Positions 1-64,000 of a DNA stretch of 64,000 bases are shown one piece after another (positions within the stretch are counted from its first letter, which is position 1; each line of letters begins with the position of its first letter). The position numbers and the translations under genes are program-made. The notes below the pieces were generated by a model that did not search any database, was not told the origin of the DNA, and saw nothing but the letters and a program-made list of their open reading frames with translations. Source of the DNA: Phycisphaerales bacterium Planc_01 (lineage in GTDB: Bacteria; Planctomycetota; Phycisphaerae; Sedimentisphaerales; Anaerobacaceae); the NCBI GenBank assembly GCA_001603075.1, contig LVBB01000075.1, forward strand, positions 62,657 to 126,656, in the 5' to 3' direction.

Positions 1-536
1 CGCCCCGCGCTGCGCCGGGCGAGCGGCGTCGTCGGCGGGCGTCGGACGCGCCCGACGACGAGGTCCGGCGTATCCCGCTGGGCAACGGCCTGTTCGCCAC
101 CGTCGACGCCGCCGACTATGAAGAGCTGAGCAAGTATCGGTGGTACGCCAGTCCGCACGGCCGCATCATCTATGCGAGGTGCCGCACGAAGCGAAAGGAC
201 TGGTACATGCACCGCATGATTCTGCGGCCGCGCAAGGGCGCCATCGTGGACCACATCGACGGCAACGGTCTGAACAACCGGCGGTGCAACCTGCGCATCT
301 GCACGCACCACCAAAACCAGGCCAACCGGGGGCCGTGCGGCGGGGCGTCGCAGTTTATCGGCGTGTTCCGCAACCGAAACAAATGGCAGGCGGGGATTCG
401 GTACCGAGCGAAGTACTTCTACCTGGGGCTCCACGACGACGAGGTCGAGGCGGCCAAGGCCCGCGACCGCAAGGCGTACGAACTGCACGGCTCCTACGCC
501 TACCTGAACTTCCCGGAAGACTTCGCGCCGGAGTGA
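1..536 (+). CDS. HNH/AP2 endonuclease-like protein, 5' end missing
   Basis: Partial gene cut by the left edge; the first complete codon is at position 3 and no ATG, GTG or TTG lies before the conserved part, so the start is outside the window. The 177 visible residues show IPLGNG (24-29), an HNH core with a histidine in MHRMI (H70) and HIDGN followed by paired Asn (84-92), and a C-terminal AP2-like segment beginning FIGVFRNRNKWQAGI (about 119-132). This order is typical of HNH-AP2 proteins related to homing endonucleases, which nick or cut DNA and are often found as free-standing selfish or phage-derived genes. Nothing else mobile is visible nearby. Family assignment is good; activity and host element are not known. 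Confidence 0.75.
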   Translation, partial: PRAAPGERRRRRASDAPDDEVRRIPLGNGLFATVDAADYEELSKYRWYASPHGRIIYARCRTKRKDWYMHRMILRPRKGAIVDHIDGNGLNNRRCNLRICTHHQNQANRGPCGGASQFIGVFRNRNKWQAGIRYRAKYFYLGLHDDEVEAAKARDRKAYELHGSYAYLNFPEDFAPE

Positions 537-646
537 CGCGAGGGGTTTGGGCGTCTCGTCGGGGTCCTCAGGCCTGTCCGACAAGGCGGAGGTCCGGACG
601 ACGCTGCTGGCCTGGAGGTCGGTGGCGGCGGTGGGGTCGGGAGTGG

Positions 647-1753
647 TCAGCGATCGTTCGCCATTGCGTTCAGCACCTTCTCGACGATCGCGCGGTCGAC
701 GTCCACGGCGTATTGGCCGGCCGGGCAGTGGACGTGGCCGAGGCGGTCGAGCAGGACGAATCGCGGCCATTGACTGACGGCCTTCTTGTCATGCTTGAGC
801 AGGTCGATCAGTTGCCCGTTGTCCAGATCGGCGGGCAGCTTCGTTGGGACGTCGAGTTGTTCGAGCAGTGCGGTGACGCGTTCGAGGCGGCCGGGCTCGG
901 TCAGGCCCATCTCGATCTCAATGCGGCCGGCGGCGACGATGCCGATGGCGATGGCCTCGCCGTGCAGCAACCGGTAGTTGCCGGCCGATTCGACGGCGTG
1001 TCCGATCGTGTGGCCGTAGTTGAGCATCCGACGCAGGTTCCGCTCGTCGGGGTCGGCCTCGACGACGCGGCCCTTGATCGTGCAATTGAATCGTGCGAGC
1101 GTTTCGAGGACGTCCATCCCGCGAGCGAGGAGAGCGTCCATCTGTTGCTCGATGAACTCGAAGTAGTCTGCGTCGGCGATCATGGCGTGCTTGACGGATT
1201 CGACCAGGCCGGATCGGTATTGCCGCTCGTCGAGCGTCTGCACGACGGCGACGTCGATATACACGGCCGCCGGGTGCCAGAAGGCCCCGAAGGCGTTCTT
1301 GCTGACGCTGGAATCGACGCCGGTCTTGCCGCCGATAGCCGAGTCGGCCTGGGCCAGCGTCGTCGTCGGGACCTGGACGACGGGCACGCCGCGTTTGAAG
1401 ATGGCCGCCGCGAAGCCGGCCACGTCGCCCACGGTGCCGCCGCCGAGGGCGACGACGAGCGTGTCGCGTCCGAGGTAGGCCTTCTCCATCGCCTCGACGA
1501 TGGCCACGGCGGTGGTGATGTTTTTGGAGCCCTCACCGGGCGGGTCGATGACGAAGCAGGGCACGGGTCGGCCAGCGAGCAGGGTGTCGAGGTGGCCGGC
1601 GGCGACCACGTTGGCGTCGGTGACGACGAACGGCCGGCGGTGGCCGAACGCGGCCTTGATCTGCGGCCACAGGCTTGGCAGCAGGCCCGCGCCGATGGCG
1701 ACTTTGTAGCTGGCCGGCTGGGCGGCCGGGACCTTGACTTCCAGTTCGTGCAT
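647..1753 (-). CDS. aroB: 3-dehydroquinate synthase
   Basis: Cytoplasmic enzyme of the shikimate pathway that converts DAHP to 3-dehydroquinate using NAD and a divalent metal. The 368 residues are normal length. Diagnostic blocks are GGGTVGDVAGF (104-114, nucleotide binding), PTTTLAQADSAIGGKTGV (129-146), the metal ligand E185 in LVESVKHA, NYGHTIGHA with H248, and HGEA with H264. The gene is transcribed away from the aroD-aroE fusion, with about 170 bases between the two start codons, so two consecutive shikimate enzymes share one divergent control region. The ATG at 1753 begins a typical N-terminus. Confidence 0.96.
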   Translation of the reverse strand: MHELEVKVPAAQPASYKVAIGAGLLPSLWPQIKAAFGHRRPFVVTDANVVAAGHLDTLLAGRPVPCFVIDPPGEGSKNITTAVAIVEAMEKAYLGRDTLVVALGGGTVGDVAGFAAAIFKRGVPVVQVPTTTLAQADSAIGGKTGVDSSVSKNAFGAFWHPAAVYIDVAVVQTLDERQYRSGLVESVKHAMIADADYFEFIEQQMDALLARGMDVLETLARFNCTIKGRVVEADPDERNLRRMLNYGHTIGHAVESAGNYRLLHGEAIAIGIVAAGRIEIEMGLTEPGRLERVTALLEQLDVPTKLPADLDNGQLIDLLKHDKKAVSQWPRFVLLDRLGHVHCPAGQYAVDVDRAIVEKVLNAMANDR

Positions 1754-1826
1754 GGTCAGACTCTGTACTCGAAGCTCATTCGTGAATCAGGATCCTCCTC
1801 TCCTGCATACTATCCGACGAGCCCAC

Positions 1827-1855
1827 ATCCTACCGCATCGGCCGTCCGAGATCAA
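1827..1855 (-). promoter_or_regulatory. Candidate sigma-70-type promoter for aroB
   Basis: Read on the minus strand there is TTGATC, a 17-base spacer, then TAGGAT, each matching four of six consensus bases. It lies about 75 bases upstream of the aroB start in the divergent aroB/aroDE spacer. Pattern match only. Confidence 0.4.
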
Positions 1856-1926
1856 GCGTAACCTGCCGTGAATCCGGACTTGGACCTTGCCTGGCACGGG
1901 TGCGGCTGGTATATGGTGGAGCCACT

Positions 1927-3495
1927 ATGACGTACTTGGCGGTCCCCATATCGGCGAAGAACGCGGCCCAGGCCGCAGAGCAGGTCCGCCGGGCCGCAGC
2001 CGGCGGCGCGGAGATGCTCGAACTGCGGATGGACTACCTGGAAGGGCTTACGGCGGACCTGGCGAAGCAGGTCCTGCGGCAGACGCAGGCTCTGGCCGGC
2101 GAGGCCGTCCCCTTGATCGTAACGTGTCGAGACGCGCGCGAAGGCGGGGCGATCGACTACCCCGAATCGCTGCGGATCGAGATTCTGGCGATGGCGTTGG
2201 GCGAAGGGGCCGGATTCATCGATGTTGAGTTCGTCAATTTCCAAAGACTTGCGTTCCGCCAGCGAATCGAGTCCGCCCTGGCGCAAGCAAAGGGTCGGCT
2301 GATTCTCTCGACCCATGATTTCGCCGGTCCGTTCGATGACATCAAGCGGCGACACCATGACATCGTGCAGGCGTGCCCGGCGGCCGTGCCCAAGCTGGTC
2401 TGCACGGCGAATCACATCAACGACTGCTTCGTGGCGTTCGATCTGCTGCACGAGGTCGACGGCGACTGCATCGTGCTGTGCATGGGCCAGGCCGGCCTGA
2501 TCAGCCGGGTGCTCGCGAAAGAGCTGGGGGGGCTCGTTACGTTTGCCAGTCTCGACGAGGCCAGCGGCACCGCGCCGGGGCAGGTGACGCTCGACGCGTT
2601 CAAAGGGCTCTACCATCACGATTCGATGGACCGCGAGACCGAGCTGTTCGGCGTGATCGCCGACCCGGTGGGCCATTCGCTCAGTCCGGCGATCCACAAC
2701 GCCTGCCTGGCAGACAAGGGAATCAACGGCGTCTATCTGCCGCTGCTGGTCCAGGGCGGCCGCGAGGGGCTGTTCGGCTTTCTCGATAACGTCCTGTCGC
2801 GGCCCTGGCTGGGCTTTCGCGGTTTCAGCGTCACGATCCCGCACAAGCACAGCGCCCTCGACTATGTGCGGCAGAAAGGCGGCTTCATCGAGCCCCTGGC
2901 CGCGCAGATCGGCGCTGCCAATACCCTCGTCATCGAGCGACAAGCGACAAGCGACGAGCGACTTGGTGCCTACAACACCGACTATGCCGGGGCGCTCGAC
3001 GCCATCGCCGACGGCATGGGCATCTCTCGCGAGGGATTCCGCTGCATGCCGGTTGCGGTCGTGGGAGCAGGGGGCGTTGCACGGGCCATCGTCGCAGGGC
3101 TGACCGATGCCGGCGCGAAGGTCACGATCTACAACCGCACCGTCGAGCGAGCCGAGCAACTGGCCGCCGATTTCGGTTGCGTCTGTGCCGGCCTCGATGC
3201 GTTCTCGCATCTCGACGCTCGGCTCCTCGTCAACTGCACCAGCATCGGGATGCACCCGAAGGTCGATACAACGCCCGTTCCACCGGAGTTGCTCAAGTCC
3301 GGCATGGCCGTCTTCGACACCGTCTACAACCCCGCCGAAACCCTGCTGCTCAAGCACGCCAAAGCCGCCGGCGCCAGAACCATCGACGGCATCGCCATGT
3401 TTGTCAACCAGGCCCTCGCCCAGTTCCACCTCTTCACCACCCAGTCCGCCGATCCCGCCCTCATGCGCCGGGTCGTCCTGGACAGCCTGCGATGA
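1927..3495 (+). CDS. aroDE: Bifunctional type I 3-dehydroquinate dehydratase / shikimate dehydrogenase
   Basis: A 522-residue fusion of two consecutive shikimate-pathway enzymes. Residues 1 to about 228 are type I dehydroquinase: TCRDAREGG (66-74), catalytic His130 in LSTHDFAGP, the Schiff-base Lys156 in PKLVCTA, and the closing ASGTAPGQ loop (212-219). Residues about 236-522 are shikimate dehydrogenase: GHSLSPAIHNA, SVTIPHK with Lys307, YNTD with Asp352, the NADP-binding loop VVGAGGVARA, NRT, and a C-terminal GIAMFVNQA segment. The fusion yields dehydroquinate to shikimate in one polypeptide, as in plants and some bacteria. The ATG at 1927 follows a GGTGGAG-like ribosome site; an in-frame GTG at 1900 lacks one. 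The stop overlaps the next gene's ATG. Confidence 0.95.
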   Translation: MTYLAVPISAKNAAQAAEQVRRAAAGGAEMLELRMDYLEGLTADLAKQVLRQTQALAGEAVPLIVTCRDAREGGAIDYPESLRIEILAMALGEGAGFIDVEFVNFQRLAFRQRIESALAQAKGRLILSTHDFAGPFDDIKRRHHDIVQACPAAVPKLVCTANHINDCFVAFDLLHEVDGDCIVLCMGQAGLISRVLAKELGGLVTFASLDEASGTAPGQVTLDAFKGLYHHDSMDRETELFGVIADPVGHSLSPAIHNACLADKGINGVYLPLLVQGGREGLFGFLDNVLSRPWLGFRGFSVTIPHKHSALDYVRQKGGFIEPLAAQIGAANTLVIERQATSDERLGAYNTDYAGALDAIADGMGISREGFRCMPVAVVGAGGVARAIVAGLTDAGAKVTIYNRTVERAEQLAADFGCVCAGLDAFSHLDARLLVNCTSIGMHPKVDTTPVPPELLKSGMAVFDTVYNPAETLLLKHAKAAGARTIDGIAMFVNQALAQFHLFTTQSADPALMRRVVLDSLR

Positions 3496-4355
3496 CCCGC
3501 AAACCGAAACAGATCGTCATCGACAAAGACATCCTCGTTGGAACAGGTGTCGACACTCTTTGCGCCTTTGCCAAGAGCCACCTTTTGCTTCTTTCTGACA
3601 CGCTATTGTATGAATGCGCGACAGCTACAAAGCAAGACCCGACGAAGCTCCTTGGTAGGTGTGAAGCACTGTTTTTGTCTGGGGCATGTTACTGCGCCAG
3701 CAGTCGCTCATTCATGTCCAAGGAACGCGCGGACTGTTGTCCGTACCCTGCGCTTCTTGCGGATGCAGAAATGACCGACAGAATCTGCAGTCAGAAGATC
3801 AGTCTGGGGCACACTCTGCGATCACGGAGGACAGAGAAGGTACTTCAGACTCGAGGTGATATTGCGTGCCGTGAATTTCTGGAATTCAGCCAAATTATCA
3901 GGCAGAGCCACGTTTTCAGGGGCGATGTTGACGCCAATCTGATGAGGAGTCTGCCTGGCGATACAGGTCTCCGGTTGACCCAGATCCTTAAGATCATCGA
4001 CACATTCGATATTCATGACATGGCGCTACGCCAAATACGCGAGGACCGGATAAGCGACAAGTCACGGTTCTGTTCGTCACCTGATTGGATGGCATGGCAT
4101 CATGTGCGCTTAACCTTAGCATTGGTGCAGGAGTACCATTACATGCGTTCGGTAGGGGGCGACCCTGCACAACAGCGGGCTGAACATGACTATCAAGACA
4201 TGGAATACGTGTTGTTGTTGAGTCGGGCTGATGCCGTCATTACGCAGGACAAACGATTGGCCGCATTGGCGCGAGCCGCCTTTCCGGAAAAGGACGTGTT
4301 TTCGGGTCTGGAGGAGGTGCCGGAGTCATATCGGTGCGACTGGGCGGGTTTGTGA
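3492..4355 (+). CDS. PIN-like domain protein
   Basis: A 287-residue protein whose ATG overlaps the aroDE stop as ATGA. The N-terminus IVIDKDILVG and the C-terminal block HDYQDMEYVLLLSRADAVITQDKRLAA (given here from about residue 234, with spaced acidic residues D, E and D) resemble the metal-binding acidic positions of PIN-fold ribonucleases; SDTLLYE near residue 35 could supply the second acidic residue. The middle is cysteine-rich (for example CYCASS and DCCPYP) and not recognised. Base composition is visibly lower in GC than the flanking aro genes, which suggests later acquisition despite translational coupling. It sits beside MNT/HEPN toxin-antitoxin remnants. Function as a nuclease is inferred, not shown. 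Confidence 0.65.
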   Translation: MTRKPKQIVIDKDILVGTGVDTLCAFAKSHLLLLSDTLLYECATATKQDPTKLLGRCEALFLSGACYCASSRSFMSKERADCCPYPALLADAEMTDRICSQKISLGHTLRSRRTEKVLQTRGDIACREFLEFSQIIRQSHVFRGDVDANLMRSLPGDTGLRLTQILKIIDTFDIHDMALRQIREDRISDKSRFCSSPDWMAWHHVRLTLALVQEYHYMRSVGGDPAQQRAEHDYQDMEYVLLLSRADAVITQDKRLAALARAAFPEKDVFSGLEEVPESYRCDWAGL

Positions 4356-4487
4356 GGGTATCTGCCGGCGTGTTGCATCGTTCGGCTGACTGGCGGTATA
4401 CTGGTAGCAGGGCTGGAGTTGTTTCGTCGCCGGGCTCGATCGGGTGGTTTGTCAGCGAACAGCTTGGCGCGTTGGAGAGTGCGTGCA

Positions 4488-4802
4488 ATGGGATTGAAGA
4501 TCGGCGTTCCGCAGGAAGAGATTGAGGCGTTTTGTCGCCGGCATCGCATCGGGCGTCTGTCGCTGTTCGGGTCGGTGCTGCGCGATGATTTCGGGCCCGA
4601 CAGCGACGTGGACGTGCTCGTCGATTTTGACCGGGGTGTCGACCTGGGCCTGCGGGAGATCGTCTCCATGGAACTCGAGCTTTCCGAGATTCTCGGCCGC
4701 AAGGCCGACTTGGTCGATCGCGAAGAAGTGCGGCGCAGCGGCAACTACATACGGCGACGTCACATCCTCAGTACGGCGGAGACGGTGTATGTGGCGGGAT
4801 GA
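4488..4802 (+). CDS. MNT-type minimal nucleotidyltransferase (MntA-like antitoxin)
   Basis: A 104-residue minimal nucleotidyltransferase with the hallmark GS (28-29) followed by DSDVDVLVDF, giving Asp40 and Asp42; LFGSVLRDDFG is the family block. Known MntA proteins pair with HEPN ribonuclease toxins and silence them by AMPylation. The ATG at 4488 is chosen because GGAGAG sits eight bases upstream and the family begins here; a longer frame from 4419 lacks such support. Its 3' end overlaps by 14 bases the start of the broken HEPN gene at 4789, the normal arrangement for this pair. The antitoxin itself looks intact. Confidence 0.85.
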   Translation: MGLKIGVPQEEIEAFCRRHRIGRLSLFGSVLRDDFGPDSDVDVLVDFDRGVDLGLREIVSMELELSEILGRKADLVDREEVRRSGNYIRRRHILSTAETVYVAG

Positions 4803-5011
4803 TGCCTATGTCCTCGACATGCTGCTCGCGGCCAGGAAGACCTTGGAGTTCGCCAGGGGTGCGGAATCGGCTTGTGCACGAGTACTTCGGAATCCTGCCC
4901 CGCCGGGTCTGGGATGTTGTCGAAAAGGACATTCCTCGGTTGATCGAAGTGCTTGAACCGCTTGTGCCGCAAGACGAAGGCGACGGCTTGTTTGGCGATG
5001 CTCCGGAGTGA
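4789..5011 (+). pseudogene. HEPN toxin (DUF86 type) with internal deletion and frameshift
   Basis: The first 24 codons (MWRDDAYVLDMLLAARKTLE, then FARG) are the standard start of the HEPN/DUF86 family. At about 4858 the reading frame changes and the family's C-terminal part resumes directly: VRNRLVHEYFGILPRRVWD onward to the stop at 5009-5011. The joined remnant is about 75 residues against about 110-115 in the family, so roughly 40-50 codons of the central helices are missing and the two ends are out of frame. The catalytic R-x4-H motif (RNRLVH) survives in the downstream piece but cannot be translated with the N-terminus. I read this as an inactivated toxin beside its intact MNT partner. 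Confidence 0.8.
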
Positions 5012-5014
5012 TCT

Positions 5015-5335
5015 ATGGTGGCGGTGAACAGAATCGAGGAGTTCGGTCGCAGCATTGGGCGCGAGTTCGGGGCTGAGAAGGTGATTCTCTTCGGCTCCTA
5101 TGCGCGGGGTACGCCGGCGCGTGATTCCGACGTCGATCTGCTCGTCATCGGCCCCTTCAGCGGGCGAAGTGTCGATACATCGGTGGCGATTCAGATGAAG
5201 TTACGTCCGGGCTTTCCGGTCGATCTGCTCGTACGAACGCCCGAGAAGGTTCGTGAGCGAATCGAACTGGGCGACACGTTCATGCAGGAGGTCTTGACGC
5301 AAGGGAGAGTCTTGTATGAAGCCGCTGACCGCTGA
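5015..5335 (+). CDS. Second MNT-type nucleotidyltransferase (antitoxin)
   Basis: A 106-residue nucleotidyltransferase with FGSYARG (GS at 27-28) and RDSDVDLLV carrying Asp39 and Asp41. It belongs to a different MNT subgroup from the 4488 gene: its N-terminus (RIEEFGRSIGREFGAEKVIL) and C-terminus (MQEVLTQGRVLYEA) match the subgroup that normally precedes a HEPN gene starting MKPLT.EWV. A GGAG seven bases upstream supports the ATG at 5015, three bases after the remnant HEPN stop. Its own partner, overlapping its 3' end, is truncated. Likely an orphan antitoxin or a decaying system. Confidence 0.85.
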   Translation: MVAVNRIEEFGRSIGREFGAEKVILFGSYARGTPARDSDVDLLVIGPFSGRSVDTSVAIQMKLRPGFPVDLLVRTPEKVRERIELGDTFMQEVLTQGRVLYEAADR

Positions 5336-5375
5336 GTGGGTGTCCAAGTGGGAGGCGACCGCGTGTTGGGTGTGA
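5316..5375 (+). pseudogene. N-terminal remnant of a second HEPN gene
   Basis: An ATG overlapping the end of the MNT gene opens a frame reading MKPLTAEWVSKWEATACWV and then TGA. The MKPLT.EWV start is the usual beginning of the HEPN partner of this MNT subgroup, which is normally over 100 residues long. Only 19 residues remain and the downstream 270 bases show no continuation that I can recognise in any frame. Confidence 0.6.
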
Positions 5376-5550
5376 CAAATCAGGGCAACCACAGTGGGTT
5401 GCCGCGACGGTTGCCCGGCGGGAGGGCGTGGTCATCGAGGCTTGAGGGGAGGGCTTTTCTGCCGTTCTGTGTTTCGGTCCTGTGATTCGGTGATTCTTTG
5501 GGCGTGCTGAGCGTCTGTTCACGTAGCAGGGCCGCAGTGCCTGCGTGGGA

Positions 5551-5579
5551 TTGTGTCCGGGCTACGCTCGACGTATAAT
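5551..5579 (+). promoter_or_regulatory. Candidate promoter for the 5648 gene
   Basis: TTGTGT (5551-5556), a 17-base spacer and a perfect TATAAT (5574-5579), about 70 bases upstream of the ATG at 5648. The rest of the 5376-5647 spacer shows no gene. Confidence 0.5.
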
Positions 5580-5647
5580 CGTCAGCCGTATCCGATGTGA
5601 GGCGTCGTGCGAAGAGATGGTCCCGTGGGAGTGATAGGAGTGTCGTA

Positions 5648-6964
5648 ATGGCCGGCTTTCGCTGGATTTGTGTTGTTCTTGCCATTCTGTCGGCTATGGC
5701 TGCGGGTACGTCGTTCCAGCCTTCCGTGTCTGACGATCGCTGGGCCGAGACGGGCGTGTTCTTCCGGGAGCACTGGGCCGAATTCGATGCGGCGGTCAGC
5801 AATTCGTCCGGCCGGATGCTGCGGGTCAACGACGCCGAGCTGAGCCTGCACCCCGAGTACGGCAGAAGGTCGGAGGCCCGAGCCAACGGCCTGACCCTGA
5901 TCGACGTGCCGGAAGACCTGTTCGCCCTGCAGGGCGTCGATCTCTATCTCGAAGTCTGGGGCGGCCACCCCAAGACGGCCAACAAGCGATTTCTCGTCAA
6001 CGGCAAGCAGCCGTACGCCATTGCCGACGACGGTTGCGAGGCAGGCCACTGCGCCTATACGTATCCGCTCGTCCGCCTGGAGGTCGCGGAGCTGGTGACC
6101 GGACGCAACGCGGTCCAGTTCGCCTGCGACCGAGGCGAGACCTTCTGGGGACACTTCATCGTGGATGAAGCCGCGATTCGCTGCTACCTGAAGCCGGACC
6201 ATCCCGATCTGGCGGCACGTGGGCTCGAAGGGTTCTCGGCACGCGTCCTGCTGTCGTCCGGGGACAAGGTCCTCGGCGACGAGGTTGCCGTCACGCTGGC
6301 ATATCCAAAGCGATTCGAAGACCAGATCGAGTCGGTCGAGTATTTCGGACGCTATCATGGCTTCGACGACGATGGCGACGGACAGACGAACGACTGGCAT
6401 GGCTACACCCATGACCGCAAGTACGCCGGCCACATCGGCAGGGCGGCTTCCGTGCCGTTTGCGGTCTCGTGGGATACGCGGATGGTCCCCGATCAGGACA
6501 GACCGATGGCACTGCGGGCGTTGGTCCGTTTGAAGGGCGATCTGTTTTGCTGGACGCCCGTCTTGGATGGACTCGTATTTGCAGAGGGACGGCCGCGCGT
6601 GCAGATGTACACGTGCCGCGATCTGCCGGTGCCGTTCTGGTCGCGGGCGTCGCAGGTCCGCAAGGCCACCATCGAGCTTCCCGATGATCTGTCGGCCCTC
6701 GAATCGGCGAGGCTGATTGTGAAGACCTGGGACGGGGGCGAGGGTACGGTGGCCGAGCCATTCAAGATCAACGGCCATCCCTATGCGATTACTTCGGGCC
6801 GCGCCAACCACGATGTGGTTCACACGGACGTCGAGGTCAATCCGGCGCATCTGAAGCCGGGAGCGAATACGCTGACGCTGTTCAGCGACACCGACCACCA
6901 TGGGATCGAGGTGTTGCTGCCCGGTCCGTGCCTGGTCGTTCGCTATGCCCGGTCGGAACGTTGA
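5648..6964 (+). CDS. Secreted protein of unknown function
   Basis: A 438-residue protein with a cleavable-looking signal peptide (MAGFRWICVVLAILSAMAAG). AGGAG at 5636-5640 supports the ATG at 5648. Two similar beta-rich segments can be seen: one near residues 85-160 with LYLEVWGGHPKTANKRFLVNG and a later one near 345-430 with RLIVKTWDGGEGTVAEPFKING; both are followed by a PYAI and a Leu/Asn-rich strand (RNAVQFACD, ANTLTLFSD). This internal repeat suggests two jelly-roll or carbohydrate-binding-like domains flanking a middle region with an Asp-rich loop (FDDDGDGQTND) that could bind calcium. No catalytic motif is recognised. The next gene starts 46 bases downstream on the same strand. Confidence 0.7.
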   Translation: MAGFRWICVVLAILSAMAAGTSFQPSVSDDRWAETGVFFREHWAEFDAAVSNSSGRMLRVNDAELSLHPEYGRRSEARANGLTLIDVPEDLFALQGVDLYLEVWGGHPKTANKRFLVNGKQPYAIADDGCEAGHCAYTYPLVRLEVAELVTGRNAVQFACDRGETFWGHFIVDEAAIRCYLKPDHPDLAARGLEGFSARVLLSSGDKVLGDEVAVTLAYPKRFEDQIESVEYFGRYHGFDDDGDGQTNDWHGYTHDRKYAGHIGRAASVPFAVSWDTRMVPDQDRPMALRALVRLKGDLFCWTPVLDGLVFAEGRPRVQMYTCRDLPVPFWSRASQVRKATIELPDDLSALESARLIVKTWDGGEGTVAEPFKINGHPYAITSGRANHDVVHTDVEVNPAHLKPGANTLTLFSDTDHHGIEVLLPGPCLVVRYARSER

Positions 6965-7010
6965 CGAGAAGTTGCACGACACAGGCAGGCCTTTTTGAAG
7001 GGAGATTGCG

Positions 7011-9263
7011 ATGATCAGGCTACCAAAGACCTTATGGATTTGCCTGTCGCTACTGGTTGCGGCGGGGTTCGTTCACATGGAGACCGCGGCGGGATCAGCG
7101 GTCGAAGAGTTGACCCGTGTGCTTCCCGACGACACAGTGTACTTCGTTGCCACCAGCGGCGGCGACGCGTTGAAGGACGAATGCGCCAAGAGCATCCTCG
7201 GCCGGATCGGTAACGATCCGCAGGTCACGCGCTTCGTCACGCAGATCAGGACCGAGCTGATGGCTATGGTTACGCGAGGGGAGGACCATCCGGAAGTGCC
7301 CCAGATGGCCACCATGGCGATCGAATACGGTCAGTTGCTCCTGAAGCGGCCCATCGTCATCGGCGTCGCGCGAGCCGAGACGGCCGAAGGCCCGCCGGCG
7401 TGCCTGTTCGCCATCCTCGACGCGGGGGACCGCAAGTCCGAGCTGGCGGCGGCGGTGACGCGAATCGAGGGCATGATCGGCGAGGAGGAGATCGGCGAGG
7501 TCGAGGTCGGCGCCTTGACGATGCGCGGGCCCAAGGACAGCGACGAGGTCCCTTTGTACTGGGGCTGGGTGGGCAACTATCTGATCGTCAGCATCAACGA
7601 TGCGCAAGGGGTGGCGGCGAAGTACCTGGCGAATCCCCGTTCAGCCGCGACCGACCATCTCAAGAAGGTCGCCGGCCACGGCGACGCCCTGGTGGCGTAC
7701 TACGACTTTCAGAGGATCTGGCAGATCGTCCAGAGCTTCGCGTTGCGGGAAGGCGGCCAGGACGACCTGATTCCCGTCAAGGTCGCCCTCGACGAACTTG
7801 GCGTCAGCAGACTGGGCGCGGTCGTGGCGCGGGTCGGGTTCTCAGGCGGCGACCTGATCGCCGATTCGTTCGCCGAGCTGCCCGAGCCGAGGACCGGTCT
7901 GTTCGCGGCGTTCAAACCGGTCGATGCCTCGCTGTTAGGCACGGTGGACGCGATGGCGGTCAACGCCACGATCATGAACCTCGACCTCGGACACATATTT
8001 GACACGGTGATGAAGACGCTCAAGGCCGTCTCGCCCGACGAGGGCTATCCGGAGGTCCAGGAGGGTCTGGCGGAATTGGAGTCCGAGGTGGGCATTCGCC
8101 TCCGCGACGGCCTGCTCAAGAGCCTGGCCGGTCCGGTGGTGTTCTACTCGCTGCCGGCCGGAAGGATGCCTGAGGCGCCGATGGGCGGTGCGGTCGCAAT
8201 GCTCAAGCTCAGCGACTCGGCACTGTTTGAGAAGACCATGACGACGCTGGGGACCTTCATCAGCGAGAAGGCCGAGGGCATGCTCCAGGTTGGCTCACAG
8301 ACCGATGAAGACGGCCGTACGATTCACGTCTGGGCCAGTCCGGCGTTGGCCTTCGCGCAGGTGATGCCGACGTGGTCGGTCGTGGGGGACCAGATCGTGA
8401 TTGGCTCGAACACGGCGCTGTGCACGATGGGCATCCAGCGGGTCGCGTCGAAGGGCGATGGAAAGCCGTCGCTGGCCGAGAGCGACAGCTACAAGAAGGC
8501 GACTGGCGGCCTGCCCAAGGACCTGCTGGGCCTGACCTATGTCGATTCGCAGGCGCAGTTCACACAGATGATGATGCAGCTCCAGCAGGTCTGGCCCCTG
8601 GCGACGATGGGGGCGATGAAGGCGGGCATCAGGCTGCCCGTGATGCTGCCGAACCTCGGCTCCATCATTAAGGACATGCAGCCGGCGTGCGAATACAGCT
8701 ACGTCCGCCCCGATGGGTTCTACTCACACTATCGCGGCACGGGGCTCGAAGTTAGTCTCCGGGGTGCAGCCAGCGGGGCCGTGGGAGCCGCAGTCCTCAT
8801 GCCGGCCCTGGCCCGGTCCCGCCAGACGGCCAGGCGAGTCAGCTCCATGAACGATTTGAAGCAGATGGGCTTGGCCCTGTTCATGTACGCTCAGGACCAC
8901 GACGGCCGCTTTGCCGATGCGTTGGAGGACATCGAGTCCTATCTGGCCAGTCCGAGCATTCTTGAGTCGCCCCGAAAGCCGGACGATTTCGACGGTCCGA
9001 GCTACATCTACATCGCGGGCCAGACGACGACGATGTCGCCCGCCAACGTTCTGGTCTATGAGAATCCCGAATTCTGCGACGACAGGATTACCGTGTTGTT
9101 CCTGGACGGGCACGTCGAGGCCATGAGCCCGGACGCATTTGTCGAGGCTGTGGAGGCCACGTACGAGCGGCTGGGCCGGCCGGTCCCTCAAATCGACGAC
9201 GAAGAAGAAGAGGAGGAGGAACTTGAGGAGCCGGAGGAGGAGTCCGAGCCGGATGATGTCTGA
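7011..9263 (+). CDS. Secreted protein with a planctomycete-type C-terminal FLDGHVE domain and acidic tail
   Basis: A 750-residue protein with an N-terminal signal segment (KTLWICLSLLVAAGFV). The body to about residue 580 resembles periplasmic DUF3352-like proteins (LPDDTVYFVATSGG, then repeated globular segments) but I cannot assign a function. From about residue 585 it carries the C-terminal part seen in planctomycete DUF1559/pseudopilin-like proteins: VLMPALARSRQTARR, MNDLKQMGLALFMYAQDHDG and FLDGHVEAMSPDAF. Unlike those proteins it has no N-terminal pilin helix. It ends in a strongly acidic tail of mostly Glu (EEEEEEELEEPEEESEPDD). The start at 7011 follows GAAGGGAG. Probably co-transcribed with the secreted protein upstream. 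Confidence 0.7.
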   Translation: MIRLPKTLWICLSLLVAAGFVHMETAAGSAVEELTRVLPDDTVYFVATSGGDALKDECAKSILGRIGNDPQVTRFVTQIRTELMAMVTRGEDHPEVPQMATMAIEYGQLLLKRPIVIGVARAETAEGPPACLFAILDAGDRKSELAAAVTRIEGMIGEEEIGEVEVGALTMRGPKDSDEVPLYWGWVGNYLIVSINDAQGVAAKYLANPRSAATDHLKKVAGHGDALVAYYDFQRIWQIVQSFALREGGQDDLIPVKVALDELGVSRLGAVVARVGFSGGDLIADSFAELPEPRTGLFAAFKPVDASLLGTVDAMAVNATIMNLDLGHIFDTVMKTLKAVSPDEGYPEVQEGLAELESEVGIRLRDGLLKSLAGPVVFYSLPAGRMPEAPMGGAVAMLKLSDSALFEKTMTTLGTFISEKAEGMLQVGSQTDEDGRTIHVWASPALAFAQVMPTWSVVGDQIVIGSNTALCTMGIQRVASKGDGKPSLAESDSYKKATGGLPKDLLGLTYVDSQAQFTQMMMQLQQVWPLATMGAMKAGIRLPVMLPNLGSIIKDMQPACEYSYVRPDGFYSHYRGTGLEVSLRGAASGAVGAAVLMPALARSRQTARRVSSMNDLKQMGLALFMYAQDHDGRFADALEDIESYLASPSILESPRKPDDFDGPSYIYIAGQTTTMSPANVLVYENPEFCDDRITVLFLDGHVEAMSPDAFVEAVEATYERLGRPVPQIDDEEEEEEELEEPEEESEPDDV

Positions 9264-9351
9264 CGGGCCCGAGTTGCTCGTGCTGCGGACGACGTCTTGA
9301 ATCGTGTCCGGCGGCGAGCGTTTTTCTTCGTACCCAGGAAGAGAGCGGGGA

Positions 9352-10818
9352 TCAGAAGTCGGCGTTGAGGATTTCGGCCGTCCGGCGGCACAGCTCGCGG
9401 CCGTAGTCGGTCCAGGTGCCCTCGCCCCAGTAGCGAAAGCAACTCGTCTGCGTGGTCAGCAGGTGGTAGAGGGCGTTGCGGTATCGCGTCTCGGTCGTCG
9501 GGACGCCTGGCGCGAGCGCCTTTTCGGCGAACAGGGCGCTGGCATTCTGCATGGGCCCGAGCACGTGCTCGTAGCCGCGAACCCATGAGATGTTGCCGGT
9601 CCAGCTTCCGCCTTCCATGTGGAAACGGTCATCCTCTTTGCGGAGGTCGGCGATGACCTTATCGAGCGCCTCCGGCCCGGCTCCGTCGCTGAATCGGTCC
9701 CAGAGGCGCTTCTGCAGGATCGGCTGGATCGCGGGAAAGTCCGCCTCGCCGATGCCGATGCGGTCGAGATACTCCAGGTACTCCGTCACGTTGGCCGGGA
9801 TGGTCGCGCTGTCCGAGGCCTCAGCCATCACGTTGAAAAACTTGGGCGGGAACTCGTTCATCATCACGCCACCGTTCTCGCCGTCGGCGATCTGCGTCAC
9901 CAGCGGCGGGATCGATTTGCCCGCCAGTTCGCGTCGGCCCAGGCCCCTGGCCTCGTAGTAGGGCTGCATCTGGCCGACGAGCTTGGTGTCGCTGCCCTGG
10001 GTCTTGATGATCGCGGTGATGCTGAGCGTCTGTCCCCTGGAATTCCTGGCCACAAGTCGGTGCGGCATGTGGGGCATGTGCAGCGGCCCGCCGTCTTCGA
10101 TCCGCTCGACCGTGTGCTCCTGGACCATGACCCAGCGAAAGCCGCAGTCCTTGAGCGTCCTGACGAACTCGTAGCAGACGTCGGGATGATTGGGCAGCGC
10201 CATCTCGGCCGGGCTGAAGCCGCGAACGCGGGCCAGTGCGTCGAACCCGAACAGGGCGGCGAAGAAGTGCTGCCAGGCGCGGACGTGGAGCCGGAAGTCC
10301 TGCACGGGGGTCGAGGGCGCCACGGCGTGGCCCCAAGCGGACCCGAGCCATTCGACGCAGTGGCGATAGGCCCGATCGCATGTGATCTGGCGAAGGCTGT
10401 CAATCACGTCGGTGGCGCCCATCCGGATCAGCCCATGAAGAAGGCAGCCCGAGTAGTCGAGCATGACGCGAGGCTGCTTGCCCTCGGAGACGAGTTGCGG
10501 GATGAACCGGCCCATACGCTCGTAGCACGAGCGGAAGACGGGGGCGTTGTGGTTGTCCCCAACGTTCGGATGGTTCATCATGTCTTCGAGGTTGCTGATG
10601 ACCCGTGCCGTCCGGAGGTCGTCGCCGCCGGCCGGGATCAGCGGCTGGTGCATGTGCAGCGCGATGGCGAACGCGCTTTGGATACGGTCGAAGTCGATTC
10701 CGCTCTCGGGCAGATAGAACGGTCCGCTGCGGCTCATCGTCTCGGCGATTCGCTCCTCGGACCCGCACAGGTTCGGCAGTCCATCGATGTGATCGGGAAT
10801 TGGGGCTGACTGGTCCAC
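9352..10818 (-). CDS. Glycoside hydrolase family 57 protein
   Basis: About 488 residues. GH57 members are retaining enzymes acting on alpha-glucans or related glycans. The N-terminal ALHMHQPL is the GH57 histidine motif, GFSPAEMALP and MVQEHT follow in the usual order, DGENGGVMMNEF resembles the fourth region, and the C-terminus ends in a conserved CFRYWGEGTWTDYGRE block. No signal peptide, so probably cytoplasmic. I prefer the GTG at 10818: AAGGAA lies just upstream, and conserved sequence begins soon after; an ATG at 10902 would add 28 poorly supported residues. It is the last gene of a minus-strand run with the DUF296 and ABM genes. Substrate unknown. Confidence 0.8.
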   Translation of the reverse strand: MDQSAPIPDHIDGLPNLCGSEERIAETMSRSGPFYLPESGIDFDRIQSAFAIALHMHQPLIPAGGDDLRTARVISNLEDMMNHPNVGDNHNAPVFRSCYERMGRFIPQLVSEGKQPRVMLDYSGCLLHGLIRMGATDVIDSLRQITCDRAYRHCVEWLGSAWGHAVAPSTPVQDFRLHVRAWQHFFAALFGFDALARVRGFSPAEMALPNHPDVCYEFVRTLKDCGFRWVMVQEHTVERIEDGGPLHMPHMPHRLVARNSRGQTLSITAIIKTQGSDTKLVGQMQPYYEARGLGRRELAGKSIPPLVTQIADGENGGVMMNEFPPKFFNVMAEASDSATIPANVTEYLEYLDRIGIGEADFPAIQPILQKRLWDRFSDGAGPEALDKVIADLRKEDDRFHMEGGSWTGNISWVRGYEHVLGPMQNASALFAEKALAPGVPTTETRYRNALYHLLTTQTSCFRYWGEGTWTDYGRELCRRTAEILNADF

Positions 10819-10859
10819 CTTCAGGTTCCTTCCTGTTGTCCTGTTCGTTCTATCGCTGT

Positions 10860-10878
10860 AGCGGACTTCGTGTCCGCT
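10860..10878. repeat. Short palindrome just downstream of the DUF296 gene
   Basis: AGCGGAC and GTCCGCT flank a five-base loop (TTCGT). It abuts the stop codon of the minus-strand gene at 10878 and lies before the GH57 start. It could be a REP-like unit or a weak attenuator; there is no T-run. Confidence 0.4.
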
Positions 10879-11315
10879 CATCCCACCCGCAGCAGATTCC
10901 AACCCGTGGCGGGATCGAGCTTGCGGCCCGCCTCGATCCCCACGATCTCGACGATCGTCACCTCCAGGATCAGGAAGGTCTTCGCGCCACCTCGCGGGCA
11001 GCCGACGAGGTTCTGCCCGCCCCGGCCCATCGCCGCGTGGAGGTGCAGCTTCGGGCCCTTGTCGTCGCAGTAGATCGTCCCGACGCCGAACGCCTCGCCC
11101 GGACCGGTGAACGTGCGAAAATCAGGCTCGATCTTCGGCTGTTCCTGTTTGGGTCCGACGACGACGTCGGCCTTGCGAAAGCCCCCGGTAATCAGCACGG
11201 CCGCACAGCGAATCTGTTCCTTCGCCGCGATCTGCTCGATGGATTCGTACAGGTCCTCGCCTTCGAACAGTCTTGCGGCGATCACGCGACCGGTTTGTCC
11301 AACCGAGTATTCCAT
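10878..11315 (-). CDS. PCC/DUF296 domain protein
   Basis: A 145-residue single-domain protein of the PCC (DUF296, PD1-like) family. The visible signatures are GRVIAARLFEGEDLYESI at the N-terminus, AAVLITGGFRKADV, a GPGEAFGVGTIYCDDKGPKLHLHAAMG region with the paired histidines usual for the family, and a GAKTFLILEVTIVEI strand. Bacterial free-standing members are trimeric, often metal-binding and of unclear role; the plant AT-hook version binds DNA. It sits in a minus-strand run between the ABM gene and GH57, with 27 bases before it. No transport signal. Confidence 0.8.
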   Translation of the reverse strand: MEYSVGQTGRVIAARLFEGEDLYESIEQIAAKEQIRCAAVLITGGFRKADVVVGPKQEQPKIEPDFRTFTGPGEAFGVGTIYCDDKGPKLHLHAAMGRGGQNLVGCPRGGAKTFLILEVTIVEIVGIEAGRKLDPATGWNLLRVG

Positions 11316-11342
11316 GCCAGTCCCCCATGCCGATGTCGGCTG

Positions 11343-11645
11343 CTACGGCTGGACCTCGTGCCACAGCGTCACGTCAAGCGGCTCGGCCAGCAGCTCGCCC
11401 GCCTCCGCGATGAACGCTTGCAGATAGGGCTTCTGGAGGTGCTCGTCCAGGTCGGCCTGGCTTCTCCAGATCTCGACGAACACGAACACGCATGGGTCAT
11501 CGTTCGACTGGTGCAGCGTGTAACTGATGCAGCCGGGTTCCTGTCTCGTCGGACCGATCAGCCCGGCCAACGTTCCCTCGACCTGTTGCAGCTTCTCTGC
11601 CCTGGCCTTGACCCGGGCCAGAACGGTCAGTGCCTGCTCCGACAT
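11343..11645 (-). CDS. Antibiotic biosynthesis monooxygenase (ABM) domain protein
   Basis: A 100-residue ferredoxin-like alpha/beta protein of the ABM/YgiN type: LTVLARVKARAEKLQQVEG, EPGCISYTLHQSNDDP and FVEIWRSQADLDEHLQKPY are the usual blocks. Members include quinol monooxygenases and heme-degrading enzymes, but many are uncharacterised. ATG at 11645 chosen because AGGAGA lies just upstream and the family begins there; a longer frame from 11741 lacks homology-like sequence. First gene of the minus-strand run ending in GH57. Confidence 0.8.
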   Translation of the reverse strand: MSEQALTVLARVKARAEKLQQVEGTLAGLIGPTRQEPGCISYTLHQSNDDPCVFVFVEIWRSQADLDEHLQKPYLQAFIAEAGELLAEPLDVTLWHEVQP

Positions 11646-11688
11646 TCCTATTCTCCTGTAAACAACCACGATTTCGATTCGTGCGGCT

Positions 11689-11717
11689 ATCGTCGGGGCA
11701 ATGCCGTCGAAAGTCAA
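11689..11717 (-). promoter_or_regulatory. Candidate promoter for the ABM-DUF296-GH57 run
   Basis: On the minus strand TTGACT, a 17-base spacer, then GACGAT. The -35 is strong and the -10 weak. It lies about 45 bases upstream of the ABM start. Confidence 0.35.
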
Positions 11718-11734
11718 CGCCAAAAACCACCACC

Positions 11735-11763
11735 TTGGCACGCAGTAGGTATCTGGGTAGACT
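11735..11763 (+). promoter_or_regulatory. Candidate promoter for the creatininase-like gene
   Basis: TTGGCA (11735-11740), a 17-base spacer and TAGACT (11758-11763), about 70 bases upstream of the ATG at 11832. It is divergent from the candidate at 11689-11717. Confidence 0.5.
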
Positions 11764-11831
11764 TCTCTGAAGCATCAGGGTGTCGATGCCTCGGCAACCT
11801 CTGTGGCGATCGGAAGTGAAGGAGACAGGCT

Positions 11832-12812
11832 ATGAGTCGAAGGCTCAGGCGGCGCGAATTGCTTCATGCCGGTGCGGCCGGCATACTGCTCGGCTCTGTC
11901 GCGCATGCGACTGAAACGGACGTCTCAGATACAACCGCGACGAAAGAGGTGCGGCTGGAGTTCCTCCGTCCGAAGGAACTCGAAGAAGCGCGGGCGGCGT
12001 GCGCGACGATCTTCCAGCCGCTGGGGACGATCGAATGGCACGGGTTGCACAATGTGGTGGGCGTTGATGCGGTCAAGGCCCATGCCCTGTGTGTCGGGGC
12101 GGCTCAGACCGGCGGGGGACTGGTGGCGCCGGCGCTCTACGGCGGCGTCGGCGGTCTGAACGAGCCGCACACCTTCATCATGGACCCCGAGGACGACGTG
12201 TTCAGCAGGCTGCTTCGTCCCTGGCTCGAACAGCTTTGCCGGGAGATGGCCCGCGACGGATTTCGCGCGATCATCATCCTTACCGGCCACTACGGCGCGG
12301 CCCAGCAGATCGTCGTTCGCGAGACGGCCGTCCGCATGAGCCGGACCCTGGCGATTCCCGTGTTGGGCACGCCGGAGTACATGCTGGCGTTGGACGCGGA
12401 CTACACCGGCGATCACGCGGCGTGGGGCGAAACCTCGCTGATGATGCACCTGTACCCCGATACGGTCCGGCTGTCGCGGCTCGGCGATCCGCCGCATCGG
12501 GGGGTGTACGGGCGCGACCCCAAGACGCAGGCGTCAGCCGAGGATGGGCGTGTGCTGACCGAGACGATTGTCTCAAGGCTGGCCACGCTGGCCCGAAGAA
12601 TGCCGACGTGGGACTACAAGACACTCGACCGTTTCGTCGACGCCGAGGCGACCCTGGTTGCCAGACAGCTTGCCGCCCCGAGGGGTAAAGGGCCCATCTG
12701 GGCTGCCTGGAGCAACGTCGGCACAGCTATGCGCAATTACGGCAAGCTGCTCGCTGAGGAGCGTTTCGAAGAGATCAAGGCGTGTGTTGCCCGGCTCGGT
12801 GTCACAGGGTAA
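11832..12812 (+). CDS. Creatininase-family amidohydrolase, Tat-exported
   Basis: A 326-residue protein with a twin-arginine N-terminus (RRLRRRELLHAGAAG). It shows the creatininase/MftE-like fold: FQPLGTIEWHGLHN with metal-binding Glu and His, NEPHTF, GHYGAAQQ and GDHAAWGETS. The family hydrolyses cyclic or linear amides such as creatinine and formamidopyrimidines with two divalent metals; substrate cannot be told here. GAAGGAGACAGG just before the ATG supports the start. A Gfo/Idh gene follows 35 bases later and is probably co-transcribed, suggesting a shared periplasmic small-molecule or sugar-derivative pathway. Confidence 0.85.
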   Translation: MSRRLRRRELLHAGAAGILLGSVAHATETDVSDTTATKEVRLEFLRPKELEEARAACATIFQPLGTIEWHGLHNVVGVDAVKAHALCVGAAQTGGGLVAPALYGGVGGLNEPHTFIMDPEDDVFSRLLRPWLEQLCREMARDGFRAIIILTGHYGAAQQIVVRETAVRMSRTLAIPVLGTPEYMLALDADYTGDHAAWGETSLMMHLYPDTVRLSRLGDPPHRGVYGRDPKTQASAEDGRVLTETIVSRLATLARRMPTWDYKTLDRFVDAEATLVARQLAAPRGKGPIWAAWSNVGTAMRNYGKLLAEERFEEIKACVARLGVTG

Positions 12813-12847
12813 CCCGGAAGGTTGCGTTCGATGATGGAGGTTGCACC

Positions 12848-14077
12848 ATGTCACAGGCAGTGAATGGATCAAAGGCGGGCTTGCGTCGTCGTGATTTTAT
12901 CGCCGGCGCCGGTGCGGCGGCATTTTCCTTTTCGCTGGTGGGGCCGAGCATCGTTCGCGGGACGGCCGCCAACCGTCGCATCAAAGCCGGCATCGTTGGC
13001 GTCGGTCAACGGGGCGCGATGATCGCGGATATGCTCATCAAGCACGGAGGCTATGAGCTCTGGGCGGTCGCCGATTACTTCGAGCCGGTGGCGAGAGCGG
13101 CGGGCGAGCGGTTTGGTGTGCCTGAAGCCAGACGCTTCTCCGGTCTGTCGGCGTGTGAGAAGCTCGTCGCCAGTGGGGTTGACGCGGTCTTCCTGGAGAC
13201 GCCGCCGTATTGCTTCCCGGAGCATGTCGAGGCGGCGGTCCAGGCGGGTCGGCACGTCTATATCGCCAAGCCTTTGGGCTGCGACGTCCCCGGCTGCCTG
13301 AAGATTTCGCAGATGGCGAAGGAGGCGACGGCCAACAAGCAGGTCTTCCTCGTCGATTTCCAGACGCGGACGGATCCGTTCTTCATCGAAGGCGTCCATC
13401 GCGTGCGCGAGGGGGCCATCGGCCCCGTTGCGATGCTCAGTTCGGAGTACAACGATGAGAGTTTCAGCGATCCGCCCAAGACCGCGACGATCGAGAGCCG
13501 GCTGCAACAGTTGATCTGGGTCAACGACGAGGCGCTGGGCGGCAGCTATCTGGTCAATGCGGGAATACATGCGATCGACGTGGCGCTGTGGATCGCCGGA
13601 CAGATGCCGGTCAGCGCGATGGGGGCCTCTCGCATCGGCCGGGCCGATCCGCACGGCGACTCGCACGACGTCTATTCGATTACGTACGAGTTCGCCGACG
13701 GGCTCATCCTGAACCATCGGGGCGAGCACCTGAAAAACCGATTCGAGTTTCGCTCCGACTGTCTTGCCCAAGGTCGCGACGGCTACCTGGAGACCGGCTA
13801 CACCACGCGGGTCCGCATCCTCGGCAATCGCGCCGGCTGGCGAGGCGGCGATGTGGTGGAACTCTATCCCAACGGTGCGATCCGGAACATCGACGCATTC
13901 CACAAGTGCGTCACCGGCGGTGTCTGCGACAATCCGACGGTCGAACCGAGTGTCAACGCGACGCTGGCGACGATCCTGGGCCGCGAGGCGGCGCGCCGTC
14001 GGACCAGACTCACACTGGACGAACTGATCCGAGAGAACCGAAGGCTCGAAGTCGACCTGACCGGCCTGACGGCCTGA
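12848..14077 (+). CDS. Gfo/Idh/MocA oxidoreductase, Tat-exported
   Basis: A 409-residue NAD(P)-dependent sugar oxidoreductase-like protein. RRRDFIAGAGAAAF is a Tat signal; AGIVGVGQRG is the Rossmann dinucleotide motif; HVYIAKPLGCDVPG replaces the classical EKP with AKP but keeps the Lys; the C-terminal domain has the usual NAGIHAIDVALWI helix. A TGGAGG ribosome site supports the ATG at 12848. Export of a folded nicotinamide enzyme through Tat implies that cofactor is bound before translocation, as for glucose-fructose oxidoreductase. It follows the creatininase-like gene. Substrate unknown. Confidence 0.88.
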   Translation: MSQAVNGSKAGLRRRDFIAGAGAAAFSFSLVGPSIVRGTAANRRIKAGIVGVGQRGAMIADMLIKHGGYELWAVADYFEPVARAAGERFGVPEARRFSGLSACEKLVASGVDAVFLETPPYCFPEHVEAAVQAGRHVYIAKPLGCDVPGCLKISQMAKEATANKQVFLVDFQTRTDPFFIEGVHRVREGAIGPVAMLSSEYNDESFSDPPKTATIESRLQQLIWVNDEALGGSYLVNAGIHAIDVALWIAGQMPVSAMGASRIGRADPHGDSHDVYSITYEFADGLILNHRGEHLKNRFEFRSDCLAQGRDGYLETGYTTRVRILGNRAGWRGGDVVELYPNGAIRNIDAFHKCVTGGVCDNPTVEPSVNATLATILGREAARRRTRLTLDELIRENRRLEVDLTGLTA

Positions 14078-14102
14078 CCGTCATCGACGGGATCCGAACC
14101 GA

Positions 14103-14924
14103 TCAGAACAGACGCTTGGCGGCGGCCAGTTCGCTGCGGAGCCAGCCGGGGCGGTCGGTTGTGATGCCGTCGATGCCGATCTTGGCGAGACGGGCCGCTT
14201 CGGCCGAGTCGTTGACCGTCCAGACGTACAGGCCCAGCCCGGCCTTTCGGACGCTTCGTGCGAATTCCTCTGTGACGCCGGCCCAGTGGACGTTCAAACC
14301 GTCCAGGCCGGCGGCCGCCGCCTGATCGGCGAGGGTCCCGCTGTGCGGAATCCACTGCTCGGTCTGCTCGTCCTTCTTCGTCCCAACCAGCCAATAGGTG
14401 GGCAGGTCCGGCATGAGCCGCTTGGACGCCGTCACGGTCTCCAGGCCGAATCCAATGATGACGATCTGCGAGCGCTTGCCGCTTTCTGCGATGATCCGCT
14501 CCAGCGCCGGCAGCACCTCCGGGCCGCACTTGATCTCGACGAAGAGCCGCTTGCCTGCAGGCACAGTCGCGATGATCTCTTCGAGTACGGGGATGCGTTC
14601 GCCCGCATAGGCCTCGTTCTTGAAACTCCCGACGTCCAGGCGGCGCAGTTGTTCGGCGGTGCTGGTCGCGACGTCCAGTTCCTCGCCGGCGGTTCGCTTG
14701 GTCGTGCGGTCGTGGATGACCACAACCTGCTCATCGGCACTGAGATAGACGTCCACCTCGACGGCGTCGGCGTTCTTTTCCCAGGCCAGTTTCGCCGAGG
14801 CGACGGTATTTTCCGGGGCCAGATACGAGGCCCCGCGATGCGCGATGATTTCCATTTTCGATGCACAACCTGTGGACAGAAGGAGGGCTGTCAGGAGCAG
14901 CCCGATGTGTTGGAGGGTCTTCAT
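14103..14924 (-). CDS. Glycerophosphodiester phosphodiesterase lipoprotein
   Basis: A 273-residue GDPD-family TIM barrel. The N-terminus has a lipobox (LLLSTGC), so it is probably a membrane-anchored periplasmic lipoprotein. Catalytic signatures are IAHRGASYLAPENT (His-Arg), the acidic pair in VEVDVYLSAD, and VVIHDRTTKRT; the C-terminus has VWTVND and DGITTDRP. It cleaves glycerophosphodiesters to an alcohol and glycerol-3-phosphate. The ATG at 14924 is chosen for the signal peptide; a longer frame from 15056 would lie partly over the GH16 gene. Third of three minus-strand genes after the Nudix-like and GH16 genes. Convergent with the upstream Gfo/Idh gene, 25 bases away. Confidence 0.92.
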   Translation of the reverse strand: MKTLQHIGLLLTALLLSTGCASKMEIIAHRGASYLAPENTVASAKLAWEKNADAVEVDVYLSADEQVVVIHDRTTKRTAGEELDVATSTAEQLRRLDVGSFKNEAYAGERIPVLEEIIATVPAGKRLFVEIKCGPEVLPALERIIAESGKRSQIVIIGFGLETVTASKRLMPDLPTYWLVGTKKDEQTEQWIPHSGTLADQAAAAGLDGLNVHWAGVTEEFARSVRKAGLGLYVWTVNDSAEAARLAKIGIDGITTDRPGWLRSELAAAKRLF

Positions 14925-14964
14925 GCGATGCGTTCTCCCTTCGGTCGAATCGATGCGGCGGACG

Positions 14965-15744
<780 letters not shown>

Positions 15745-15788
15745 GTTCTATCCTTTCGAAAGAATGGGTGGGCTCTTGGTCTGCGGGC

Positions 15789-16421
15789 TCAGATTCGGGA
15801 TTCGATGTGGTGCATCATCTGCCCCAAGCCGTCGAGGCACAATTGCGACCAGGTCTCCATCGTGTCGCGGACGGCCTGCAACTGTTCGATGGTCATGAAG
15901 TCCATCTGCGTGATCATCTGCTCCCGCTTCGTCACATTCGGCGCGTCGAGGACCCAGCAGTGGACCACGCCCAGATGGACCTGGCCGACCTCGTTGGAGT
16001 CGTCGTTGAGCAGGGCGACCACGTGGTCGGTATGATTGGCCTCGACGCTGATCTCCTCATCCACCTCGCGTTCGACGGCTTCGGCGTACGTGTTACGGAA
16101 ATCCACGCTGAACAGGGTTTGATCGACGGGGTTGATGTGGCCTCCGATGCCGATGGAGCGGTTCCCGACGAGCCGGGTCTCCCCGGCCCGCTTGCCCCGG
16201 ACGTAGCTGAGGCATTTGTCCCCGCAGGTCAGGATGACGTAGGGGATGATCTGTTTGTAGGAGGGGTCTTTCTCCGCCTTGGGTCGGTCGATGAATCGCG
16301 GCCGGCCTTGGGCGAAAAGGGCGTCGAGATACCGTTCGATGTCGAAATTCAAGCCGTGAAAAGCCCCCAGCTCGTCCAAGACCCTCCGTTCGACAACCAG
16401 CACCTGCTCTTCCTGGGGCAC
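15789..16421 (-). CDS. Nudix-like (predicted phosphohydrolase) protein
   Basis: A 210-residue protein beginning VPQEEQVLVVERRVLDELGA. The central region has a Nudix-like pattern: GIGGHINPVD, a longer insertion than usual, then EAVEREVDEEISV with the REuxEE core. Flanking strands (YVILTCGDKCLSYVRGKR, VGQVHLGVVHCWVL) fit a Nudix fold. Homologues are often just called phosphoesterase. The GTG at 16421 is preferred because AAGGAG lies seven bases upstream and conserved sequence begins at that residue; the ATG at 16472 gives an unlikely Arg-rich extension. First gene of the GH16-GDPD run. Substrate unknown. Confidence 0.75.
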   Translation of the reverse strand: MPQEEQVLVVERRVLDELGAFHGLNFDIERYLDALFAQGRPRFIDRPKAEKDPSYKQIIPYVILTCGDKCLSYVRGKRAGETRLVGNRSIGIGGHINPVDQTLFSVDFRNTYAEAVEREVDEEISVEANHTDHVVALLNDDSNEVGQVHLGVVHCWVLDAPNVTKREQMITQMDFMTIEQLQAVRDTMETWSQLCLDGLGQMMHHIESRI

Positions 16422-16498
16422 GCGACCACTCCTTCTGACTGCTCTGCATTTGACGGGACGCCGTGACGGCATCTATCCGGCATGGCATCGTTCGGGGC

Positions 16499-16527
16499 AT
16501 GGTATCGTCGTCGGCCGCGACGGTCAA
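16499..16527 (-). promoter_or_regulatory. Candidate promoter for the Nudix-like gene
   Basis: Minus strand TTGACC, 17-base spacer, TACCAT, about 80 bases upstream of the GTG at 16421. Confidence 0.5.
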
Positions 16528-16903
16528 GCGACACTTGGGGGCCCAGGCAAACGGGCGCAGGATGCGTTTATTTTTGTCAGAATTCAGGTCAGGTGAGCTT
16601 GACTTGCTAAACACATGTTTTAAGCTGTCGTATTAAGCGAATGTTTCGGAAACCAACGGTGCCTCTCCTGCGACTGTGATAGTAGTGTATCATGGTCGGC
16701 CGAACAGACGCAGCAATGGACGCATGAAGGACATGTGAAGATAAAATCTCTGCCTTCAAGAGTTTAGGGGTGTGGCAGACCGGCGGAGGACCTTGGGTGT
16801 GTGGTCCTTGCGGGCGGCGGTGTGCGGGGTTATAGTGGCGAGCTTCTCATGCGGCCTATGGCGTGGGTCGCCTTCGGTGAGTTGTCGAAAGACGGGTAGA
16901 ATC
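16528..16903. other. Intergenic region upstream of the RND operon
   Basis: No convincing gene. The part around 16560-16700 is richer in A and T than the surroundings. TTGACT at 16599-16604 is a good -35-like element but only weak -10-like bases (TAAGCT at 16621) follow at proper spacing. An in-frame GTG at 16772 could extend the adaptor gene, with a lipobox-like VASFSC, but its ribosome site is no better than that of the ATG at 16904. Confidence 0.5.
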
Positions 16904-18016
16904 ATGAGCAATCAATCGCAGAAGGGCCGGACGGCCCGAACGAGTCCCGGCCGGTTTCGGCGTATCGCGACCAAAACGGTCATCGCCCTGGTTGCGGCAG
17001 GGGCGGTCGTGGCCATCGCCATGATGCCGCAACCCAGCAGGGAGGTCCCGCCCACCGAGGCACCGCCTGTCAACGTCTCCGTGGTGACGATCGTTCCGGA
17101 GGCCGAGTTGGCCGACACATTCGTGCTGCCGGCTGTGGTCGAGCCCAATCGGGTCGTGGCCGTCTCTGCCGAGGAGGCAGCAGCCATCGAGCGTATCCCC
17201 CCGAAAGAGGGCGACGCGGTGCAGAAGGGCGATCTGCTCGTCCAGCTCAAGACGGACCTGATCCGACCGCAGTTCGCGACCGCCGAGGCGAGATACAAAC
17301 GCGATCAGATCGAATACGAACGAATGATGTCGCTGGTGAAGGACGATGCGGCGCCACAGCAGGACCTGGACAACGCCGTGACGCAACTGGCGGCCAGCAA
17401 GGCGGCGTTCGAAGAGGCCCGCGCCCGGCTGGACCGGACTCGCATCCTTTCGCCGGTTCACGGAGTGCTCAACGACCTGCTCGTCGAGGAAGGCGAATAC
17501 GTTTCGCCCGGCACCGCTGTGGCCGAAATCGTGGAGATCGACACCGTCAAGGTCGTCGTGGACATCCCCGAGAAGGACATCGGGTTCTTCTCTGTTGGGC
17601 GCGATGCCCAGATTCTCGCCGAGGTCAGAGGCTGTGAGAAGTCGGTGATGGGCAAGATCACCTACATCAGCCAGTTGGCGAACCGCCAGACACGTTCCAC
17701 GCCGGTCGAAATCACGCTGGACAATCGCCAGGGCCTGCTGCGGAGCGGGCAGATCGTCCGCGTCCGCCTGTCGCGCCGTGTGTTGAACGAGGCCATCCTG
17801 GTCCCGCTGCTGGCGGTCATTCCGCTCGAAGACGGTTACGCCGTCTATGTGGTCGAGGATTCGCAGGCCCGCCGTCGCGACGTCCAACTCGGCGTCATCA
17901 AGGGCGAACAGATCCAGATCGTCAGCGGCTTGAGGCCCGACGACAAGCTGATCGTCGCCGGACACCGCTTCCTGGCTCCCGGCCAGAACGTCAAGATCGA
18001 GTCGGAGAAGAAGTAG
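16904..18016 (+). CDS. RND efflux periplasmic adaptor subunit
   Basis: A 370-residue HlyD/AcrA-type membrane fusion protein. It has an N-terminal hydrophobic anchor (TVIALVAAGAVVAIAMM, about 25-41), a biotinyl-lipoyl-like half-motif (IERIPPKEGDAVQKGDLLVQL), a coiled-coil hairpin (about 115-170), the second half-motif (ILSPVHGVLNDLLVEEGEYV) and a beta-barrel/MP domain ending in RFLAPGQNVKIES. It bridges the inner-membrane pump to an outer-membrane channel. The pump gene starts five bases after the stop; no outer-membrane factor gene is present. The start could instead be GTG 16772. Confidence 0.9.
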   Translation: MSNQSQKGRTARTSPGRFRRIATKTVIALVAAGAVVAIAMMPQPSREVPPTEAPPVNVSVVTIVPEAELADTFVLPAVVEPNRVVAVSAEEAAAIERIPPKEGDAVQKGDLLVQLKTDLIRPQFATAEARYKRDQIEYERMMSLVKDDAAPQQDLDNAVTQLAASKAAFEEARARLDRTRILSPVHGVLNDLLVEEGEYVSPGTAVAEIVEIDTVKVVVDIPEKDIGFFSVGRDAQILAEVRGCEKSVMGKITYISQLANRQTRSTPVEITLDNRQGLLRSGQIVRVRLSRRVLNEAILVPLLAVIPLEDGYAVYVVEDSQARRRDVQLGVIKGEQIQIVSGLRPDDKLIVAGHRFLAPGQNVKIESEKK

Positions 18017-18021
18017 ACGCC

Positions 18022-21000
18022 ATGTTCCTCACCGATGCTGCGATTCGCAACCGGACCACTGTGGTCGTTCTGGGCCTGATCATCATCCTCATGGGCGCTA
18101 CGAGCTATGTGTCGCTGCCCCGCGAGGCGGCGCCGGACATCCCGATTCCCTATGTCATGGTGACGACGGTCTACGAAGGGGTTTCGCCCGAAGACATCGA
18201 GACGTCCATCACGATGAAGATCGAGAAGGAACTCAACGGGGTTCGGGGCGTCGAGGAGATCACCTCCAGCAGCGCCGAGGGCATGTCGCTGATCAGTGTG
18301 GAATTCGCCCCGGACGTGCCGAGCGAGGTGGCGCTGCAACGCGTGCGCGACCGGGTGGATCTGGCGAAAGGCGAACTGCCTCAGGATGCGGAAGAGCCGA
18401 TCATCAAGGAGATCAACTTCGCCGAGCTTCCGATCATGTTGATCAGCGTGTCGGGCGACGTCTCTCCCGTGCAGCTCAAGGCGATCGCCGATCAGGTGCA
18501 GGACGCGCTGGAAGCGACGCCGGGCGTACTCAAGGTGGAGATGGCCGGCGACCTGGAGCGGGAGATCCGCCTGGAGTTCAATCCGGACCGCCTCGCCCAG
18601 TACAACCTGACCATTCCCGAGATTCTGGCGTTGATCCCCTCGGAGAACGTCAACATCTCGGCCGGAGGTCTCGAAACGAGCGGCACGAAGTTCAACGTCC
18701 GCATTCCCGCCGAGTTCGTGACGCCGGAAGAGGTGGACCATCTGATGCTGACCGTGCGCGACGGCAAGCCGATCTATCTGGCCGACGTCGCTTCGGTGCG
18801 GTATACGTTCAAGGACCGCACCAGTTTCTCCCGCCTCGATGGGGCCGACACCATCACCCTGAGCATCAGCAAACGCGTGGGCGCCAACGCGGTGCAGATC
18901 AGTCAGTACATCAAGGCGGTGATCGCCGAGGCACAGAAACGCGTGCCGTCGGCGGTGAAGTTCGACATCACCTACGACATGTCCAAGATGATCCGCAGCA
19001 TGGTGGCCGACCTCGAGAACAACATCGCCTCGGCCCTGATCCTGGTGACGGTGGTGCTGCTGCTGTTTCTCGGGTGGCGTCCCAGCACGATCGTGGCGAT
19101 GATCATCCCGTTGAGCATGCTGATCACCTTCTTCCTGATCCAGACGCTGGGGCACACGCTGAACATGATCGTGCTGTTCAGTCTGATTCTGGTCCTGGGC
19201 ATGCTGGTGGACAACGCGATCGTGATCGTGGAGAACATCTACCGGCACCTGCAGCTCGGGTACAGCCGGATGGATGCCGCGATCCTCGGAGCCCGCGAGG
19301 TGGCCTGGCCGGTGACGACCTCGACGTTCACCACCGTCTGCGCGTTCTTGCCGATGATGTTCTGGCCGGGCGTCATGGGCGACTTCATGAAGTATCTGCC
19401 GATCACGCTGACCCTCGGCCTGTTGGCCTCGCTGTTCGTCGGTCTGGTGTTCAACCCGGTGATCTGCTCGGTCTGGGCGGGCCGGGCGCCCAAGCCACGC
19501 CAGAAGGACCATTGGTTCATCGGCAGTTACCGTCGCGTTCAGGAGGCGGGGCTGTACAATCCGGGCCTGACCTTGTTCCTGGCGTTCTGTCTGCTGGTCG
19601 GCCTGGGGATTCTGTACGCCAAGATCGGCAAGGGGACGGAGTTCTTCCCGTCGGAGGACCCCGAGCGCGCCGTCATCGACATCCGCGCGCCGCAGGGGAC
19701 CAACATCCACGAGACCGATCGGCTCGCTCGGGTGATCGAAGAGCGGCTCGTGCCGTATCGGCCCTGGCTCAAACACGTCATCACAAATGTCGGATCGGCG
19801 GGCGGGGCCAATATGGGCCTCATCGCCAGCGCCGGCGGCTCTCATCTGGCCGGCATCACCCTGGTGTTCCACGATTTCGTCGAGCGCCAGCGGCCGTCCA
19901 ACGACGTGATTGCGGAGGTCCGTGAGGCGATCGCCGATATCGCCGGCGCCGAGATCAAGATCGAGAAGGAGGAAGGGGGACCGCCGACGGGAGCGCCCGT
20001 CACTGTCCGGATCGTCGGCGAGGACTTCAAGACGCTGGAGCGGATCAGCGAGGAGGCCCGGCGCCGGATCGCCACGGTGCCCAATGTTGTGAACCTTCGC
20101 AGCGACTTCGAGGCGGCACGTCCGGAGCTGGCCTTCACGGTGGACCGTCGCGTCGCCATGCTGCTCGGCGTCAACACCGCCACCGTGGGCAACTTCCTCA
20201 AGATGGCGGTCTTCGGCAGCAAGGTCGGGACCTATCGCGAGTACAACGAGGAATACGACATCACGGTGCGCCTGCCGCTGGCGGACCGGACACGGGTCGA
20301 CGACTTGTATCGCCTGCGGATTCCCAATCCCACCGGAGAGGCCGTGGCGCTCAGTTCGCTGGGCAGTTTCACCTATCGGGGCGGGTTCGGCACGATCAAT
20401 CGGGTCGATCAGAAACGCGTCATCACCCTGACCGCCGACGCCGAGGGCCGTCTGGGTTCGGCGGTTCTGGCCGACGTGCAGAAGCAGCTTGCGTCGCTCG
20501 ATGTGCCGCTGGGCTACGAACTTCGCTATGCGGGCGAGAAGGAGGAGCAGGACAAGGCGCAGGCGTTCCTGTCGAAGGCGTTCGTGATCGCGCTGCTTCT
20601 GGTCGTCATGGTCCTCGTGGTTCAGTTCAATTCGCTCATGGTGCCGTTCATCATCATGACGACCGTAGCGCTGTCGCTGATCGGGGCGCTGGTCGGCCTG
20701 CTGGTCTGTGGGCTTCCCTTCGGCATCATCATGACGGGGATCGGCATCATCAGCCTGGCCGGCGTCGTGGTCAACAACGCGATCGTGCTGCTGGCGTACA
20801 CGCAGCAGTTGCAGCGCGAGGGGATGGACCTGATCGCGGCGGCGTCGAAGGCGGGCGTGACCCGCTTGCGGCCGGTGCTGTTGACGGCGGCGACCACGAT
20901 CATCGGCCTGATCCCCATGGCGGTCGGCGTTTCGTATGACTTCCACACCTTCAGTTGGGCCACCAAGAGCGAGTCGGCTCAGTGGTGGCGCAATATGGCG

Positions 21001-21135
21001 GTCGTCGTCATCTTCGGTCTGGCCTTCGCGACAATCCTGACGCTGGTGGTCGTCCCGTCGCTCTATGTGATGCTCACCCGCCTGACACAGTGGCTCGGCT
21101 TCGGACATGCCCGGACCGAAGAGCCGTCCGCTTAG
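18022..21135 (+). CDS. RND efflux transporter permease (AcrB/HAE-type)
   Basis: A 1037-residue inner-membrane proton-driven pump of normal length. TM1 is VVVLGLIIILMGATSYVSLP; the two large periplasmic loops with porter repeats follow; TM2-6 occupy about 335-480 and TM8-12 about 855-1025. TM4 has LVDNAIVIVENIY with Asp397 followed by Asn398 where AcrB has two Asp, so one member of the classical proton-relay pair is replaced. The second half carries LAGVVVNNAIVLL. Substrates may be hydrophobic compounds or metals; the adaptor-only operon and sequence do not tell. Translationally close to the adaptor. Confidence 0.95.
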   Translation: MFLTDAAIRNRTTVVVLGLIIILMGATSYVSLPREAAPDIPIPYVMVTTVYEGVSPEDIETSITMKIEKELNGVRGVEEITSSSAEGMSLISVEFAPDVPSEVALQRVRDRVDLAKGELPQDAEEPIIKEINFAELPIMLISVSGDVSPVQLKAIADQVQDALEATPGVLKVEMAGDLEREIRLEFNPDRLAQYNLTIPEILALIPSENVNISAGGLETSGTKFNVRIPAEFVTPEEVDHLMLTVRDGKPIYLADVASVRYTFKDRTSFSRLDGADTITLSISKRVGANAVQISQYIKAVIAEAQKRVPSAVKFDITYDMSKMIRSMVADLENNIASALILVTVVLLLFLGWRPSTIVAMIIPLSMLITFFLIQTLGHTLNMIVLFSLILVLGMLVDNAIVIVENIYRHLQLGYSRMDAAILGAREVAWPVTTSTFTTVCAFLPMMFWPGVMGDFMKYLPITLTLGLLASLFVGLVFNPVICSVWAGRAPKPRQKDHWFIGSYRRVQEAGLYNPGLTLFLAFCLLVGLGILYAKIGKGTEFFPSEDPERAVIDIRAPQGTNIHETDRLARVIEERLVPYRPWLKHVITNVGSAGGANMGLIASAGGSHLAGITLVFHDFVERQRPSNDVIAEVREAIADIAGAEIKIEKEEGGPPTGAPVTVRIVGEDFKTLERISEEARRRIATVPNVVNLRSDFEAARPELAFTVDRRVAMLLGVNTATVGNFLKMAVFGSKVGTYREYNEEYDITVRLPLADRTRVDDLYRLRIPNPTGEAVALSSLGSFTYRGGFGTINRVDQKRVITLTADAEGRLGSAVLADVQKQLASLDVPLGYELRYAGEKEEQDKAQAFLSKAFVIALLLVVMVLVVQFNSLMVPFIIMTTVALSLIGALVGLLVCGLPFGIIMTGIGIISLAGVVVNNAIVLLAYTQQLQREGMDLIAAASKAGVTRLRPVLLTAATTIIGLIPMAVGVSYDFHTFSWATKSESAQWWRNMAVVVIFGLAFATILTLVVVPSLYVMLTRLTQWLGFGHARTEEPSA

Positions 21136-21360
21136 CCGAAACCGAGCGTTGCCAAGTGCGCCGCCGTCGATTCGGACAGCGTAGCGCCGACGAGGATCCC
21201 CCCCAGGCTCCTCAGGGCGGGGGGCCGGCGAAAGTTCCTCAGAAGAGGGTCGAGTCGGCCGGCCGTTCCCGGTACAATTGTCGTGGGGCCTGGGAATCGG
21301 CGCCCATGAGGTCGTACCGGCGACGCAATCAGGCAATCGCAGGATGTATTGGAGGTGAAC

Positions 21361-24360
21361 ATGCAATCGCATAGAGGATGGCACCCCGTCAAGTGGATCG
21401 CAATCATGATCGGTCTGATGCCCGTCGCTTCGATTGGGGTCGGTGCGTCGGAGGGCATGCGGCTGGACGGCAAGTCGCCCATTTATGAGGCGCAGAGTCA
21501 GAGGTCGCTGGACCTGACGGACGAAGTGACGCTGGAGGCGTGGGTCCGGGCCGACCGGATGGGGCAGGGAGGCGGACGCATCCTCGACAAGTCCATGCCC
21601 GGAACCTCCGATGGATACATGCTCGATACCTTCCCGGGCAATTCGCTGCGTTTCGTGAACGCCAGGGGGGCCTGCACGTACGACGCCAAGCTGCCGGCCG
21701 ACCGCTGGTCGCACGTGGTCGGCGTGTACAGCGCGTCGAAGAAGATCATGAAGCTCTACCTGAACGGCCAAGAGGTCGCCAGCACCGACGGCGGGGCGTT
21801 CGTCGCCATGACGACGACGGGGATACTGCTTCGGATCGGCTGCGACCCGCGCGGGGACAATCGCTTTGTCGGGCGGATTCAACGCGCGGCGGTCTATCGG
21901 CGGGTGCTGACTGCCGACGAGATTGCGTCGCGGGCGAACCAGGCGGAACCCGCGTCACTGCGAGGCGTCGTCGGGGAGTGGGTCTTTGCCGCCGAGCCCG
22001 GTCGCAAGATCGAGCCTGTCGCCGGCCGGGTCGCGCTGGAGGTCGAGGGGCTCAACAGCAGCACGAGGTTCTGGGGCACAATTGCCGGACAGGTGTCGGC
22101 GCCAAAGGAGCCGCTGAGTCTGTGGTACCGTCAGCCGGCGGTCGAGTGGGTCGAGGCGTTGGCGGTCGGAAACGGTCGGCTGGGTGCGATGGTCTTCGGC
22201 GGGATCGACCGCGAACGCATCCAGCTCAACGAGGACACGCTCTGGGCCGGCGGGCCGTACGATCCGGCCCGTCCGGAGGCGTTGGAGGCGTTGCCCGAAG
22301 CCCGGCGGCTGATCTTCGCGGGCAAGTACCGCGAGGCCGATGCCCTCATCGGCAAGCAGATGATGTCCAGACCGCTGGGGCAGATGCCGTATCAGGTCGT
22401 GGGCGATTTGCTTCTGGCGTTTCCGAGCGCCGAGAAGGTGACGAACTATCGCCGGGACCTGAATCTCGACGAGGCCGTGGCGAGCGTGACCTATACCGTC
22501 GATGACGTGACGTTCAAACGCGAGGTCTTCTCCAGTCCCGTGGACCAGGTGATCGTCGTTCGCATCACGGCGAGCCAGCCCGGCCGGGTCTCGTTCACCG
22601 CCGGGATGAAGACGCCGCAGCGGGCTACGATCGAGGCCGAGAACTCCGATACGCTGGTGATGCGCGGCGTCAACGGCGCATCGCAAGGCATCGACGGGGC
22701 GCTGAAGTTCCAGTCGCGCGTCCGCGTTCTCACTTCCGGCGGTGCTGTCAAATCGGAGGAGGATCGCCTCACCGTGATCAACGCGGATGCGGCGACGCTG
22801 CTGGTGGCCGCGGCCACCAGCTACAAGAGCTTCAAGGACGTCAGCGGCGATCCGGAGACGCCGGCCAAAGCCGCCATCGCGGCCGCGAGCGCCAAATCGT
22901 TCGATGCCTTGCGGGCCGACCACGTCGCCGAGCATCGGCGGCTCTTCCGTCGCGTCGCGTTGGATCTTGGTGTCAGCGACGTGGCGAGTCTGCCGACCGA
23001 CGAGCGAATCCGGAATTCCATGACGAACCACGATCCGCACTTGGCGGCGCTCTATTTCCAGTTCGGCCGTTACCTGCTGATCTCCAGCTCTCGTCCCGGC
23101 ACCCAGCCGGCCAACCTTCAGGGCATCTGGAACGACAGCATGAGTCCGCCATGGAGCAGCAAATACACGATCAACATCAACACCGAGATGAACTATTGGC
23201 CCGCCGAGCCGACCGCCCTGGCCGAGTGTGTCGAGCCGCTGGTGGCGATGGTGATGGACCTGACCGAGACAGGCGCGAGGACCGCCCGCGTCAACTGGGG
23301 CGCAAGCGGCTGGGTCTGCCACCACAACACCGACCTGTGGCGGGCTTCGGGCCCGATCGACGGGCCGTTCTGGGGCTTCTGGCCGACGGGCGGGGCGTGG
23401 TTGTGCAAGCACCTCTGGGAGCACTACGAGTACGGCGGCGACCGGGCGTTCCTGGCGAGGGTGTATCCCGCGCTCAAGGGCGCGGCCCAGTTCTTCCTCG
23501 ACACGCTCGTGGAAGAACCCACGCACAAGTGGCTGGTGACGTGTCCATCCCTCTCGCCCGAGAACGGGCACAAGTACGGCGTGTCGATCTGCGCCGGGCC
23601 GACGATGGACAACCAGATCCTCCGCGATTTGTTCGCCAGTTGCATCCATGCCGCCACGATTCTGGGTGTGGATGAAGAGTTCCGGGGCAGGCTCGAAGCG
23701 ACGCGGGCACGTCTGGCCCCGGACCAGATCGGCAAGGAAGGCCAGCTCCAGGAATGGCTGGAAGACTGGGACATGGAGGCCGGCGACATCCATCACCGCC
23801 ACGTCTCGCATCTGTACGGCCTGCATCCGAGCGATCAGATCAACGTGCACGACACGCCGGAACTGGCGGCCGCCGTCCGCCGGTCGCTGGAGATTCGCGG
23901 CGACAACGCCACCGGCTGGGGCATCGGCTGGCGGATCAATCTCTGGGCGAGGCTTCAGGACGCCGAGCACACCTATCAGATTCTCAAGCTGCTGCTTGGG
24001 CCCGAGCGGACCTATCCGAACATGTTTGACGCCCACCCGCCGTTCCAGATCGACGGCAACTTCGGCGGCGCCAGCGGCATTGCCGAGATGCTCTTGCAGA
24101 CCCGCGCGCGTTTCTCCGGCTCTGCGATGACGGCGGAGATCGAACTGCTGCCCGCGCTGCCGAAGGCCTTTTCCACCGGCTCCGTCCGGGGCCTGCGAGC
24201 CAAGGGCGGGTTCGACGTGGACATCGAATGGGCCGACGGCAAGCTCGTTGCCGCGACGATCCGGTCGCGGCTGGGCAACGCGTGCCGCCTGCGCTATGGC
24301 GACGTGATCCGTGAGGCGCCGATCCAGAAGGGCGGAATCTTCCGCTGGGATGGCCGTTGA
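21361..24360 (+). CDS. GH95-family glycoside hydrolase (alpha-L-fucosidase-like) with N-terminal LamG domain
   Basis: A 999-residue secreted enzyme. Residues 1-25 are a signal peptide; about 30-210 form a concanavalin-like LamG domain (SLDLTDEVTLEAWVRADRMG, KIMKLYLNGQEV); from about 255 to the end is GH95. Family blocks include ALAVGNGRLGAMVFGG, LNEDTLWAGGPYDP, NINTEMNYWPAEP with the catalytic-region Asn residues, SPENGHKYG, HRHVSHLYGLHPS, TGWGIGWRINLWARLQD and FQIDGNFGGASG. GH95 inverts alpha-1,2-L-fucosides or alpha-L-galactosides, both found on plant cell-wall polymers. GGAGGT precedes the ATG; a weak promoter-like TACAAT lies at 21273. First gene of a three-gene pectin-related operon. The spacer 21136-21360 also has a C6/G6 inverted run at 21199-21224. 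Confidence 0.92.
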   Translation: MQSHRGWHPVKWIAIMIGLMPVASIGVGASEGMRLDGKSPIYEAQSQRSLDLTDEVTLEAWVRADRMGQGGGRILDKSMPGTSDGYMLDTFPGNSLRFVNARGACTYDAKLPADRWSHVVGVYSASKKIMKLYLNGQEVASTDGGAFVAMTTTGILLRIGCDPRGDNRFVGRIQRAAVYRRVLTADEIASRANQAEPASLRGVVGEWVFAAEPGRKIEPVAGRVALEVEGLNSSTRFWGTIAGQVSAPKEPLSLWYRQPAVEWVEALAVGNGRLGAMVFGGIDRERIQLNEDTLWAGGPYDPARPEALEALPEARRLIFAGKYREADALIGKQMMSRPLGQMPYQVVGDLLLAFPSAEKVTNYRRDLNLDEAVASVTYTVDDVTFKREVFSSPVDQVIVVRITASQPGRVSFTAGMKTPQRATIEAENSDTLVMRGVNGASQGIDGALKFQSRVRVLTSGGAVKSEEDRLTVINADAATLLVAAATSYKSFKDVSGDPETPAKAAIAAASAKSFDALRADHVAEHRRLFRRVALDLGVSDVASLPTDERIRNSMTNHDPHLAALYFQFGRYLLISSSRPGTQPANLQGIWNDSMSPPWSSKYTININTEMNYWPAEPTALAECVEPLVAMVMDLTETGARTARVNWGASGWVCHHNTDLWRASGPIDGPFWGFWPTGGAWLCKHLWEHYEYGGDRAFLARVYPALKGAAQFFLDTLVEEPTHKWLVTCPSLSPENGHKYGVSICAGPTMDNQILRDLFASCIHAATILGVDEEFRGRLEATRARLAPDQIGKEGQLQEWLEDWDMEAGDIHHRHVSHLYGLHPSDQINVHDTPELAAAVRRSLEIRGDNATGWGIGWRINLWARLQDAEHTYQILKLLLGPERTYPNMFDAHPPFQIDGNFGGASGIAEMLLQTRARFSGSAMTAEIELLPALPKAFSTGSVRGLRAKGGFDVDIEWADGKLVAATIRSRLGNACRLRYGDVIREAPIQKGGIFRWDGR

Positions 24361-24376
24361 GACGGAAGGACAGGCG

Positions 24377-25414
24377 ATGAAAGACGCGAAGAACCATGCG
24401 CTGATGGGCGCTGCGGTGTTCGTCGGGTTGTTTGTCGGGGTCTCGTTCTGCGGCGCTGCCGAGCCGGAGATGCTCCGGCTCAGCGGCGATACCGGCGTGC
24501 ACGATCCGGTCATCATCAAAGAGGGCGATACGTATTACGTCTTCGCCACCGGCGGCCGCCGCGGGCGCGGGTTTGTCCCGATCCACGCCTCGAAGGACCT
24601 GCGACACTGGCGCGTGATCGGCCACGTGTTCGAGGAACTGCCCGAATGGGCGCCGAAGGAGATTCCGGGCACGCGCGGGATCTGGGCGCCGGACATCTCG
24701 TTCTTCAATGGCAAGTATCACCTGTATTACTCCATCTCGACCTTCGGCAAGAACAGCTCGGCCATCGGTCTGACCGTCAACGAGACGCTCGACCCGAACA
24801 GCCCAAGGTACAAGTGGGTCGATCGGGGCATGGTCGTCCGCTCGACCGAGGGCGCCGACGACTGGAACGCCATCGACGGCAATATCGCGATCGACGACAA
24901 CGGGCGCGTCTGGTTGAACTGGGGCAGCTTCTGGGGTGGGATCAAGATGAGGCGGATCGACCCCGCGACGGGCATGCTCTCGAAGGAAGATACCACGCTG
25001 TATTCGCTGGCGAGCCGGCCCCGGTCCGGCGCGCATCAGACGCCGCCGGTTGTGGGTGCGATCGAGGCGCCGTTCCTCATCCGACACGGCGAGTATTGGT
25101 CTCTGTTCGTATCCTTCGACTTCTGCTGTCGCGGCGCCAAGAGCACGTACAACGTTCGGGTCGGGCGCTCTCGCGACATCACGGGGCCCTACGTGGACAG
25201 GGACGGCACGCCCATGATGGAGGGAGGCGGGACACTCGTTATCGAGGCCACGGAGGGGGCCTGGCGCGGCGCGGGCCATCAGGCTGTGCTGCGGGAGGGC
25301 GGCGTCGATTATCTCGTGTTCCACGCCTACGACGCTACGACAGGGCGCAGCCATCTGCAAATCTCGACGATGGTGTGGGAGGACGGCTGGCCGCGAGTGG
25401 CGTCTTTGCCTTGA
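24377..25414 (+). CDS. Glycoside hydrolase family 43 (arabinan-active type)
   Basis: A 345-residue secreted five-bladed propeller with a signal peptide (ALMGAAVFVGLFVGVSFCGAA). The GH43 catalytic triad is visible as D43 in VHDPVI (base), D167 in AIDGN (pKa modulator) and E230 in GAIEAPFLI (acid). TRGIWAPDISFFNGKYHLYY and the spacing match arabinan endo-1,5-alpha-L-arabinanases and related arabinofuranosidases. The ATG at 24377 follows GAAGGA and lies 16 bases after the GH95 stop; the pectate/rhamnogalacturonan lyase gene starts 25 bases after its own stop, so the three are almost certainly one transcript. Confidence 0.92.
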   Translation: MKDAKNHALMGAAVFVGLFVGVSFCGAAEPEMLRLSGDTGVHDPVIIKEGDTYYVFATGGRRGRGFVPIHASKDLRHWRVIGHVFEELPEWAPKEIPGTRGIWAPDISFFNGKYHLYYSISTFGKNSSAIGLTVNETLDPNSPRYKWVDRGMVVRSTEGADDWNAIDGNIAIDDNGRVWLNWGSFWGGIKMRRIDPATGMLSKEDTTLYSLASRPRSGAHQTPPVVGAIEAPFLIRHGEYWSLFVSFDFCCRGAKSTYNVRVGRSRDITGPYVDRDGTPMMEGGGTLVIEATEGAWRGAGHQAVLREGGVDYLVFHAYDATTGRSHLQISTMVWEDGWPRVASLP

Positions 25415-25439
25415 TGGAGATTGCGAATCGGAGGCACCC

Positions 25440-28148
25440 ATGAAGGTGGTCGCTGCGATCGGTGTGTTTCTCGCGATATCGTCTGGCAACGCCGCTCTTT
25501 CGTTGGAGCGGCTGGATCGCGGCGTCGTCGCGGTGGCCACGTCCGAAGGCCACGTCTATATCGGCTGGCGTCTGCTGGCCTCCGACCCGCCCGGCGTTGG
25601 CTTCGACGTGCTGCGATCCGCCGAGGCCAAGGGCGCATACGAACGACTGAACGACAAGCCCATCACGGACTCCTGCAACTTCGTTGACGCCAGCGCCGAT
25701 GGCAAGCGATGGCACTACGCTGTCGAGGCCAGGGCCGGTGAAGCGACGGAGCGATCCGATGCCGTTAAGGCGGAGGCGGCGGGATATCTGGCGATCCCAC
25801 TGCAAGGCAACTACGGCGCGAACAAGGTGGCCATCGCCGATCTCGACGGGGACGGCGTGTACGATTACGTGATCAAGCAGCCGGCGTGGTCGCTCGATCC
25901 CGGCCGGCAACGCCGCAGCCCGGACACGTACAAGATCGAGGCCTACCACGGCCGGACCGGCCGGTTTATGTGGCGATACGATCTCGGATGGAACATCAAC
26001 CTGGGCATCTGGTTTTCGCCGATGGTGGCCTACGATTTCGACGGCGACGGCAGGGCGGAGGTCGCGCTGAAGACCGCTCCCTATGCGGCGAGGCCCGAAG
26101 AGGCGTTCCTCAGCCCCGGCGGCTTCGTGCTGGAAGGGCCGGAGTACTGTTCGATCCTCGACGGCGTGACGGGCGAAGAGATCGACAAGGTCGATTGGAT
26201 CGCGCGGGGCGACCCGCGCGACTGGGGCGACGACCAGGGCAACCGCGTCAATCGCAACCAGATCGGCGTGGCCTATCTCGACGGCAAGCGGCCCAGCCTG
26301 CTGGTCCTGCGCGGCACGTACACCACGATGCGGATCGACGCCTACAATCTGATCGACAGGAAGCTGCGCGAGGTCTGGTCGTGGTCCGGGGAGGATGAAG
26401 AGCCGCCCTTGCGCGGGCAGGGGGGCCATACGCTCAAGGCGTTCGATCTCGACGGCGACGGCAAGGACGAGGTGATCATCGGCTCGGCGGCCATCGACAA
26501 CGACGGCACGTGTCTGTGGCGGATGGACATGGGACACCCCGACTGGTTCTACCTCGCCGATATCGACACGGCCCGTCCGGGGTTGGAGATCGCCTACGGC
26601 TTCGAGACCGCCCAGCCGCGTAACGGCATCTGCCTGGCCGATCCGCGCACGGGCCGGATTCTCTGGGGCTGCGACCATCCCACCACGCACATTCACGACT
26701 GGGGCATGGTGGCTGACATCGACCCGGACAGTCCCGGTATGGAAATCTACGGGATGGAACGGGACGGCGTGACCTGCTGGCTCTACAGCGCCCAAGGCAA
26801 GCTGCTGGCGCGCAACGAAGACCTCGGGCGCCACGGCCCGCGGACGTTCTACTGGCTCGACGGCCCGACGAAGGTCCGCGTGCCGTTCAGCTATCGCGGC
26901 GGCACATTCGGGATTCTGCGATACAAGGGCCCGCAGGTCGGCGAGATTCAGGGCCAGCCCATCGCCATCGCCGATGTGCTCGGCGACTGGCGCGAAGAGG
27001 TCATCACCGTCACCGACGGCGTCATTCGCATCTACACGACCACGGTCCCGGCGACGAGCCGGAGGGTCTGCCTGATGCAGGACCACCTGTATCGCATGGA
27101 CGTGGCGATGCAGGCGATGGGCTATTTCTATCCGCCCCAGCTCGGCGGCAGCCCTCTTGTGCCTGCACTGACTCGGCTGTCCCGGCGCGACTATCGCGAC
27201 GGGCCGGAGCAGTGGTATCGCAGTGAGGAGGGCACCCGCATTGTGGATAACGTCCTCTCCTGGCAATCGCCACAGGGCAGTTGGCCCAAGAACACGGATA
27301 CGATGTCCCATGCCTTTTCCGGCTCGCCAAGCGACTTGCGGGGCACCTTCGACAACGGCGCAACGGTGGATGAGCTGCGATTGGTAGCCAGGGCCTTCCG
27401 CGCGACGGGCGAGAAGCGGTATGAGCGAGCATTCGTCAAGGGGCTCGACCACATCCTCGAAGCGCAGTATCCCACCGGTGGCTGGCCGCAGTACTATCCG
27501 CCCGGCAGAGGGTACCCGCGGCACATCACGTTCAACGACGGGACGATGATTCGTTTGATGATCTTCCTGCGTGAAGTAGCGACGTCGGCGGATTATGGGT
27601 TCGTCGATGCAACTCGGCGCGAAGTGGCCCAGGCCGCCGTGGATCGCGGTGTCCAGTGTGTTCTCGCATGCCAGATCGTTGTCGATGGGAAGCGAACCGC
27701 CTGGTGCGCCCAGCATGACGAGGTCGATTACCGCCCGCGTCCGGCTCGAACCTACGAACTGGTCTCTCTCAGCGGCGCCGAAAGCGTTGGCATCCTGCAG
27801 TTCCTGATGAGCCTGGACGATCCGAGTCCTGAGGTTGCCGAGGCTGTCGCGGCCGGCGTCGCGTGGTTCGAATCCATCAAGCTGACGGGCGTTCGGTTGA
27901 CCACGGTCGATGGCAATCGGGTCATCGTCGATGACCCCGACGCGCCGCCTCTATGGGCGCGCTTCTATGAGATCGGGACGAACCGCCCGATCTTCTCCGG
28001 ACGCGACGGCGTCAAGAAGTACAGCATGACGGAGATCGAGGCCGAACGGCGAAACGGATACGCATGGTACGGCCGCTGGGGCCAGTCGCTGGCCTCCGAT
28101 TACGCTGCCTGGCGTGCGAAGTGGCCGACGCAGACGGCCCACGACTGA
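25440..28148 (+). CDS. PL11 rhamnogalacturonan lyase fused to PL10 pectate lyase
   Basis: A 902-residue secreted protein made of two lyases. Residues about 20-590 are PL11: an N-terminal LDRGVVAVATSEGHVYIGWR strand region, then the calcium-binding eight-bladed propeller with repeated DLDGDGVYDY, DFDGDGRAEV and DLDGDGKDEV loops. Residues about 600-900 are PL10: IVDNVLSWQSPQGSWPKN, TFDNGATVDELR, QYPTGGWPQYYP, HITFNDGTMIR and a C-terminal barrel with ELVSLSGAES and YGRWGQSLASDY. PL11 cuts rhamnogalacturonan-I between Rha and GalA; PL10 cuts polygalacturonate. Joining the two gives one enzyme for both pectin backbones. GGAGG precedes the ATG. Normal free-standing PL11 ends near 600, so this is a true fusion rather than a long variant. 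Confidence 0.92.
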   Translation: MKVVAAIGVFLAISSGNAALSLERLDRGVVAVATSEGHVYIGWRLLASDPPGVGFDVLRSAEAKGAYERLNDKPITDSCNFVDASADGKRWHYAVEARAGEATERSDAVKAEAAGYLAIPLQGNYGANKVAIADLDGDGVYDYVIKQPAWSLDPGRQRRSPDTYKIEAYHGRTGRFMWRYDLGWNINLGIWFSPMVAYDFDGDGRAEVALKTAPYAARPEEAFLSPGGFVLEGPEYCSILDGVTGEEIDKVDWIARGDPRDWGDDQGNRVNRNQIGVAYLDGKRPSLLVLRGTYTTMRIDAYNLIDRKLREVWSWSGEDEEPPLRGQGGHTLKAFDLDGDGKDEVIIGSAAIDNDGTCLWRMDMGHPDWFYLADIDTARPGLEIAYGFETAQPRNGICLADPRTGRILWGCDHPTTHIHDWGMVADIDPDSPGMEIYGMERDGVTCWLYSAQGKLLARNEDLGRHGPRTFYWLDGPTKVRVPFSYRGGTFGILRYKGPQVGEIQGQPIAIADVLGDWREEVITVTDGVIRIYTTTVPATSRRVCLMQDHLYRMDVAMQAMGYFYPPQLGGSPLVPALTRLSRRDYRDGPEQWYRSEEGTRIVDNVLSWQSPQGSWPKNTDTMSHAFSGSPSDLRGTFDNGATVDELRLVARAFRATGEKRYERAFVKGLDHILEAQYPTGGWPQYYPPGRGYPRHITFNDGTMIRLMIFLREVATSADYGFVDATRREVAQAAVDRGVQCVLACQIVVDGKRTAWCAQHDEVDYRPRPARTYELVSLSGAESVGILQFLMSLDDPSPEVAEAVAAGVAWFESIKLTGVRLTTVDGNRVIVDDPDAPPLWARFYEIGTNRPIFSGRDGVKKYSMTEIEAERRNGYAWYGRWGQSLASDYAAWRAKWPTQTAHD

Positions 28149-28181
28149 CGCCGCATCAGTGGTATACCGCTTGGCGAAGAT

Positions 28182-29147
28182 TCATGCTCCGAAGAGTGTA
28201 TCGAGCATGGCGTCGAGCCGCTTCTTGCCCACATAAGCGCCGCGATAGATGTCGGGCAGCAGCCACAGGTCCAGCATGATCCATTTGTCGTAGCCCTGGT
28301 CCCTCAGTTCGCGCAGCAGCGCCAGGAGGTCGAGCTTGCCGTCGCCGAGCGTCAGATGCTTCGATGTCCCGCCCTCGGGGCGACAGGTGCCGTCTGTGTC
28401 GGTGAAGTGGACGTGGCCGACGCGACCTCGAAACTCTCTAAGGAAGTTCATCGGATCGCCGTTGCCCATGACCGTGCTGTGGCTCGGGTCGAACGTGACG
28501 TAGAAGTGGGGCGAATCGATCCAATCGACGAGTTTGTGGAGCAGCTCGAACGTGTGTGTCGCCATGACCGGCTCGGGCTCGGTCGTGACGTACATGCCGT
28601 ACTGCCAGGCGTACTCGGTGAGTTTCGCCCAGGTGTCGGCGGTCCACTTGCAGAATTCCTCGCTGCCCGGCCCGACCGGCCCGCCGGACCAGAGCGCGAT
28701 GAACTGGCATCCCCAGCCGTGCAGCAGATCGACCTGATGCTTGAGGTGGGTCAGGTAGCGGCTTCGGCTGGCCGCGTCGGATGAACCGCAGTCGCCGTCC
28801 AGGCCGCGACCCTGGAGCGTCACGATCTCCAGGCCCAGCCGGTCGTACATGCGTTTGACTGCGCGGGCCTCTTCCTCTGTCTGCGGATAGGGCTGCGGCC
28901 AGTCCACCAGTTCGACGCCGTCAAACCCGCAGACACGCACGAACTCCAGTACCTCCTGAAGGTCCATCCGGTAGCCGTACGACCGCACCGACTCGAACCC
29001 GTTCAGCCCCACCGCCGTCTTCCATCGTTTCGGACGTGGTGTCGTCGAAGCGTTGTCAGCCATCGCATGACCTGCTATCACACCGCCTGCTGCGCCGGCA
29101 ATCGCGCCGCACAGCAAGCTCCTGCGCGTCATTCTCTCCGTCGTCAC
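28182..29147 (-). CDS. Sugar-phosphate isomerase/epimerase-like TIM barrel, Tat-exported
   Basis: A 321-residue xylose-isomerase-like TIM barrel. The N-terminus MTRRSLLCGAIAGAAGG is a Tat signal. FDGVELVDWPQPYP, a VTTEPEPV strand, the DPSHSTV acidic/histidine motif, and GRVGHVHFTDTDG match the AP endonuclease 2/IolE-like family that isomerises or epimerises sugars with a divalent metal. It lies convergent to the PL11-PL10 gene and downstream of GH51 on the same strand, so it may process released pectin sugars, but the exact substrate is unknown. Confidence 0.85.
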   Translation of the reverse strand: MTTERMTRRSLLCGAIAGAAGGVIAGHAMADNASTTPRPKRWKTAVGLNGFESVRSYGYRMDLQEVLEFVRVCGFDGVELVDWPQPYPQTEEEARAVKRMYDRLGLEIVTLQGRGLDGDCGSSDAASRSRYLTHLKHQVDLLHGWGCQFIALWSGGPVGPGSEEFCKWTADTWAKLTEYAWQYGMYVTTEPEPVMATHTFELLHKLVDWIDSPHFYVTFDPSHSTVMGNGDPMNFLREFRGRVGHVHFTDTDGTCRPEGGTSKHLTLGDGKLDLLALLRELRDQGYDKWIMLDLWLLPDIYRGAYVGKKRLDAMLDTLFGA

Positions 29148-29203
29148 GAAGTCACTCCTGCATCATACCTGTTCCATCGCACACGGCTCTGCGGCCCATC
29201 GCG

Positions 29204-29234
29204 ATTATAGAGGTGCACAGAACCTTTCGGCCAA
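29204..29234 (-). promoter_or_regulatory. Candidate promoter for the TIM-barrel isomerase gene
   Basis: Minus strand TTGGCC, a 19-base spacer and a perfect TATAAT, about 60 bases upstream of the start at 29147. The spacer is longer than ideal. Confidence 0.4.
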
Positions 29235-29250
29235 TGCAAAACCGCAGCTC

Positions 29251-29308
29251 GTAGGATGGGCTTTAGCCCATGCGGATTCTGACCGGCATGGGCTAAAGCC
29301 CATCCTAC
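29251..29308. repeat. Perfect inverted repeat, GTAGGATGGGC family
   Basis: Two perfectly complementary 23-base arms at 29251-29273 and 29286-29308 with a 12-base spacer. Each arm itself contains a small palindrome (GGGCTTTAGCCC). A related arm-like copy is at 43000-43023 and a fragment at 55254. Looks like a REP-type element. Confidence 0.7.
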
Positions 29309-29335
29309 ACCACTGGGGGCGCCGATATGGGGCAT

Positions 29336-29362
29336 CCCGGCCCTGCGCGGGGCAGGGCCGGG
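29336..29362 (-). terminator. Candidate terminator hairpin of the GH51 gene
   Basis: A 10-base-pair GC-rich stem (CCCGGCCCTG / CAGGGCCGGG) with a seven-base loop lies 14-40 bases after the GH51 stop on the minus strand. No T-run follows, so it may act only partly or by another route. Confidence 0.45.
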
Positions 29363-29375
29363 TGGCGTTTGTGTC

Positions 29376-31781
29376 CTACAGTTCGATGGTGACGACCGCC
29401 GCCGAGAGGGCAGGCATGGTCAGACGCATTGCACCGTTCTCGATGCGCACGTCGCCGGACTCGGCGCGGACCGCCTGTGGGCGCTCCAGTGTGTTGCGGG
29501 ACCGGAGCGAGCCTGGCGCGACCATCTGCATCGTCGCGGCGACCGGAGTCGAGCCGTCGGCCAGCTTCAACGAGACCGCAACGGGCGCATCGCCCGCGTT
29601 GACGGTCTTGACGTACAACGTCTTGCCGTCCTGCGATCTGGTCGCGACGGTGTTGAGCGTCTGCGACTCCGGTGTGATCGCGATGCGGCTTGGTGCGTAG
29701 TGATCGCGCCACAGTTGCATCACGACATAGTTCGGCGCGGCAAACCACGAGGACTGGTCGAAGTTGATGAACGCGTTGTCCCAGGCGGTGGCCGAGACGT
29801 GGCGCAGGAACAGGGCGGGCCCGCCGATCTCGTAGATGTCGCCGCACCGCTCGAAGCCGTTGAGCATACCGCCGGCATACAGGCCGGTACGCCAGTCAGT
29901 GCTCTGGGCGTTCCACTCGGAGCAGTAGATCTTCATCTTCGGATTGCTGCTCTTGGCGATGATCTCGCCCGTCTGTCGGATGAATCGCTCGTAGTTGTAC
30001 GGCCCGTCGGCGAAGCGGTCGGGGTCCTCGTAGTGATGGATGCTCAGGTACTCGAACAACTCGCCGCAGCCTTCGATCATCCGCCGGTTCCAGGTCAGGT
30101 CGAAGCCGCCGCTGCCGCAGGCGGCCAGTTCGATCGTCGGATCGGCCTTGCGCATCGCCGGGGCGAACCGCTTGACCGCCGCGATGTAATTATCGATGCC
30201 CATGCCCCACGTCTCGTTGTCGATCTCCCAATACCTGACGTTGTACGGCTCGGGGTGGCCGTTGGCGGCGCGGACCTTGCCCCATTTGGACGTTGCCGGG
30301 CCGTTGCAGTATTCGATCCAGTCGAGCGCGTCCTGGAGGAAGTCGTAGGTGTCGGCGTCGTCGTTCCATTGCGGCGTGCCGATATTGACGACGAGCAGCG
30401 GCTCGGCGCCCACCTTGCGGCACAGCGCGATGAATTCGTCCGTGCCCAGGCTGTTGATGTCCAGATCGTCCCACATCTCGCGCGGCGTCACGCGACGCTT
30501 GTGTTGCGGGCCGATGCCGTCCTTCCAGCGATAGGGCGAAGCGAAGCAGCCGCCCGGCCAGCGGATGATCGGCGCGCGAATCTCGGCGACGGCCTGTAGC
30601 AGATCGGGCCGGAAGCCTCCGGCCGCCTGCCACGATCGCGGCATCAGACTCACCTGGTCGAGCCAGACGTTGCCGCCGGCGGGCACCACGACCTGGAACG
30701 TCGCGTTGGCGTCGGAGACCTTCGGATGCAACTCGAATTTCAACTCTTGCCAATCGCTTCCCGGTGCGCCGAGCTTCTGCTGGGCAAAGATTGAATCGCC
30801 ACTGTTGACAAGCCGCACGGTCAGGCCGGATGCCCGACCACGGGCCCAGAGCGAGCCGGCGTAGACCTCGTCCTTGCGGATGTTGAACTGGTCCTGCGAC
30901 AGACCTGTCTGGCCTGCCGAGGCGTCGATCTGCACGCAGAAGTTGCTGTTGAAGGGATCGTCGGACTCGATGCCGGCCTTGCCGGCGCCGAAGACGCTCC
31001 AGTGCTTGGCGCCGAAGGTATTTTCACCGAGCGAGGGCAGACCCTCGTACAACGTCTTGCCGTCGAGCGTGGCGACCTTGACGTTGCGGAACCTCGCCTG
31101 CGTGGACCACGTGCTGATGCCCACCTGGCCGGCCAGGTGGGGTCCGCCCGAGGCGGATTCGTCGGTATAATCGAGCACCCGCTCACCGTCGAGCCAGATC
31201 TGATAGCGGTTGCCCTCGCAGCGCACGCGGATCGGGTACCACTTGCCCTTCTCGATCTGCCCATTCACGGACCGGCCCACACTGCGCCGTCCGCCAGCGG
31301 CGCCCTTCTCCAACTGGTGACGCACGTTGCCCCAGCCCCCGATGTTGTACCAGTAATAGTCCTGGTCGCTCGCGGCGCGGAACAGGATGAGAAAGCCCTC
31401 CGCCCCGCCGGTCTTCTGAGCCTCGAGCGTGTATTCGTAGTCGGTCCAGGCCCGGTCCCCGAACACGAGTCGCAGGTCCGTGCCGGAGCCGCTTTGGATG
31501 AGTTGCCCGTCCTCGATCGACCAGCGGCCCGCCGTGTTCTCCTCGAAGCTGCGGTTCCACACCAGCTCGCCCCACAGCCCGCCGTTTGCCGAGTGGTAGA
31601 TGTGCTCGAAGAAGTGCCCGTATACCTTCTCGTCGATCCGGTTCAGCACCCGCCCCGGATCAATCGTATACGAGACCTCTTTGACGCCGTTGCCCTGGCC
31701 GAACGCCGCCGCGCCGAGTATTGCCAACATCGTGCAGCCCAGAGCGCCGCACCCGATCCATCTGCTGTTTCGTTCGCCCAT
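29376..31781 (-). CDS. GH51-family alpha-L-arabinofuranosidase with inserted LamG-like domain
   Basis: An 801-residue secreted enzyme with signal peptide (ALGCTMLAILGAAAFGQG). After an N-terminal GRVLNRIDEKVYGHFFEHIY strand region, residues about 85-235 form an inserted jelly-roll or LamG/DUF1080-like domain (DYEYTLEAQKTGGAEGFLIL, YQIWLDGERVLDYTD). The TIM barrel carries RWPGGCFASPYRW, the acid/base E523 in WEIDNETWG and the nucleophile E622 in CSEWNAQ, and the C-terminus is the usual beta domain. GH51 removes arabinofuranosyl units from arabinan or arabinoxylan. Opposite strand to the pectin operon at 21361-28148, 1.2 kb away, and functionally consistent with it. Downstream of the start is a palindromic repeat at 31804-31870. 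Confidence 0.92.
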   Translation of the reverse strand: MGERNSRWIGCGALGCTMLAILGAAAFGQGNGVKEVSYTIDPGRVLNRIDEKVYGHFFEHIYHSANGGLWGELVWNRSFEENTAGRWSIEDGQLIQSGSGTDLRLVFGDRAWTDYEYTLEAQKTGGAEGFLILFRAASDQDYYWYNIGGWGNVRHQLEKGAAGGRRSVGRSVNGQIEKGKWYPIRVRCEGNRYQIWLDGERVLDYTDESASGGPHLAGQVGISTWSTQARFRNVKVATLDGKTLYEGLPSLGENTFGAKHWSVFGAGKAGIESDDPFNSNFCVQIDASAGQTGLSQDQFNIRKDEVYAGSLWARGRASGLTVRLVNSGDSIFAQQKLGAPGSDWQELKFELHPKVSDANATFQVVVPAGGNVWLDQVSLMPRSWQAAGGFRPDLLQAVAEIRAPIIRWPGGCFASPYRWKDGIGPQHKRRVTPREMWDDLDINSLGTDEFIALCRKVGAEPLLVVNIGTPQWNDDADTYDFLQDALDWIEYCNGPATSKWGKVRAANGHPEPYNVRYWEIDNETWGMGIDNYIAAVKRFAPAMRKADPTIELAACGSGGFDLTWNRRMIEGCGELFEYLSIHHYEDPDRFADGPYNYERFIRQTGEIIAKSSNPKMKIYCSEWNAQSTDWRTGLYAGGMLNGFERCGDIYEIGGPALFLRHVSATAWDNAFINFDQSSWFAAPNYVVMQLWRDHYAPSRIAITPESQTLNTVATRSQDGKTLYVKTVNAGDAPVAVSLKLADGSTPVAATMQMVAPGSLRSRNTLERPQAVRAESGDVRIENGAMRLTMPALSAAVVTIEL

Positions 31782-32156
31782 GCCCTGACCCTTTCATTGA
31801 TTCGTAGGGTGTGCATCGCACACCGATTCGATTGCCTGGCGAGGGTGAAGGTGTGCGGTGCACACCCTACAAGTTTTCGCCTTTCCTTGACCCTGGAAGC
31901 TGCTCCGACCCCCATGCAGGTCGGGACTCCGACCACCCTAAACCAATTGCCTCCCGCGGGCAACACCCTTCTGCGTTTGGATTCCACCACATCGCGAACG
32001 CTCTCGAATCGGGCGCAGGGGACCAACTCAGTTCGATCCGCGTTTCGTCAGGGGTTTCGACCTTCTGTCATGGGGCGGTCCCTGGTAGAATCGATAGCGT
32101 GCTCGGCGGCGGTGTGCTTCCGTGACAGAAGACTCGAAGACAAATCGGGGGACGAG
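31782..32156. other. Intergenic region with a palindromic repeat
   Basis: About 375 bases without a gene between the GH51 start and the ferritin-like gene. It contains the inverted repeat at 31804-31870 and a TAGAAT at 32086-32091 that might be a -10 of the ferritin-like gene, though no good -35 is seen. No RNA gene was recognised. Confidence 0.5.
31804..31870. repeat. Near-perfect inverted repeat, GTAGGGTGTGC type
   Basis: Arms of 21 bases at 31804-31824 and 31850-31870, complementary except for one base, with a 25-base spacer. The arms read GTAGGGTGTGCATCGCACACC. Same GTAGG..g start and end as the 29251 repeat but a different core, so they may be members of one REP-like superfamily. Confidence 0.65.
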
Positions 32157-32618
32157 ATGGCTGAGCGATTTGAGAGTGTTGAGGCGGCGCTGGATTTTGC
32201 GATCGGCAACGAGGTCGAGGCGCATGCGTTCTATCTGGAGCTGGCGGAGAAGATGGATGTGCCGGCGATGAAACAGGTGTTCGAGGAGTTTGCGGCTGAG
32301 GAGCTGGGGCATAAGGCCAGGCTGGAGGCGGTCAAACGTGGGGCGCGGTCGGTCGGTGCGATGAACGAGCGGGTGCAGAGCCTGGGTCTGGCGGATTATC
32401 TGGTCGAGTCGCCGCCGCAAAGTGACATGACGTACGCTGAGGCGCTGATCCTGGCGATGAAGAAGGAGAAGGCCGCGTACAGGCTCTATCTGGACCTGGC
32501 CGGGGCGGCCGGCACGGGCGAACTGGCGGAGTTGTTCCGCTCGCTGGCGGCCGAGGAGGCCAGGCACAAGCTGCGCTTCGAGATCGAGTACGACGACGTG
32601 GTGCTCAAGGAGAACTGA
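32157..32618 (+). CDS. Ferritin-like / rubrerythrin-type diiron protein
   Basis: A 153-residue four-helix protein. Two helix-loop-helix halves each supply Glu and ExxH-type ligands: GNEVEAHAFYLELAE, EFAAEELGHKARLEA, EKAAYRLYLDLA and AAEEARHKLRFEIEY. This is the ferritin-like/rubrerythrin N-terminal fold without the rubredoxin domain. It is likely a cytoplasmic iron or peroxide-handling protein. The ATG at 32157 follows GGGGACGAG; the frame is open far upstream but with no homology-like sequence. Confidence 0.85.
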   Translation: MAERFESVEAALDFAIGNEVEAHAFYLELAEKMDVPAMKQVFEEFAAEELGHKARLEAVKRGARSVGAMNERVQSLGLADYLVESPPQSDMTYAEALILAMKKEKAAYRLYLDLAGAAGTGELAELFRSLAAEEARHKLRFEIEYDDVVLKEN

Positions 32619-32640
32619 GCGGTCCGGCTACGCCGGCCGC

Positions 32641-32796
32641 AAATACGAAATCCGAATCTCGAAACACGAAACAGACCCAAAGCACGAAACCGCAATGACC
32701 GAAACAGAGGCCTCACATCGAGGCCCGTTTGGAGAATTCGAGGTTGAATCATTCGGATTTGTTTCGGATTTCGGATTTCGTGCTTCGGATTTCATA
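32641..32796. repeat. AT-richer inverted repeat with CGAAATCCGAA motifs
   Basis: Left part (32641-32672) has AAATACGAAATCCGAA and CGAAACACGAAAC; right part (32751-32792) carries the complementary TTCGGATTTCGGATTTCG and TTCGGATTT. The two sides can pair imperfectly over about 30 bases around a centre near 32715, and the stretch is poorer in GC than flanking genes. No coding frame fits. Probably a dispersed intergenic repeat. Confidence 0.6.
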
Positions 32797-32816
32797 CCGC
32801 TTGGTAGAGGAATGAT

Positions 32817-33893
32817 ATGAGCAAGAAGTTGGCCAGTTCGATGCTGGTGTTGTACATCAGTGGTGTCGCAGTCGCGGCGGCGGTGTATCCGGGCCTGGAA
32901 TGGTCGACAAGGACGGCGGGGGACGTTGGGCTCGACGCGGAGAAGCTCACGGTGCTGAGCGACTATGCGGGCGGTTTCGGGTGTGTGGTGCGGCATGGGT
33001 ATATGGTCTACACGTGGGGCGATGTGTCGCGACGGATGGATGTCGCGTCGGCGGCCAAGCCGATCTACACGCACTTCCTGCTCAAGGCGGTCGCCGAGGG
33101 CAGGATTCGGAGCGTCGATCAGGCGGTGAGCGAGTGGGAGCCGAGGCTCAGGGAGATCAACGCGGACCTGGACCATAAGGATGCGCGGATCACGTGGCGT
33201 CACATGGCGAATCAGATCTCGTGCTACGGCCTGGCCGAAGAGCCTGGCACAGCGTACGCCTACAACGACTGGCAGATGGCGCTGCTGTTCGACACGCTGT
33301 TTGTCAAGGTCTGCGGCGCGACGCACGAGACCGTCGACGACGAAGTGCTGCACGCGCAACTGACCGACCGGATCGGTTGCCAGGACGATCCGAGCTTTGT
33401 GGCGTTCGGACCCGACGACCGGCCGGGACGCGCGGCGATTTCGCCCCGCGATTTCGCCCGGTTCGGATTGCTGTACCTGCGCGGCGGCAGGTGGAACGAC
33501 GTGCAGCTTCTGCGTCCCGATCTGACGCAAATGGCGGTGACGAGCCCGGTGCCCAACTCGATCCCGAGGGCGGGCGAGAAGGCCGCCGAGATGATCCCTG
33601 GGCAGCGGTCCATCGGCTCACGGCAGATTCCCGACAACCAGACCGACCACATGGGCAGCTATAGCTGGCTGTGGTGGATCAACGGGATCGACCGCGAGGG
33701 CCGGCGGCACTGGCCCGATGCGCCCATCGATGCCTACGGCTGCTTCGGCCACGGCGGCAAGCGCGCGATGGTCGTCCTGCCGAGTCTCGACCTGATCGTC
33801 AGTTGGAACGACACCCGCATCGACGGCCGCGACATGGAGAACGAGGCCTTGAGGCGATTGCTCGGCGCGGTGACGCATCGCGATTTGAAATAG
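32817..33893 (+). CDS. Serine hydrolase of the beta-lactamase/esterase family
   Basis: A 358-residue secreted protein with an N-terminal signal segment (SSMLVLYISGVAVAAAV). The class C beta-lactamase-like motifs are S-x-x-K as S78-A-A-K81 in VASAAKP, a YAYND motif for the second catalytic Tyr, and HGGK near residue 318 for the KTG equivalent. Such proteins act as esterases, D-peptidases or carboxypeptidases rather than true beta-lactamases. AGAGGAATG lies before the ATG. It converges with the next gene, only seven bases away. Confidence 0.85.
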   Translation: MSKKLASSMLVLYISGVAVAAAVYPGLEWSTRTAGDVGLDAEKLTVLSDYAGGFGCVVRHGYMVYTWGDVSRRMDVASAAKPIYTHFLLKAVAEGRIRSVDQAVSEWEPRLREINADLDHKDARITWRHMANQISCYGLAEEPGTAYAYNDWQMALLFDTLFVKVCGATHETVDDEVLHAQLTDRIGCQDDPSFVAFGPDDRPGRAAISPRDFARFGLLYLRGGRWNDVQLLRPDLTQMAVTSPVPNSIPRAGEKAAEMIPGQRSIGSRQIPDNQTDHMGSYSWLWWINGIDREGRRHWPDAPIDAYGCFGHGGKRAMVVLPSLDLIVSWNDTRIDGRDMENEALRRLLGAVTHRDLK

Positions 33894-33900
33894 ACCCCTC

Positions 33901-35439
33901 TCAACGATCCCGACCGGGCAGTACCAATCTCGGATCGTCAAGGTCCAGGCGATACATGATCTGGTTGTAGTCGTAGCGGGGCGTGGCGGCTTCTTCCGAG
34001 CCGGAGAAGGTCCAGGTGTAGGTGCCCTCGAAGTAGATCGTTCGCCCGCCGTCCTGGTCGAAGAGCGGGTGGTGCTTGGGGTTGTAGAACGAGTACTTGT
34101 CGTGCGTGACGATCTTGCGGGCGTGGACCCAGGGCCCGACGGGTGCGTCGGCCTCGGCATACCAGATCTCGCCCAGATAGGATGAATCGCCGAACTGCTG
34201 GCCGAAGATGCCGATCCATCGCTTGCGATAGGCGTTGTAGTGCACCGTCCCGTTGTGTGGCGTGACGGCCTTGCCGGATTCGGCCTCGTAGACGCGCACG
34301 TCCTTTGCCTCGGCTTCAAGGGCTTCGATCGCGGCTGTCTTGTCCCCGTCCAGAGAGGTCAACACCTCGCCAAATGGAACCCAGCGGGCTTTGGTCTCGT
34401 CGGAGGCCACAGGCAGCAGGGCGGTGAGCACCTCATAGCGGTTGGCGTCGATCACATCCTCCCATGCTGCCCGGACGCGCAGGCGAGGGGCCATCGGCGA
34501 GGGCGACGTGAAGTAATAATAGGACTGGCCGTCCACTTCGACGGGAAAGGCATGGCCCGTGTTTCGGTAGGGCAGGAACTCCAGTCCCGGCCGAACCAGC
34601 GGCTCGAAGGACTGCGTCGCGTCGTTGAAGACCATCAGGCCGCGTTCGAGCACCTTGTCGAGGCTCTGCAGGCGTGTGAATTTGGCGACCATCCGCTCGC
34701 GGCCCTGGCGGTCCGGCACTGTGAGCAATCCGTCGAGCCAGATCAAGCCACCCTCCTGCAGCGGCGCCATCTTTCGGCTGAACCCGCTCTCGTCGACGAA
34801 ATAGTTCTGATCGACGCCGAGAGCCGGGTCCAGGCCGCCGCGTTCCGGCAGATCCGAGACGGCGCCGCTCATGGCGAAGTTGCCCAGCGGATACGATGGC
34901 TTGGCCGTGTCGCCCCACATCCAGAAGATCTGCCCGCGATAGAGGCAGGTGAACACCGAGTCCTGTCCAACGACCTGGCCGTTGAGGACGGGATTCTTCA
35001 AAGGGACGGACCGGCCGACCAGGACGCTGTCGCGATAGATGCCCTGACCGGTGACACGGTAGAGCCGCTCGGCGATGTTGACGCGGTGGACCTGAATCGT
35101 CGCGGTTGTACCGGGCGTGGTCTTCAGTCGCGTGCCTTGCGATCCGAAGCCGTCTTTGGGGAAGGTATAGCCGTGGCTCGACACGAAGAAGAAGACCTCG
35201 CGATCCATCAGGCCGGGTTCGAGAAACGCGACGATGCCGTTGCTGTCGGTGTAGTAGCGGATGCTGTTGGTGGTCTTCAGCTCGACCAGCGGTACGCCGC
35301 GACCGGTTTGGCGATCCACGACCTGAATCGCGAAATACGGACAATTTGTGTTCGGTTCCGCAATCGCCTGCGCCCCGCCTGCGAGAACGAGGGCTATAGC
35401 GACGATTGCTGCATGGTTCTGCATCGCGTTCTTACGCAT
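33901..35439 (-). CDS. Secreted protein of unknown function, possible beta-propeller
   Basis: A 512-residue protein with signal peptide (AAIVAIALVLAGGAQAIA). The first 120 residues form a carboxypeptidase-regulatory-like or Ig-type sandwich (VDRQTGRGVPLVELKTTNSI, YTDSNGIVAFLEPG). The rest has repeated aromatic segments such as GQIFWMWGDTAKPSYPLGN, YYYFTSPSPM, GEIWYAEADAPVGPW and YNPKHHPLFDQDGGRTIYFEGTYT that resemble GH43/DUF4185-type propellers, but the catalytic acid triad cannot be picked with confidence. GAGGAG lies before the ATG at 35439. Probably periplasmic or outer-surface; role in glycan handling is only a guess. Confidence 0.6.
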   Translation of the reverse strand: MRKNAMQNHAAIVAIALVLAGGAQAIAEPNTNCPYFAIQVVDRQTGRGVPLVELKTTNSIRYYTDSNGIVAFLEPGLMDREVFFFVSSHGYTFPKDGFGSQGTRLKTTPGTTATIQVHRVNIAERLYRVTGQGIYRDSVLVGRSVPLKNPVLNGQVVGQDSVFTCLYRGQIFWMWGDTAKPSYPLGNFAMSGAVSDLPERGGLDPALGVDQNYFVDESGFSRKMAPLQEGGLIWLDGLLTVPDRQGRERMVAKFTRLQSLDKVLERGLMVFNDATQSFEPLVRPGLEFLPYRNTGHAFPVEVDGQSYYYFTSPSPMAPRLRVRAAWEDVIDANRYEVLTALLPVASDETKARWVPFGEVLTSLDGDKTAAIEALEAEAKDVRVYEAESGKAVTPHNGTVHYNAYRKRWIGIFGQQFGDSSYLGEIWYAEADAPVGPWVHARKIVTHDKYSFYNPKHHPLFDQDGGRTIYFEGTYTWTFSGSEEAATPRYDYNQIMYRLDLDDPRLVLPGRDR

Positions 35440-35494
35440 GATCGATGCTCCTCGGCTACCGGGTAGGTCATGTGTCGTCTATCATTGTGCCGGT

Positions 35495-37705
35495 TCAGTT
35501 GGGTCGGCCCAGGAGGATTCTCAAAGAATCGCGGGCCGGCGTGGAATCGGGATCGAGCCGCAGCGCGGTCTGGAACGCTTCGATCGCCTCGGCCCGCTGT
35601 CCCTGGCGGGCGAGCAGCGTGCCCAGAGTGCAATAGAGGACGGCGCTGTCGGGGGCAAAGACAAGTCCCCGCCGGCAGATGTCCGTTGCCTTGTCCATTC
35701 TACCTTCCTCCGCCAGGATTCGGGCAAGGCTGTTGTACGCCGGCACGCAGTCGGGTTCCCATCGGACTGCTTCGAGGTAGTGTTTCCTGGCCTTGTCGGT
35801 CTTGCCTCTGCTGTGCCACTGTTCGCCGAGGAAGTAGTGGGTCCGGCCGGAGGTCGGCTGGAGTTGCAGGGCCCGCTCGTAGAGGCGGACGGCCTCGTCC
35901 GCGTTGCCCAGCGCCGCCAGAACCGTTGCGAGGCTTTGGTGGGCCAACCAGGAATGCGGCAGATGGTCTCGCACCCAATTGAACTGCTCGGCCGCGCCGC
36001 GGTGGTCCCTCATGTGCTCGGCAAGGAACTGGCCGTACCGCCAGCGCAGAAGCCAGTCGTCGGGATTGTTCTCCACGGCCCGCTGGTGTTGTTCGGCGGC
36101 TTGCGCCATCGCCTGCGGCGTCACGCCGGCCCTCATCGCCGCCACCTCGCGCTCGATCCGCTCGATGTGCTCGGCGTAATAGAGCCGGTTGCTGAAGGGC
36201 GGCCGCTTCAGGAAATCACGGAGGACCTTGTCGGCGATCTTGTAGCGATCCACGTCGGTGTAGGCCAGACGCTGCGCGCAGTGGTCCTCGGTCAGCGGAT
36301 CTCTGTCGTCGGCTCTCGCCTTTCGGACGCGGTCGGGCAGGGACTGCTCGACCGCGTCGAGGACGGATCGGGCCAGCAGGTAGTTGCCGGCGAAGTTCAT
36401 GTGAACGTGCTCGTAGAACAGTTCATCGCCCGGTGCCTGGTGTGGGCTGTTTTGCTCGAAGATCCGGGCGGCATCGACCAGATGCACGCCATCGCGGTGG
36501 TCGGCGGCGGTGTCACGGACGATCTCGTTGATCCGGTTGTCGGCGCGGAAGCGAAGCGTGTCGGTCTGTCTGGCATTGACGTAACGTTCGAGTGCCTTCT
36601 CGTATTCGTTCATCCGCCAATAGCATCGTCCCAGTCGGAATTGGAGGTCGGCGTAAGTGCCGTCGATCTCCACCGCCGCCAGATAGGCGTCGACTGCCTC
36701 GATGTAATGGCCAGCGTCTTCGTGGGCGATGCCTTCCTGATAGGTCTTGTCCCAGCGTTCGGCGTCGGCGGCGCTGAGGTCGCGCCGGTGCTGCGAGCCA
36801 AATGGCGGATTGTCCTTGAGGTTGCCTGCCATCGTGCAGAGAACCACCTGGGCACCCGCAGTCCGGCCGGTCCGGACGATGTCCCGAAGATTGCTGGCGA
36901 AGTGGGAGTAGACGGCCTGCAACCCCGCGTCGTCGGCCCGCACGTGCTTGTCGACAAACATCTCGAGCCCCCGCCACATCTGGGGCGTGCCGTCGCGGGC
37001 CCCAATCGCCGCCAGCAGGTCGGTCATCGACTGGCCGAGCCGCGTGCCTTTGACGGCGATCGCGGTGCGAATGATGGACAGGTTGCCGGCCAGAGGGGCG
37101 AATACGCTGCCGGCCCCGTAGGGTCCGGTGACCTCGTTGTTGCCGAGATAGACCACGAACACGTCGGGCTCGTAGCGGGCGCAATCACGGGCAATGGGCA
37201 GGACGCAATGGGAGTTGATGGCTGCCATCGCCGTGTTGACGACCTCGAACTGTACGCCGGGGTAGCGGTCCGCCAGCATGACGTGCAGCATCCGGCCAAA
37301 GCTGAAGGCCGGTTCGGGCACGCCCATCGCCGCCGAGGCGCCCAGGACGAAGATGCGGCACGTGTTGTCCGGCTTGGCCTTGGGGACGATGTACGGGCTG
37401 GCCTCTCTGGCCAGGTGTCGCGGGAAGAACCGCCAACTGAATCGGCTGTTGTCGCAGGCGTACGTCTGGCCGTCTATCTTGACTTCGACGATGGCGCTCG
37501 GCCGGTATCCATAACCGATCAGACGCAGGCCCAACTCCACTGCCAGCAGCAACAGTACCGGTATGCCGACGGCGGCGACGAGCCGGAACATCCACAAATG
37601 GCCGCCGGTCGGCGCGGGGGCAGGGGGCTGTGGCTCGGCTTTCGGCCCCGGCCTCGCGGGCCCTGGGTTTGCGCTTGATCTGCTCTTCTTGCGTTGTCTT
37701 GACAC
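35495..37705 (-). CDS. Membrane-anchored SGNH-hydrolase-like protein with TPR repeats
   Basis: A 736-residue protein. The cytoplasmic N-terminus is Pro/Lys-rich, followed by one transmembrane helix (about 36-60, FRLVAAVGIPVLLLLAVELGLRL). Residues about 110-460 form an SGNH/GDSL-like fold with block I FVLGASAAMGVPEPAFSF, block III-like VVYLGNNEVTGPYG and block V HMNFAGNYLLA. The C-terminal 280 residues are a TPR array (for example LGRCYWRMNEYEKALERY, SLATVLAALGNADEAVRLYERAL and LARILAEEGRMDKATDICR). The start is a GTG at 37705 with AGGAAGGA upstream. Membrane SGNH proteins often acylate or deacylate cell-surface glycans; the TPR part suggests a complex. Specific role unknown. Confidence 0.75.
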   Translation of the reverse strand: MSRQRKKSRSSANPGPARPGPKAEPQPPAPAPTGGHLWMFRLVAAVGIPVLLLLAVELGLRLIGYGYRPSAIVEVKIDGQTYACDNSRFSWRFFPRHLAREASPYIVPKAKPDNTCRIFVLGASAAMGVPEPAFSFGRMLHVMLADRYPGVQFEVVNTAMAAINSHCVLPIARDCARYEPDVFVVYLGNNEVTGPYGAGSVFAPLAGNLSIIRTAIAVKGTRLGQSMTDLLAAIGARDGTPQMWRGLEMFVDKHVRADDAGLQAVYSHFASNLRDIVRTGRTAGAQVVLCTMAGNLKDNPPFGSQHRRDLSAADAERWDKTYQEGIAHEDAGHYIEAVDAYLAAVEIDGTYADLQFRLGRCYWRMNEYEKALERYVNARQTDTLRFRADNRINEIVRDTAADHRDGVHLVDAARIFEQNSPHQAPGDELFYEHVHMNFAGNYLLARSVLDAVEQSLPDRVRKARADDRDPLTEDHCAQRLAYTDVDRYKIADKVLRDFLKRPPFSNRLYYAEHIERIEREVAAMRAGVTPQAMAQAAEQHQRAVENNPDDWLLRWRYGQFLAEHMRDHRGAAEQFNWVRDHLPHSWLAHQSLATVLAALGNADEAVRLYERALQLQPTSGRTHYFLGEQWHSRGKTDKARKHYLEAVRWEPDCVPAYNSLARILAEEGRMDKATDICRRGLVFAPDSAVLYCTLGTLLARQGQRAEAIEAFQTALRLDPDSTPARDSLRILLGRPN

Positions 37706-37812
37706 CGGTTATGTTCCTTCCTGGCGCCTTCTCACGTGGGTCCTGTACCGACCTACTATATCGGATCGGATGGCCGGCTGCCTGCCTTTTCCTGACTTCG
37801 GCAGAGACGGCC

Positions 37813-37841
37813 TTGATGAGAATCGCAATCCACATTAGCAT
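37813..37841 (+). promoter_or_regulatory. Candidate promoter for the 37899 gene
   Basis: TTGATG (37813-37818), a 17-base spacer and TAGCAT (37836-37841). The predicted start of transcription near 37848 favours the ATG at 37899 over the TTG at 37851. Confidence 0.45.
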
Positions 37842-37898
37842 GGAGGCACGTTGCACCGTGTGGAGAAAAAGGATGATGTTTTTGAAGGGGCGATCGTC

Positions 37899-38384
37899 AT
37901 GGAAAAGCTCTACGAGCAGGCGGAGACGGGGTGCTGCCCGCGATTCGATCCGGGGCCGTGGGACGACAAGGAAGTGGTGCTCGACAACAGGCTGTTCGTG
38001 AAGGACCGTGTCCGCAGCTTCCTGCATATTCCGCTGAACTTCGGAAAGGTGATGGTCCGCAACATGGAGCGGATCCAGGCGGCCGGCGCGCTGGAGTCGC
38101 AGCCGTTGATGTTGTCGGATGAGAACTCGCTCTGGGGCGCCGACATCTACATCGCCGTCAGCAAGGACGTGCCCGGCGCCGAGATGGCGCGAATCTCAGG
38201 GATGTTCCTGTCGCGGGTCTTCGAAGGACCGTACAAGGACGTCCGCAAGTGGGTGGCCCAGATGAAGGATACCGTCGCGTCGAAGAAGAAGACGCTGGAG
38301 AAGCTGTATTTCTTCTATACGACGTGCCCGAAGTGCGCCCAGGTCTACGGCAAGAACTACGTCGTCCTGCTGGCCAAGGTCTGA
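37899..38384 (+). CDS. Conserved protein of unknown function with GCCPRFDP and CPKC motifs
   Basis: A 161-residue protein beginning MEKLYEQAETGCCPRFDPGP. Fixed features are the N-terminal Cys-Cys-Pro-Arg-Phe-Asp, a WDDKEVVLDNRLFVKDRV segment, HIPLNFGKVMVRN, and a C-terminal FFYTTCPKCAQVYGKNYVVL. The two cysteine motifs could bind a metal or form a redox centre. I know proteins of this type occur widely in bacteria but have no function for them. A longer frame from the TTG at 37851 is possible; the ATG at 37899 fits the family-like start and the upstream promoter candidate. Convergent with the acylphosphatase gene. Confidence 0.7.
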   Translation: MEKLYEQAETGCCPRFDPGPWDDKEVVLDNRLFVKDRVRSFLHIPLNFGKVMVRNMERIQAAGALESQPLMLSDENSLWGADIYIAVSKDVPGAEMARISGMFLSRVFEGPYKDVRKWVAQMKDTVASKKKTLEKLYFFYTTCPKCAQVYGKNYVVLLAKV

Positions 38385-38399
38385 AACGTCCTGGCGGTT

Positions 38400-38675
38400 T
38401 CAGTGGACGATCCCGAAGTCGCTGTATCGGGGATTGCATGGGATCTGCTCGATCCGGGCCTCTCGGATATAGCCGGCGAACGAGTCCTGCACCTCCCGGA
38501 TGCAGCGGTCCACCTCGTCGGCAGGGCCCTGGGCGAGCATCTCCACCGTCCCGTCGGGCAGGTTGCGGACGAATCCGGCGACGTTGTACCCTCCGGCGAT
38601 CCGGTACGTCGTATAGCGGAAGCCCACGCCCTGCACGCGCCCCCTGAAGATGATGTGTCTGGCGATCTGGTCCAT
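38400..38675 (-). CDS. acyP: Acylphosphatase
   Basis: A 91-residue enzyme of normal length that hydrolyses acyl phosphates such as carbamoyl or 1,3-bisphosphoglyceryl phosphate. GRVQGVGFRYTTY carries the phosphate-binding Arg20 and GFVRNLPDGTVE the catalytic Asn38. Cytoplasmic, single domain. It lies convergent with the 37899 gene, with 15 bases between the stops. Confidence 0.95.
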   Translation of the reverse strand: MDQIARHIIFRGRVQGVGFRYTTYRIAGGYNVAGFVRNLPDGTVEMLAQGPADEVDRCIREVQDSFAGYIREARIEQIPCNPRYSDFGIVH

Positions 38676-38695
38676 TCGTCCAAGCTCGTTTGGTG

Positions 38696-38723
38696 TTGAC
38701 TAATGCCTTTCTGCCGCTATCCT
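38696..38723 (+). promoter_or_regulatory. Candidate promoter for the membrane protein gene
   Basis: TTGACT (38696-38701), 16-base spacer, TATCCT (38718-38723). It lies between the divergent acylphosphatase start and the membrane-protein gene. Confidence 0.45.
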
Positions 38724-38895
38724 GTGCCGGATATCCCCCGTACGACGCCATTGTAATGGTTGTTTGATCCGTCCTCAAGAGATCAGGCAGGGGGGCGTCG
38801 GCGCAGGGGGGATCATCGACTGCTATGTGGAACTGGGTTTGTCTCTGATGGAACGCTGTGATGTATCGGGCCAGGATAGCCGTATCGGTGCCGCC

Positions 38896-40809
38896 ATGTC
38901 GTCGGCGAGCAGGGCCGTTCGGGCCACAGTGTTGACCTTTGTTGCGCGCCGGCTCGGATCGCGATATCTGCCCGCGGTTCTGGCCGTCGCGGCGATCCTC
39001 GTTTCGCTGCCGGCGGTCGGTACGGGGTTGCTGAACGACGACTACATGCAGCGGGCGATCGCCGGCGGACCTTCGCCCTTTGTCGAGCGTCTGACAGCCA
39101 ACGGGCTCGCTCTTGATCGTTCGACGGCCCTGGGGTCGGTTCTCACCGACCTCTACATCGCGGTCGATCCCCAGCGAAACCTCAATGCGCTGAGGGCCTA
39201 CGGCGCCCTGCCCTGGTGGACCTACGAAGGCTATCGTGTGGCGTTCTTCCGACCCGTCGCTGCCCTGACGCATTGGCTGGACCACCGGCTCTTCCCCAAT
39301 TCTCCGAGCCTGATGCATGTGCACAGTATCCTATGGTTTGCGGCGGTCGTCTGGCTCGTTGCGGCTCTGTACCGCAGGTTCATCGACGCCGCGCCGGTTG
39401 CGGGCCTGGCGGCCCTGTTGTTCCTTCTGGAGGACGGCAGCTTCTTCCCCACGATGTGGCTGGCGAACCGCAACCTCTTGATCTGCCTGTTCTTCGGGAT
39501 CATGGCGGTCGTGGTCCATGACCGCTGGCGGCGGGACCGGTGGCGGCCGGGGGCGATTCTGGCGCCTCTTTGCCTGTTGCTTTCGGTGCTGTCGGCCGAG
39601 GCGGGCATCGCGACCGTCGCTTACCTGTTCGCCTATGAGGCAGTGCTGATGGCCGGGCGGTGGAGGAGCCGGGTGCTCGCCTTGACGCCGGCCGTCGCGG
39701 TGGTCGTCCTGTGGCGTCTGGTCTACAACGTTCTGGGATACGGAGCCTCAGGCGGGGGGTTCTATTTCGACCCGGTGCGTGAACCCGTGGGGTATGTGCT
39801 CGCCTGTCTGCAGCGTGCTCCCTTCCTTCTGGCCGGTCAGTGGACGACTGTTCCGCCGGAGCTGTACAGCTTTCTGCCCCCGACGAGCAGGATCGCGCTC
39901 TGGCTCGTGCTGAGTGTCCTGACGGTCCTGATCCCGCTGCTGTTGTGGCGCTTCCTTCAGTCGCACCGGCGCAGCCGGTTCTGGCTTGTCGGGATGGTCT
40001 TCGCGGCGGTCCCGTTCTGCGCGACGCTGCCGATGAGTCGGTCGCTGCTGTTCATGGCGATCGGGGCATTTGGCCTGATTTCGGAGTTCATCGCCGGCTG
40101 GTTCGCGGACACATGGGACGACTGCGGCCGCGTGACGCGAGTCCAGGCGGTCTATGCCAGGCCCGCGTGGCTGCGGGGGTCGGCCCGCAACTTGTGCGCG
40201 GTGTTTGTGGTGGTGCACCTGCCGCTGGCGGCGGTCGGGCGGGTGATGGCCCCCCGCGTGGCCGACCGGATGCAGGAGCGGGTGGCCAGAACGATGGACC
40301 TGGGCCCCTTGACGGGCGTCGAGCAGCAGGATTTGGTCGTGGTCAACGCTCCGAACCCTGCCTCGTTTCTATATGAGCCGTATGTCAGGGCGTATGAGGA
40401 ACAGACCCTGCCGAGGGGCTTTCGTCTGTTGGCCCCCGGCTTCGACGAGGTGGAGGTGGCCCGCCCATCGGCGAATGTGTTGATCGTCCGATCCGTCTCA
40501 CAGGGCCTCTTCGATTGTCAGCGGCAAGGCGCCCGGGCGGATTTCGTGTACTTCTTCCGCTACCTCAGTTATTTTCGCGGTCCCGGGCATCCCCTGAACG
40601 TGGGCGATCGCATCGGTCTGGATCGTATGACCGCCGAGGTCCTGGCCGTCGATGAGGCGGGGCTGCCGCAGGAAGTGGCCTTCGAGTTCGCGGTCCCGTT
40701 GGACGATTTGTCTTTGAAATGGCTCTGGTGGGACTGGGACAAGCGTCGGTACAGACCGTTTACGCCGCCGCCGGTTGGAGATACCGTGACCCTCGTCGGG
40801 CCGTTCTGA
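38896..40809 (+). CDS. Polytopic membrane protein, glycosyltransferase-like N-terminal part
   Basis: About 637 residues. The first 440 hold around nine or ten hydrophobic segments, starting with LPAVLAVAAILVSLPAVG, followed by LLNDDYMQRA, an Asp pair after TM1 as in GT39/ArnT-type glycosyltransferases that use lipid-phosphate sugars. A soluble C-terminal region (about 480-637) follows with no recognised domain. The role might be glycosylation of cell-surface or exported material but this is inference. Start uncertain: the open frame begins with TTG at 38764; ATGs at 38848 and 38896 are alternatives and no clear ribosome site decides among them. Confidence 0.65.
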   Translation: MSSASRAVRATVLTFVARRLGSRYLPAVLAVAAILVSLPAVGTGLLNDDYMQRAIAGGPSPFVERLTANGLALDRSTALGSVLTDLYIAVDPQRNLNALRAYGALPWWTYEGYRVAFFRPVAALTHWLDHRLFPNSPSLMHVHSILWFAAVVWLVAALYRRFIDAAPVAGLAALLFLLEDGSFFPTMWLANRNLLICLFFGIMAVVVHDRWRRDRWRPGAILAPLCLLLSVLSAEAGIATVAYLFAYEAVLMAGRWRSRVLALTPAVAVVVLWRLVYNVLGYGASGGGFYFDPVREPVGYVLACLQRAPFLLAGQWTTVPPELYSFLPPTSRIALWLVLSVLTVLIPLLLWRFLQSHRRSRFWLVGMVFAAVPFCATLPMSRSLLFMAIGAFGLISEFIAGWFADTWDDCGRVTRVQAVYARPAWLRGSARNLCAVFVVVHLPLAAVGRVMAPRVADRMQERVARTMDLGPLTGVEQQDLVVVNAPNPASFLYEPYVRAYEEQTLPRGFRLLAPGFDEVEVARPSANVLIVRSVSQGLFDCQRQGARADFVYFFRYLSYFRGPGHPLNVGDRIGLDRMTAEVLAVDEAGLPQEVAFEFAVPLDDLSLKWLWWDWDKRRYRPFTPPPVGDTVTLVGPF

Positions 40810-40922
40810 GACGCTCCGGCGGCGACTGGCCCAACCGCAATCGCGACAGGATGCTCCGGCGTCTGAAGAGACCCTTTTGCGTCCCGGCGCAGTTTGGCAT
40901 TCCCGCGAGGCCGGATGTCGCT

Positions 40923-40928
40923 TATAAT
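40923..40928 (+). promoter_or_regulatory. Perfect TATAAT -10 candidate upstream of the SpoIIE phosphatase
   Basis: TATAAT about 30 bases before the ATG at 40960. The matching -35 position (TTCCCG) is weak, so this is only a suggestion. Confidence 0.3.
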
Positions 40929-40959
40929 GCCCCCGCTGAAAGGGCGGAATTGGCAACAT

Positions 40960-42327
40960 ATGGGTAGAACCAAGAGAGATATTGAACGAAACGAGCAGGT
41001 CTATCAGCTCAGCACGCTGGTCGCGGGGGAGTTCTCGCTCCAGGAGGTGCTCGACCGGCTGGCCGAGGCGGCGGTCAAGATTGTCGGCGCCAGGGCCTGT
41101 TCGATCCGGCTGGTGGACGACGAGACCAACGATCTGAGGATGCGCAGCACCTACGGACTGAGCGAGGAATACCGCAACAAGGGCCCCGTGACGAAGGACG
41201 ACGAGGTCATCCGGGCCGCCTTTGCCGGGCAGGCGGTCGTCATCGACGACATGCGGGACGACAGCCGCATCCAATACAAGGAAGCCACCCAGAAGGAAGG
41301 ATTGGTCAGCCAGTTGACGGTGGCCATGCAGTTCCGCAACCACCCCATCGGCGTGCTGCGTCTCTACAGCCCTCGGCCGAGGGGGTTCAAAGGCGACGAT
41401 ACGATCGTTGCTCGGGCCGTCGCATCCCAGTGTGCGGTGGCGATCACCAATGCCAAGCTTTATGGCGAGGCGATTGCCGGCCAGCGGATGGCCGAGCAGA
41501 TGCGCCTGGCTGGCCTGATCCAGCGCCGCATGATCCCCGAGAAGGCCCCGAGAATCACCGGATTGGACATTGCGGCCACCTATATCCCCTGTTTTGACGT
41601 GGGCGGCGACTTCTACGATTTCCTGCCTCTCAGCGACGGGCGAATCGTGATCACCATCGCCGACGTCATCGGCAAGGGTGTTCCTGCGGCGATCATGATG
41701 AGCTGGTTCCGCGGCGCGGTCCAGGCCTATACCGAGGGATTCCGAGAGGTGCTCAAGGACATGGGACCGGTCGCCGGCGATCTGAACAGCGGTCTCAAGA
41801 CGGCCATCCGCACGAAGAACGCGATCGAGAATTTCAACAAGATGGCGTGCATCGAGTGCCGCGAAGGGGAGTTCATCACGCTGTTCTATGCGACGATCGA
41901 CGCGGTCGAGAAGACGATGACGTACTGTAGCTGCGGGCACGAGCCGACCGCGCTGATACGCAATGGACAGGTGGAGGACCTGGCCAAGGGCGGGCTGGTC
42001 CTCGGTGTGGACCCGCAGGCGAAATACGAGATCGAGACGGTCCAGCTCGAAGACGGCGACTGCCTGTTGTTCTATACCGACGGCCTGGTTGACGCCATGG
42101 ATTTCAACAGCGTGCTCTGGGGTCGCGACCGGATGGTCGAGGCGGCCAGACAATTCACGGATTGTCCGGCCGACCATGTGGTTCGCAACGTGCTGGCCCA
42201 TCGCCGCCGGTTTGCCGGACTGGCCCGTCAGGTGGACGACACGAGTCTGATCGCCGTCAAGGTCGGCCCGCCCCGGCGAACGGAAGGGTGCCGCGAGTGC
42301 GACCCATGCGGCGACGGCAACCGATAA
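40960..42327 (+). CDS. GAF domain PP2C-type (SpoIIE) serine phosphatase
   Basis: A 455-residue signalling protein. About residues 15-165 form a GAF domain (ARACSIRLVDDETNDLRM, GVLRLYSPRPRGF). After a short helix, residues about 190-430 are a SpoIIE/RsbU-type PP2C phosphatase with VGGDFYDFLPLSDGRIV, IADVIGKGVPAAIMMS, YCSCGHEPTALI and FYTDGLVDAMD carrying the metal-binding Asp residues. Such proteins sense small molecules or redox by GAF and dephosphorylate anti-sigma-factor antagonists. No such partner is in the window. It is followed 10 bases later by cmk. The ATG at 40960 is preferred; in-frame ATGs at 40894 and 40927 also exist. Confidence 0.88.
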   Translation: MGRTKRDIERNEQVYQLSTLVAGEFSLQEVLDRLAEAAVKIVGARACSIRLVDDETNDLRMRSTYGLSEEYRNKGPVTKDDEVIRAAFAGQAVVIDDMRDDSRIQYKEATQKEGLVSQLTVAMQFRNHPIGVLRLYSPRPRGFKGDDTIVARAVASQCAVAITNAKLYGEAIAGQRMAEQMRLAGLIQRRMIPEKAPRITGLDIAATYIPCFDVGGDFYDFLPLSDGRIVITIADVIGKGVPAAIMMSWFRGAVQAYTEGFREVLKDMGPVAGDLNSGLKTAIRTKNAIENFNKMACIECREGEFITLFYATIDAVEKTMTYCSCGHEPTALIRNGQVEDLAKGGLVLGVDPQAKYEIETVQLEDGDCLLFYTDGLVDAMDFNSVLWGRDRMVEAARQFTDCPADHVVRNVLAHRRRFAGLARQVDDTSLIAVKVGPPRRTEGCRECDPCGDGNR

Positions 42328-42337
42328 CGAGGGGACG

Positions 42338-43003
42338 ATGGCGCTGTTTGTGGTGACAATCGACGGTCCGGCTGCCAGCGGCAAGAGCACGGTCGCCCGA
42401 CGGGTCGCCCGCCGGATCGGCGCCACGTTTCTCGACACCGGCGCGATGTACCGTGCCGTCACCTTCGCGGCGATGCAGGACGCCGTCGATTGGAGCGACG
42501 AGACGCAGTTGGTCGGCGTGGTCGAGAGGCACGCCTTCGCGTTCGAGGCCGACGACAACGCGATGCGGGTCTTCGTCGATGGGGTCGATGTCACCGATAG
42601 GATTCGGGACCCGGACCTGACCGCCAACGTTCGCCACGTCGCCGCCTCGCCTCCGATGCGCGCCAGGCTCGTCGAGATGCAGAGGAAGTTCGCCCGGCGT
42701 TTCGGTCGCGTGGTCACCGAGGGCCGCGACCAGGGGACGGTGGCGTTTCCCGACGCCGATGTGAAGTTCTATCTCGTCGCCGATGCGATGGAGCGGGCCC
42801 GTCGGCGCAAGGCTGAGCTCGACGCCCAGGGCGTCGAGACGGACCTCGACGAGCTTCGTCGCACGATCGAATCGCGCGACCGCAGCGACGAGAGTCGTGC
42901 GGTCGGACCGCTCAGGCCGGCGGCCGATGCGATCTGCGTCGATACGACCCGCCTGACCGTCGAGGAAGTCGTGGAGCAACTGCTGAATCGAATCGACCCG
43001 TAG
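42338..43003 (+). CDS. cmk: Cytidylate kinase
   Basis: A 221-residue nucleoside monophosphate kinase that phosphorylates CMP and dCMP. The P-loop GPAASGKST is at 10-18; TGAMYRAVTFAA, EGRDQGTVAFPDA and SRDRSDESRAVGPL are the CMP-binding and lid blocks. GAGGGG precedes the ATG. The stop codon (TAG, 43001-43003) lies inside the repeat that starts at 43000. plsC follows on the same strand; in many bacteria cmk is next to plsC, ispH and rpsA. Confidence 0.96.
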   Translation: MALFVVTIDGPAASGKSTVARRVARRIGATFLDTGAMYRAVTFAAMQDAVDWSDETQLVGVVERHAFAFEADDNAMRVFVDGVDVTDRIRDPDLTANVRHVAASPPMRARLVEMQRKFARRFGRVVTEGRDQGTVAFPDADVKFYLVADAMERARRRKAELDAQGVETDLDELRRTIESRDRSDESRAVGPLRPAADAICVDTTRLTVEEVVEQLLNRIDP

Positions 43004-43023
43004 GATGGGCTTTTAGCCCATGC
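43000..43023 (+). repeat. Single GTAGGATGGGC repeat arm between cmk and plsC
   Basis: GTAGGATGGGC, a run of four T, then AGCCCATGC. It differs from the 29251 arm by one extra T. It provides the TAG stop of cmk and ends seven bases before the plsC ATG. No partner arm was seen nearby. Confidence 0.65.
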
Positions 43024-43030
43024 TGCATCT

Positions 43031-43723
43031 ATGCTGAAAGAAACGATCAAAGTCAAGTGGTACTTCGTGGCGCGGTTTCTGTGCCAGGTGTTCACGCTGC
43101 TGTTCTTCCGCTACCGCGTGTACGGCCGCAACCGCATCCCCACTGAAGGCCCTTTTATCATCGCCGGCAACCACCAGAGCTTCCTCGATCCGGTCTTCAT
43201 GGGCATCGGCGCCAAGCGTCGTCTGCTGTTCATGGCCCGCGATTCGCTCTTTCGCTCGCGACTGTTCGGCGGCCTGATCCGTTCGACCAACGCCATTCCG
43301 GTGTCTCGGGACAAGGCCGACATCGGCGCGATCAAGCTGGTGCTCGCGCAGCTCAAGGAAGGTCACGGCGTCTGTCTCTATCCCGAAGGCACCCGCAGCA
43401 GCGACGGTAAGATCACCGCGTTCAAGCCAGGCTTCGGCCTGCTCTGCCGCCGCTCGCAGGCGCCGGTCGTGCCGGCCCTGGTCGATGGCGCGTTCGAATG
43501 CTGGCCCCGCCACCGCACGCTCTTTTCGCCGGGCCCGATCTTTGTCTGGTTCGGCGAGCCTCTGCCACCGGAGGAGATTCGCAGGATGACCAACGAGCAA
43601 CTCGCCGACTGGCTCACCCAGACCCTCCGCCAAATGCAGCACGACTGCCGCCTCAAACAAGGCAAGCAACCCTACGACTACACCAGCGAATCGCCGCCGG
43701 ACTCCCATCGGAACATCGAATAG
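43031..43723 (+). CDS. plsC: 1-acyl-glycerol-3-phosphate acyltransferase
   Basis: A 230-residue membrane-associated lysophosphatidate acyltransferase that makes phosphatidate for phospholipid synthesis. The catalytic HX4D box is NHQSFLD (His48, Asp53), and YPEGTRSSDG is the substrate-binding block. N-terminal hydrophobic segment VARFLCQVFTLLFF. It sits just after cmk, separated only by the short repeat unit, and the two are likely co-transcribed. The C-terminal 25 residues are a hydrophilic tail. Confidence 0.94.
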   Translation: MLKETIKVKWYFVARFLCQVFTLLFFRYRVYGRNRIPTEGPFIIAGNHQSFLDPVFMGIGAKRRLLFMARDSLFRSRLFGGLIRSTNAIPVSRDKADIGAIKLVLAQLKEGHGVCLYPEGTRSSDGKITAFKPGFGLLCRRSQAPVVPALVDGAFECWPRHRTLFSPGPIFVWFGEPLPPEEIRRMTNEQLADWLTQTLRQMQHDCRLKQGKQPYDYTSESPPDSHRNIE

Positions 43724-43737
43724 TCTTCCCGCTTGGT

Positions 43738-43758
43738 GTCCCGGCCTGTCTGCGGGAC
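43738..43758. terminator. Weak hairpin between convergent plsC and sulfatase genes
   Basis: GTCCCG and CGGGAC flank a nine-base loop in the 64-base spacer between convergent stops. Could serve both directions; no T-run on either side. Confidence 0.35.
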
Positions 43759-43787
43759 AGTCTCGCTGCACGCATGTGGGGCTATCC

Positions 43788-45332
43788 TCACGCGGATGGG
43801 AAGAGCCCCTGAGCGCTGGCGGTGATGAGACGGTCGCCGTCGGTCCAGTGGTCGCGGTACCACGTCGAGGCGGGGAAGGTGTCGTTGAGCTGGGCCATTT
43901 TCGCCTGGAGCACGTCTCTGTATTTCTGGAGGGTGGCGTTGTGGGCCGGGTCTCCGGTCAGGTCCTTCATCTGGTGCGGGTCGGCGACGTGGTCGAAGAG
44001 CATCTCCTTGCGGGGCAGCCTTCTGGGGCCTTCGCCGCGAAAGACGGCGTAGGTGAAGCGCTTGTCGCGCAGGGCGCGCCACTCGTGGCCGTCGGCCCAG
44101 ATGGCGCAGGCGCCGGTGTTCATAAGGAAGGCCGCCTCGGGCTCCGGGCCGGATTGGCCTTGGGCCACGTGACTCAGTTCCATGCCCTCGACGCTCTGCG
44201 GGATGCGCGAGCCGAGCCCCGCCAGGCCCAGCAGGGTGGGCATGATGTCAGGCGTATTGAGGCACGTGTCCGAGACGCTGCCGGCGGGAATGCGGCCCTT
44301 CCATCGCATCAGGAACGGCACGCGGACCGCCTCTTCGTAGAAGATGTTCTTCTTCATCCGGCCGTGCCCGCCGAACATCTCACCGTGGTCGCTGGTGAAG
44401 ACGATCAGGGTCTCTTCGGTAAGGCCGCCCTTATCGATCGCGTCGAGAATACGGCCGACGTTCCAGTCGAGGTTGGCCGTCATCGCGTAGTAGTTCCGCA
44501 TCCACTCGTCGATCAACTCGGGGCTCTTCTCGATGTTGGACCAGCCGTCGCCATACGGGTCCATCTCGCTGGAATAGTTGGACGGCATCTCGAACGTCAC
44601 GTCCTTGAACATGTCGTAGAACCTCGCGGGCACATTGCTCTTGACCCACGGGTCGTGCGGCGTCCCGTACGAGACCATCAGGAAGAACGGGTTGTCGTCA
44701 CCGGCCTTCTTCGAGAGGAACTCGATCGCCATGTCCGTCTGCGCATCCGGCTCGTAGACGCCTTCGCCGCAGAAGATCTTCTCGGGCGACTCGGTGTGAT
44801 AGTAGCTGCCGAAGTACTCGTGGTGGAAGTTGTAGGCGGCCCAGTGGCCGTCGAAGCCGAGGCGGTGGGGCCCGCGCGGGATGAACGAGTTGGCCGGATC
44901 GAAGTGGTTGCCAAGCTGATTGGCGTAGAGGTGCCACTTGCCGATGTACCCGGTCTCATAGCCGGCGTCGGTCAGCACGTGGCCCAGACACCGCTGGTTG
45001 GGGTTCATTCGCAGCTCGTTGATCACCATGCCCGTGCCGGTGGTGTGTTTGCCGGTGAACAGCGACGCGCGATACGCCGAGCAGACGGGCATGTGCGAGA
45101 CCGCCTGGCGGAAGTCCATCCCCTCTGCCGCCAGCCGATCGAGACGCGGCGTATACGCTTTGGCGTCGCCGGCGTACCCACACGACTGATACCGCAACTG
45201 GTCGGCGAGCAGATAGATGATGTTGGGGCGTCGTGCCGTTTTGCGCCCGGCGGCGGTCGATGTGCAACCCGCCAGGGCCCCGAGCCCCAGACACGACAGA
45301 CCCGAACGCAGCAGAAACTCTCTCCGGTTCAT
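43788..45332 (-). CDS. Sulfatase (formylglycine-dependent), exported
   Basis: A 514-residue alkaline-phosphatase-superfamily sulfatase. N-terminus RREFLLRSGLSCLGLGALAGC combines a twin-arginine-like start with a lipobox. The formylglycine site is C84-S-A-Y-R in MPVCSAYRASLF (C-x-A/P-x-R type). NIIYLLADQLRYQS, GKWHLY and VFTSDHGEMFGGHG are the metal and substrate blocks. It removes sulfate esters from glycans or other molecules. The ATG at 45332 is chosen because GGGAGG lies eight bases before it, inside the longer frame starting at 45347. No formylglycine-generating enzyme or anaerobic sulfatase maturase is in the window. Probably co-transcribed with the antiporter and EIIA genes. Confidence 0.93.
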   Translation of the reverse strand: MNRREFLLRSGLSCLGLGALAGCTSTAAGRKTARRPNIIYLLADQLRYQSCGYAGDAKAYTPRLDRLAAEGMDFRQAVSHMPVCSAYRASLFTGKHTTGTGMVINELRMNPNQRCLGHVLTDAGYETGYIGKWHLYANQLGNHFDPANSFIPRGPHRLGFDGHWAAYNFHHEYFGSYYHTESPEKIFCGEGVYEPDAQTDMAIEFLSKKAGDDNPFFLMVSYGTPHDPWVKSNVPARFYDMFKDVTFEMPSNYSSEMDPYGDGWSNIEKSPELIDEWMRNYYAMTANLDWNVGRILDAIDKGGLTEETLIVFTSDHGEMFGGHGRMKKNIFYEEAVRVPFLMRWKGRIPAGSVSDTCLNTPDIMPTLLGLAGLGSRIPQSVEGMELSHVAQGQSGPEPEAAFLMNTGACAIWADGHEWRALRDKRFTYAVFRGEGPRRLPRKEMLFDHVADPHQMKDLTGDPAHNATLQKYRDVLQAKMAQLNDTFPASTWYRDHWTDGDRLITASAQGLFPSA

Positions 45333-45369
45333 CAGAATACCTCCCATCGCGCAGCCGTTGCGGTGCTCG

Positions 45370-46197
45370 TTACAGCATGTCCATGGTGCCTTTGTAGAAG
45401 GCGACGTCGAGTGTCATGACCATGGCGCCGCGGGTCTTGTCGAGGTCGCCGGTGATGGACTCGATCCCGCGGACGATCCTGGCCTCGTCCTGTTCCGGAA
45501 TCAGCGTCAGGATCGTATGACTGATCTTCACGTCCTCGCGCATGAAACTCAGGAAGCTGGCGAACAGGGGCAGGTTCGAGATATAGGCGCCCATGCCCTC
45601 GGAGCGGAGGATCGTCGCGCCATCGACGTTCACGTCGATCAGATACTCCAGCACGTCGTTGAGCAGTTGATCGTAGTAGAGCACGATCAGCAGCAGGCGG
45701 CGCTTCTGCTGGTCGCCCTGGGCCGGGGCGGTCTCTCCGCTGAGATGGCGGACCAGCACCTCGTAGAGAATCTCGGGCGTGCGGGTCTTGAGCGCCTCTT
45801 TGCGGAAGGTGGTCTGGCTGAGCATCCGGGCCAGTCCCGCCAGCACCTTGAGGTGTTCGGCGACCTTGTCGGACGGGGCCAGCACGACGAAGAATATCTG
45901 CACCCGCCGGCGGTCGATCGCGTCGTAGTCGACGCCGTCGGGGGCCATCAGCACGAGCACGACGAAATCCTTGAGGGCGTCCAGGCGGGCGTGCGGAATC
46001 GCCACGCCGTTGCCGATCCCCGTCGAGACCGCCGCCTCGCGCTCGGCCAGCAACTGGTGGATCTGCTCTTCGGGGACTCCCTGGAGCTGGGGCGCCTTGG
46101 CGGCCAGGGCCGCGATCTTCGTCAGGGCCTGCGCCTTGTTGCGCGCCCGGAAATCGACGCGGATGAGGTCTCTCTCGATGTAGTCGGCGATGTTCAT
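45370..46197 (-). CDS. PTS EIIA-like protein fused to a PII-like C-terminal domain
   Basis: A 275-residue protein. Residues about 5-150 are a fructose/nitrogen-type PTS EIIA domain with active-site His69 in GIGNGVAIPHARL. Residues about 165-275 form a second domain (RLLLIVLYYDQLLNDVLEYL, VDGATILRSEGMGAYISNL, TILTLIPEQDEARIVRGIE) that resembles the PII/CutA-like ferredoxin fold. Its ATG overlaps the stop of the antiporter gene as ATGA, so the two are translated together. The pair suggests regulation of the antiporter by phosphorylation or by small-molecule binding. No EI, HPr or EIIBC genes are in the window, so the EIIA is not part of a sugar transporter here. Confidence 0.8.
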   Translation of the reverse strand: MNIADYIERDLIRVDFRARNKAQALTKIAALAAKAPQLQGVPEEQIHQLLAEREAAVSTGIGNGVAIPHARLDALKDFVVLVLMAPDGVDYDAIDRRRVQIFFVVLAPSDKVAEHLKVLAGLARMLSQTTFRKEALKTRTPEILYEVLVRHLSGETAPAQGDQQKRRLLLIVLYYDQLLNDVLEYLIDVNVDGATILRSEGMGAYISNLPLFASFLSFMREDVKISHTILTLIPEQDEARIVRGIESITGDLDKTRGAMVMTLDVAFYKGTMDML

Positions 46198-47468
46198 TCC
46201 GTCTCCATTTCGTTGCCCCGGAGAATGGCGTGGCGCAGCAGGAACGGCGAGGCGACCTCGTTGACAAAGATGGATGCCAGGACGATGTTGACCAGTTCCG
46301 GGAAAACCCCGTAGAGGGGATCGCCCTCCGCCAATCCCGAGGCCAGCGGCGACGACTGGATCAACAGGACGAAGCCCAGCGCGATGCCACCCTGTGAGAA
46401 CATGCACAATCCGAGATTGCGGCGGACGGGCGGCGCCAGGCCGCAGGCGAGTGTGCCGGCGTAGGTGCCTGCATATTTTCCCGCCGCCCGCACAACGATG
46501 TAGAACAGGCCCGCGATCAGCACGGTCCGCTGGAGGAAGATTCCAGGGTTCATTTCGATGCCCGCGATGACGAAGAACAACGCATAGATGGGCGGGGTCA
46601 GCGGCTCGATCTGACGGAACAGTCGATGGTTTCCGGAAGACAGGTTGATCAGGACCGCGCCCATCACCATGTTCGCCAGCAGCGGGGAAAGGTGCAGCAC
46701 GATGGCGAAGCCGGTCATGATGAACAGAACGCCGATCGTGGCGACCAGGTGTTCTCCCGGGTTCTGGATGTGACGGGACAGCAGGTGCAGGATCAGGCCG
46801 CCGATCGCTCCGGCCAGGACCGACAGAGCGATCTCCCGCAGCGACGAGATGAGTGTGTACGACGTTGCGGCCTCCACGTTCAAGATGTTGGTCACCACCG
46901 TGAAGGCCAGGCCGAAGACCACGACCGCCACCGCATCGCCCAGCGCCACGACGCCGAAGAGGTAATCGACGAACCGCCCATGCGCCCGCAGGTGATGGAT
47001 CTCGGCGATGATCACCGCCGGCGCCGTCGCGCAGGCCATCACCGCCAGCAGAATCGCATAGGGATATCCGATCGGCAGTTCGGGCAGGAACCGACTCAGG
47101 GCCAGGCAACTGACCAGCACGACCACGAAGGTTACGATCAGCCCAATGAACGTGATCCGCAGCACGTTGCGTCCGATCCGGCGCATCTTGCGGGCCGAGA
47201 ACTCGGCGCCCACGCTCAGCGCCAGCAGGCCGATGGCCGTTTCCGTTACGATGTTCAGCGACGCGGTCAGTTCGTGCGCGACCAGGCCGGTCGTGAAGGA
47301 ATTGACAATCAGGCCGGCGAAGATGAAGCCGGAGATCTCCGGCATGGTCAGCCGACGGAAGAGCTTGCCGAGAAAGTAGCCGATGATCAGCAGAATGCCC
47401 ACGAGGAACAGCGGGTGTTCCATGAAGAGCGTCTTCAGTTCCTGCCAGTATGATCCCTGCCACCACAT
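46194..47468 (-). CDS. Cation:proton antiporter (CPA-type)
   Basis: A 424-residue inner-membrane antiporter with about 12-13 hydrophobic segments. HPLFLVGILLIIGYFLGKL starts it; AVMACATAPAVIIAEIHH and FGVVALGDAVAVVVFGLAF (with a membrane Asp) are the unwound-helix ion-binding motifs; SQGGIALGF is near the end. There is no C-terminal TrkA-N domain, unlike KefB/C; the EIIA-PII-like gene follows immediately instead. The ATG at 47468 is chosen; the open frame upstream has no homology-like sequence. It likely exchanges Na+ or K+ for protons. Confidence 0.88.
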   Translation of the reverse strand: MWWQGSYWQELKTLFMEHPLFLVGILLIIGYFLGKLFRRLTMPEISGFIFAGLIVNSFTTGLVAHELTASLNIVTETAIGLLALSVGAEFSARKMRRIGRNVLRITFIGLIVTFVVVLVSCLALSRFLPELPIGYPYAILLAVMACATAPAVIIAEIHHLRAHGRFVDYLFGVVALGDAVAVVVFGLAFTVVTNILNVEAATSYTLISSLREIALSVLAGAIGGLILHLLSRHIQNPGEHLVATIGVLFIMTGFAIVLHLSPLLANMVMGAVLINLSSGNHRLFRQIEPLTPPIYALFFVIAGIEMNPGIFLQRTVLIAGLFYIVVRAAGKYAGTYAGTLACGLAPPVRRNLGLCMFSQGGIALGFVLLIQSSPLASGLAEGDPLYGVFPELVNIVLASIFVNEVASPFLLRHAILRGNEMETE

Positions 47469-47587
47469 AGTCGGATTCCGTACTGTTGCCCTTCGCGTTC
47501 GGGCCGTTTGCGTGGTCTTTGCCGCGATACGGCAGAGGCAGACCCGATCGGCTCGGGTCGTGCAAGACCCGGCGCCGTCGTGACGCC

Positions 47588-47616
47588 AATCTACAGCCTG
47601 CACGCGCCGAAGTCAA
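47588..47616 (-). promoter_or_regulatory. Candidate promoter for the antiporter-EIIA-sulfatase run
   Basis: Minus strand TTGACT, 17-base spacer, TAGATT. Start of transcription would lie near 47580, about 110 bases before the ATG at 47468. Confidence 0.5.
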
Positions 47617-47642
47617 CGCATCGCCCGCTGAGGCCGGCGCGC

Positions 47643-47671
47643 TTGACAGGATCGACGGCCTCGCTTACAAG
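47643..47671 (+). promoter_or_regulatory. Candidate promoter for the NTF2-like gene
   Basis: TTGACA (47643-47648), a 17-base spacer and TACAAG (47666-47671), about 40 bases upstream of the ATG at 47711. Divergent from the 47588-47616 candidate. Confidence 0.55.
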
Positions 47672-47710
47672 ATCGCCACTCTTGCCAACAACAAGCCAAT
47701 AGGAGCTGTA

Positions 47711-48088
47711 ATGGACAATACGGTTGAAATGCAGATCGTCGAAGCGGAGGAACGGCTCCGTGTGGCCATGCTGGGCTCCGATGTGGGCGAGCTGGATGCG
47801 TTACTGGCCCCGGAACTGATCTTCACGAACCACCTTGGAGGCGTGATCGGAAAGGAGGACGATCTTGCCGCGCACCGGTCGGCCACGGTGGAAGTGCACG
47901 AGCTGACGCCCTCCGAGCGGCACATTCGCATCTACGGCGATGTCGCGATCGTTTCGGTGCGGGTGCATCTGTCGGGCTGTTACGCCGGCGTCCCATCGCA
48001 AGGCGATTTTCGGTTCACCCGAGTCTGGGCTCTTTCACCCGACCGGGTTTGGCGCGTTGTTGCCGGCCATTCGGGTCTGGTCGCGTAG
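47711..48088 (+). CDS. NTF2-like/DUF4440 domain protein
   Basis: A 125-residue cone-shaped alpha+beta protein of the SnoaL/NTF2-like superfamily: IVEAEERLRVAMLGSDVGEL, LDALLAPELIFTNHLGG and a closing TRVWALSPDRVWRVVAGH. Members include isomerases and ligand-binding domains; the free-standing DUF4440 version has no general function. AGGAG just before the ATG. No signal peptide. Confidence 0.75.
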   Translation: MDNTVEMQIVEAEERLRVAMLGSDVGELDALLAPELIFTNHLGGVIGKEDDLAAHRSATVEVHELTPSERHIRIYGDVAIVSVRVHLSGCYAGVPSQGDFRFTRVWALSPDRVWRVVAGHSGLVA

Positions 48089-48125
48089 AAGAGGCGCTGT
48101 GCTCGCAAGGCGGGGCAGTTTGCGA

Positions 48126-48154
48126 TTGCGACGCCGGACCGGGGGCGGTATGGT
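48126..48154 (+). promoter_or_regulatory. Candidate promoter for the GH20 gene
   Basis: TTGCGA (48126-48131), 17-base spacer, TATGGT (48149-48154), about 40 bases before the ATG at 48193. Confidence 0.45.
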
Positions 48155-48192
48155 TCGATACGGGGGACGATGGTCTTTGAAAGGGGTGTTCG

Positions 48193-49866
48193 ATGCGGCG
48201 AATCGCAACGATGCTTGGAGTGTTTGTGATCCTGGTTCCTGTGTCGAGGGCCTCTGTCGCAGGTGAGATGGATGGTGACGGGATCGACGTGATTCCGCGA
48301 CCGGTCTTGGCCGAACGACTGGAAGGGGTCTTTCACGTCACGCCATCGACACGTATCCTGGCGCAGGGGGCTGCGGCGGCTGAAGCGAAGAAGCTGGTCG
48401 AGGCTCTGGCGCCGGCGATGGGATTCTCTCTGGAGCTGACGGCGTCGTTGCGGCCGGGCGAGAGGGCGATCGAGATGAGACTGGACGAGAGCCTCTCGTC
48501 GCTCGGCGCCGAAGGGTATGAGTTGGGCGTGACGCCCGAGCGAATCGCGATCGTTGCGGCGCAGCCGGCGGGGCTGTTCTACGGCATCCAGACCTTGCGG
48601 CAGCTTCTGCCTGCGGCGGTCTTCGGCCGCACGAACGCAGAGGAGGTAGTATGGGATGTGCCCTGTGTGAACGTCACCGACCATCCGCGTTTTGCCTGGC
48701 GGGGCCTGCTGGTCGATCCGGCCCGCCACTTCATCGCCAAGGGTGATTTGCTCCGTTTCATTGATGTGATGGCGCTGCACAAGTTCAACCGCTTGCAGAT
48801 CCATCTGACGGACAACGAGGGCTGGCGGATCGAGATCAGGAAGTACCCGAAGCTGACCGAGATCGGTTCGAAGATGGACTGGAACCTCCGCCACCGCGAC
48901 GGGACCGGCCCGCGCTGTTTCGGTTTCTACACGCAGGACGACATGCGTCAGATCGTTCGGTACGCGGCGGAGCGTCACATCACGGTCGTGCCGGAGATCG
49001 AGATGCCGTTCCACACCGGAGGGGCGATTGTGGCCTACCCCGAACTGGGCATTGCACCCGGGCGCCTTGTCCCATTGCCGATCGAGCAGCGATGGCGCAA
49101 AACCAGCGGCCTGATCGCGCCCCGCCCGGAGACGGTCGCGTTCTTCCAGGAGGTGCTGACGGAGATCATGGAGCTGTTTCCGAGCAAGCATATCCACATC
49201 GGCGGCGATGAGGCCAACATCGACCTCTGGACCAACGACCCCGAGATGCAGGCGCAGATGAAGCGACTGCAACTGAAGGACGCCCATGAGCTGCACAGTT
49301 GGTTCATCAAGCAGATGGACGTATTTCTGTCGCGTCATGGCCGACGGCTGGTCGGCTGGGATGAGATCCTCCAGGGCGGTCTGGCCCCCGGGGCCACGGT
49401 CATGAGCTGGCGAGGCGAGCAGGGGGGCATCGCGGCCGCCAACGCCGGGCACGACGTCGTGATGGCCCCGACGTCGCACACGTACTTCGACTACTATCAG
49501 GGGCCGGCCGAGTCGGAGCCTTTGGCGATCGGCGGGGACCTGCCGCTGGCGAGGGTCTACTCCTACGATCCGATCCCTGCGGCTATCGAGGCCGACAAGG
49601 TCCATCACGTGCTGGGCGTGCAGGGTCAGTTGTGGGGCGAGTTCATCGCCACGCCCGAGCATTTGAATTACATGGCCTATCCGCGCGCCGCGGCGCTGGC
49701 GGAGGTCGGCTGGTCCGCCAGGGAGGCGAAGGATTACGCGCCGTTCGTCGGCCGGCTGCGTCGCCATCTCGAACGCCTGCGAACTCTCGGCGTCCACTTC
49801 CGATCGCTTGACGGACGAAGGAACGGCTACGGGTCGGCGGTCTGCGGGACCAGTTCGATCTCGTAG
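48193..49866 (+). CDS. Beta-N-acetylhexosaminidase (GH20), secreted
   Basis: A 557-residue enzyme with signal peptide (ATMLGVFVILVPVSRASVA). About 30-160 is the GH20b N-terminal domain; the TIM barrel carries RGLLVDPARHF, HLTDNEGWRIEIR, PEIEMPFHTG and the catalytic pair D339-E340 in HIGGDEA, with a WGEFIATPEH block near the end. It releases GlcNAc or GalNAc from chitin oligomers or glycoconjugates by substrate-assisted catalysis. AAAGGGG lies before the ATG. Its last 40 bases overlap the 3' end of the convergent glutamine cyclotransferase gene, and its extreme C-terminus (GNGYGSAVCGTSSIS-like) is unusual for the family. Confidence 0.93.
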   Translation: MRRIATMLGVFVILVPVSRASVAGEMDGDGIDVIPRPVLAERLEGVFHVTPSTRILAQGAAAAEAKKLVEALAPAMGFSLELTASLRPGERAIEMRLDESLSSLGAEGYELGVTPERIAIVAAQPAGLFYGIQTLRQLLPAAVFGRTNAEEVVWDVPCVNVTDHPRFAWRGLLVDPARHFIAKGDLLRFIDVMALHKFNRLQIHLTDNEGWRIEIRKYPKLTEIGSKMDWNLRHRDGTGPRCFGFYTQDDMRQIVRYAAERHITVVPEIEMPFHTGGAIVAYPELGIAPGRLVPLPIEQRWRKTSGLIAPRPETVAFFQEVLTEIMELFPSKHIHIGGDEANIDLWTNDPEMQAQMKRLQLKDAHELHSWFIKQMDVFLSRHGRRLVGWDEILQGGLAPGATVMSWRGEQGGIAAANAGHDVVMAPTSHTYFDYYQGPAESEPLAIGGDLPLARVYSYDPIPAAIEADKVHHVLGVQGQLWGEFIATPEHLNYMAYPRAAALAEVGWSAREAKDYAPFVGRLRRHLERLRTLGVHFRSLDGRRNGYGSAVCGTSSIS

Positions 49867-50762
49867 ACCTTGGGCCAGCACTTTCCGGTGACGAGCAGAC
49901 GCCCCGTCTCGGCGATATAGGCGATGCCGTTGAGGACGATGTTGGAGGGGCTGTATTGCGGGGGGATGTAGAGGCCGGTCAGGTCGATCCAGCCGGTGAC
50001 GCGCCCGGTCTCCGGGCAGATGATCGCGATGTAGTCGGTCGGAAGGACGTTGGCGTAGATCTTCCCGTCGATGTATTCAAGTTCGTTGATCTGTCGCAGC
50101 GGCCGTCCGTTGTGGTGGACCCGGATTCGGCTGGTCTCGGCGTACGTGTTCGGATCGAAGAAGCGCAGCACGGCGGTGCCGTCGCTGAGGATCAGGCGCG
50201 TCCCATCGCTGGTCAGGCCCCAGCCCTGGCCATTGTACGTGAACTGACCTAACTCGCGGAACGTCGTCTTGTCGTAGATGAATGCGACCTGCGACTTCCA
50301 CGTCAACTGAATGATCTTCTCGCCGAAGAGGGCGATCCCTTCGCCGAAGTACTGGTCGGGCAGGCGGAGTCTCTTGACGATCCGGTCGTTCTCGAGGTCG
50401 CGTTTGATCAGGGCCGACTGCTTGTAGAGGCCGGTCCCCTCGTAGAGATAGCCGTCCTCGTAGACCAGACCCTGAGTGAAATTGCGCGTGTCATGCGGAT
50501 AGGTCTTGATGATTCGGTACCCATAGTAGGCGATGGGGGGCTGTTCCGACTCGGGTTCGCCGGTGGCTGCCGCCGCATTCGGATCGGCATCTTGCTGCTG
50601 CGGTGACGCCGGAGCCTGCGCGGACGAGAGAATCAGGCCCGCCCACAACACGAACCATGCCACAAGCCGGCGAAATGCGTCCCGACGGACGTCGGGCTCA
50701 CCCCACGTGCCGGCGCGGCCGCCCGAACCCGATCGCTCTTGTGCTGCCTCTTGATATGGCAT
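49827..50762 (-). CDS. Glutaminyl-peptide cyclotransferase (bacterial/plant type)
   Basis: A 311-residue secreted five-bladed propeller with an N-terminal membrane segment (RRLVAWFVLWAGLILSSAQA) and a Gln/Asp-rich linker. NFTQGLVYEDGYLYEGTGLY, ALFGEKIIQLTWKS, NGQGWGLTSDG, INELEYIDGKIYANV and NGIAYI are the family blocks. It cyclises N-terminal Gln to pyroglutamate on exported peptides. AGAGGT precedes the ATG at 50762; the frame extends to 50903 without homology. Convergent overlap of 40 bases with GH20. Confidence 0.92.
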   Translation of the reverse strand: MPYQEAAQERSGSGGRAGTWGEPDVRRDAFRRLVAWFVLWAGLILSSAQAPASPQQQDADPNAAAATGEPESEQPPIAYYGYRIIKTYPHDTRNFTQGLVYEDGYLYEGTGLYKQSALIKRDLENDRIVKRLRLPDQYFGEGIALFGEKIIQLTWKSQVAFIYDKTTFRELGQFTYNGQGWGLTSDGTRLILSDGTAVLRFFDPNTYAETSRIRVHHNGRPLRQINELEYIDGKIYANVLPTDYIAIICPETGRVTGWIDLTGLYIPPQYSPSNIVLNGIAYIAETGRLLVTGKCWPKVYEIELVPQTADP

Positions 50763-50867
50763 GGACCTCTTCTCTCGTGCGTTGTAGCCTTGCGAGACGA
50801 TCCAATCGTATCGCTGGGCGGCGTTTGCGTCAAGCAGACACTGCGGTGGCGGAGCGGCGAAATGGGC

Positions 50868-50896
50868 TTGACGGTCGTCGGCGGGCTCGGTACGCT
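50868..50896 (+). promoter_or_regulatory. Candidate promoter for the DUF1080/Gfo cluster
   Basis: TTGACG (50868-50873), 17-base spacer, TACGCT (50891-50896); start of transcription would be about 115 bases before the ATG at 51017. The -10 is weak. Confidence 0.4.
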
Positions 50897-51016
50897 GGCC
50901 CAAGTGAACTGGAGCCGATTGCTTCTTCTGAGGCGCGTATCGAAATGCGAGGACAGCATGAGCGATTTCAACCGAATGCGAGGGGGCAAGTCCATGGTCC
51001 GGTCGGGAGGTGTGAT

Positions 51017-51691
51017 ATGTCTGGCAAAGTCAAGGCGAGTCTGCCGGTTGTCCTGTTTTCCGTGGCGTTGACGGCGGGGTCGTGCGCGCCGATGCGGCTC
51101 TGTTGTGAGTCGCGAGGAGCCGATCTGCTGGCGACGGGTGTGGTGGGCTGGCAGCAGATCGGTGGCGAGCGCGGTGATTGGCAGCTGGAAGACGGCGTGC
51201 TCGCCGGTCGAGCGTCATCGTCCGATGTGGCCGGGCCCCGTTGGCTGGCGACGGTGGACCAATACGACGATTTCGAGCTGTCACTGGAGTTTCGAATCGC
51301 GCCCGGGGCCGACAGCGGCGTTTTCGTTCGCGCGCCGTTGCGAGGCGACCCGACGTATGCGGGAATGGAAATCCAGATCCTTGATGACGCAACCCGCGAC
51401 GGGAGTGCGCTGCGCGCGGACCAGGTCAGTGGCAGTATCTACGGCGTGCAGGCGCCCTCCGAGCGGATGGGCGGTCGGGCGGGTCAATGGCAGTCGATGG
51501 TGGTGGCATGCCGCGGGTCCCGTGTCAAGGTGGCCCTCAACGGGCGGAAGGTGGTCGATACGGACACGACGTACTATCCCTATTTGTATGGCGATCATCC
51601 GGGCCTGACCCGAGAGCGGGGCTATATCGGCCTGCAATACCATAGTGGGGTGGAGTTCCGCAAGATTGCGATTGAACCGTTGGTGAAATGA
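51017..51691 (+). CDS. DUF1080 (3-keto-disaccharide hydrolase-like) protein, exported
   Basis: A 224-residue jelly-roll protein with an N-terminal signal segment ending in an AGSC that may be a lipobox (VVLFSVALTAGSC). GWQQIGGERGDWQLEDGVLA, YDDFELSLEFRIAPGADSGVFVR, MEIQILDD and YIGLQYHSGVEFRKIAI are the DUF1080 blocks. Characterised family members cleave 3-keto-glycosides. GGGAGGTG precedes the ATG at 51017. It is the first of four same-strand genes with Gfo/Idh oxidoreductases. Confidence 0.88.
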   Translation: MSGKVKASLPVVLFSVALTAGSCAPMRLCCESRGADLLATGVVGWQQIGGERGDWQLEDGVLAGRASSSDVAGPRWLATVDQYDDFELSLEFRIAPGADSGVFVRAPLRGDPTYAGMEIQILDDATRDGSALRADQVSGSIYGVQAPSERMGGRAGQWQSMVVACRGSRVKVALNGRKVVDTDTTYYPYLYGDHPGLTRERGYIGLQYHSGVEFRKIAIEPLVK

Positions 51692-51792
51692 CTGTCGGCG
51701 AAACGGCGGCTGTCAGGTGACAACCGCAGGCGCCTTTGCCGCCTAACGGGTGAATTGATGTTGGAGAACCAACCACTTTCGAAGGGGCATCG

Positions 51793-53064
51793 ATGAACAA
51801 GAAAGCAAATCTCTGTGGTGTCACCCGTCGCGACTTCATCAGGGCCTCGGCCGCGTCGCTGGCGGGTCTGGGCCTGGCGAGCCGGGCCTATGCGGCCGGG
51901 TCTGACACCGTCCGCGTCGGTCTGATCGGCTGCGGCGGCCAGGGAACGCGGGACCTGATCAGTTGCGTACGCAGCTCGCCGGGCGTGGAGATCGTCGCGA
52001 TGGGCGACCTGTTCAAAGACCATCTGCAACAGTCGTTGGCGAAGCTCAAGGAGGAGGTGCCGGCGGCGGTGAAGGTCGGGCCCGACAGGCAGTTCGTCGG
52101 TTTCGATGCGCACCGGCGCGTCGTGCAGTCCGATCTGGACATGGTGCTCCTGACGGCGCCGCCCCATTGGCGGGCCGAGCACTTCCAGGCGGCCGTCGAG
52201 GCCGGCAAGCATGTGTTCATGGAGAAGCCGGGGGGCGTGGACCCCGTAGGCATCCGGTCCGTCATCGCCACAGCCGAACTGGCGCGGCAGAAGCGGCTTA
52301 GTGTGGTGGCCGGCACGCAGCGGCGGCACAGCAAGAAGTACCAGGAGACCATCCGTCGCATCCACAACGGACAGATCGGCGAGATCGTTGCGGCCCAGGC
52401 CTACTGGAACGGCGGGGACATGCTCGGATACTGGCAATGGTGGGACAAAGGCAATCTGTCGGATATGGAGTGGCAGTGCCGCAGTTGGCCTTGGTTCACC
52501 TGGACCAGCGGCGATCACATCGTCGAACAGCACGTGCACAACCTCGATGTGATCAACTGGGCGCTCGACGCTCATCCCGAGCAGTGCATGGGCATGGGCG
52601 GTCGGGAGGTGCGCAACCTGGGCAACATCTACGACCATTTCGCGGTCGAATATGAGTATGCCAAGGGGGTTCGGGTGGCCAGTCAGTGCCGCCAGATCAA
52701 TGGCACGACCAGCCGGATTGCCGAACGTGTGGTCGGCACGAAGGGCTATGCCGACGTCGATCGCGGCGTGATCGTCGGCGAGAAGCCCTTCACCTATGAG
52801 GGCCCCGATCCCGATCATTACGTCCAGGAGATGGCCGACCTCATCGAGAGCATTCGCAAAGGCTCCCCGATCAATGAAGGCAAGCAGGTGGCCGAGAGCA
52901 CGATGAACGCCATCATGGGACGCATGAGCGCCTACAGCGGTCGGGCCCTGAAGTGGGACTGGGCGATGAAGGCCTCGAAGGAGGACCTGCGGCCGCCGAA
53001 GTACGACTGGATCGATCTGCCGGAGCCGAAGGTCGCCGTTCCGGGCCAGACGCCGCTGGTGTGA
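51793..53064 (+). CDS. Gfo/Idh/MocA oxidoreductase, Tat-exported (first of a tandem pair)
   Basis: A 423-residue protein. TRRDFIRASAASLAGLGLASRAYAA is a Tat signal; VGLIGCGGQGTRD is the dinucleotide-binding motif; FMEKPGGVDPVGIRSV holds the EKP; VEQHVHNLDVINWAL contributes the active-site His. The C-terminus GRMSAYSGRALKWDW is nearly identical to that of the gene at 53160, showing a recent-enough duplication. Such enzymes oxidise or reduce sugars at C3 or isomerise inositols using bound NAD. Flanked by DUF1080 genes. Confidence 0.92.
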   Translation: MNKKANLCGVTRRDFIRASAASLAGLGLASRAYAAGSDTVRVGLIGCGGQGTRDLISCVRSSPGVEIVAMGDLFKDHLQQSLAKLKEEVPAAVKVGPDRQFVGFDAHRRVVQSDLDMVLLTAPPHWRAEHFQAAVEAGKHVFMEKPGGVDPVGIRSVIATAELARQKRLSVVAGTQRRHSKKYQETIRRIHNGQIGEIVAAQAYWNGGDMLGYWQWWDKGNLSDMEWQCRSWPWFTWTSGDHIVEQHVHNLDVINWALDAHPEQCMGMGGREVRNLGNIYDHFAVEYEYAKGVRVASQCRQINGTTSRIAERVVGTKGYADVDRGVIVGEKPFTYEGPDPDHYVQEMADLIESIRKGSPINEGKQVAESTMNAIMGRMSAYSGRALKWDWAMKASKEDLRPPKYDWIDLPEPKVAVPGQTPLV

Positions 53065-53159
53065 TCGAGTTCCTGCATGAAACCGGTCCTGTGGGATTTC
53101 GCCGCAGTACAGAATCGCTGAAGCAACGGTCGAACAACCGACCAGATTGGGGTATTGAG

Positions 53160-54485
53160 ATGGAGAATCGGAGCAAGCACGAGCGATTGTCGAGACGGGA
53201 CTTTGTGAAGGGCGCTGCGGCTGGGGCGTTTTCGGTGGCAACCCTGTCGGGCCTGAGCCCGCGTGCGTTCGCCGCCGGCAGCGACAAGGTGCGTCTCGGT
53301 CTGATCGGCTGCGGCGGACGAGGCATGCACGACACGTCCATGTGCCTGACGGCGGCTGAGAACATCGAACTGATTGCGATGGGCGACGTGTTCAAAGACC
53401 GGGTCAATAGCTGCCGGGCCTGGTTGACCCGAGAGCCCAAGGAAGGCGAGGACCCGAATCAGATCCGGGCGAAGGTGAAGGTTACGGAGGAGATGTGCTT
53501 CGGGGGTTGGGACGCCTACAAGAAGGTCCTGGCGACGGATGTGGACATGGTCATCCTGACGACGCCGCCCCAGTTCCGTCCGATCATGCTGAAGGCGGCC
53601 GTCGAGGCCGGCAAACACGTGTTCGTGGAGAAACCTGTGGCGGTCGATCCCGTCGGGGTCCGCTCGGTGATCGCCTCGTCGGACCTGGCAGACCAGAAGG
53701 GCCTGACGATCGTGGCCGGCACGCAGATGCGACGGATCTCGCACCTCGTCGAGGCCATGAAGCGGATTCACGACGGTGCGCTGGGTACGATCCAGAGCGG
53801 TCAGTGCTTTCGGCTGGGTGGGGCCATGCGAGGCTGGGGTCCTCAGCAGCGTGATCCCGGTTGGTCGGACATGGAATGGCAACTGCGTCGCTGGCTGTTT
53901 ATGACCTGGCTCAGCGGCGATTTCATCGTCGAGATGCACGTTCACGATCTCGATATCATCAACTGGGCGATGGGCGGACCTCCGGTCCAGTGCTTTGCTT
54001 TGGGGGGCCGGCAGCAGCGGACCGAGCCAGAATACGGCGACTCCTACGACCATTTTGCGGTGGAGTACGACTACCCGAACGGCGTGAGCGTTTCATACAA
54101 AGGCGCCCAGCAGGACGGCATCGCCAATCCGCACTACGGGCACGTCGTCGGAACCAAAGGCTCGGCTCGGCTGGATTTCGGGCGGGCCGTCTTCCAGGGC
54201 GCTCATACCGCGACGATCGGCTGGGACGAGTATGATCCCTGCCTGACCCAGCATGCCGACCAGATTGCCGCCATTCGTGAGGGCAAGCGGCTGAACGAGG
54301 GCCGACGGATCGCCGAAAGCACGATGACTGCGATCATGGGCCGGATGAGCGCTTACACGGGTCGGGCCCTGAAGTGGGATTGGGTGATGAACGCTTCGAA
54401 GCTGGATCTGACCCCGCCGGCCTACGCATTCGGCGATCTGGCGATGCCGGAGGTGGCCGTCCCGGGCAAGACCCGGTTGATATGA
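53160..54485 (+). CDS. Gfo/Idh/MocA oxidoreductase, Tat-exported (second of the tandem pair)
   Basis: A 441-residue paralogue of the preceding gene. SRRDFVKGAAAGAFSVATLSG is its Tat signal, LGLIGCGGRGMHD the Rossmann motif, FVEKPVAVDPVGVRSV the EKP block, and VEMHVHDLDIINWAM the active-site helix. The C-terminus GRMSAYTGRALKWDW mirrors its neighbour. It has an extra segment near residue 85-110 (TREPKEGEDPNQIRAK). The ATG at 53160 follows a GGGG/GAG region; the frame upstream is the 3' end of the neighbour read in another frame. DUF1080 follows. Confidence 0.92.
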   Translation: MENRSKHERLSRRDFVKGAAAGAFSVATLSGLSPRAFAAGSDKVRLGLIGCGGRGMHDTSMCLTAAENIELIAMGDVFKDRVNSCRAWLTREPKEGEDPNQIRAKVKVTEEMCFGGWDAYKKVLATDVDMVILTTPPQFRPIMLKAAVEAGKHVFVEKPVAVDPVGVRSVIASSDLADQKGLTIVAGTQMRRISHLVEAMKRIHDGALGTIQSGQCFRLGGAMRGWGPQQRDPGWSDMEWQLRRWLFMTWLSGDFIVEMHVHDLDIINWAMGGPPVQCFALGGRQQRTEPEYGDSYDHFAVEYDYPNGVSVSYKGAQQDGIANPHYGHVVGTKGSARLDFGRAVFQGAHTATIGWDEYDPCLTQHADQIAAIREGKRLNEGRRIAESTMTAIMGRMSAYTGRALKWDWVMNASKLDLTPPAYAFGDLAMPEVAVPGKTRLI

Positions 54486-54531
54486 CCGCCGCCAGGAGAG
54501 ACCAATGGCATCCGAGAGAAGGAGTTCAGAA

Positions 54532-55212
54532 ATGGCACATTCAACGAGCAAGCGGCCGGCTGTCGTCGCGGCACTGTTGATCACCTTGGCGACCGGGCAA
54601 GCGGCAGTGGCCCAGACGGCCGCCCCAACCGTACCGAAGGAGAAGGTTGTCCTGTGGAATGGGGTGGATTACACGGGCTGGAAGCTGTTTCTGCCCGATG
54701 CGAACGCCGACGTTGCCAAGACGTGGTCGATCGACAAGGGCGTGTTGCGCTGCGAAGGCCGGCCGGCCGGGTACATGCGGACGGAGACGCCATATGCCGA
54801 CTACCACCTGCACGTCGAATGGCGATGGCCCGCCAAGCCGGGCAACAACGGCGTCCTGGTGCATATGAGCGGTCCCGATAATGTCTGGCCCAAGAGCCTC
54901 GAATGCCAGCTCCAGGCGGGCAGCGCCGGGGATTTCTGGGTGATCGGAGGCGTCGAAACCGCCCAGCATGCCAGGGGCGGTTCCCGCGTCCAGGGCCGGC
55001 GTACCATCAAGTTGCGCGACAGCAGCGAGAAGGAGCCGGGCCAGTGGAACGCCTACGACATCATCTGCAAAGACGACTGGGTGGTCGTGCTGGTCAACGG
55101 CGTGCTTCAGAACGTCGCGACCGAGTGCTCCGAACGCGGCGGCAAGATCTGCCTCCAGAGCGAGGGTGCGGTCATCGAGTACCGTAACCTCTGGATCGCG
55201 CCCGTGGAGTAG
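54532..55212 (+). CDS. DUF1080 (3-keto-disaccharide hydrolase-like) protein, exported
   Basis: A 226-residue secreted protein with signal peptide (PAVVAALLITLATGQAAVAQ). VVLWNGVDYTGWKLFLP, KTWSIDKGVLRCEGRPAGYM, YADYHLHVEWRWPAKPGNNGVLVHM and GAVIEYRNLWIAPVE are the classical DUF1080 blocks. It closes the 51017-55212 cluster. Two starts are possible, ATG 54505 and ATG 54532, each with a good ribosome site; 54532 gives a compact signal peptide. Confidence 0.9.
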   Translation: MAHSTSKRPAVVAALLITLATGQAAVAQTAAPTVPKEKVVLWNGVDYTGWKLFLPDANADVAKTWSIDKGVLRCEGRPAGYMRTETPYADYHLHVEWRWPAKPGNNGVLVHMSGPDNVWPKSLECQLQAGSAGDFWVIGGVETAQHARGGSRVQGRRTIKLRDSSEKEPGQWNAYDIICKDDWVVVLVNGVLQNVATECSERGGKICLQSEGAVIEYRNLWIAPVE

Positions 55213-55253
55213 CCGGCTCCGGTGACGGGGGCGCACCCCCGGACATGGAATGC

Positions 55254-55264
55254 GTAGGATGGGC
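55254..55264 (+). repeat. Fragment of the GTAGGATGGGC repeat
   Basis: Eleven bases identical to the start of the arms at 29251 and 43000, without the following palindrome. It lies in the 126-base spacer between the DUF1080 gene and ispH. Confidence 0.35.
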
Positions 55265-55338
55265 AGTGGGTCCGAGGGGCTCGCTTGCGCCCGTTTTTCC
55301 GTTTGCCAGGGATTGGCGGAAGGCGGCATGGATCTGAC

Positions 55339-56190
55339 ATGAAGGTACTGGTAGCGGCCAAGTGTGGTTTCTGTCCCGGGGTTCGCAACGCGATCAGCAT
55401 GGCCGAAGAGACGCTTCAGCAGGCGGGGGCCGGCCGGTCGGTTTACTGCCTCGGTCCGATAATTCACAACAAGGACGAGGTGGAACGGCTGCGGGCCGCC
55501 GGCCTGCACACGGTCGATGCGGTCGATCAGATGGACTCGGGAACCGTCCTGATCCGCTCGCACGGGGTCGCACCGAGCGAGCTGAACCGGCTCAAGGACC
55601 GGGGGTTTCACATCGTCGATGCGACCTGTGTTCTGGTCAAACGCCTTCAGCAGATCGTCAAACAGCTCGAATCCGAGGGATACGAGGTAGTGATTATCGG
55701 CGAGGAGAACCATCCGGAGGTCCAGGGTGTCGTCGGGTGCGTCGGCGACGTGGTCGTGGTCGCCGATGAGGACGACCTGGACAAGCTGCCCAGGAACGGC
55801 CGGCTGGGCATCGTCTGCCAGACGACGCAGAGCCCCGAGCACTTGGGGCGGATGCTGGACGCCATCGCCCGCCGCAGCTTCAGCGAGTTGAAGGTGATCA
55901 ACACCCTGTGCAAGGAGGCGATCAAGCGGCAGGAATCCGCCATCGAGCTATGCCAGCAGGTGGATGTCATGTTCGTCCTGGGCGGGCTGCACAGCGCCAA
56001 CACCCGTCGGCTGGCCGACCTGTGCAAAAAGCACAATGAAGCGACGTTTCACTTGCAGAACTGGGACGAACTTGATAAAAAAGTACTTTTCGGCAAGGCC
56101 GTTGCCGGCGTTACGGCCGGGGCCTCGACGCCGAACTGGGTCATTGAAGAGTTTGTCAGGCACCTGGAACGATTCGGCGAGGAACGGTGA
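55339..56190 (+). CDS. ispH: 4-hydroxy-3-methylbut-2-enyl diphosphate reductase
   Basis: A 283-residue iron-sulfur enzyme of the last MEP-pathway step, making isopentenyl and dimethylallyl diphosphate. The three cluster cysteines are C12 in CGFCPGV, C97 in DATCV and C191 in NTLCKEA. SHGVAPSE, GEENHPEVQG, CQTTQSPEH and GVTAGASTP complete the signature. The ATG at 55339 is the family start; its ribosome site is poor. rpsA follows on the same strand, the order seen in many bacteria. Confidence 0.95.
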   Translation: MKVLVAAKCGFCPGVRNAISMAEETLQQAGAGRSVYCLGPIIHNKDEVERLRAAGLHTVDAVDQMDSGTVLIRSHGVAPSELNRLKDRGFHIVDATCVLVKRLQQIVKQLESEGYEVVIIGEENHPEVQGVVGCVGDVVVVADEDDLDKLPRNGRLGIVCQTTQSPEHLGRMLDAIARRSFSELKVINTLCKEAIKRQESAIELCQQVDVMFVLGGLHSANTRRLADLCKKHNEATFHLQNWDELDKKVLFGKAVAGVTAGASTPNWVIEEFVRHLERFGEER

Positions 56191-56223
56191 ATGGGCCGTC
56201 GGATCGCCGTGAGGGGATACATG

Positions 56224-56246
56224 CCCTCTGCTGCGTGAGCAGAGGG
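56224..56246 (+). promoter_or_regulatory. Hairpin in the leader between ispH and rpsA
   Basis: A perfect nine-base stem (CCCTCTGCT / AGCAGAGGG) with a five-base loop (GCGTG), 108 bases before the rpsA ATG. It could be an attenuator, an S1 autoregulatory site or a stabilising 5' structure. There is no T-run, so it is not a simple terminator. Confidence 0.4.
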
Positions 56247-56354
56247 AGCTTCCATATCAACTTGGATTGATGCAACGTGGCATTGAGGCAGGCCGGTGTG
56301 TATGTGGGGCGTCGGTCGGTCGCATGGAAAGACTCCACAGGGGAATTGGAATCT

Positions 56355-58160
56355 ATGGTAGATCGAAACATTGTCAACAAGCTGGGATTGTCGGACGCGA
56401 AACTGGACGAGCAGATCGGCGAGATGTTTGGAGACGGCGAGAACCAATATCTCGAACAGATGCTCCAGAAGAAGGTGGACTCGCGTCTGCCCGGAACCAT
56501 TCTGAAGGGCACCATCGTCTCGCAGATCGGCAACGACGTGATCGTCGAGGTGGGCCTCAAGAGCGAAGGTGTGGTCGATGCCGGTGAGTTCGGCAGCCCC
56601 GACGAGATTGCGCCGGGCCGGGAGATCGAGGTGCTGCTTGAAGACACCGACTCCGACGGCGGGCTGATCCTGCTGAGCAAGCGCAAGGCCGACACGATTC
56701 GTGGGTGGGAACACATCATCAACACGAAGCAGGAAGGGGACGTCGTCAGCGGCAAGGTCATCCGCCGGATCAAGGGCGGCCTGCTCGTGGACATCGGGGT
56801 CCCGGTGTTCCTGCCGGCCTCGCAGGTGGACATCCGCAAGCCGGGCGACATCAGCCGGTTCATCGGCAAGGACGTCGAGTGCAAGATCCTCAAGATCGAC
56901 GTGGAGAACCGCAACATCGTGGTCTCCCGACGCAAGCTCATCGAGGAAGAGCGCCGCGCCAGCAAAGAGAAGATCCTCAACGAGATCGAGGTCGGTCAGC
57001 TTCGCAAGGGCGTCGTCAAGAACATCGCGGACTTCGGCGTGTTTGTCGATCTCGGCGGTCTGGACGGCCTGCTGCACATCTCCGACCTGAGCTGGGGCCG
57101 CATCTCTCACCCGTCCGAGGTGGTCGATCTGGACCAGGAGATCGAGTGCGTCGTCATCGGTGTGGACAAGGACAACGAGAAGATCTCCCTGGGTCTCAAG
57201 CAGAAGAGCGCCAGCCCGTGGGAGAACGTCGAGGCGAAGTACCCCGTCGGCGTCAAGGTCAAGGGCAAGGTCGTCAACGTGATGAACTACGGCGTCTTCG
57301 TTCGCCTCGAAGACGGCATCGAAGGCCTCGTGCACATCAGCGAGATGAGCTGGACGCGACGTCTGTCGCACCCGAGCGAGATGGTCAATCTCGGCGACGA
57401 GATCGACGTTGTCGTCCTGAACGTCAACAAGGAGAAGCAGGAGATCTCGCTGGGCATCAAGCAGACCGAGCAGAACCCGTGGGAACTGGCGGCCCGCAAG
57501 TACCCGCCGGGCACCGTCGTGACCGCCAACGTCCGCAGCATGACGAACTTCGGCGCCTTCGTCGAGATCGAGCCGGGCATCGACGGCATGGTCCACATCT
57601 CCGACCTGAGCTGGACCCGCAAGTTCGGGCACCCCAGCGAGGCGCTGGAGAAGGGCCAGGAGGTCAAGTGCGTGGTCCTCGAAGTTAACGAGGCCAAGCA
57701 ACGGATCTCGCTGGGCATCAAGCAGATGACCGAGGACCCGTGGATTCGGGCCATCCCCGAGAAGTACATCCCCGGCCACATCATCAAGGGCAAGATCGCC
57801 AAGCTCACCAATTTCGGCGCCTTCGTCGAGCTCGAACCGGACCTCGAAGGTCTGCTGCACATCTCCGAGCTGGCCGATCACAAGATCGACAAGCCGCAGG
57901 ATGTGGTCAAGCCCGACGACGAGGTCGAGGTCAAGATTCTCAAGGTCGATCCGGAAGCGCGCAAGATCGGGCTGAGTCTGCGAAGGGTGCAGTGGGCCGC
58001 CGAAGAGCATGCTGCCGCACCGACCAAGCCCCAGCCTCAGGCAAGAGCGACCCCGGAAAGCTCCTATCCTTCCGGCGGGGATACGCTGGGCATCACGCTT
58101 CGCCCGGCCAAGCCGGCCGCGCCGGAAGCGACGAAGCCTCAGGGGAGCGACGAGGGGTAG
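56355..58160 (+). CDS. rpsA: 30S ribosomal protein S1
   Basis: A 601-residue RNA-binding ribosomal protein with six S1 (OB-fold) repeats at roughly 45-115, 130-195, 215-285, 300-370, 385-455 and 475-545. The first is less conserved (TILKGTIVSQIGNDVIVEVG); the later ones share DFGVFVDLGGLDGLLHISDLSW-type blocks (in pieces such as NFGAFVEIEPGIDGMVHISD). The C-terminal 50 residues are a Pro/Ala-rich tail. It helps mRNA bind the 30S subunit. The ATG at 56355 is chosen; a GTG at 56277 would add 26 unlike residues. A strong terminator follows at 58221. Confidence 0.95.
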   Translation: MVDRNIVNKLGLSDAKLDEQIGEMFGDGENQYLEQMLQKKVDSRLPGTILKGTIVSQIGNDVIVEVGLKSEGVVDAGEFGSPDEIAPGREIEVLLEDTDSDGGLILLSKRKADTIRGWEHIINTKQEGDVVSGKVIRRIKGGLLVDIGVPVFLPASQVDIRKPGDISRFIGKDVECKILKIDVENRNIVVSRRKLIEEERRASKEKILNEIEVGQLRKGVVKNIADFGVFVDLGGLDGLLHISDLSWGRISHPSEVVDLDQEIECVVIGVDKDNEKISLGLKQKSASPWENVEAKYPVGVKVKGKVVNVMNYGVFVRLEDGIEGLVHISEMSWTRRLSHPSEMVNLGDEIDVVVLNVNKEKQEISLGIKQTEQNPWELAARKYPPGTVVTANVRSMTNFGAFVEIEPGIDGMVHISDLSWTRKFGHPSEALEKGQEVKCVVLEVNEAKQRISLGIKQMTEDPWIRAIPEKYIPGHIIKGKIAKLTNFGAFVELEPDLEGLLHISELADHKIDKPQDVVKPDDEVEVKILKVDPEARKIGLSLRRVQWAAEEHAAAPTKPQPQARATPESSYPSGGDTLGITLRPAKPAAPEATKPQGSDEG

Positions 58161-58220
58161 GAGCCTGCTGCCTCAAAGAAACGGAAAGCGTGCTTTGACG
58201 TATCGCGCTGTGTGATTTCG

Positions 58221-58251
58221 AAGGGCCCTCCGGGTGTTGTGGAGGGCCCTT
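58221..58251 (+). terminator. Rho-independent-type terminator after rpsA
   Basis: An 11-base perfect stem (AAGGGCCCTCC / GGAGGGCCCTT) with a nine-base loop, 60 bases after the rpsA stop and followed by TTT only partly. It separates rpsA from the PIN-TRAM gene. Confidence 0.7.
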
Positions 58252-58286
58252 TGCCATGCGCCGGCGCGCATCGCGGCGCGGGGTGG

Positions 58287-58315
58287 TTGCCGCTGCGATA
58301 GCCGACGGGTATAAT
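58287..58315 (+). promoter_or_regulatory. Promoter candidate for the PIN-TRAM gene
   Basis: TTGCCG (58287-58292), 17-base spacer and a perfect TATAAT (58310-58315), directly after the rpsA terminator and 50 bases before the ATG at 58365. Confidence 0.6.
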
Positions 58316-58364
58316 GAAGCGATTGGCAATGGAATAGACGGACGATCCTTGAAAGGTCATCGCG

Positions 58365-59474
58365 ATGCTGCTCTGGCTGTTTCGTGGGGTATTCATCATC
58401 ATTGTGGTCTCGGTGCTGGTGGTCAACGCCAGCTCGATCGAGCTGAGCACGACGGAGAACTCGGCGAGCTGGTGGGCCGTGGTGATCAGCGGCATGGGTC
58501 TGGCCATCTTCTTCCTGTTGCTCGATGTTCTGACGCCGAAACGCAAACTCAGTGCCCTGGCCGGCGTGTTCTTCGGACTGCTGGTCGGGATGCTCATCAG
58601 CGGCGCCCTGGCCAGCGCCGTGGACATGATCGGGGAATCCTATCGCATCCCGATGGTCGAGCCGGCCAAGGTTGCCATCAAGTGGATGCTCGGCATCGGT
58701 ATCTGCTACTTCACGATCAGCATCGTCATGCGCACCAAGGACGATTTTCGCTTCGTCGTGCCCTACGTGGAATTCGCCAAGCAGACCAAGGGGGCCCGGC
58801 CGCTGATTCTCGACACCTCCGCCATCGTCGACGGGCGGATCTACGATCTGTCCGAGAGCCGCCTGTTCGACGCGCCGATCATTGTGCCCCGGTTCGTGCT
58901 CAACGAATTGCAGCTCATCGCCGATTCGTCGGACAAGCTCAAGCGCAACCGCGGCCGTCGCGGCCTGGACGTGCTCAAGAAGATGCAGTCCAGTCAGGTC
59001 ATCGAGGTCGAGATCGACGAAACCGCCATCGCCGAGACCGAAGAGGCCAAGGGCGTCGATCAGAAGCTGATGGTCTTTTCCAAGGCCCACAACGGGCGAC
59101 TGGTCACCACCGACTACAATCTGACGAAGGTCGCCCAGGTGCGCGGCGTCGATGTGGTCAATATCAACGATCTGGCCAACTCGCTGAAGGTCGTGGCCCT
59201 GCCGGGCGAGACGATGCAGGTCAAGATCGTCAAGCCGGGCGAGGAGGCCGATCAGGGCATCGGTTATCTCGACGACGGCACGATGATCGTCGTCGAGGGC
59301 GGACGCAACAAGATCGGGCGGGACGTGCAGATCAGCGTGACCAGTTCGCTGCAGACCTCGGCGGGCAAGATGATCTTCGGACGTTTCGAGTCGTTTGCCT
59401 CGGCCGACCGGCCCAATGACCGGCCGGAGCGGCCTTTCAACCCTCGTTCGAACCGCATGTCGGCCCGATCCTGA
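58365..59474 (+). CDS. PIN and TRAM domain membrane protein (YacL-like)
   Basis: A 369-residue protein. Residues about 1-125 hold four hydrophobic helices (LFRGVFIIIVVSVLVVNAS, WAVVISGMGLAIFFLLLDVL, LAGVFFGLLVGMLISGALA, WMLGIGICYFTISIVMR). Residues about 145-270 are a PIN domain with the acidic residues in LILDTSAIVDGRI, VLNELQLIAD and VTTDYNLTKVA. Residues about 275-340 are a TRAM domain (GETMQVKIVKPGEEADQGIG, MIVVEGGRNKIG). Homologues in many bacteria have this plan; their biochemical role is unsettled. AAAGGT precedes the ATG. Confidence 0.9.
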   Translation: MLLWLFRGVFIIIVVSVLVVNASSIELSTTENSASWWAVVISGMGLAIFFLLLDVLTPKRKLSALAGVFFGLLVGMLISGALASAVDMIGESYRIPMVEPAKVAIKWMLGIGICYFTISIVMRTKDDFRFVVPYVEFAKQTKGARPLILDTSAIVDGRIYDLSESRLFDAPIIVPRFVLNELQLIADSSDKLKRNRGRRGLDVLKKMQSSQVIEVEIDETAIAETEEAKGVDQKLMVFSKAHNGRLVTTDYNLTKVAQVRGVDVVNINDLANSLKVVALPGETMQVKIVKPGEEADQGIGYLDDGTMIVVEGGRNKIGRDVQISVTSSLQTSAGKMIFGRFESFASADRPNDRPERPFNPRSNRMSARS

Positions 59475-59505
59475 CGGAGAACGCCCACCGCACGAGCGGA
59501 TTGCC

Positions 59506-61539
59506 ATGCCAAGAATCCGGAATCGAAGACAATGGGTCCTGCGGCGTCTGAGACTGACGCCCGCCACCGAGATGCTTCTGCTGGCCGTTGTGGTGGGCAT
59601 CCTCGGCGGGTTTGGGGCGCTGTTTTTCAAGAAGCTGATCCTTCTCTTTCAGTCTCTGTTTTGGGCGACGACCGACATGTCGGCCGACTCGCTGGGGGCC
59701 ATGGTCTGGTATCGCAGGCTGTTGCTGCCGGCCGTCGGCGGCGCGATCGTCGGTCCGCTGGTCTATTTCCTGGCCCGCGAGGCGCGCGGGGACGGCGTCG
59801 CCGAGGTGATGGCCGCCGTCATCACGCGCAACAGTGTGATCCGACCGATTGTGGTGATCGTCAAGTCGCTCGCCTCGGCGATCAGCATCGCCAGCGGCGG
59901 GTCGGTCGGGCGGGAAGGCCCGATCGTACAAATCGGAGCGGCCATCGCCTCGACCGTCGGCCAGGTGCTTCGCCTGTCTCCTATCCAGCTCAAGACCCTC
60001 GTCGGCTGCGGCGTCTCCGCCGGCATCGGGGCCACCTTCAACGCCCCCATGGCGGGGACCCTCTTCGCGCTGGAACTGATCGTCGCGGATTTCGGTCTCA
60101 CCGCGTTCACTCCGATCCTGGTGTCGGCTGTGGCAGCGACGGCCGTGTCCCGCCAGTTCAACGGGGCGATTCTGGGAACGATCTTGCCGACCTTCCAGAT
60201 GGTCTCGCTCTGGGAATTTGCGATGTATCTGGTTCTCGGCGTTCTTGCGGGGCTCGTCGGCTTCCTCTTCTCGCGCAGCATCTACGTGGCCAACGATCTG
60301 TTCGAACGCACGAAAATCGCCGCGTGGATTCGCCCTGCGTTCGGGGGGCTCCTCGTTGGAGGAGCCGCCATCTTCTATCCGCACATCATGGGCGTCGGCT
60401 ACGAAGGGATCCGTGCGCTCTTCGAGGGCCGCCTGGCCTTCGACGTGATGCTCATCCTCGTTGGGCTCAAGATTGTCGCCACCGCCGTCAGCATCGGCTC
60501 GGGCGGTTCCGGCGGCGTGTTCGCGCCGTCGCTGTTTATCGGTGTGATGCTGGGCGGTTCGTTCGGCCACCTTGTCCACCTGCTTTTTCCCACCATTACC
60601 GCGCCGCCCATCGCCTATGCCTTGGTCGGAATGGGCGCGGTCAACGGCGCCTGTACGCTCGCGCCGCTGTCGGCGATCGTCATTCTGGTCGAACTGACCG
60701 ACGCCTACAGCATCCTGCTGCCGCTGATGTTCACCGTGGTCATGGCGACGTTCGTCTCGCGCAAGCTCAGCGCCGAGTCTATCTACACCGAGAAGCTGCG
60801 GCGAGTGGGCATTCAGGCCCATCACGGCGAAGACCTCAACATCCTGCGAGCGATTGTGGTCGAGGACGTCCTGCGTCACGATGAGGCGTCGATCTCGGAG
60901 ACGGCGTCGCTCGACGCGCTGATCCGCCTGTCGCTGGAGGTACGCGGCAACGCGATCTTCACGGTGGACGATCAGGGCCGTCTGACGGGGGTGGTCTGCG
61001 TTCAGGACCTCAAGTACGTTCTCGGCGACCCGGAGGAGCTTCGCTACGCCTACGACATCATGGATTTCAAGCAGCCGGTTGTCCCCGTCCGCCGGACGCA
61101 GTTCCTTGACGCGGTGGTGGACCGCTTCGCCGAGACGGAACTCGATTGCCTGCCCGTGGTCGACGACGCCGATCATCTGGTCGGCTCGGTGGTCCTGACC
61201 GACGTGATGCGCCGCTACAACCAGGAGGTGGCCAGCCGGGGCATCGCCCTGGAGTTGGGCGCCCGCATCGCGGCCCACGACACGTCTCAGACGCTTCATC
61301 TCGGCGGCGATGCGATCGTCACCGAGATCGACGTCCCCCGGTGGATGGCCGGCCGCAGGCTCGGCGAGCTGCAACTGTGGTCGCGATACCGCGTCGCCAT
61401 CTTCCTCGTCTGCGAGCATCGCGACGGCCGCCCGAACCGTTTCGTCACGCCCAACGGCGAGTACCGCCTCCGCGCCGGCGACACGATCCTCGTCAGCGGC
61501 GCCCACGCCGACGTCAAATCGCTCAGCGAGAACCGTTGA
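59506..61539 (+). CDS. ClC-family chloride channel/antiporter with CBS and RCK-C domains
   Basis: A 677-residue membrane protein. About residues 20-430 are the ClC pore: SGGSVGREGP with the gating Glu E137, SGGVFAPSLFIG and a C-terminal pore helix block near 390. About 445-580 are two CBS domains (EDVLRHDEASISETASLD, DCLPVVDDADHLVGSVVLTD). The last 90 residues are a TrkA-C-like domain (VTEIDVPRWMAGRRLGELQL, RLRAGDTILVSGAHADV). It moves chloride, probably in exchange for protons, with ligand gating by the cytoplasmic domains. The ATG at 59506 lacks a strong ribosome site. Confidence 0.93.
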   Translation: MPRIRNRRQWVLRRLRLTPATEMLLLAVVVGILGGFGALFFKKLILLFQSLFWATTDMSADSLGAMVWYRRLLLPAVGGAIVGPLVYFLAREARGDGVAEVMAAVITRNSVIRPIVVIVKSLASAISIASGGSVGREGPIVQIGAAIASTVGQVLRLSPIQLKTLVGCGVSAGIGATFNAPMAGTLFALELIVADFGLTAFTPILVSAVAATAVSRQFNGAILGTILPTFQMVSLWEFAMYLVLGVLAGLVGFLFSRSIYVANDLFERTKIAAWIRPAFGGLLVGGAAIFYPHIMGVGYEGIRALFEGRLAFDVMLILVGLKIVATAVSIGSGGSGGVFAPSLFIGVMLGGSFGHLVHLLFPTITAPPIAYALVGMGAVNGACTLAPLSAIVILVELTDAYSILLPLMFTVVMATFVSRKLSAESIYTEKLRRVGIQAHHGEDLNILRAIVVEDVLRHDEASISETASLDALIRLSLEVRGNAIFTVDDQGRLTGVVCVQDLKYVLGDPEELRYAYDIMDFKQPVVPVRRTQFLDAVVDRFAETELDCLPVVDDADHLVGSVVLTDVMRRYNQEVASRGIALELGARIAAHDTSQTLHLGGDAIVTEIDVPRWMAGRRLGELQLWSRYRVAIFLVCEHRDGRPNRFVTPNGEYRLRAGDTILVSGAHADVKSLSENR

Positions 61540-61652
61540 TTCTCGGGCCAGTCAGGGACGGACGTGCCCAAGCCCGGTGTCTCCGTGTGCCCTGCAAGAT
61601 TATCCGAGTCGCGTGATCTGCGCCGACGATCCAGGTATCTCGGGACAGCCCC

Positions 61653-61681
61653 TTGACGACGATGTCATCATCTGCTACAAG
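61653..61681 (+). promoter_or_regulatory. Candidate promoter for the 61741 gene
   Basis: TTGACG (61653-61658), a 17-base spacer and TACAAG (61676-61681), the same -10 as at 47666. About 55 bases before the ATG at 61741. Confidence 0.55.
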
Positions 61682-61740
61682 TGATTGGCGACGAGGCAAT
61701 GACAGTGCGACCATTGGGCAGATTTGCGGAGAAGCGGATC

Positions 61741-62889
61741 ATGAGCGAGTTCAATTCGCAGCGGCCGGCTCAGCGAGCCGGCATCGAGAAGGGCTGCGGC
61801 GGGGTCAGACTCAGTGCCATGGCTGGGGCAGCCGCAGGATTGGCGCTGTTGGGCGTCTTGCTGCTTCCAGGGTATCTCTGGACGTTTAAGAAGGGTGGGC
61901 CGCCGTCGCTTTTCACACCCTATTCTTACGGGTGGATTCTCTTGAGCGTCTCTCTTCTCTCGGCGATCCTCGGTCTGATCAGTGCCGCTCGAATTGCCAT
62001 GAGCGGTGGACGATTGACCGGGCGAGCCTTCGCCTGGATTGGTGTTGGCGCGCCGGCAGTCCAGGCCCTTCTCTTTCTGGTTCTGGTACTTCCGGCTGTC
62101 CCGCGAAGTCGCGCCTTTCGCATGACGTGTGGGACGAATCTGGCAGGCATCGGCAAGGCGATGTTAATCTACGCCAATGACTACGAGGATCAACTCCCTC
62201 AGGCGGGTGGACGTCACAGCGCGTGGGCGGCGCGAATTCCCGACTGGAAAGCCCCGAATCGCTATGCGGCCTACGGTCTTGATCCATCCGGGACCGGGGG
62301 CCAGGCGAGTATCAGCGCGAGTCTGTATCTCCTGGTCAAGTATGCGGAGGCGCTGCCGCCATCGTTCGTGTGCACGGGAGAAGTGAAGGTCACGCGATTT
62401 GAATTGGCCGTATTGCGTGGTCTGCCGCAGGACTTCGCCCTCATCGACGCGTGGGACTTTGGGCCCGATCCCCTCAGACATGTCAGCTATGCCTATCAGC
62501 AGGTCTATGGTTCGCACAGGCTGACCACGGACGGTAATCCTGGCATGGCGATCGCGGCGGAGCGGAATCCGTGGATGGATTCGCCGTTCGGCAAGGGCGG
62601 GAACTTCGCTTTGTTCTCGCCCGATATCGCTCCGTTTGGCGGGACGATGCAGGCGGCGCTGCAAGGCAATGCCCGTGCCCATCGTGGAGACGGCCAGAAC
62701 GTCCTGTTTCTCGACAGTCACGTCGAATTCGCCAGGCGAGCTTTCTATGCTGTGGACGACGACAACATCTACACGGCCTGGGACGGGGCCGACAAGGTCC
62801 GAGGTCTGCCTGCGCAGTTCGGCAGCGTTCCCGCCGGGCCGACCGATTCACTGCTCGTCAACGATCCGGTTGTTCCGAAGAACCCTTGA
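61741..62889 (+). CDS. Membrane protein with planctomycete FLDSHVE C-terminal domain
   Basis: A 382-residue protein. Residues about 25-125 hold three transmembrane helices (MAGAAAGLALLGVLLLPGYL, WILLSVSLLSAILGLISAA, VQALLFLVLVLPAV). The rest is a soluble domain of the DUF1559/pseudopilin-related type seen in planctomycetes: CGTNLAGIGKAMLIYANDYED and HRGDGQNVLFLDSHVEFARR. Unlike true pseudopilins it has no N-terminal prepilin-like segment but a three-helix membrane part. GGAGAAG just upstream supports the ATG at 61741; ATGs at 61681 and 61699 would overlap the promoter candidate. Confidence 0.75.
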   Translation: MSEFNSQRPAQRAGIEKGCGGVRLSAMAGAAAGLALLGVLLLPGYLWTFKKGGPPSLFTPYSYGWILLSVSLLSAILGLISAARIAMSGGRLTGRAFAWIGVGAPAVQALLFLVLVLPAVPRSRAFRMTCGTNLAGIGKAMLIYANDYEDQLPQAGGRHSAWAARIPDWKAPNRYAAYGLDPSGTGGQASISASLYLLVKYAEALPPSFVCTGEVKVTRFELAVLRGLPQDFALIDAWDFGPDPLRHVSYAYQQVYGSHRLTTDGNPGMAIAAERNPWMDSPFGKGGNFALFSPDIAPFGGTMQAALQGNARAHRGDGQNVLFLDSHVEFARRAFYAVDDDNIYTAWDGADKVRGLPAQFGSVPAGPTDSLLVNDPVVPKNP

Positions 62890-62895
62890 CCTGGC

Positions 62896-63867
62896 TCAGA
62901 CGTCCCAGTTGAGGGTCTCGTCGTTCTTGTAGAAGAAGCGGCCCAATTGGTGGGCGAGCACCAGCCAGACGTAGTAGGCCGCCAGCATCAGCAGGTGGCC
63001 TGCGATCCAGGATGTGAGGATGCCGTAAATCGCCGCCGGAATCAGCGCGCACAGCAGGTAGCAGAAGGGCACTCGGATCATGTACTGAGGCAGCGTCTTG
63101 AGGGCCGAGCCGACTAGGCGGATCGGGTTGAGGCCGCGCACGTCTTCGTACATCGCCACGCCCAGCAGGGCCATCGGCAGCAGGAAGCCGCCCGCGCCGC
63201 ACAGGCCCCAGAAGACCGCATCGGCTCGCCGGGTCTGGTTGTAGTAGATGATCGCCGGACCGCCCGTCGCCACCACAGCGGCGGCCAGAAGCAGGCCATT
63301 GCCGACGATCTCGAAGACGCCGGGCGTCATGTAGATCGTGTCGGCCGCCCGAATCTGGCCTCGCGCGCTGTCGCGAATGCACTCGCAGACGTACCAGTTC
63401 ATGTACAGCAGGAACACCCCCATCGACCCCCAGAACAACACCAGCAGCAGCACCCAGAACACGATCGCCGGCCTGAACGCCAGGGTCAGGATGCCGAGGA
63501 ACTTCGTGACTGCCTGCAGCACCAGGGGCACGCCCACGCAGACCGAAAGTGTCATCAGGCCCGCCCGATTGAGCGGATAGAGGAAGATGTCGATGAACCA
63601 GGGCAGCTTTCGTTCGGGGACCTCTTCGGGTTTGGCCAGACGCCCCCCGAACGCGCTGCTGAGCTGAGAATAGGCGGCGTCGCTTGGGTCGGCTTCCATC
63701 GCCGGCGCGGGGGCCACCGGGCCCGTCAGGTCGAGCAGATCGGCATTGTGCGCCGAGATCTTCGGGATAGTCACCACACCCTTGCACTGCGGGCATCGGG
63801 CCTCTCGGCCCGCCTGGGCATCGTCGGCCGTCAGCTTGCGGCCGCAGGTTGTACAGCGAAACTGCAT
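62896..63867 (-). CDS. Zinc-ribbon multi-pass membrane protein
   Basis: A 323-residue protein. The first 35 residues are a zinc ribbon with two Cys pairs (CTTCG and CPQCK, MQFRCTTCGRK start). A linker of about 60 residues follows, then five or six hydrophobic helices (for example MTLSVCVGVPLVLQAVTKFL, VFWVLLLVLFWGSMGVFLLY, LLLAAAVVATGGPAIIYY, YLLCALIPAAIYGIL). Similar ribbon-membrane proteins are common in planctomycetes with no known function. It converges with the 61741 gene, only six bases away. Confidence 0.7.
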   Translation of the reverse strand: MQFRCTTCGRKLTADDAQAGREARCPQCKGVVTIPKISAHNADLLDLTGPVAPAPAMEADPSDAAYSQLSSAFGGRLAKPEEVPERKLPWFIDIFLYPLNRAGLMTLSVCVGVPLVLQAVTKFLGILTLAFRPAIVFWVLLLVLFWGSMGVFLLYMNWYVCECIRDSARGQIRAADTIYMTPGVFEIVGNGLLLAAAVVATGGPAIIYYNQTRRADAVFWGLCGAGGFLLPMALLGVAMYEDVRGLNPIRLVGSALKTLPQYMIRVPFCYLLCALIPAAIYGILTSWIAGHLLMLAAYYVWLVLAHQLGRFFYKNDETLNWDV

Positions 63868-64000
63868 TCGGTGCCGATGGACTCCCGTTTCAGGCCCGAC
63901 GCGGACATGCCACTCCCATTAAAGACGCTCGGGCCGCTCGGATGTTAACCCCAATCCCACGGATTTCGGGACGGTTGTCCCTGGGACGCCGAAGTGATAC
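63868..64000. other. Right-edge intergenic region
   Basis: The 133 bases upstream of the zinc-ribbon gene to the window end hold no recognisable gene. A TTTAAT on the minus strand (63918-63923) could be a -10 but no -35 is seen. Confidence 0.5.

Follow-up and report, generated by a model that had tools for sequence, protein, structure and literature searches.

We identified a gene that joins a PL11-type domain to a PL10 pectate lyase domain in a single reading frame (25440..28148, + strand). The gene lies in the window, a 64,000-nucleotide stretch of contig C75 of the 5.65-Mb genome G000. It probably arose by in-frame deletion and encodes a secreted two-domain polysaccharide lyase, in which a pectate lyase is paired with a PL11-fold lyase that most likely acts on RG-I. 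The protein is a new combination of known families and not a new kind of system. The fusion looks recent and so far unique, and it is apparently confined to one species-level genome.

The fused gene was delimited by its open reading frame, Pfam matches, an AF2 model and comparison with PDB structures. The frame opens with ATG. As the initial annotation had stated, it comprises 902 codons (902 amino acids) with zero internal stops. The sequence blocks which that annotation had listed are likewise all present: three DxDGDG loops in the PL11 half (DLDGDG, DFDGDG and DLDGDG), QYPTGGWPQYYP and TFNDGTMIR. Residues 1-18 (MKVVAAIGVFLAISSGNA, 25440..25493, + strand) read by eye as a putative Sec signal peptide, which would be the only one for the two catalytic-type domains in this open reading frame.

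The PL11-type domain (residues 22-567; 25503..27140, + strand) consists of an N-terminal beta-sheet domain and a propeller, and it falls in a divergent clade that we call HxH. It matches Pfam RGI_lyase (residues 22-110, 2.1e-16, 60.5 bits, cut-off 27.8) and RGL11_C (residues 124-567, 5.7e-96, 322.7 bits, cut-off 27). The PL10 domain (residues 581-893; 27180..28118, + strand) matches Pfam Pec_lyase (residues 609-884, 1.6e-101, 339.9 bits, cut-off 22) and the NCBIfam pectate lyase equivalog TIGR02474 over the same residues (301.8 bits, cut-off 189.8). Sequence matches in the PDB divide in the same way, with the three PL11 lyases of solved structure (4cag, YesW and YesX) over about residues 19-569 and PL10 enzymes, including Pel10A (1gxm, residues 601-885), in the second half. 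A short, disordered linker (residues 568-584; 27141..27191, + strand) connects the domains, and the junction alignment places the fusion point between 27149 and 27180 (+ strand). The PL11 profiles end at residue 567 and PL10 is recovered past residue 600, so the domain search bears out the claimed order of domains. A frameshift or a pair of adjacent genes can be discarded: there is one frame, with in-frame homology on either side.

We modelled the fusion protein with AF2, using 28 PL11 and 12 PL10 homologues as input. The mean pLDDT is 89.1, and the only stretches under 50 are residues 1-21, 568-584 and 899-902. Residues about 17-579 of the model match YesX (Z 43.5) and YesW (Z 42.2) at 35-38% identity in the structure comparison, which adds the propeller fold to the RGI_lyase and RGL11_C family matches. 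Residues 581-893 match Pel10A (Z 33.5-33.8, rmsd 2.3-2.4 over 298-299 residues), as expected for the (alpha/alpha)3 toroid fold of PL10. The model suggests two independently folded domains on either side of a short flexible linker; their relative orientation is not reliable at a pTM of 0.65.

The fusion gene sits among other pectin genes. Upstream are a GH95-type gene with an N-terminal LamG-like domain (21349..24360, + strand) and a GH43 arabinanase-type gene (24380..25414, + strand) that ends 25 bp before the fusion gene, both assigned by Pfam. An NCBIfam AbnA-like match of the GH43 gene is below the cut-off of that model. The GH95 and GH43 genes are common to G000, G005 and G002, with synteny of the GH95 gene extending to G003. 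The pectin genes are immediately preceded, on the same strand, by genes for an RND efflux adaptor and permease (16772-21135). Downstream of the fusion gene, G000 and G001 share a convergent isomerase gene. Rfam and promoter scans returned nothing useful.

Comparison with congeners points to the origin of the fusion. In G001 and G005, PL11, GH2-type and PL10 genes follow one another as three separate open reading frames, the middle one encoding a 1100-aa protein with an F5/8 C domain. Both genomes have 3451 bp between the point where PL11 homology ends and the point where PL10 homology begins. This segment of about 3.45 kb is missing in the window, and the reading frames are continuous across the junction. 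PL11 homology stops at residue 570 (PPQLGG), after which the congeners add just RLLKSATSREK/N. In the junction alignment, the linker SPLVPALTRLSRRDYRD resembles the end of the G001 PL10 signal peptide VCLLPVLAAGSWRDYRD. Most simply, this short stretch would be a decayed remnant of the PL10 signal peptide; it has diverged from the relatives' sequence and has no usable cleavage motif at its end.

The G001 and G005 arrangements show what separates the two forms, and we infer the direction of change: an in-frame loss of about 3.45 kb within the genus would have created the fusion gene. The loss would have removed the last ~9-10 residues of PL11, the entire GH2-type gene, and the start of PL10 with its signal peptide, leaving a single signal peptide to export both domains. 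No GH2 orthologue was found in G000, where the best paralogue has 48% identity, compared with 91% for the orthologue in G001 and 83% in G002. Relocation of the GH2 gene within G000 was rejected, as only these 46-48% paralogues are present. The sole PL10 found in G000 is the PL10 half of the fusion. The congener G002 carries a different arrangement, a PL10-GH78 fusion (L134:7280-10981) that follows syntenic GH95, GH43 and GH2 genes; no PL11 gene was found at this locus.

The fusion is known from one draft, MAG-like assembly (162 contigs, 3.84% contamination), a provenance that raises the question of whether the assembler left out 3.45 kb of an ordinary three-gene locus. A second observation in the group leans the same way. 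The G005 PL11 orthologue (L132:5760-7094) has no counterpart to an internal stretch at about residues 214-331 of the window protein, and the flanking matches overlap by a repeat-like 25 bp. The overlap suggests that sequence between similar propeller blades was either deleted or collapsed during assembly, and events of this kind may therefore happen in these genomes. For the fusion gene we nevertheless judge an artefact very improbable. The window sequence contains no N, the junction is in frame, GH2 is absent from the rest of the G000 assembly, and the linker has diverged as described above. The two deletion ends have no match longer than 8 bp in common, as is also the case for shuffled sequence, and repeat-mediated misassembly was rejected for want of a shared repeat. 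Both halves are under purifying selection as judged from dN/dS (0.10-0.15 in the PL11 half, 0.13-0.17 in the PL10 half), at values comparable to those of the separate genes. The lack of a repeat at the deletion ends and the selection on both halves together argue against misassembly, and we take the fusion as real.

The two halves differ in divergence. Relative to G001, dS is 0.67 in the PL10 half and 0.32 in the PL11 half, and identity falls from 86-94% before 27180 to 77-86% after it. Synonymous divergence across 27180-28145, at about twice that of the PL11 half, also exceeds that at the start of the next gene. That gene is back at about 90% identity to G001 in its first part, with 82% over its final stretch. 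Exchange with a related lineage by recombination may account for the divergence of the PL10 half, and its doubled dS implies that the history may include recombination as well as deletion. We also considered a foreign origin on the basis of base composition, since GC3 in the PL10 half is 0.77, low for the locus. This was set aside because the PL10 genes of G001, G005 and G002 have similar values (0.76-0.81). Paralogy was rejected too, as the PL10 half groups with the PL10 genes of congeners (4 rows, support 96/81; 5 rows, support 100/99).

The PL10 half has a complete active site. Four residues align with Pel10A: D638 (27351..27353) with D389, D700 (27537..27539) with the Ca2+ residue D451, R770 (27747..27749) with the catalytic base R524, and E781 (27780..27782) with E535 (all + strand). 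Each is invariant across 101 rows. The roles of D451, R524 and E535 are described in PMC10992409, and D389 is the residue altered in the 1gxo mutant. The fusion also keeps 45 of 46 near-invariant PL10 columns. Because all known catalytic and Ca2+ residues are retained, cleavage of homogalacturonan by the PL10 half is strongly predicted. By family, the domain would be a pectate lyase that depends on Ca2+ and works by beta-elimination; R770 would be the base, and D638 and D700 would lie at the Ca2+/substrate site.

The PL11 half departs from the studied enzymes at its site. In YesW numbering, Arg452 and Lys535 are described as stabilising substrate carboxylates (PMC8787155). The fusion protein instead has W421, in the clade motif H417-I-H419-D-W421 (26688..26702, + strand), aligned with Arg452, and Q504 (26949..26951, + strand) aligned with Lys535. 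The position of YesW Asp172 is occupied by Q147. Other functional residues are kept: H330, H366, D368 and E389 correspond to the Ca-coordinating His363, His399, Asp401 and Glu422 of YesW, and Y562 to the stacking Tyr595 (roles in PMC8787155).

These substitutions are shared by a large group of proteins. A tree of 34 PL11 rows separates an R/K clade, which includes YesW, from the HxH clade (support 100/99), and the split amounts to one change on the tree. The HxH clade comprises 22 of the 34 rows, the fusion protein among them, all without the YesW Arg452 and Lys535. The first His of the motif is conserved in 20 of the 21 other clade members and absent from the R/K clade. The fusion protein keeps 133 of 137 clade-conserved columns, so the altered site is a property of the clade and not the decay of one gene. 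PL11-fold proteins that lack the canonical Arg/Lys occur at L002, L007, L025-L029, L152, L153 and other loci and possibly have a separate activity. Their hosts belong to Planctomycetota, Verrucomicrobiota (the phylum of L111) and KSB1, and the genes are often beside a canonical PL11 gene. Our literature search found no characterised member of the HxH clade.

A lyase acting on an RG-type backbone is the likeliest function of the PL11 half, because this half retains the stacking Tyr along with the Ca-site His, Asp and Glu residues, and because the GH95 and GH43 neighbours fit pectin. As a propeller lyase that binds Ca2+, the half would most likely have the Rha-GalA backbone of an RG-I-type polymer as its target. 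Activity as a rhamnogalacturonan lyase is plausible and stays uncertain because the equivalents of R452 and K535 are missing. Their replacement might instead mean that the HxH site serves a lyase that attacks some other linkage or uronic-acid polymer, such as an RG-I with different decorations or a further glycan of Rha and uronate, in which case the protein would not be the usual kind of enzyme for homogalacturonan and RG-I. The well-supported split between the clades, achieved in a single change, and the near-universal first His of the motif fit such a specialisation, as does the co-occurrence of both PL11 types in many genomes, where they are neighbours in several (G034, G002, G003 and G1238). 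We nonetheless consider a different substrate unlikely, given the conserved Ca ligands and Y562 and given that the occurrence beside canonical PL11 genes and the GH95/GH43 neighbourhood both fit RG-I. Loss of both carboxylate-binding residues, and of Asp172 as well, could even indicate a propeller without catalytic activity, which binds pectin in a Ca-dependent manner and serves to target the PL10 lyase. We regard this as improbable: with nearly all clade-conserved columns retained and dN/dS at about 0.1, and with the altered site found clade-wide and mostly in proteins without PL10, a functional variant is indicated and not the decay of one copy.

The protein is thus most likely a secreted bifunctional lyase: next to the pectate lyase it has a variant lyase of PL11 fold, whose probable target is a backbone of RG-I type. 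The initial annotation had proposed one secreted enzyme for homogalacturonan and RG-I. The single polypeptide, the signal-like N-terminus, the intact folds and the complete set of PL10 residues agree with that proposal, but W421 and Q504 make its RG-I part uncertain. Tethering would deliver both activities in equal amounts to one pectin chain. A bolder account, which we hold tentatively, is of a newborn pectinase made by in-frame deletion between two genes of the cluster, in which a pectate lyase is joined to a PL11-fold partner lyase. The uncharacterised clade of that partner would have a His-based active site, and possibly a substrate, of its own. If so, the separate-gene and PL10-GH78 versions in the genus would be natural controls for the effect of tethering. 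Much the same domains could be compared in the form of two separate secreted enzymes from one species and of a single tethered enzyme from its congener, a matched pair in which the benefit of fusing catalytic domains can be measured directly. Public annotation would describe the large HxH clade as rhamnogalacturonan lyases, and these labels need a test because the clade lacks two residues with which the studied enzymes bind substrate.

We searched approximately 1,550 distinct genomes for proteins that span both domains and found one match, the window itself. The search covered the order of the host (161 genomes), its phylum, Bacteroidota, Verrucomicrobiota and the phyla of loci L054 and L124; some of the searches scored only the best 2 candidates per genome and may thus have overlooked a rare case. 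A profile scan of all open reading frames of 174 loci identified 53 with PL11, 120 with PL10 and one with both. Long PL10 or PL11 frames were also scanned as candidate PL11-PL10 fusions; none contained both domains, and those inspected had other partners or no recognised partner. Partners of PL10 include GH78, CE8, GH28, BNR, GDSL/feruloyl-esterase-like and Sde182-like domains. At L159:3998-6415, PL10 is fused to an Sde182-type module that is nucleoside hydrolase-like and cellulose-binding. We found no report of a PL11-PL10 protein in the literature. The statement that each family is usually a separate enzyme thus holds for this pair, with no second case in these genomes and loci, but not for PL10 as such, for which fusions to other catalytic domains are common.

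The closest relatives of the PL11 half are YesW, YesX and B. licheniformis Rgl11 (2z8r, 2zuy and 4cag), which share the fold of residues 17-579, the Ca-site His, Asp and Glu, and the stacking Tyr. Unlike them, the fusion protein lacks equivalents of Arg452, Lys535 and Asp172, belongs to the HxH clade and has PL10 attached. Residues 581-893 share the fold of Cellvibrio Pel10A (1gxm, 1gxn and 1gxo) and Azospirillum PelA (1r76), with 38% identity to Pel10A and all of its known active-site residues. In contrast to these enzymes, the PL10 half has no signal peptide of its own and is joined to a PL11-type domain. The PL10-GH78 fusions of G002 (L134) and G1234 (L156:2120-5863) are likewise secreted and combine two enzymes, one of them a related PL10. 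Their partner is instead a C-terminal GH78-type alpha-L-rhamnosidase, their PL10 has its own N-terminal signal, and G002 keeps the GH2 gene. CE12:(CBM35):PL11_1 proteins such as HUW50_16055 (PMC10483417) also combine a PL11 domain with a second catalytic domain for pectin, but the partner is an acetylesterase, the PL11 is annotated as subfamily 1 and PL10 is absent. CE8-PL10, PL10-GH28 and GDSL-PL10 proteins (L169, L164, L168 and L163) similarly join PL10 to another pectin-active domain; unlike these, the fusion protein described here carries a PL11-type domain.
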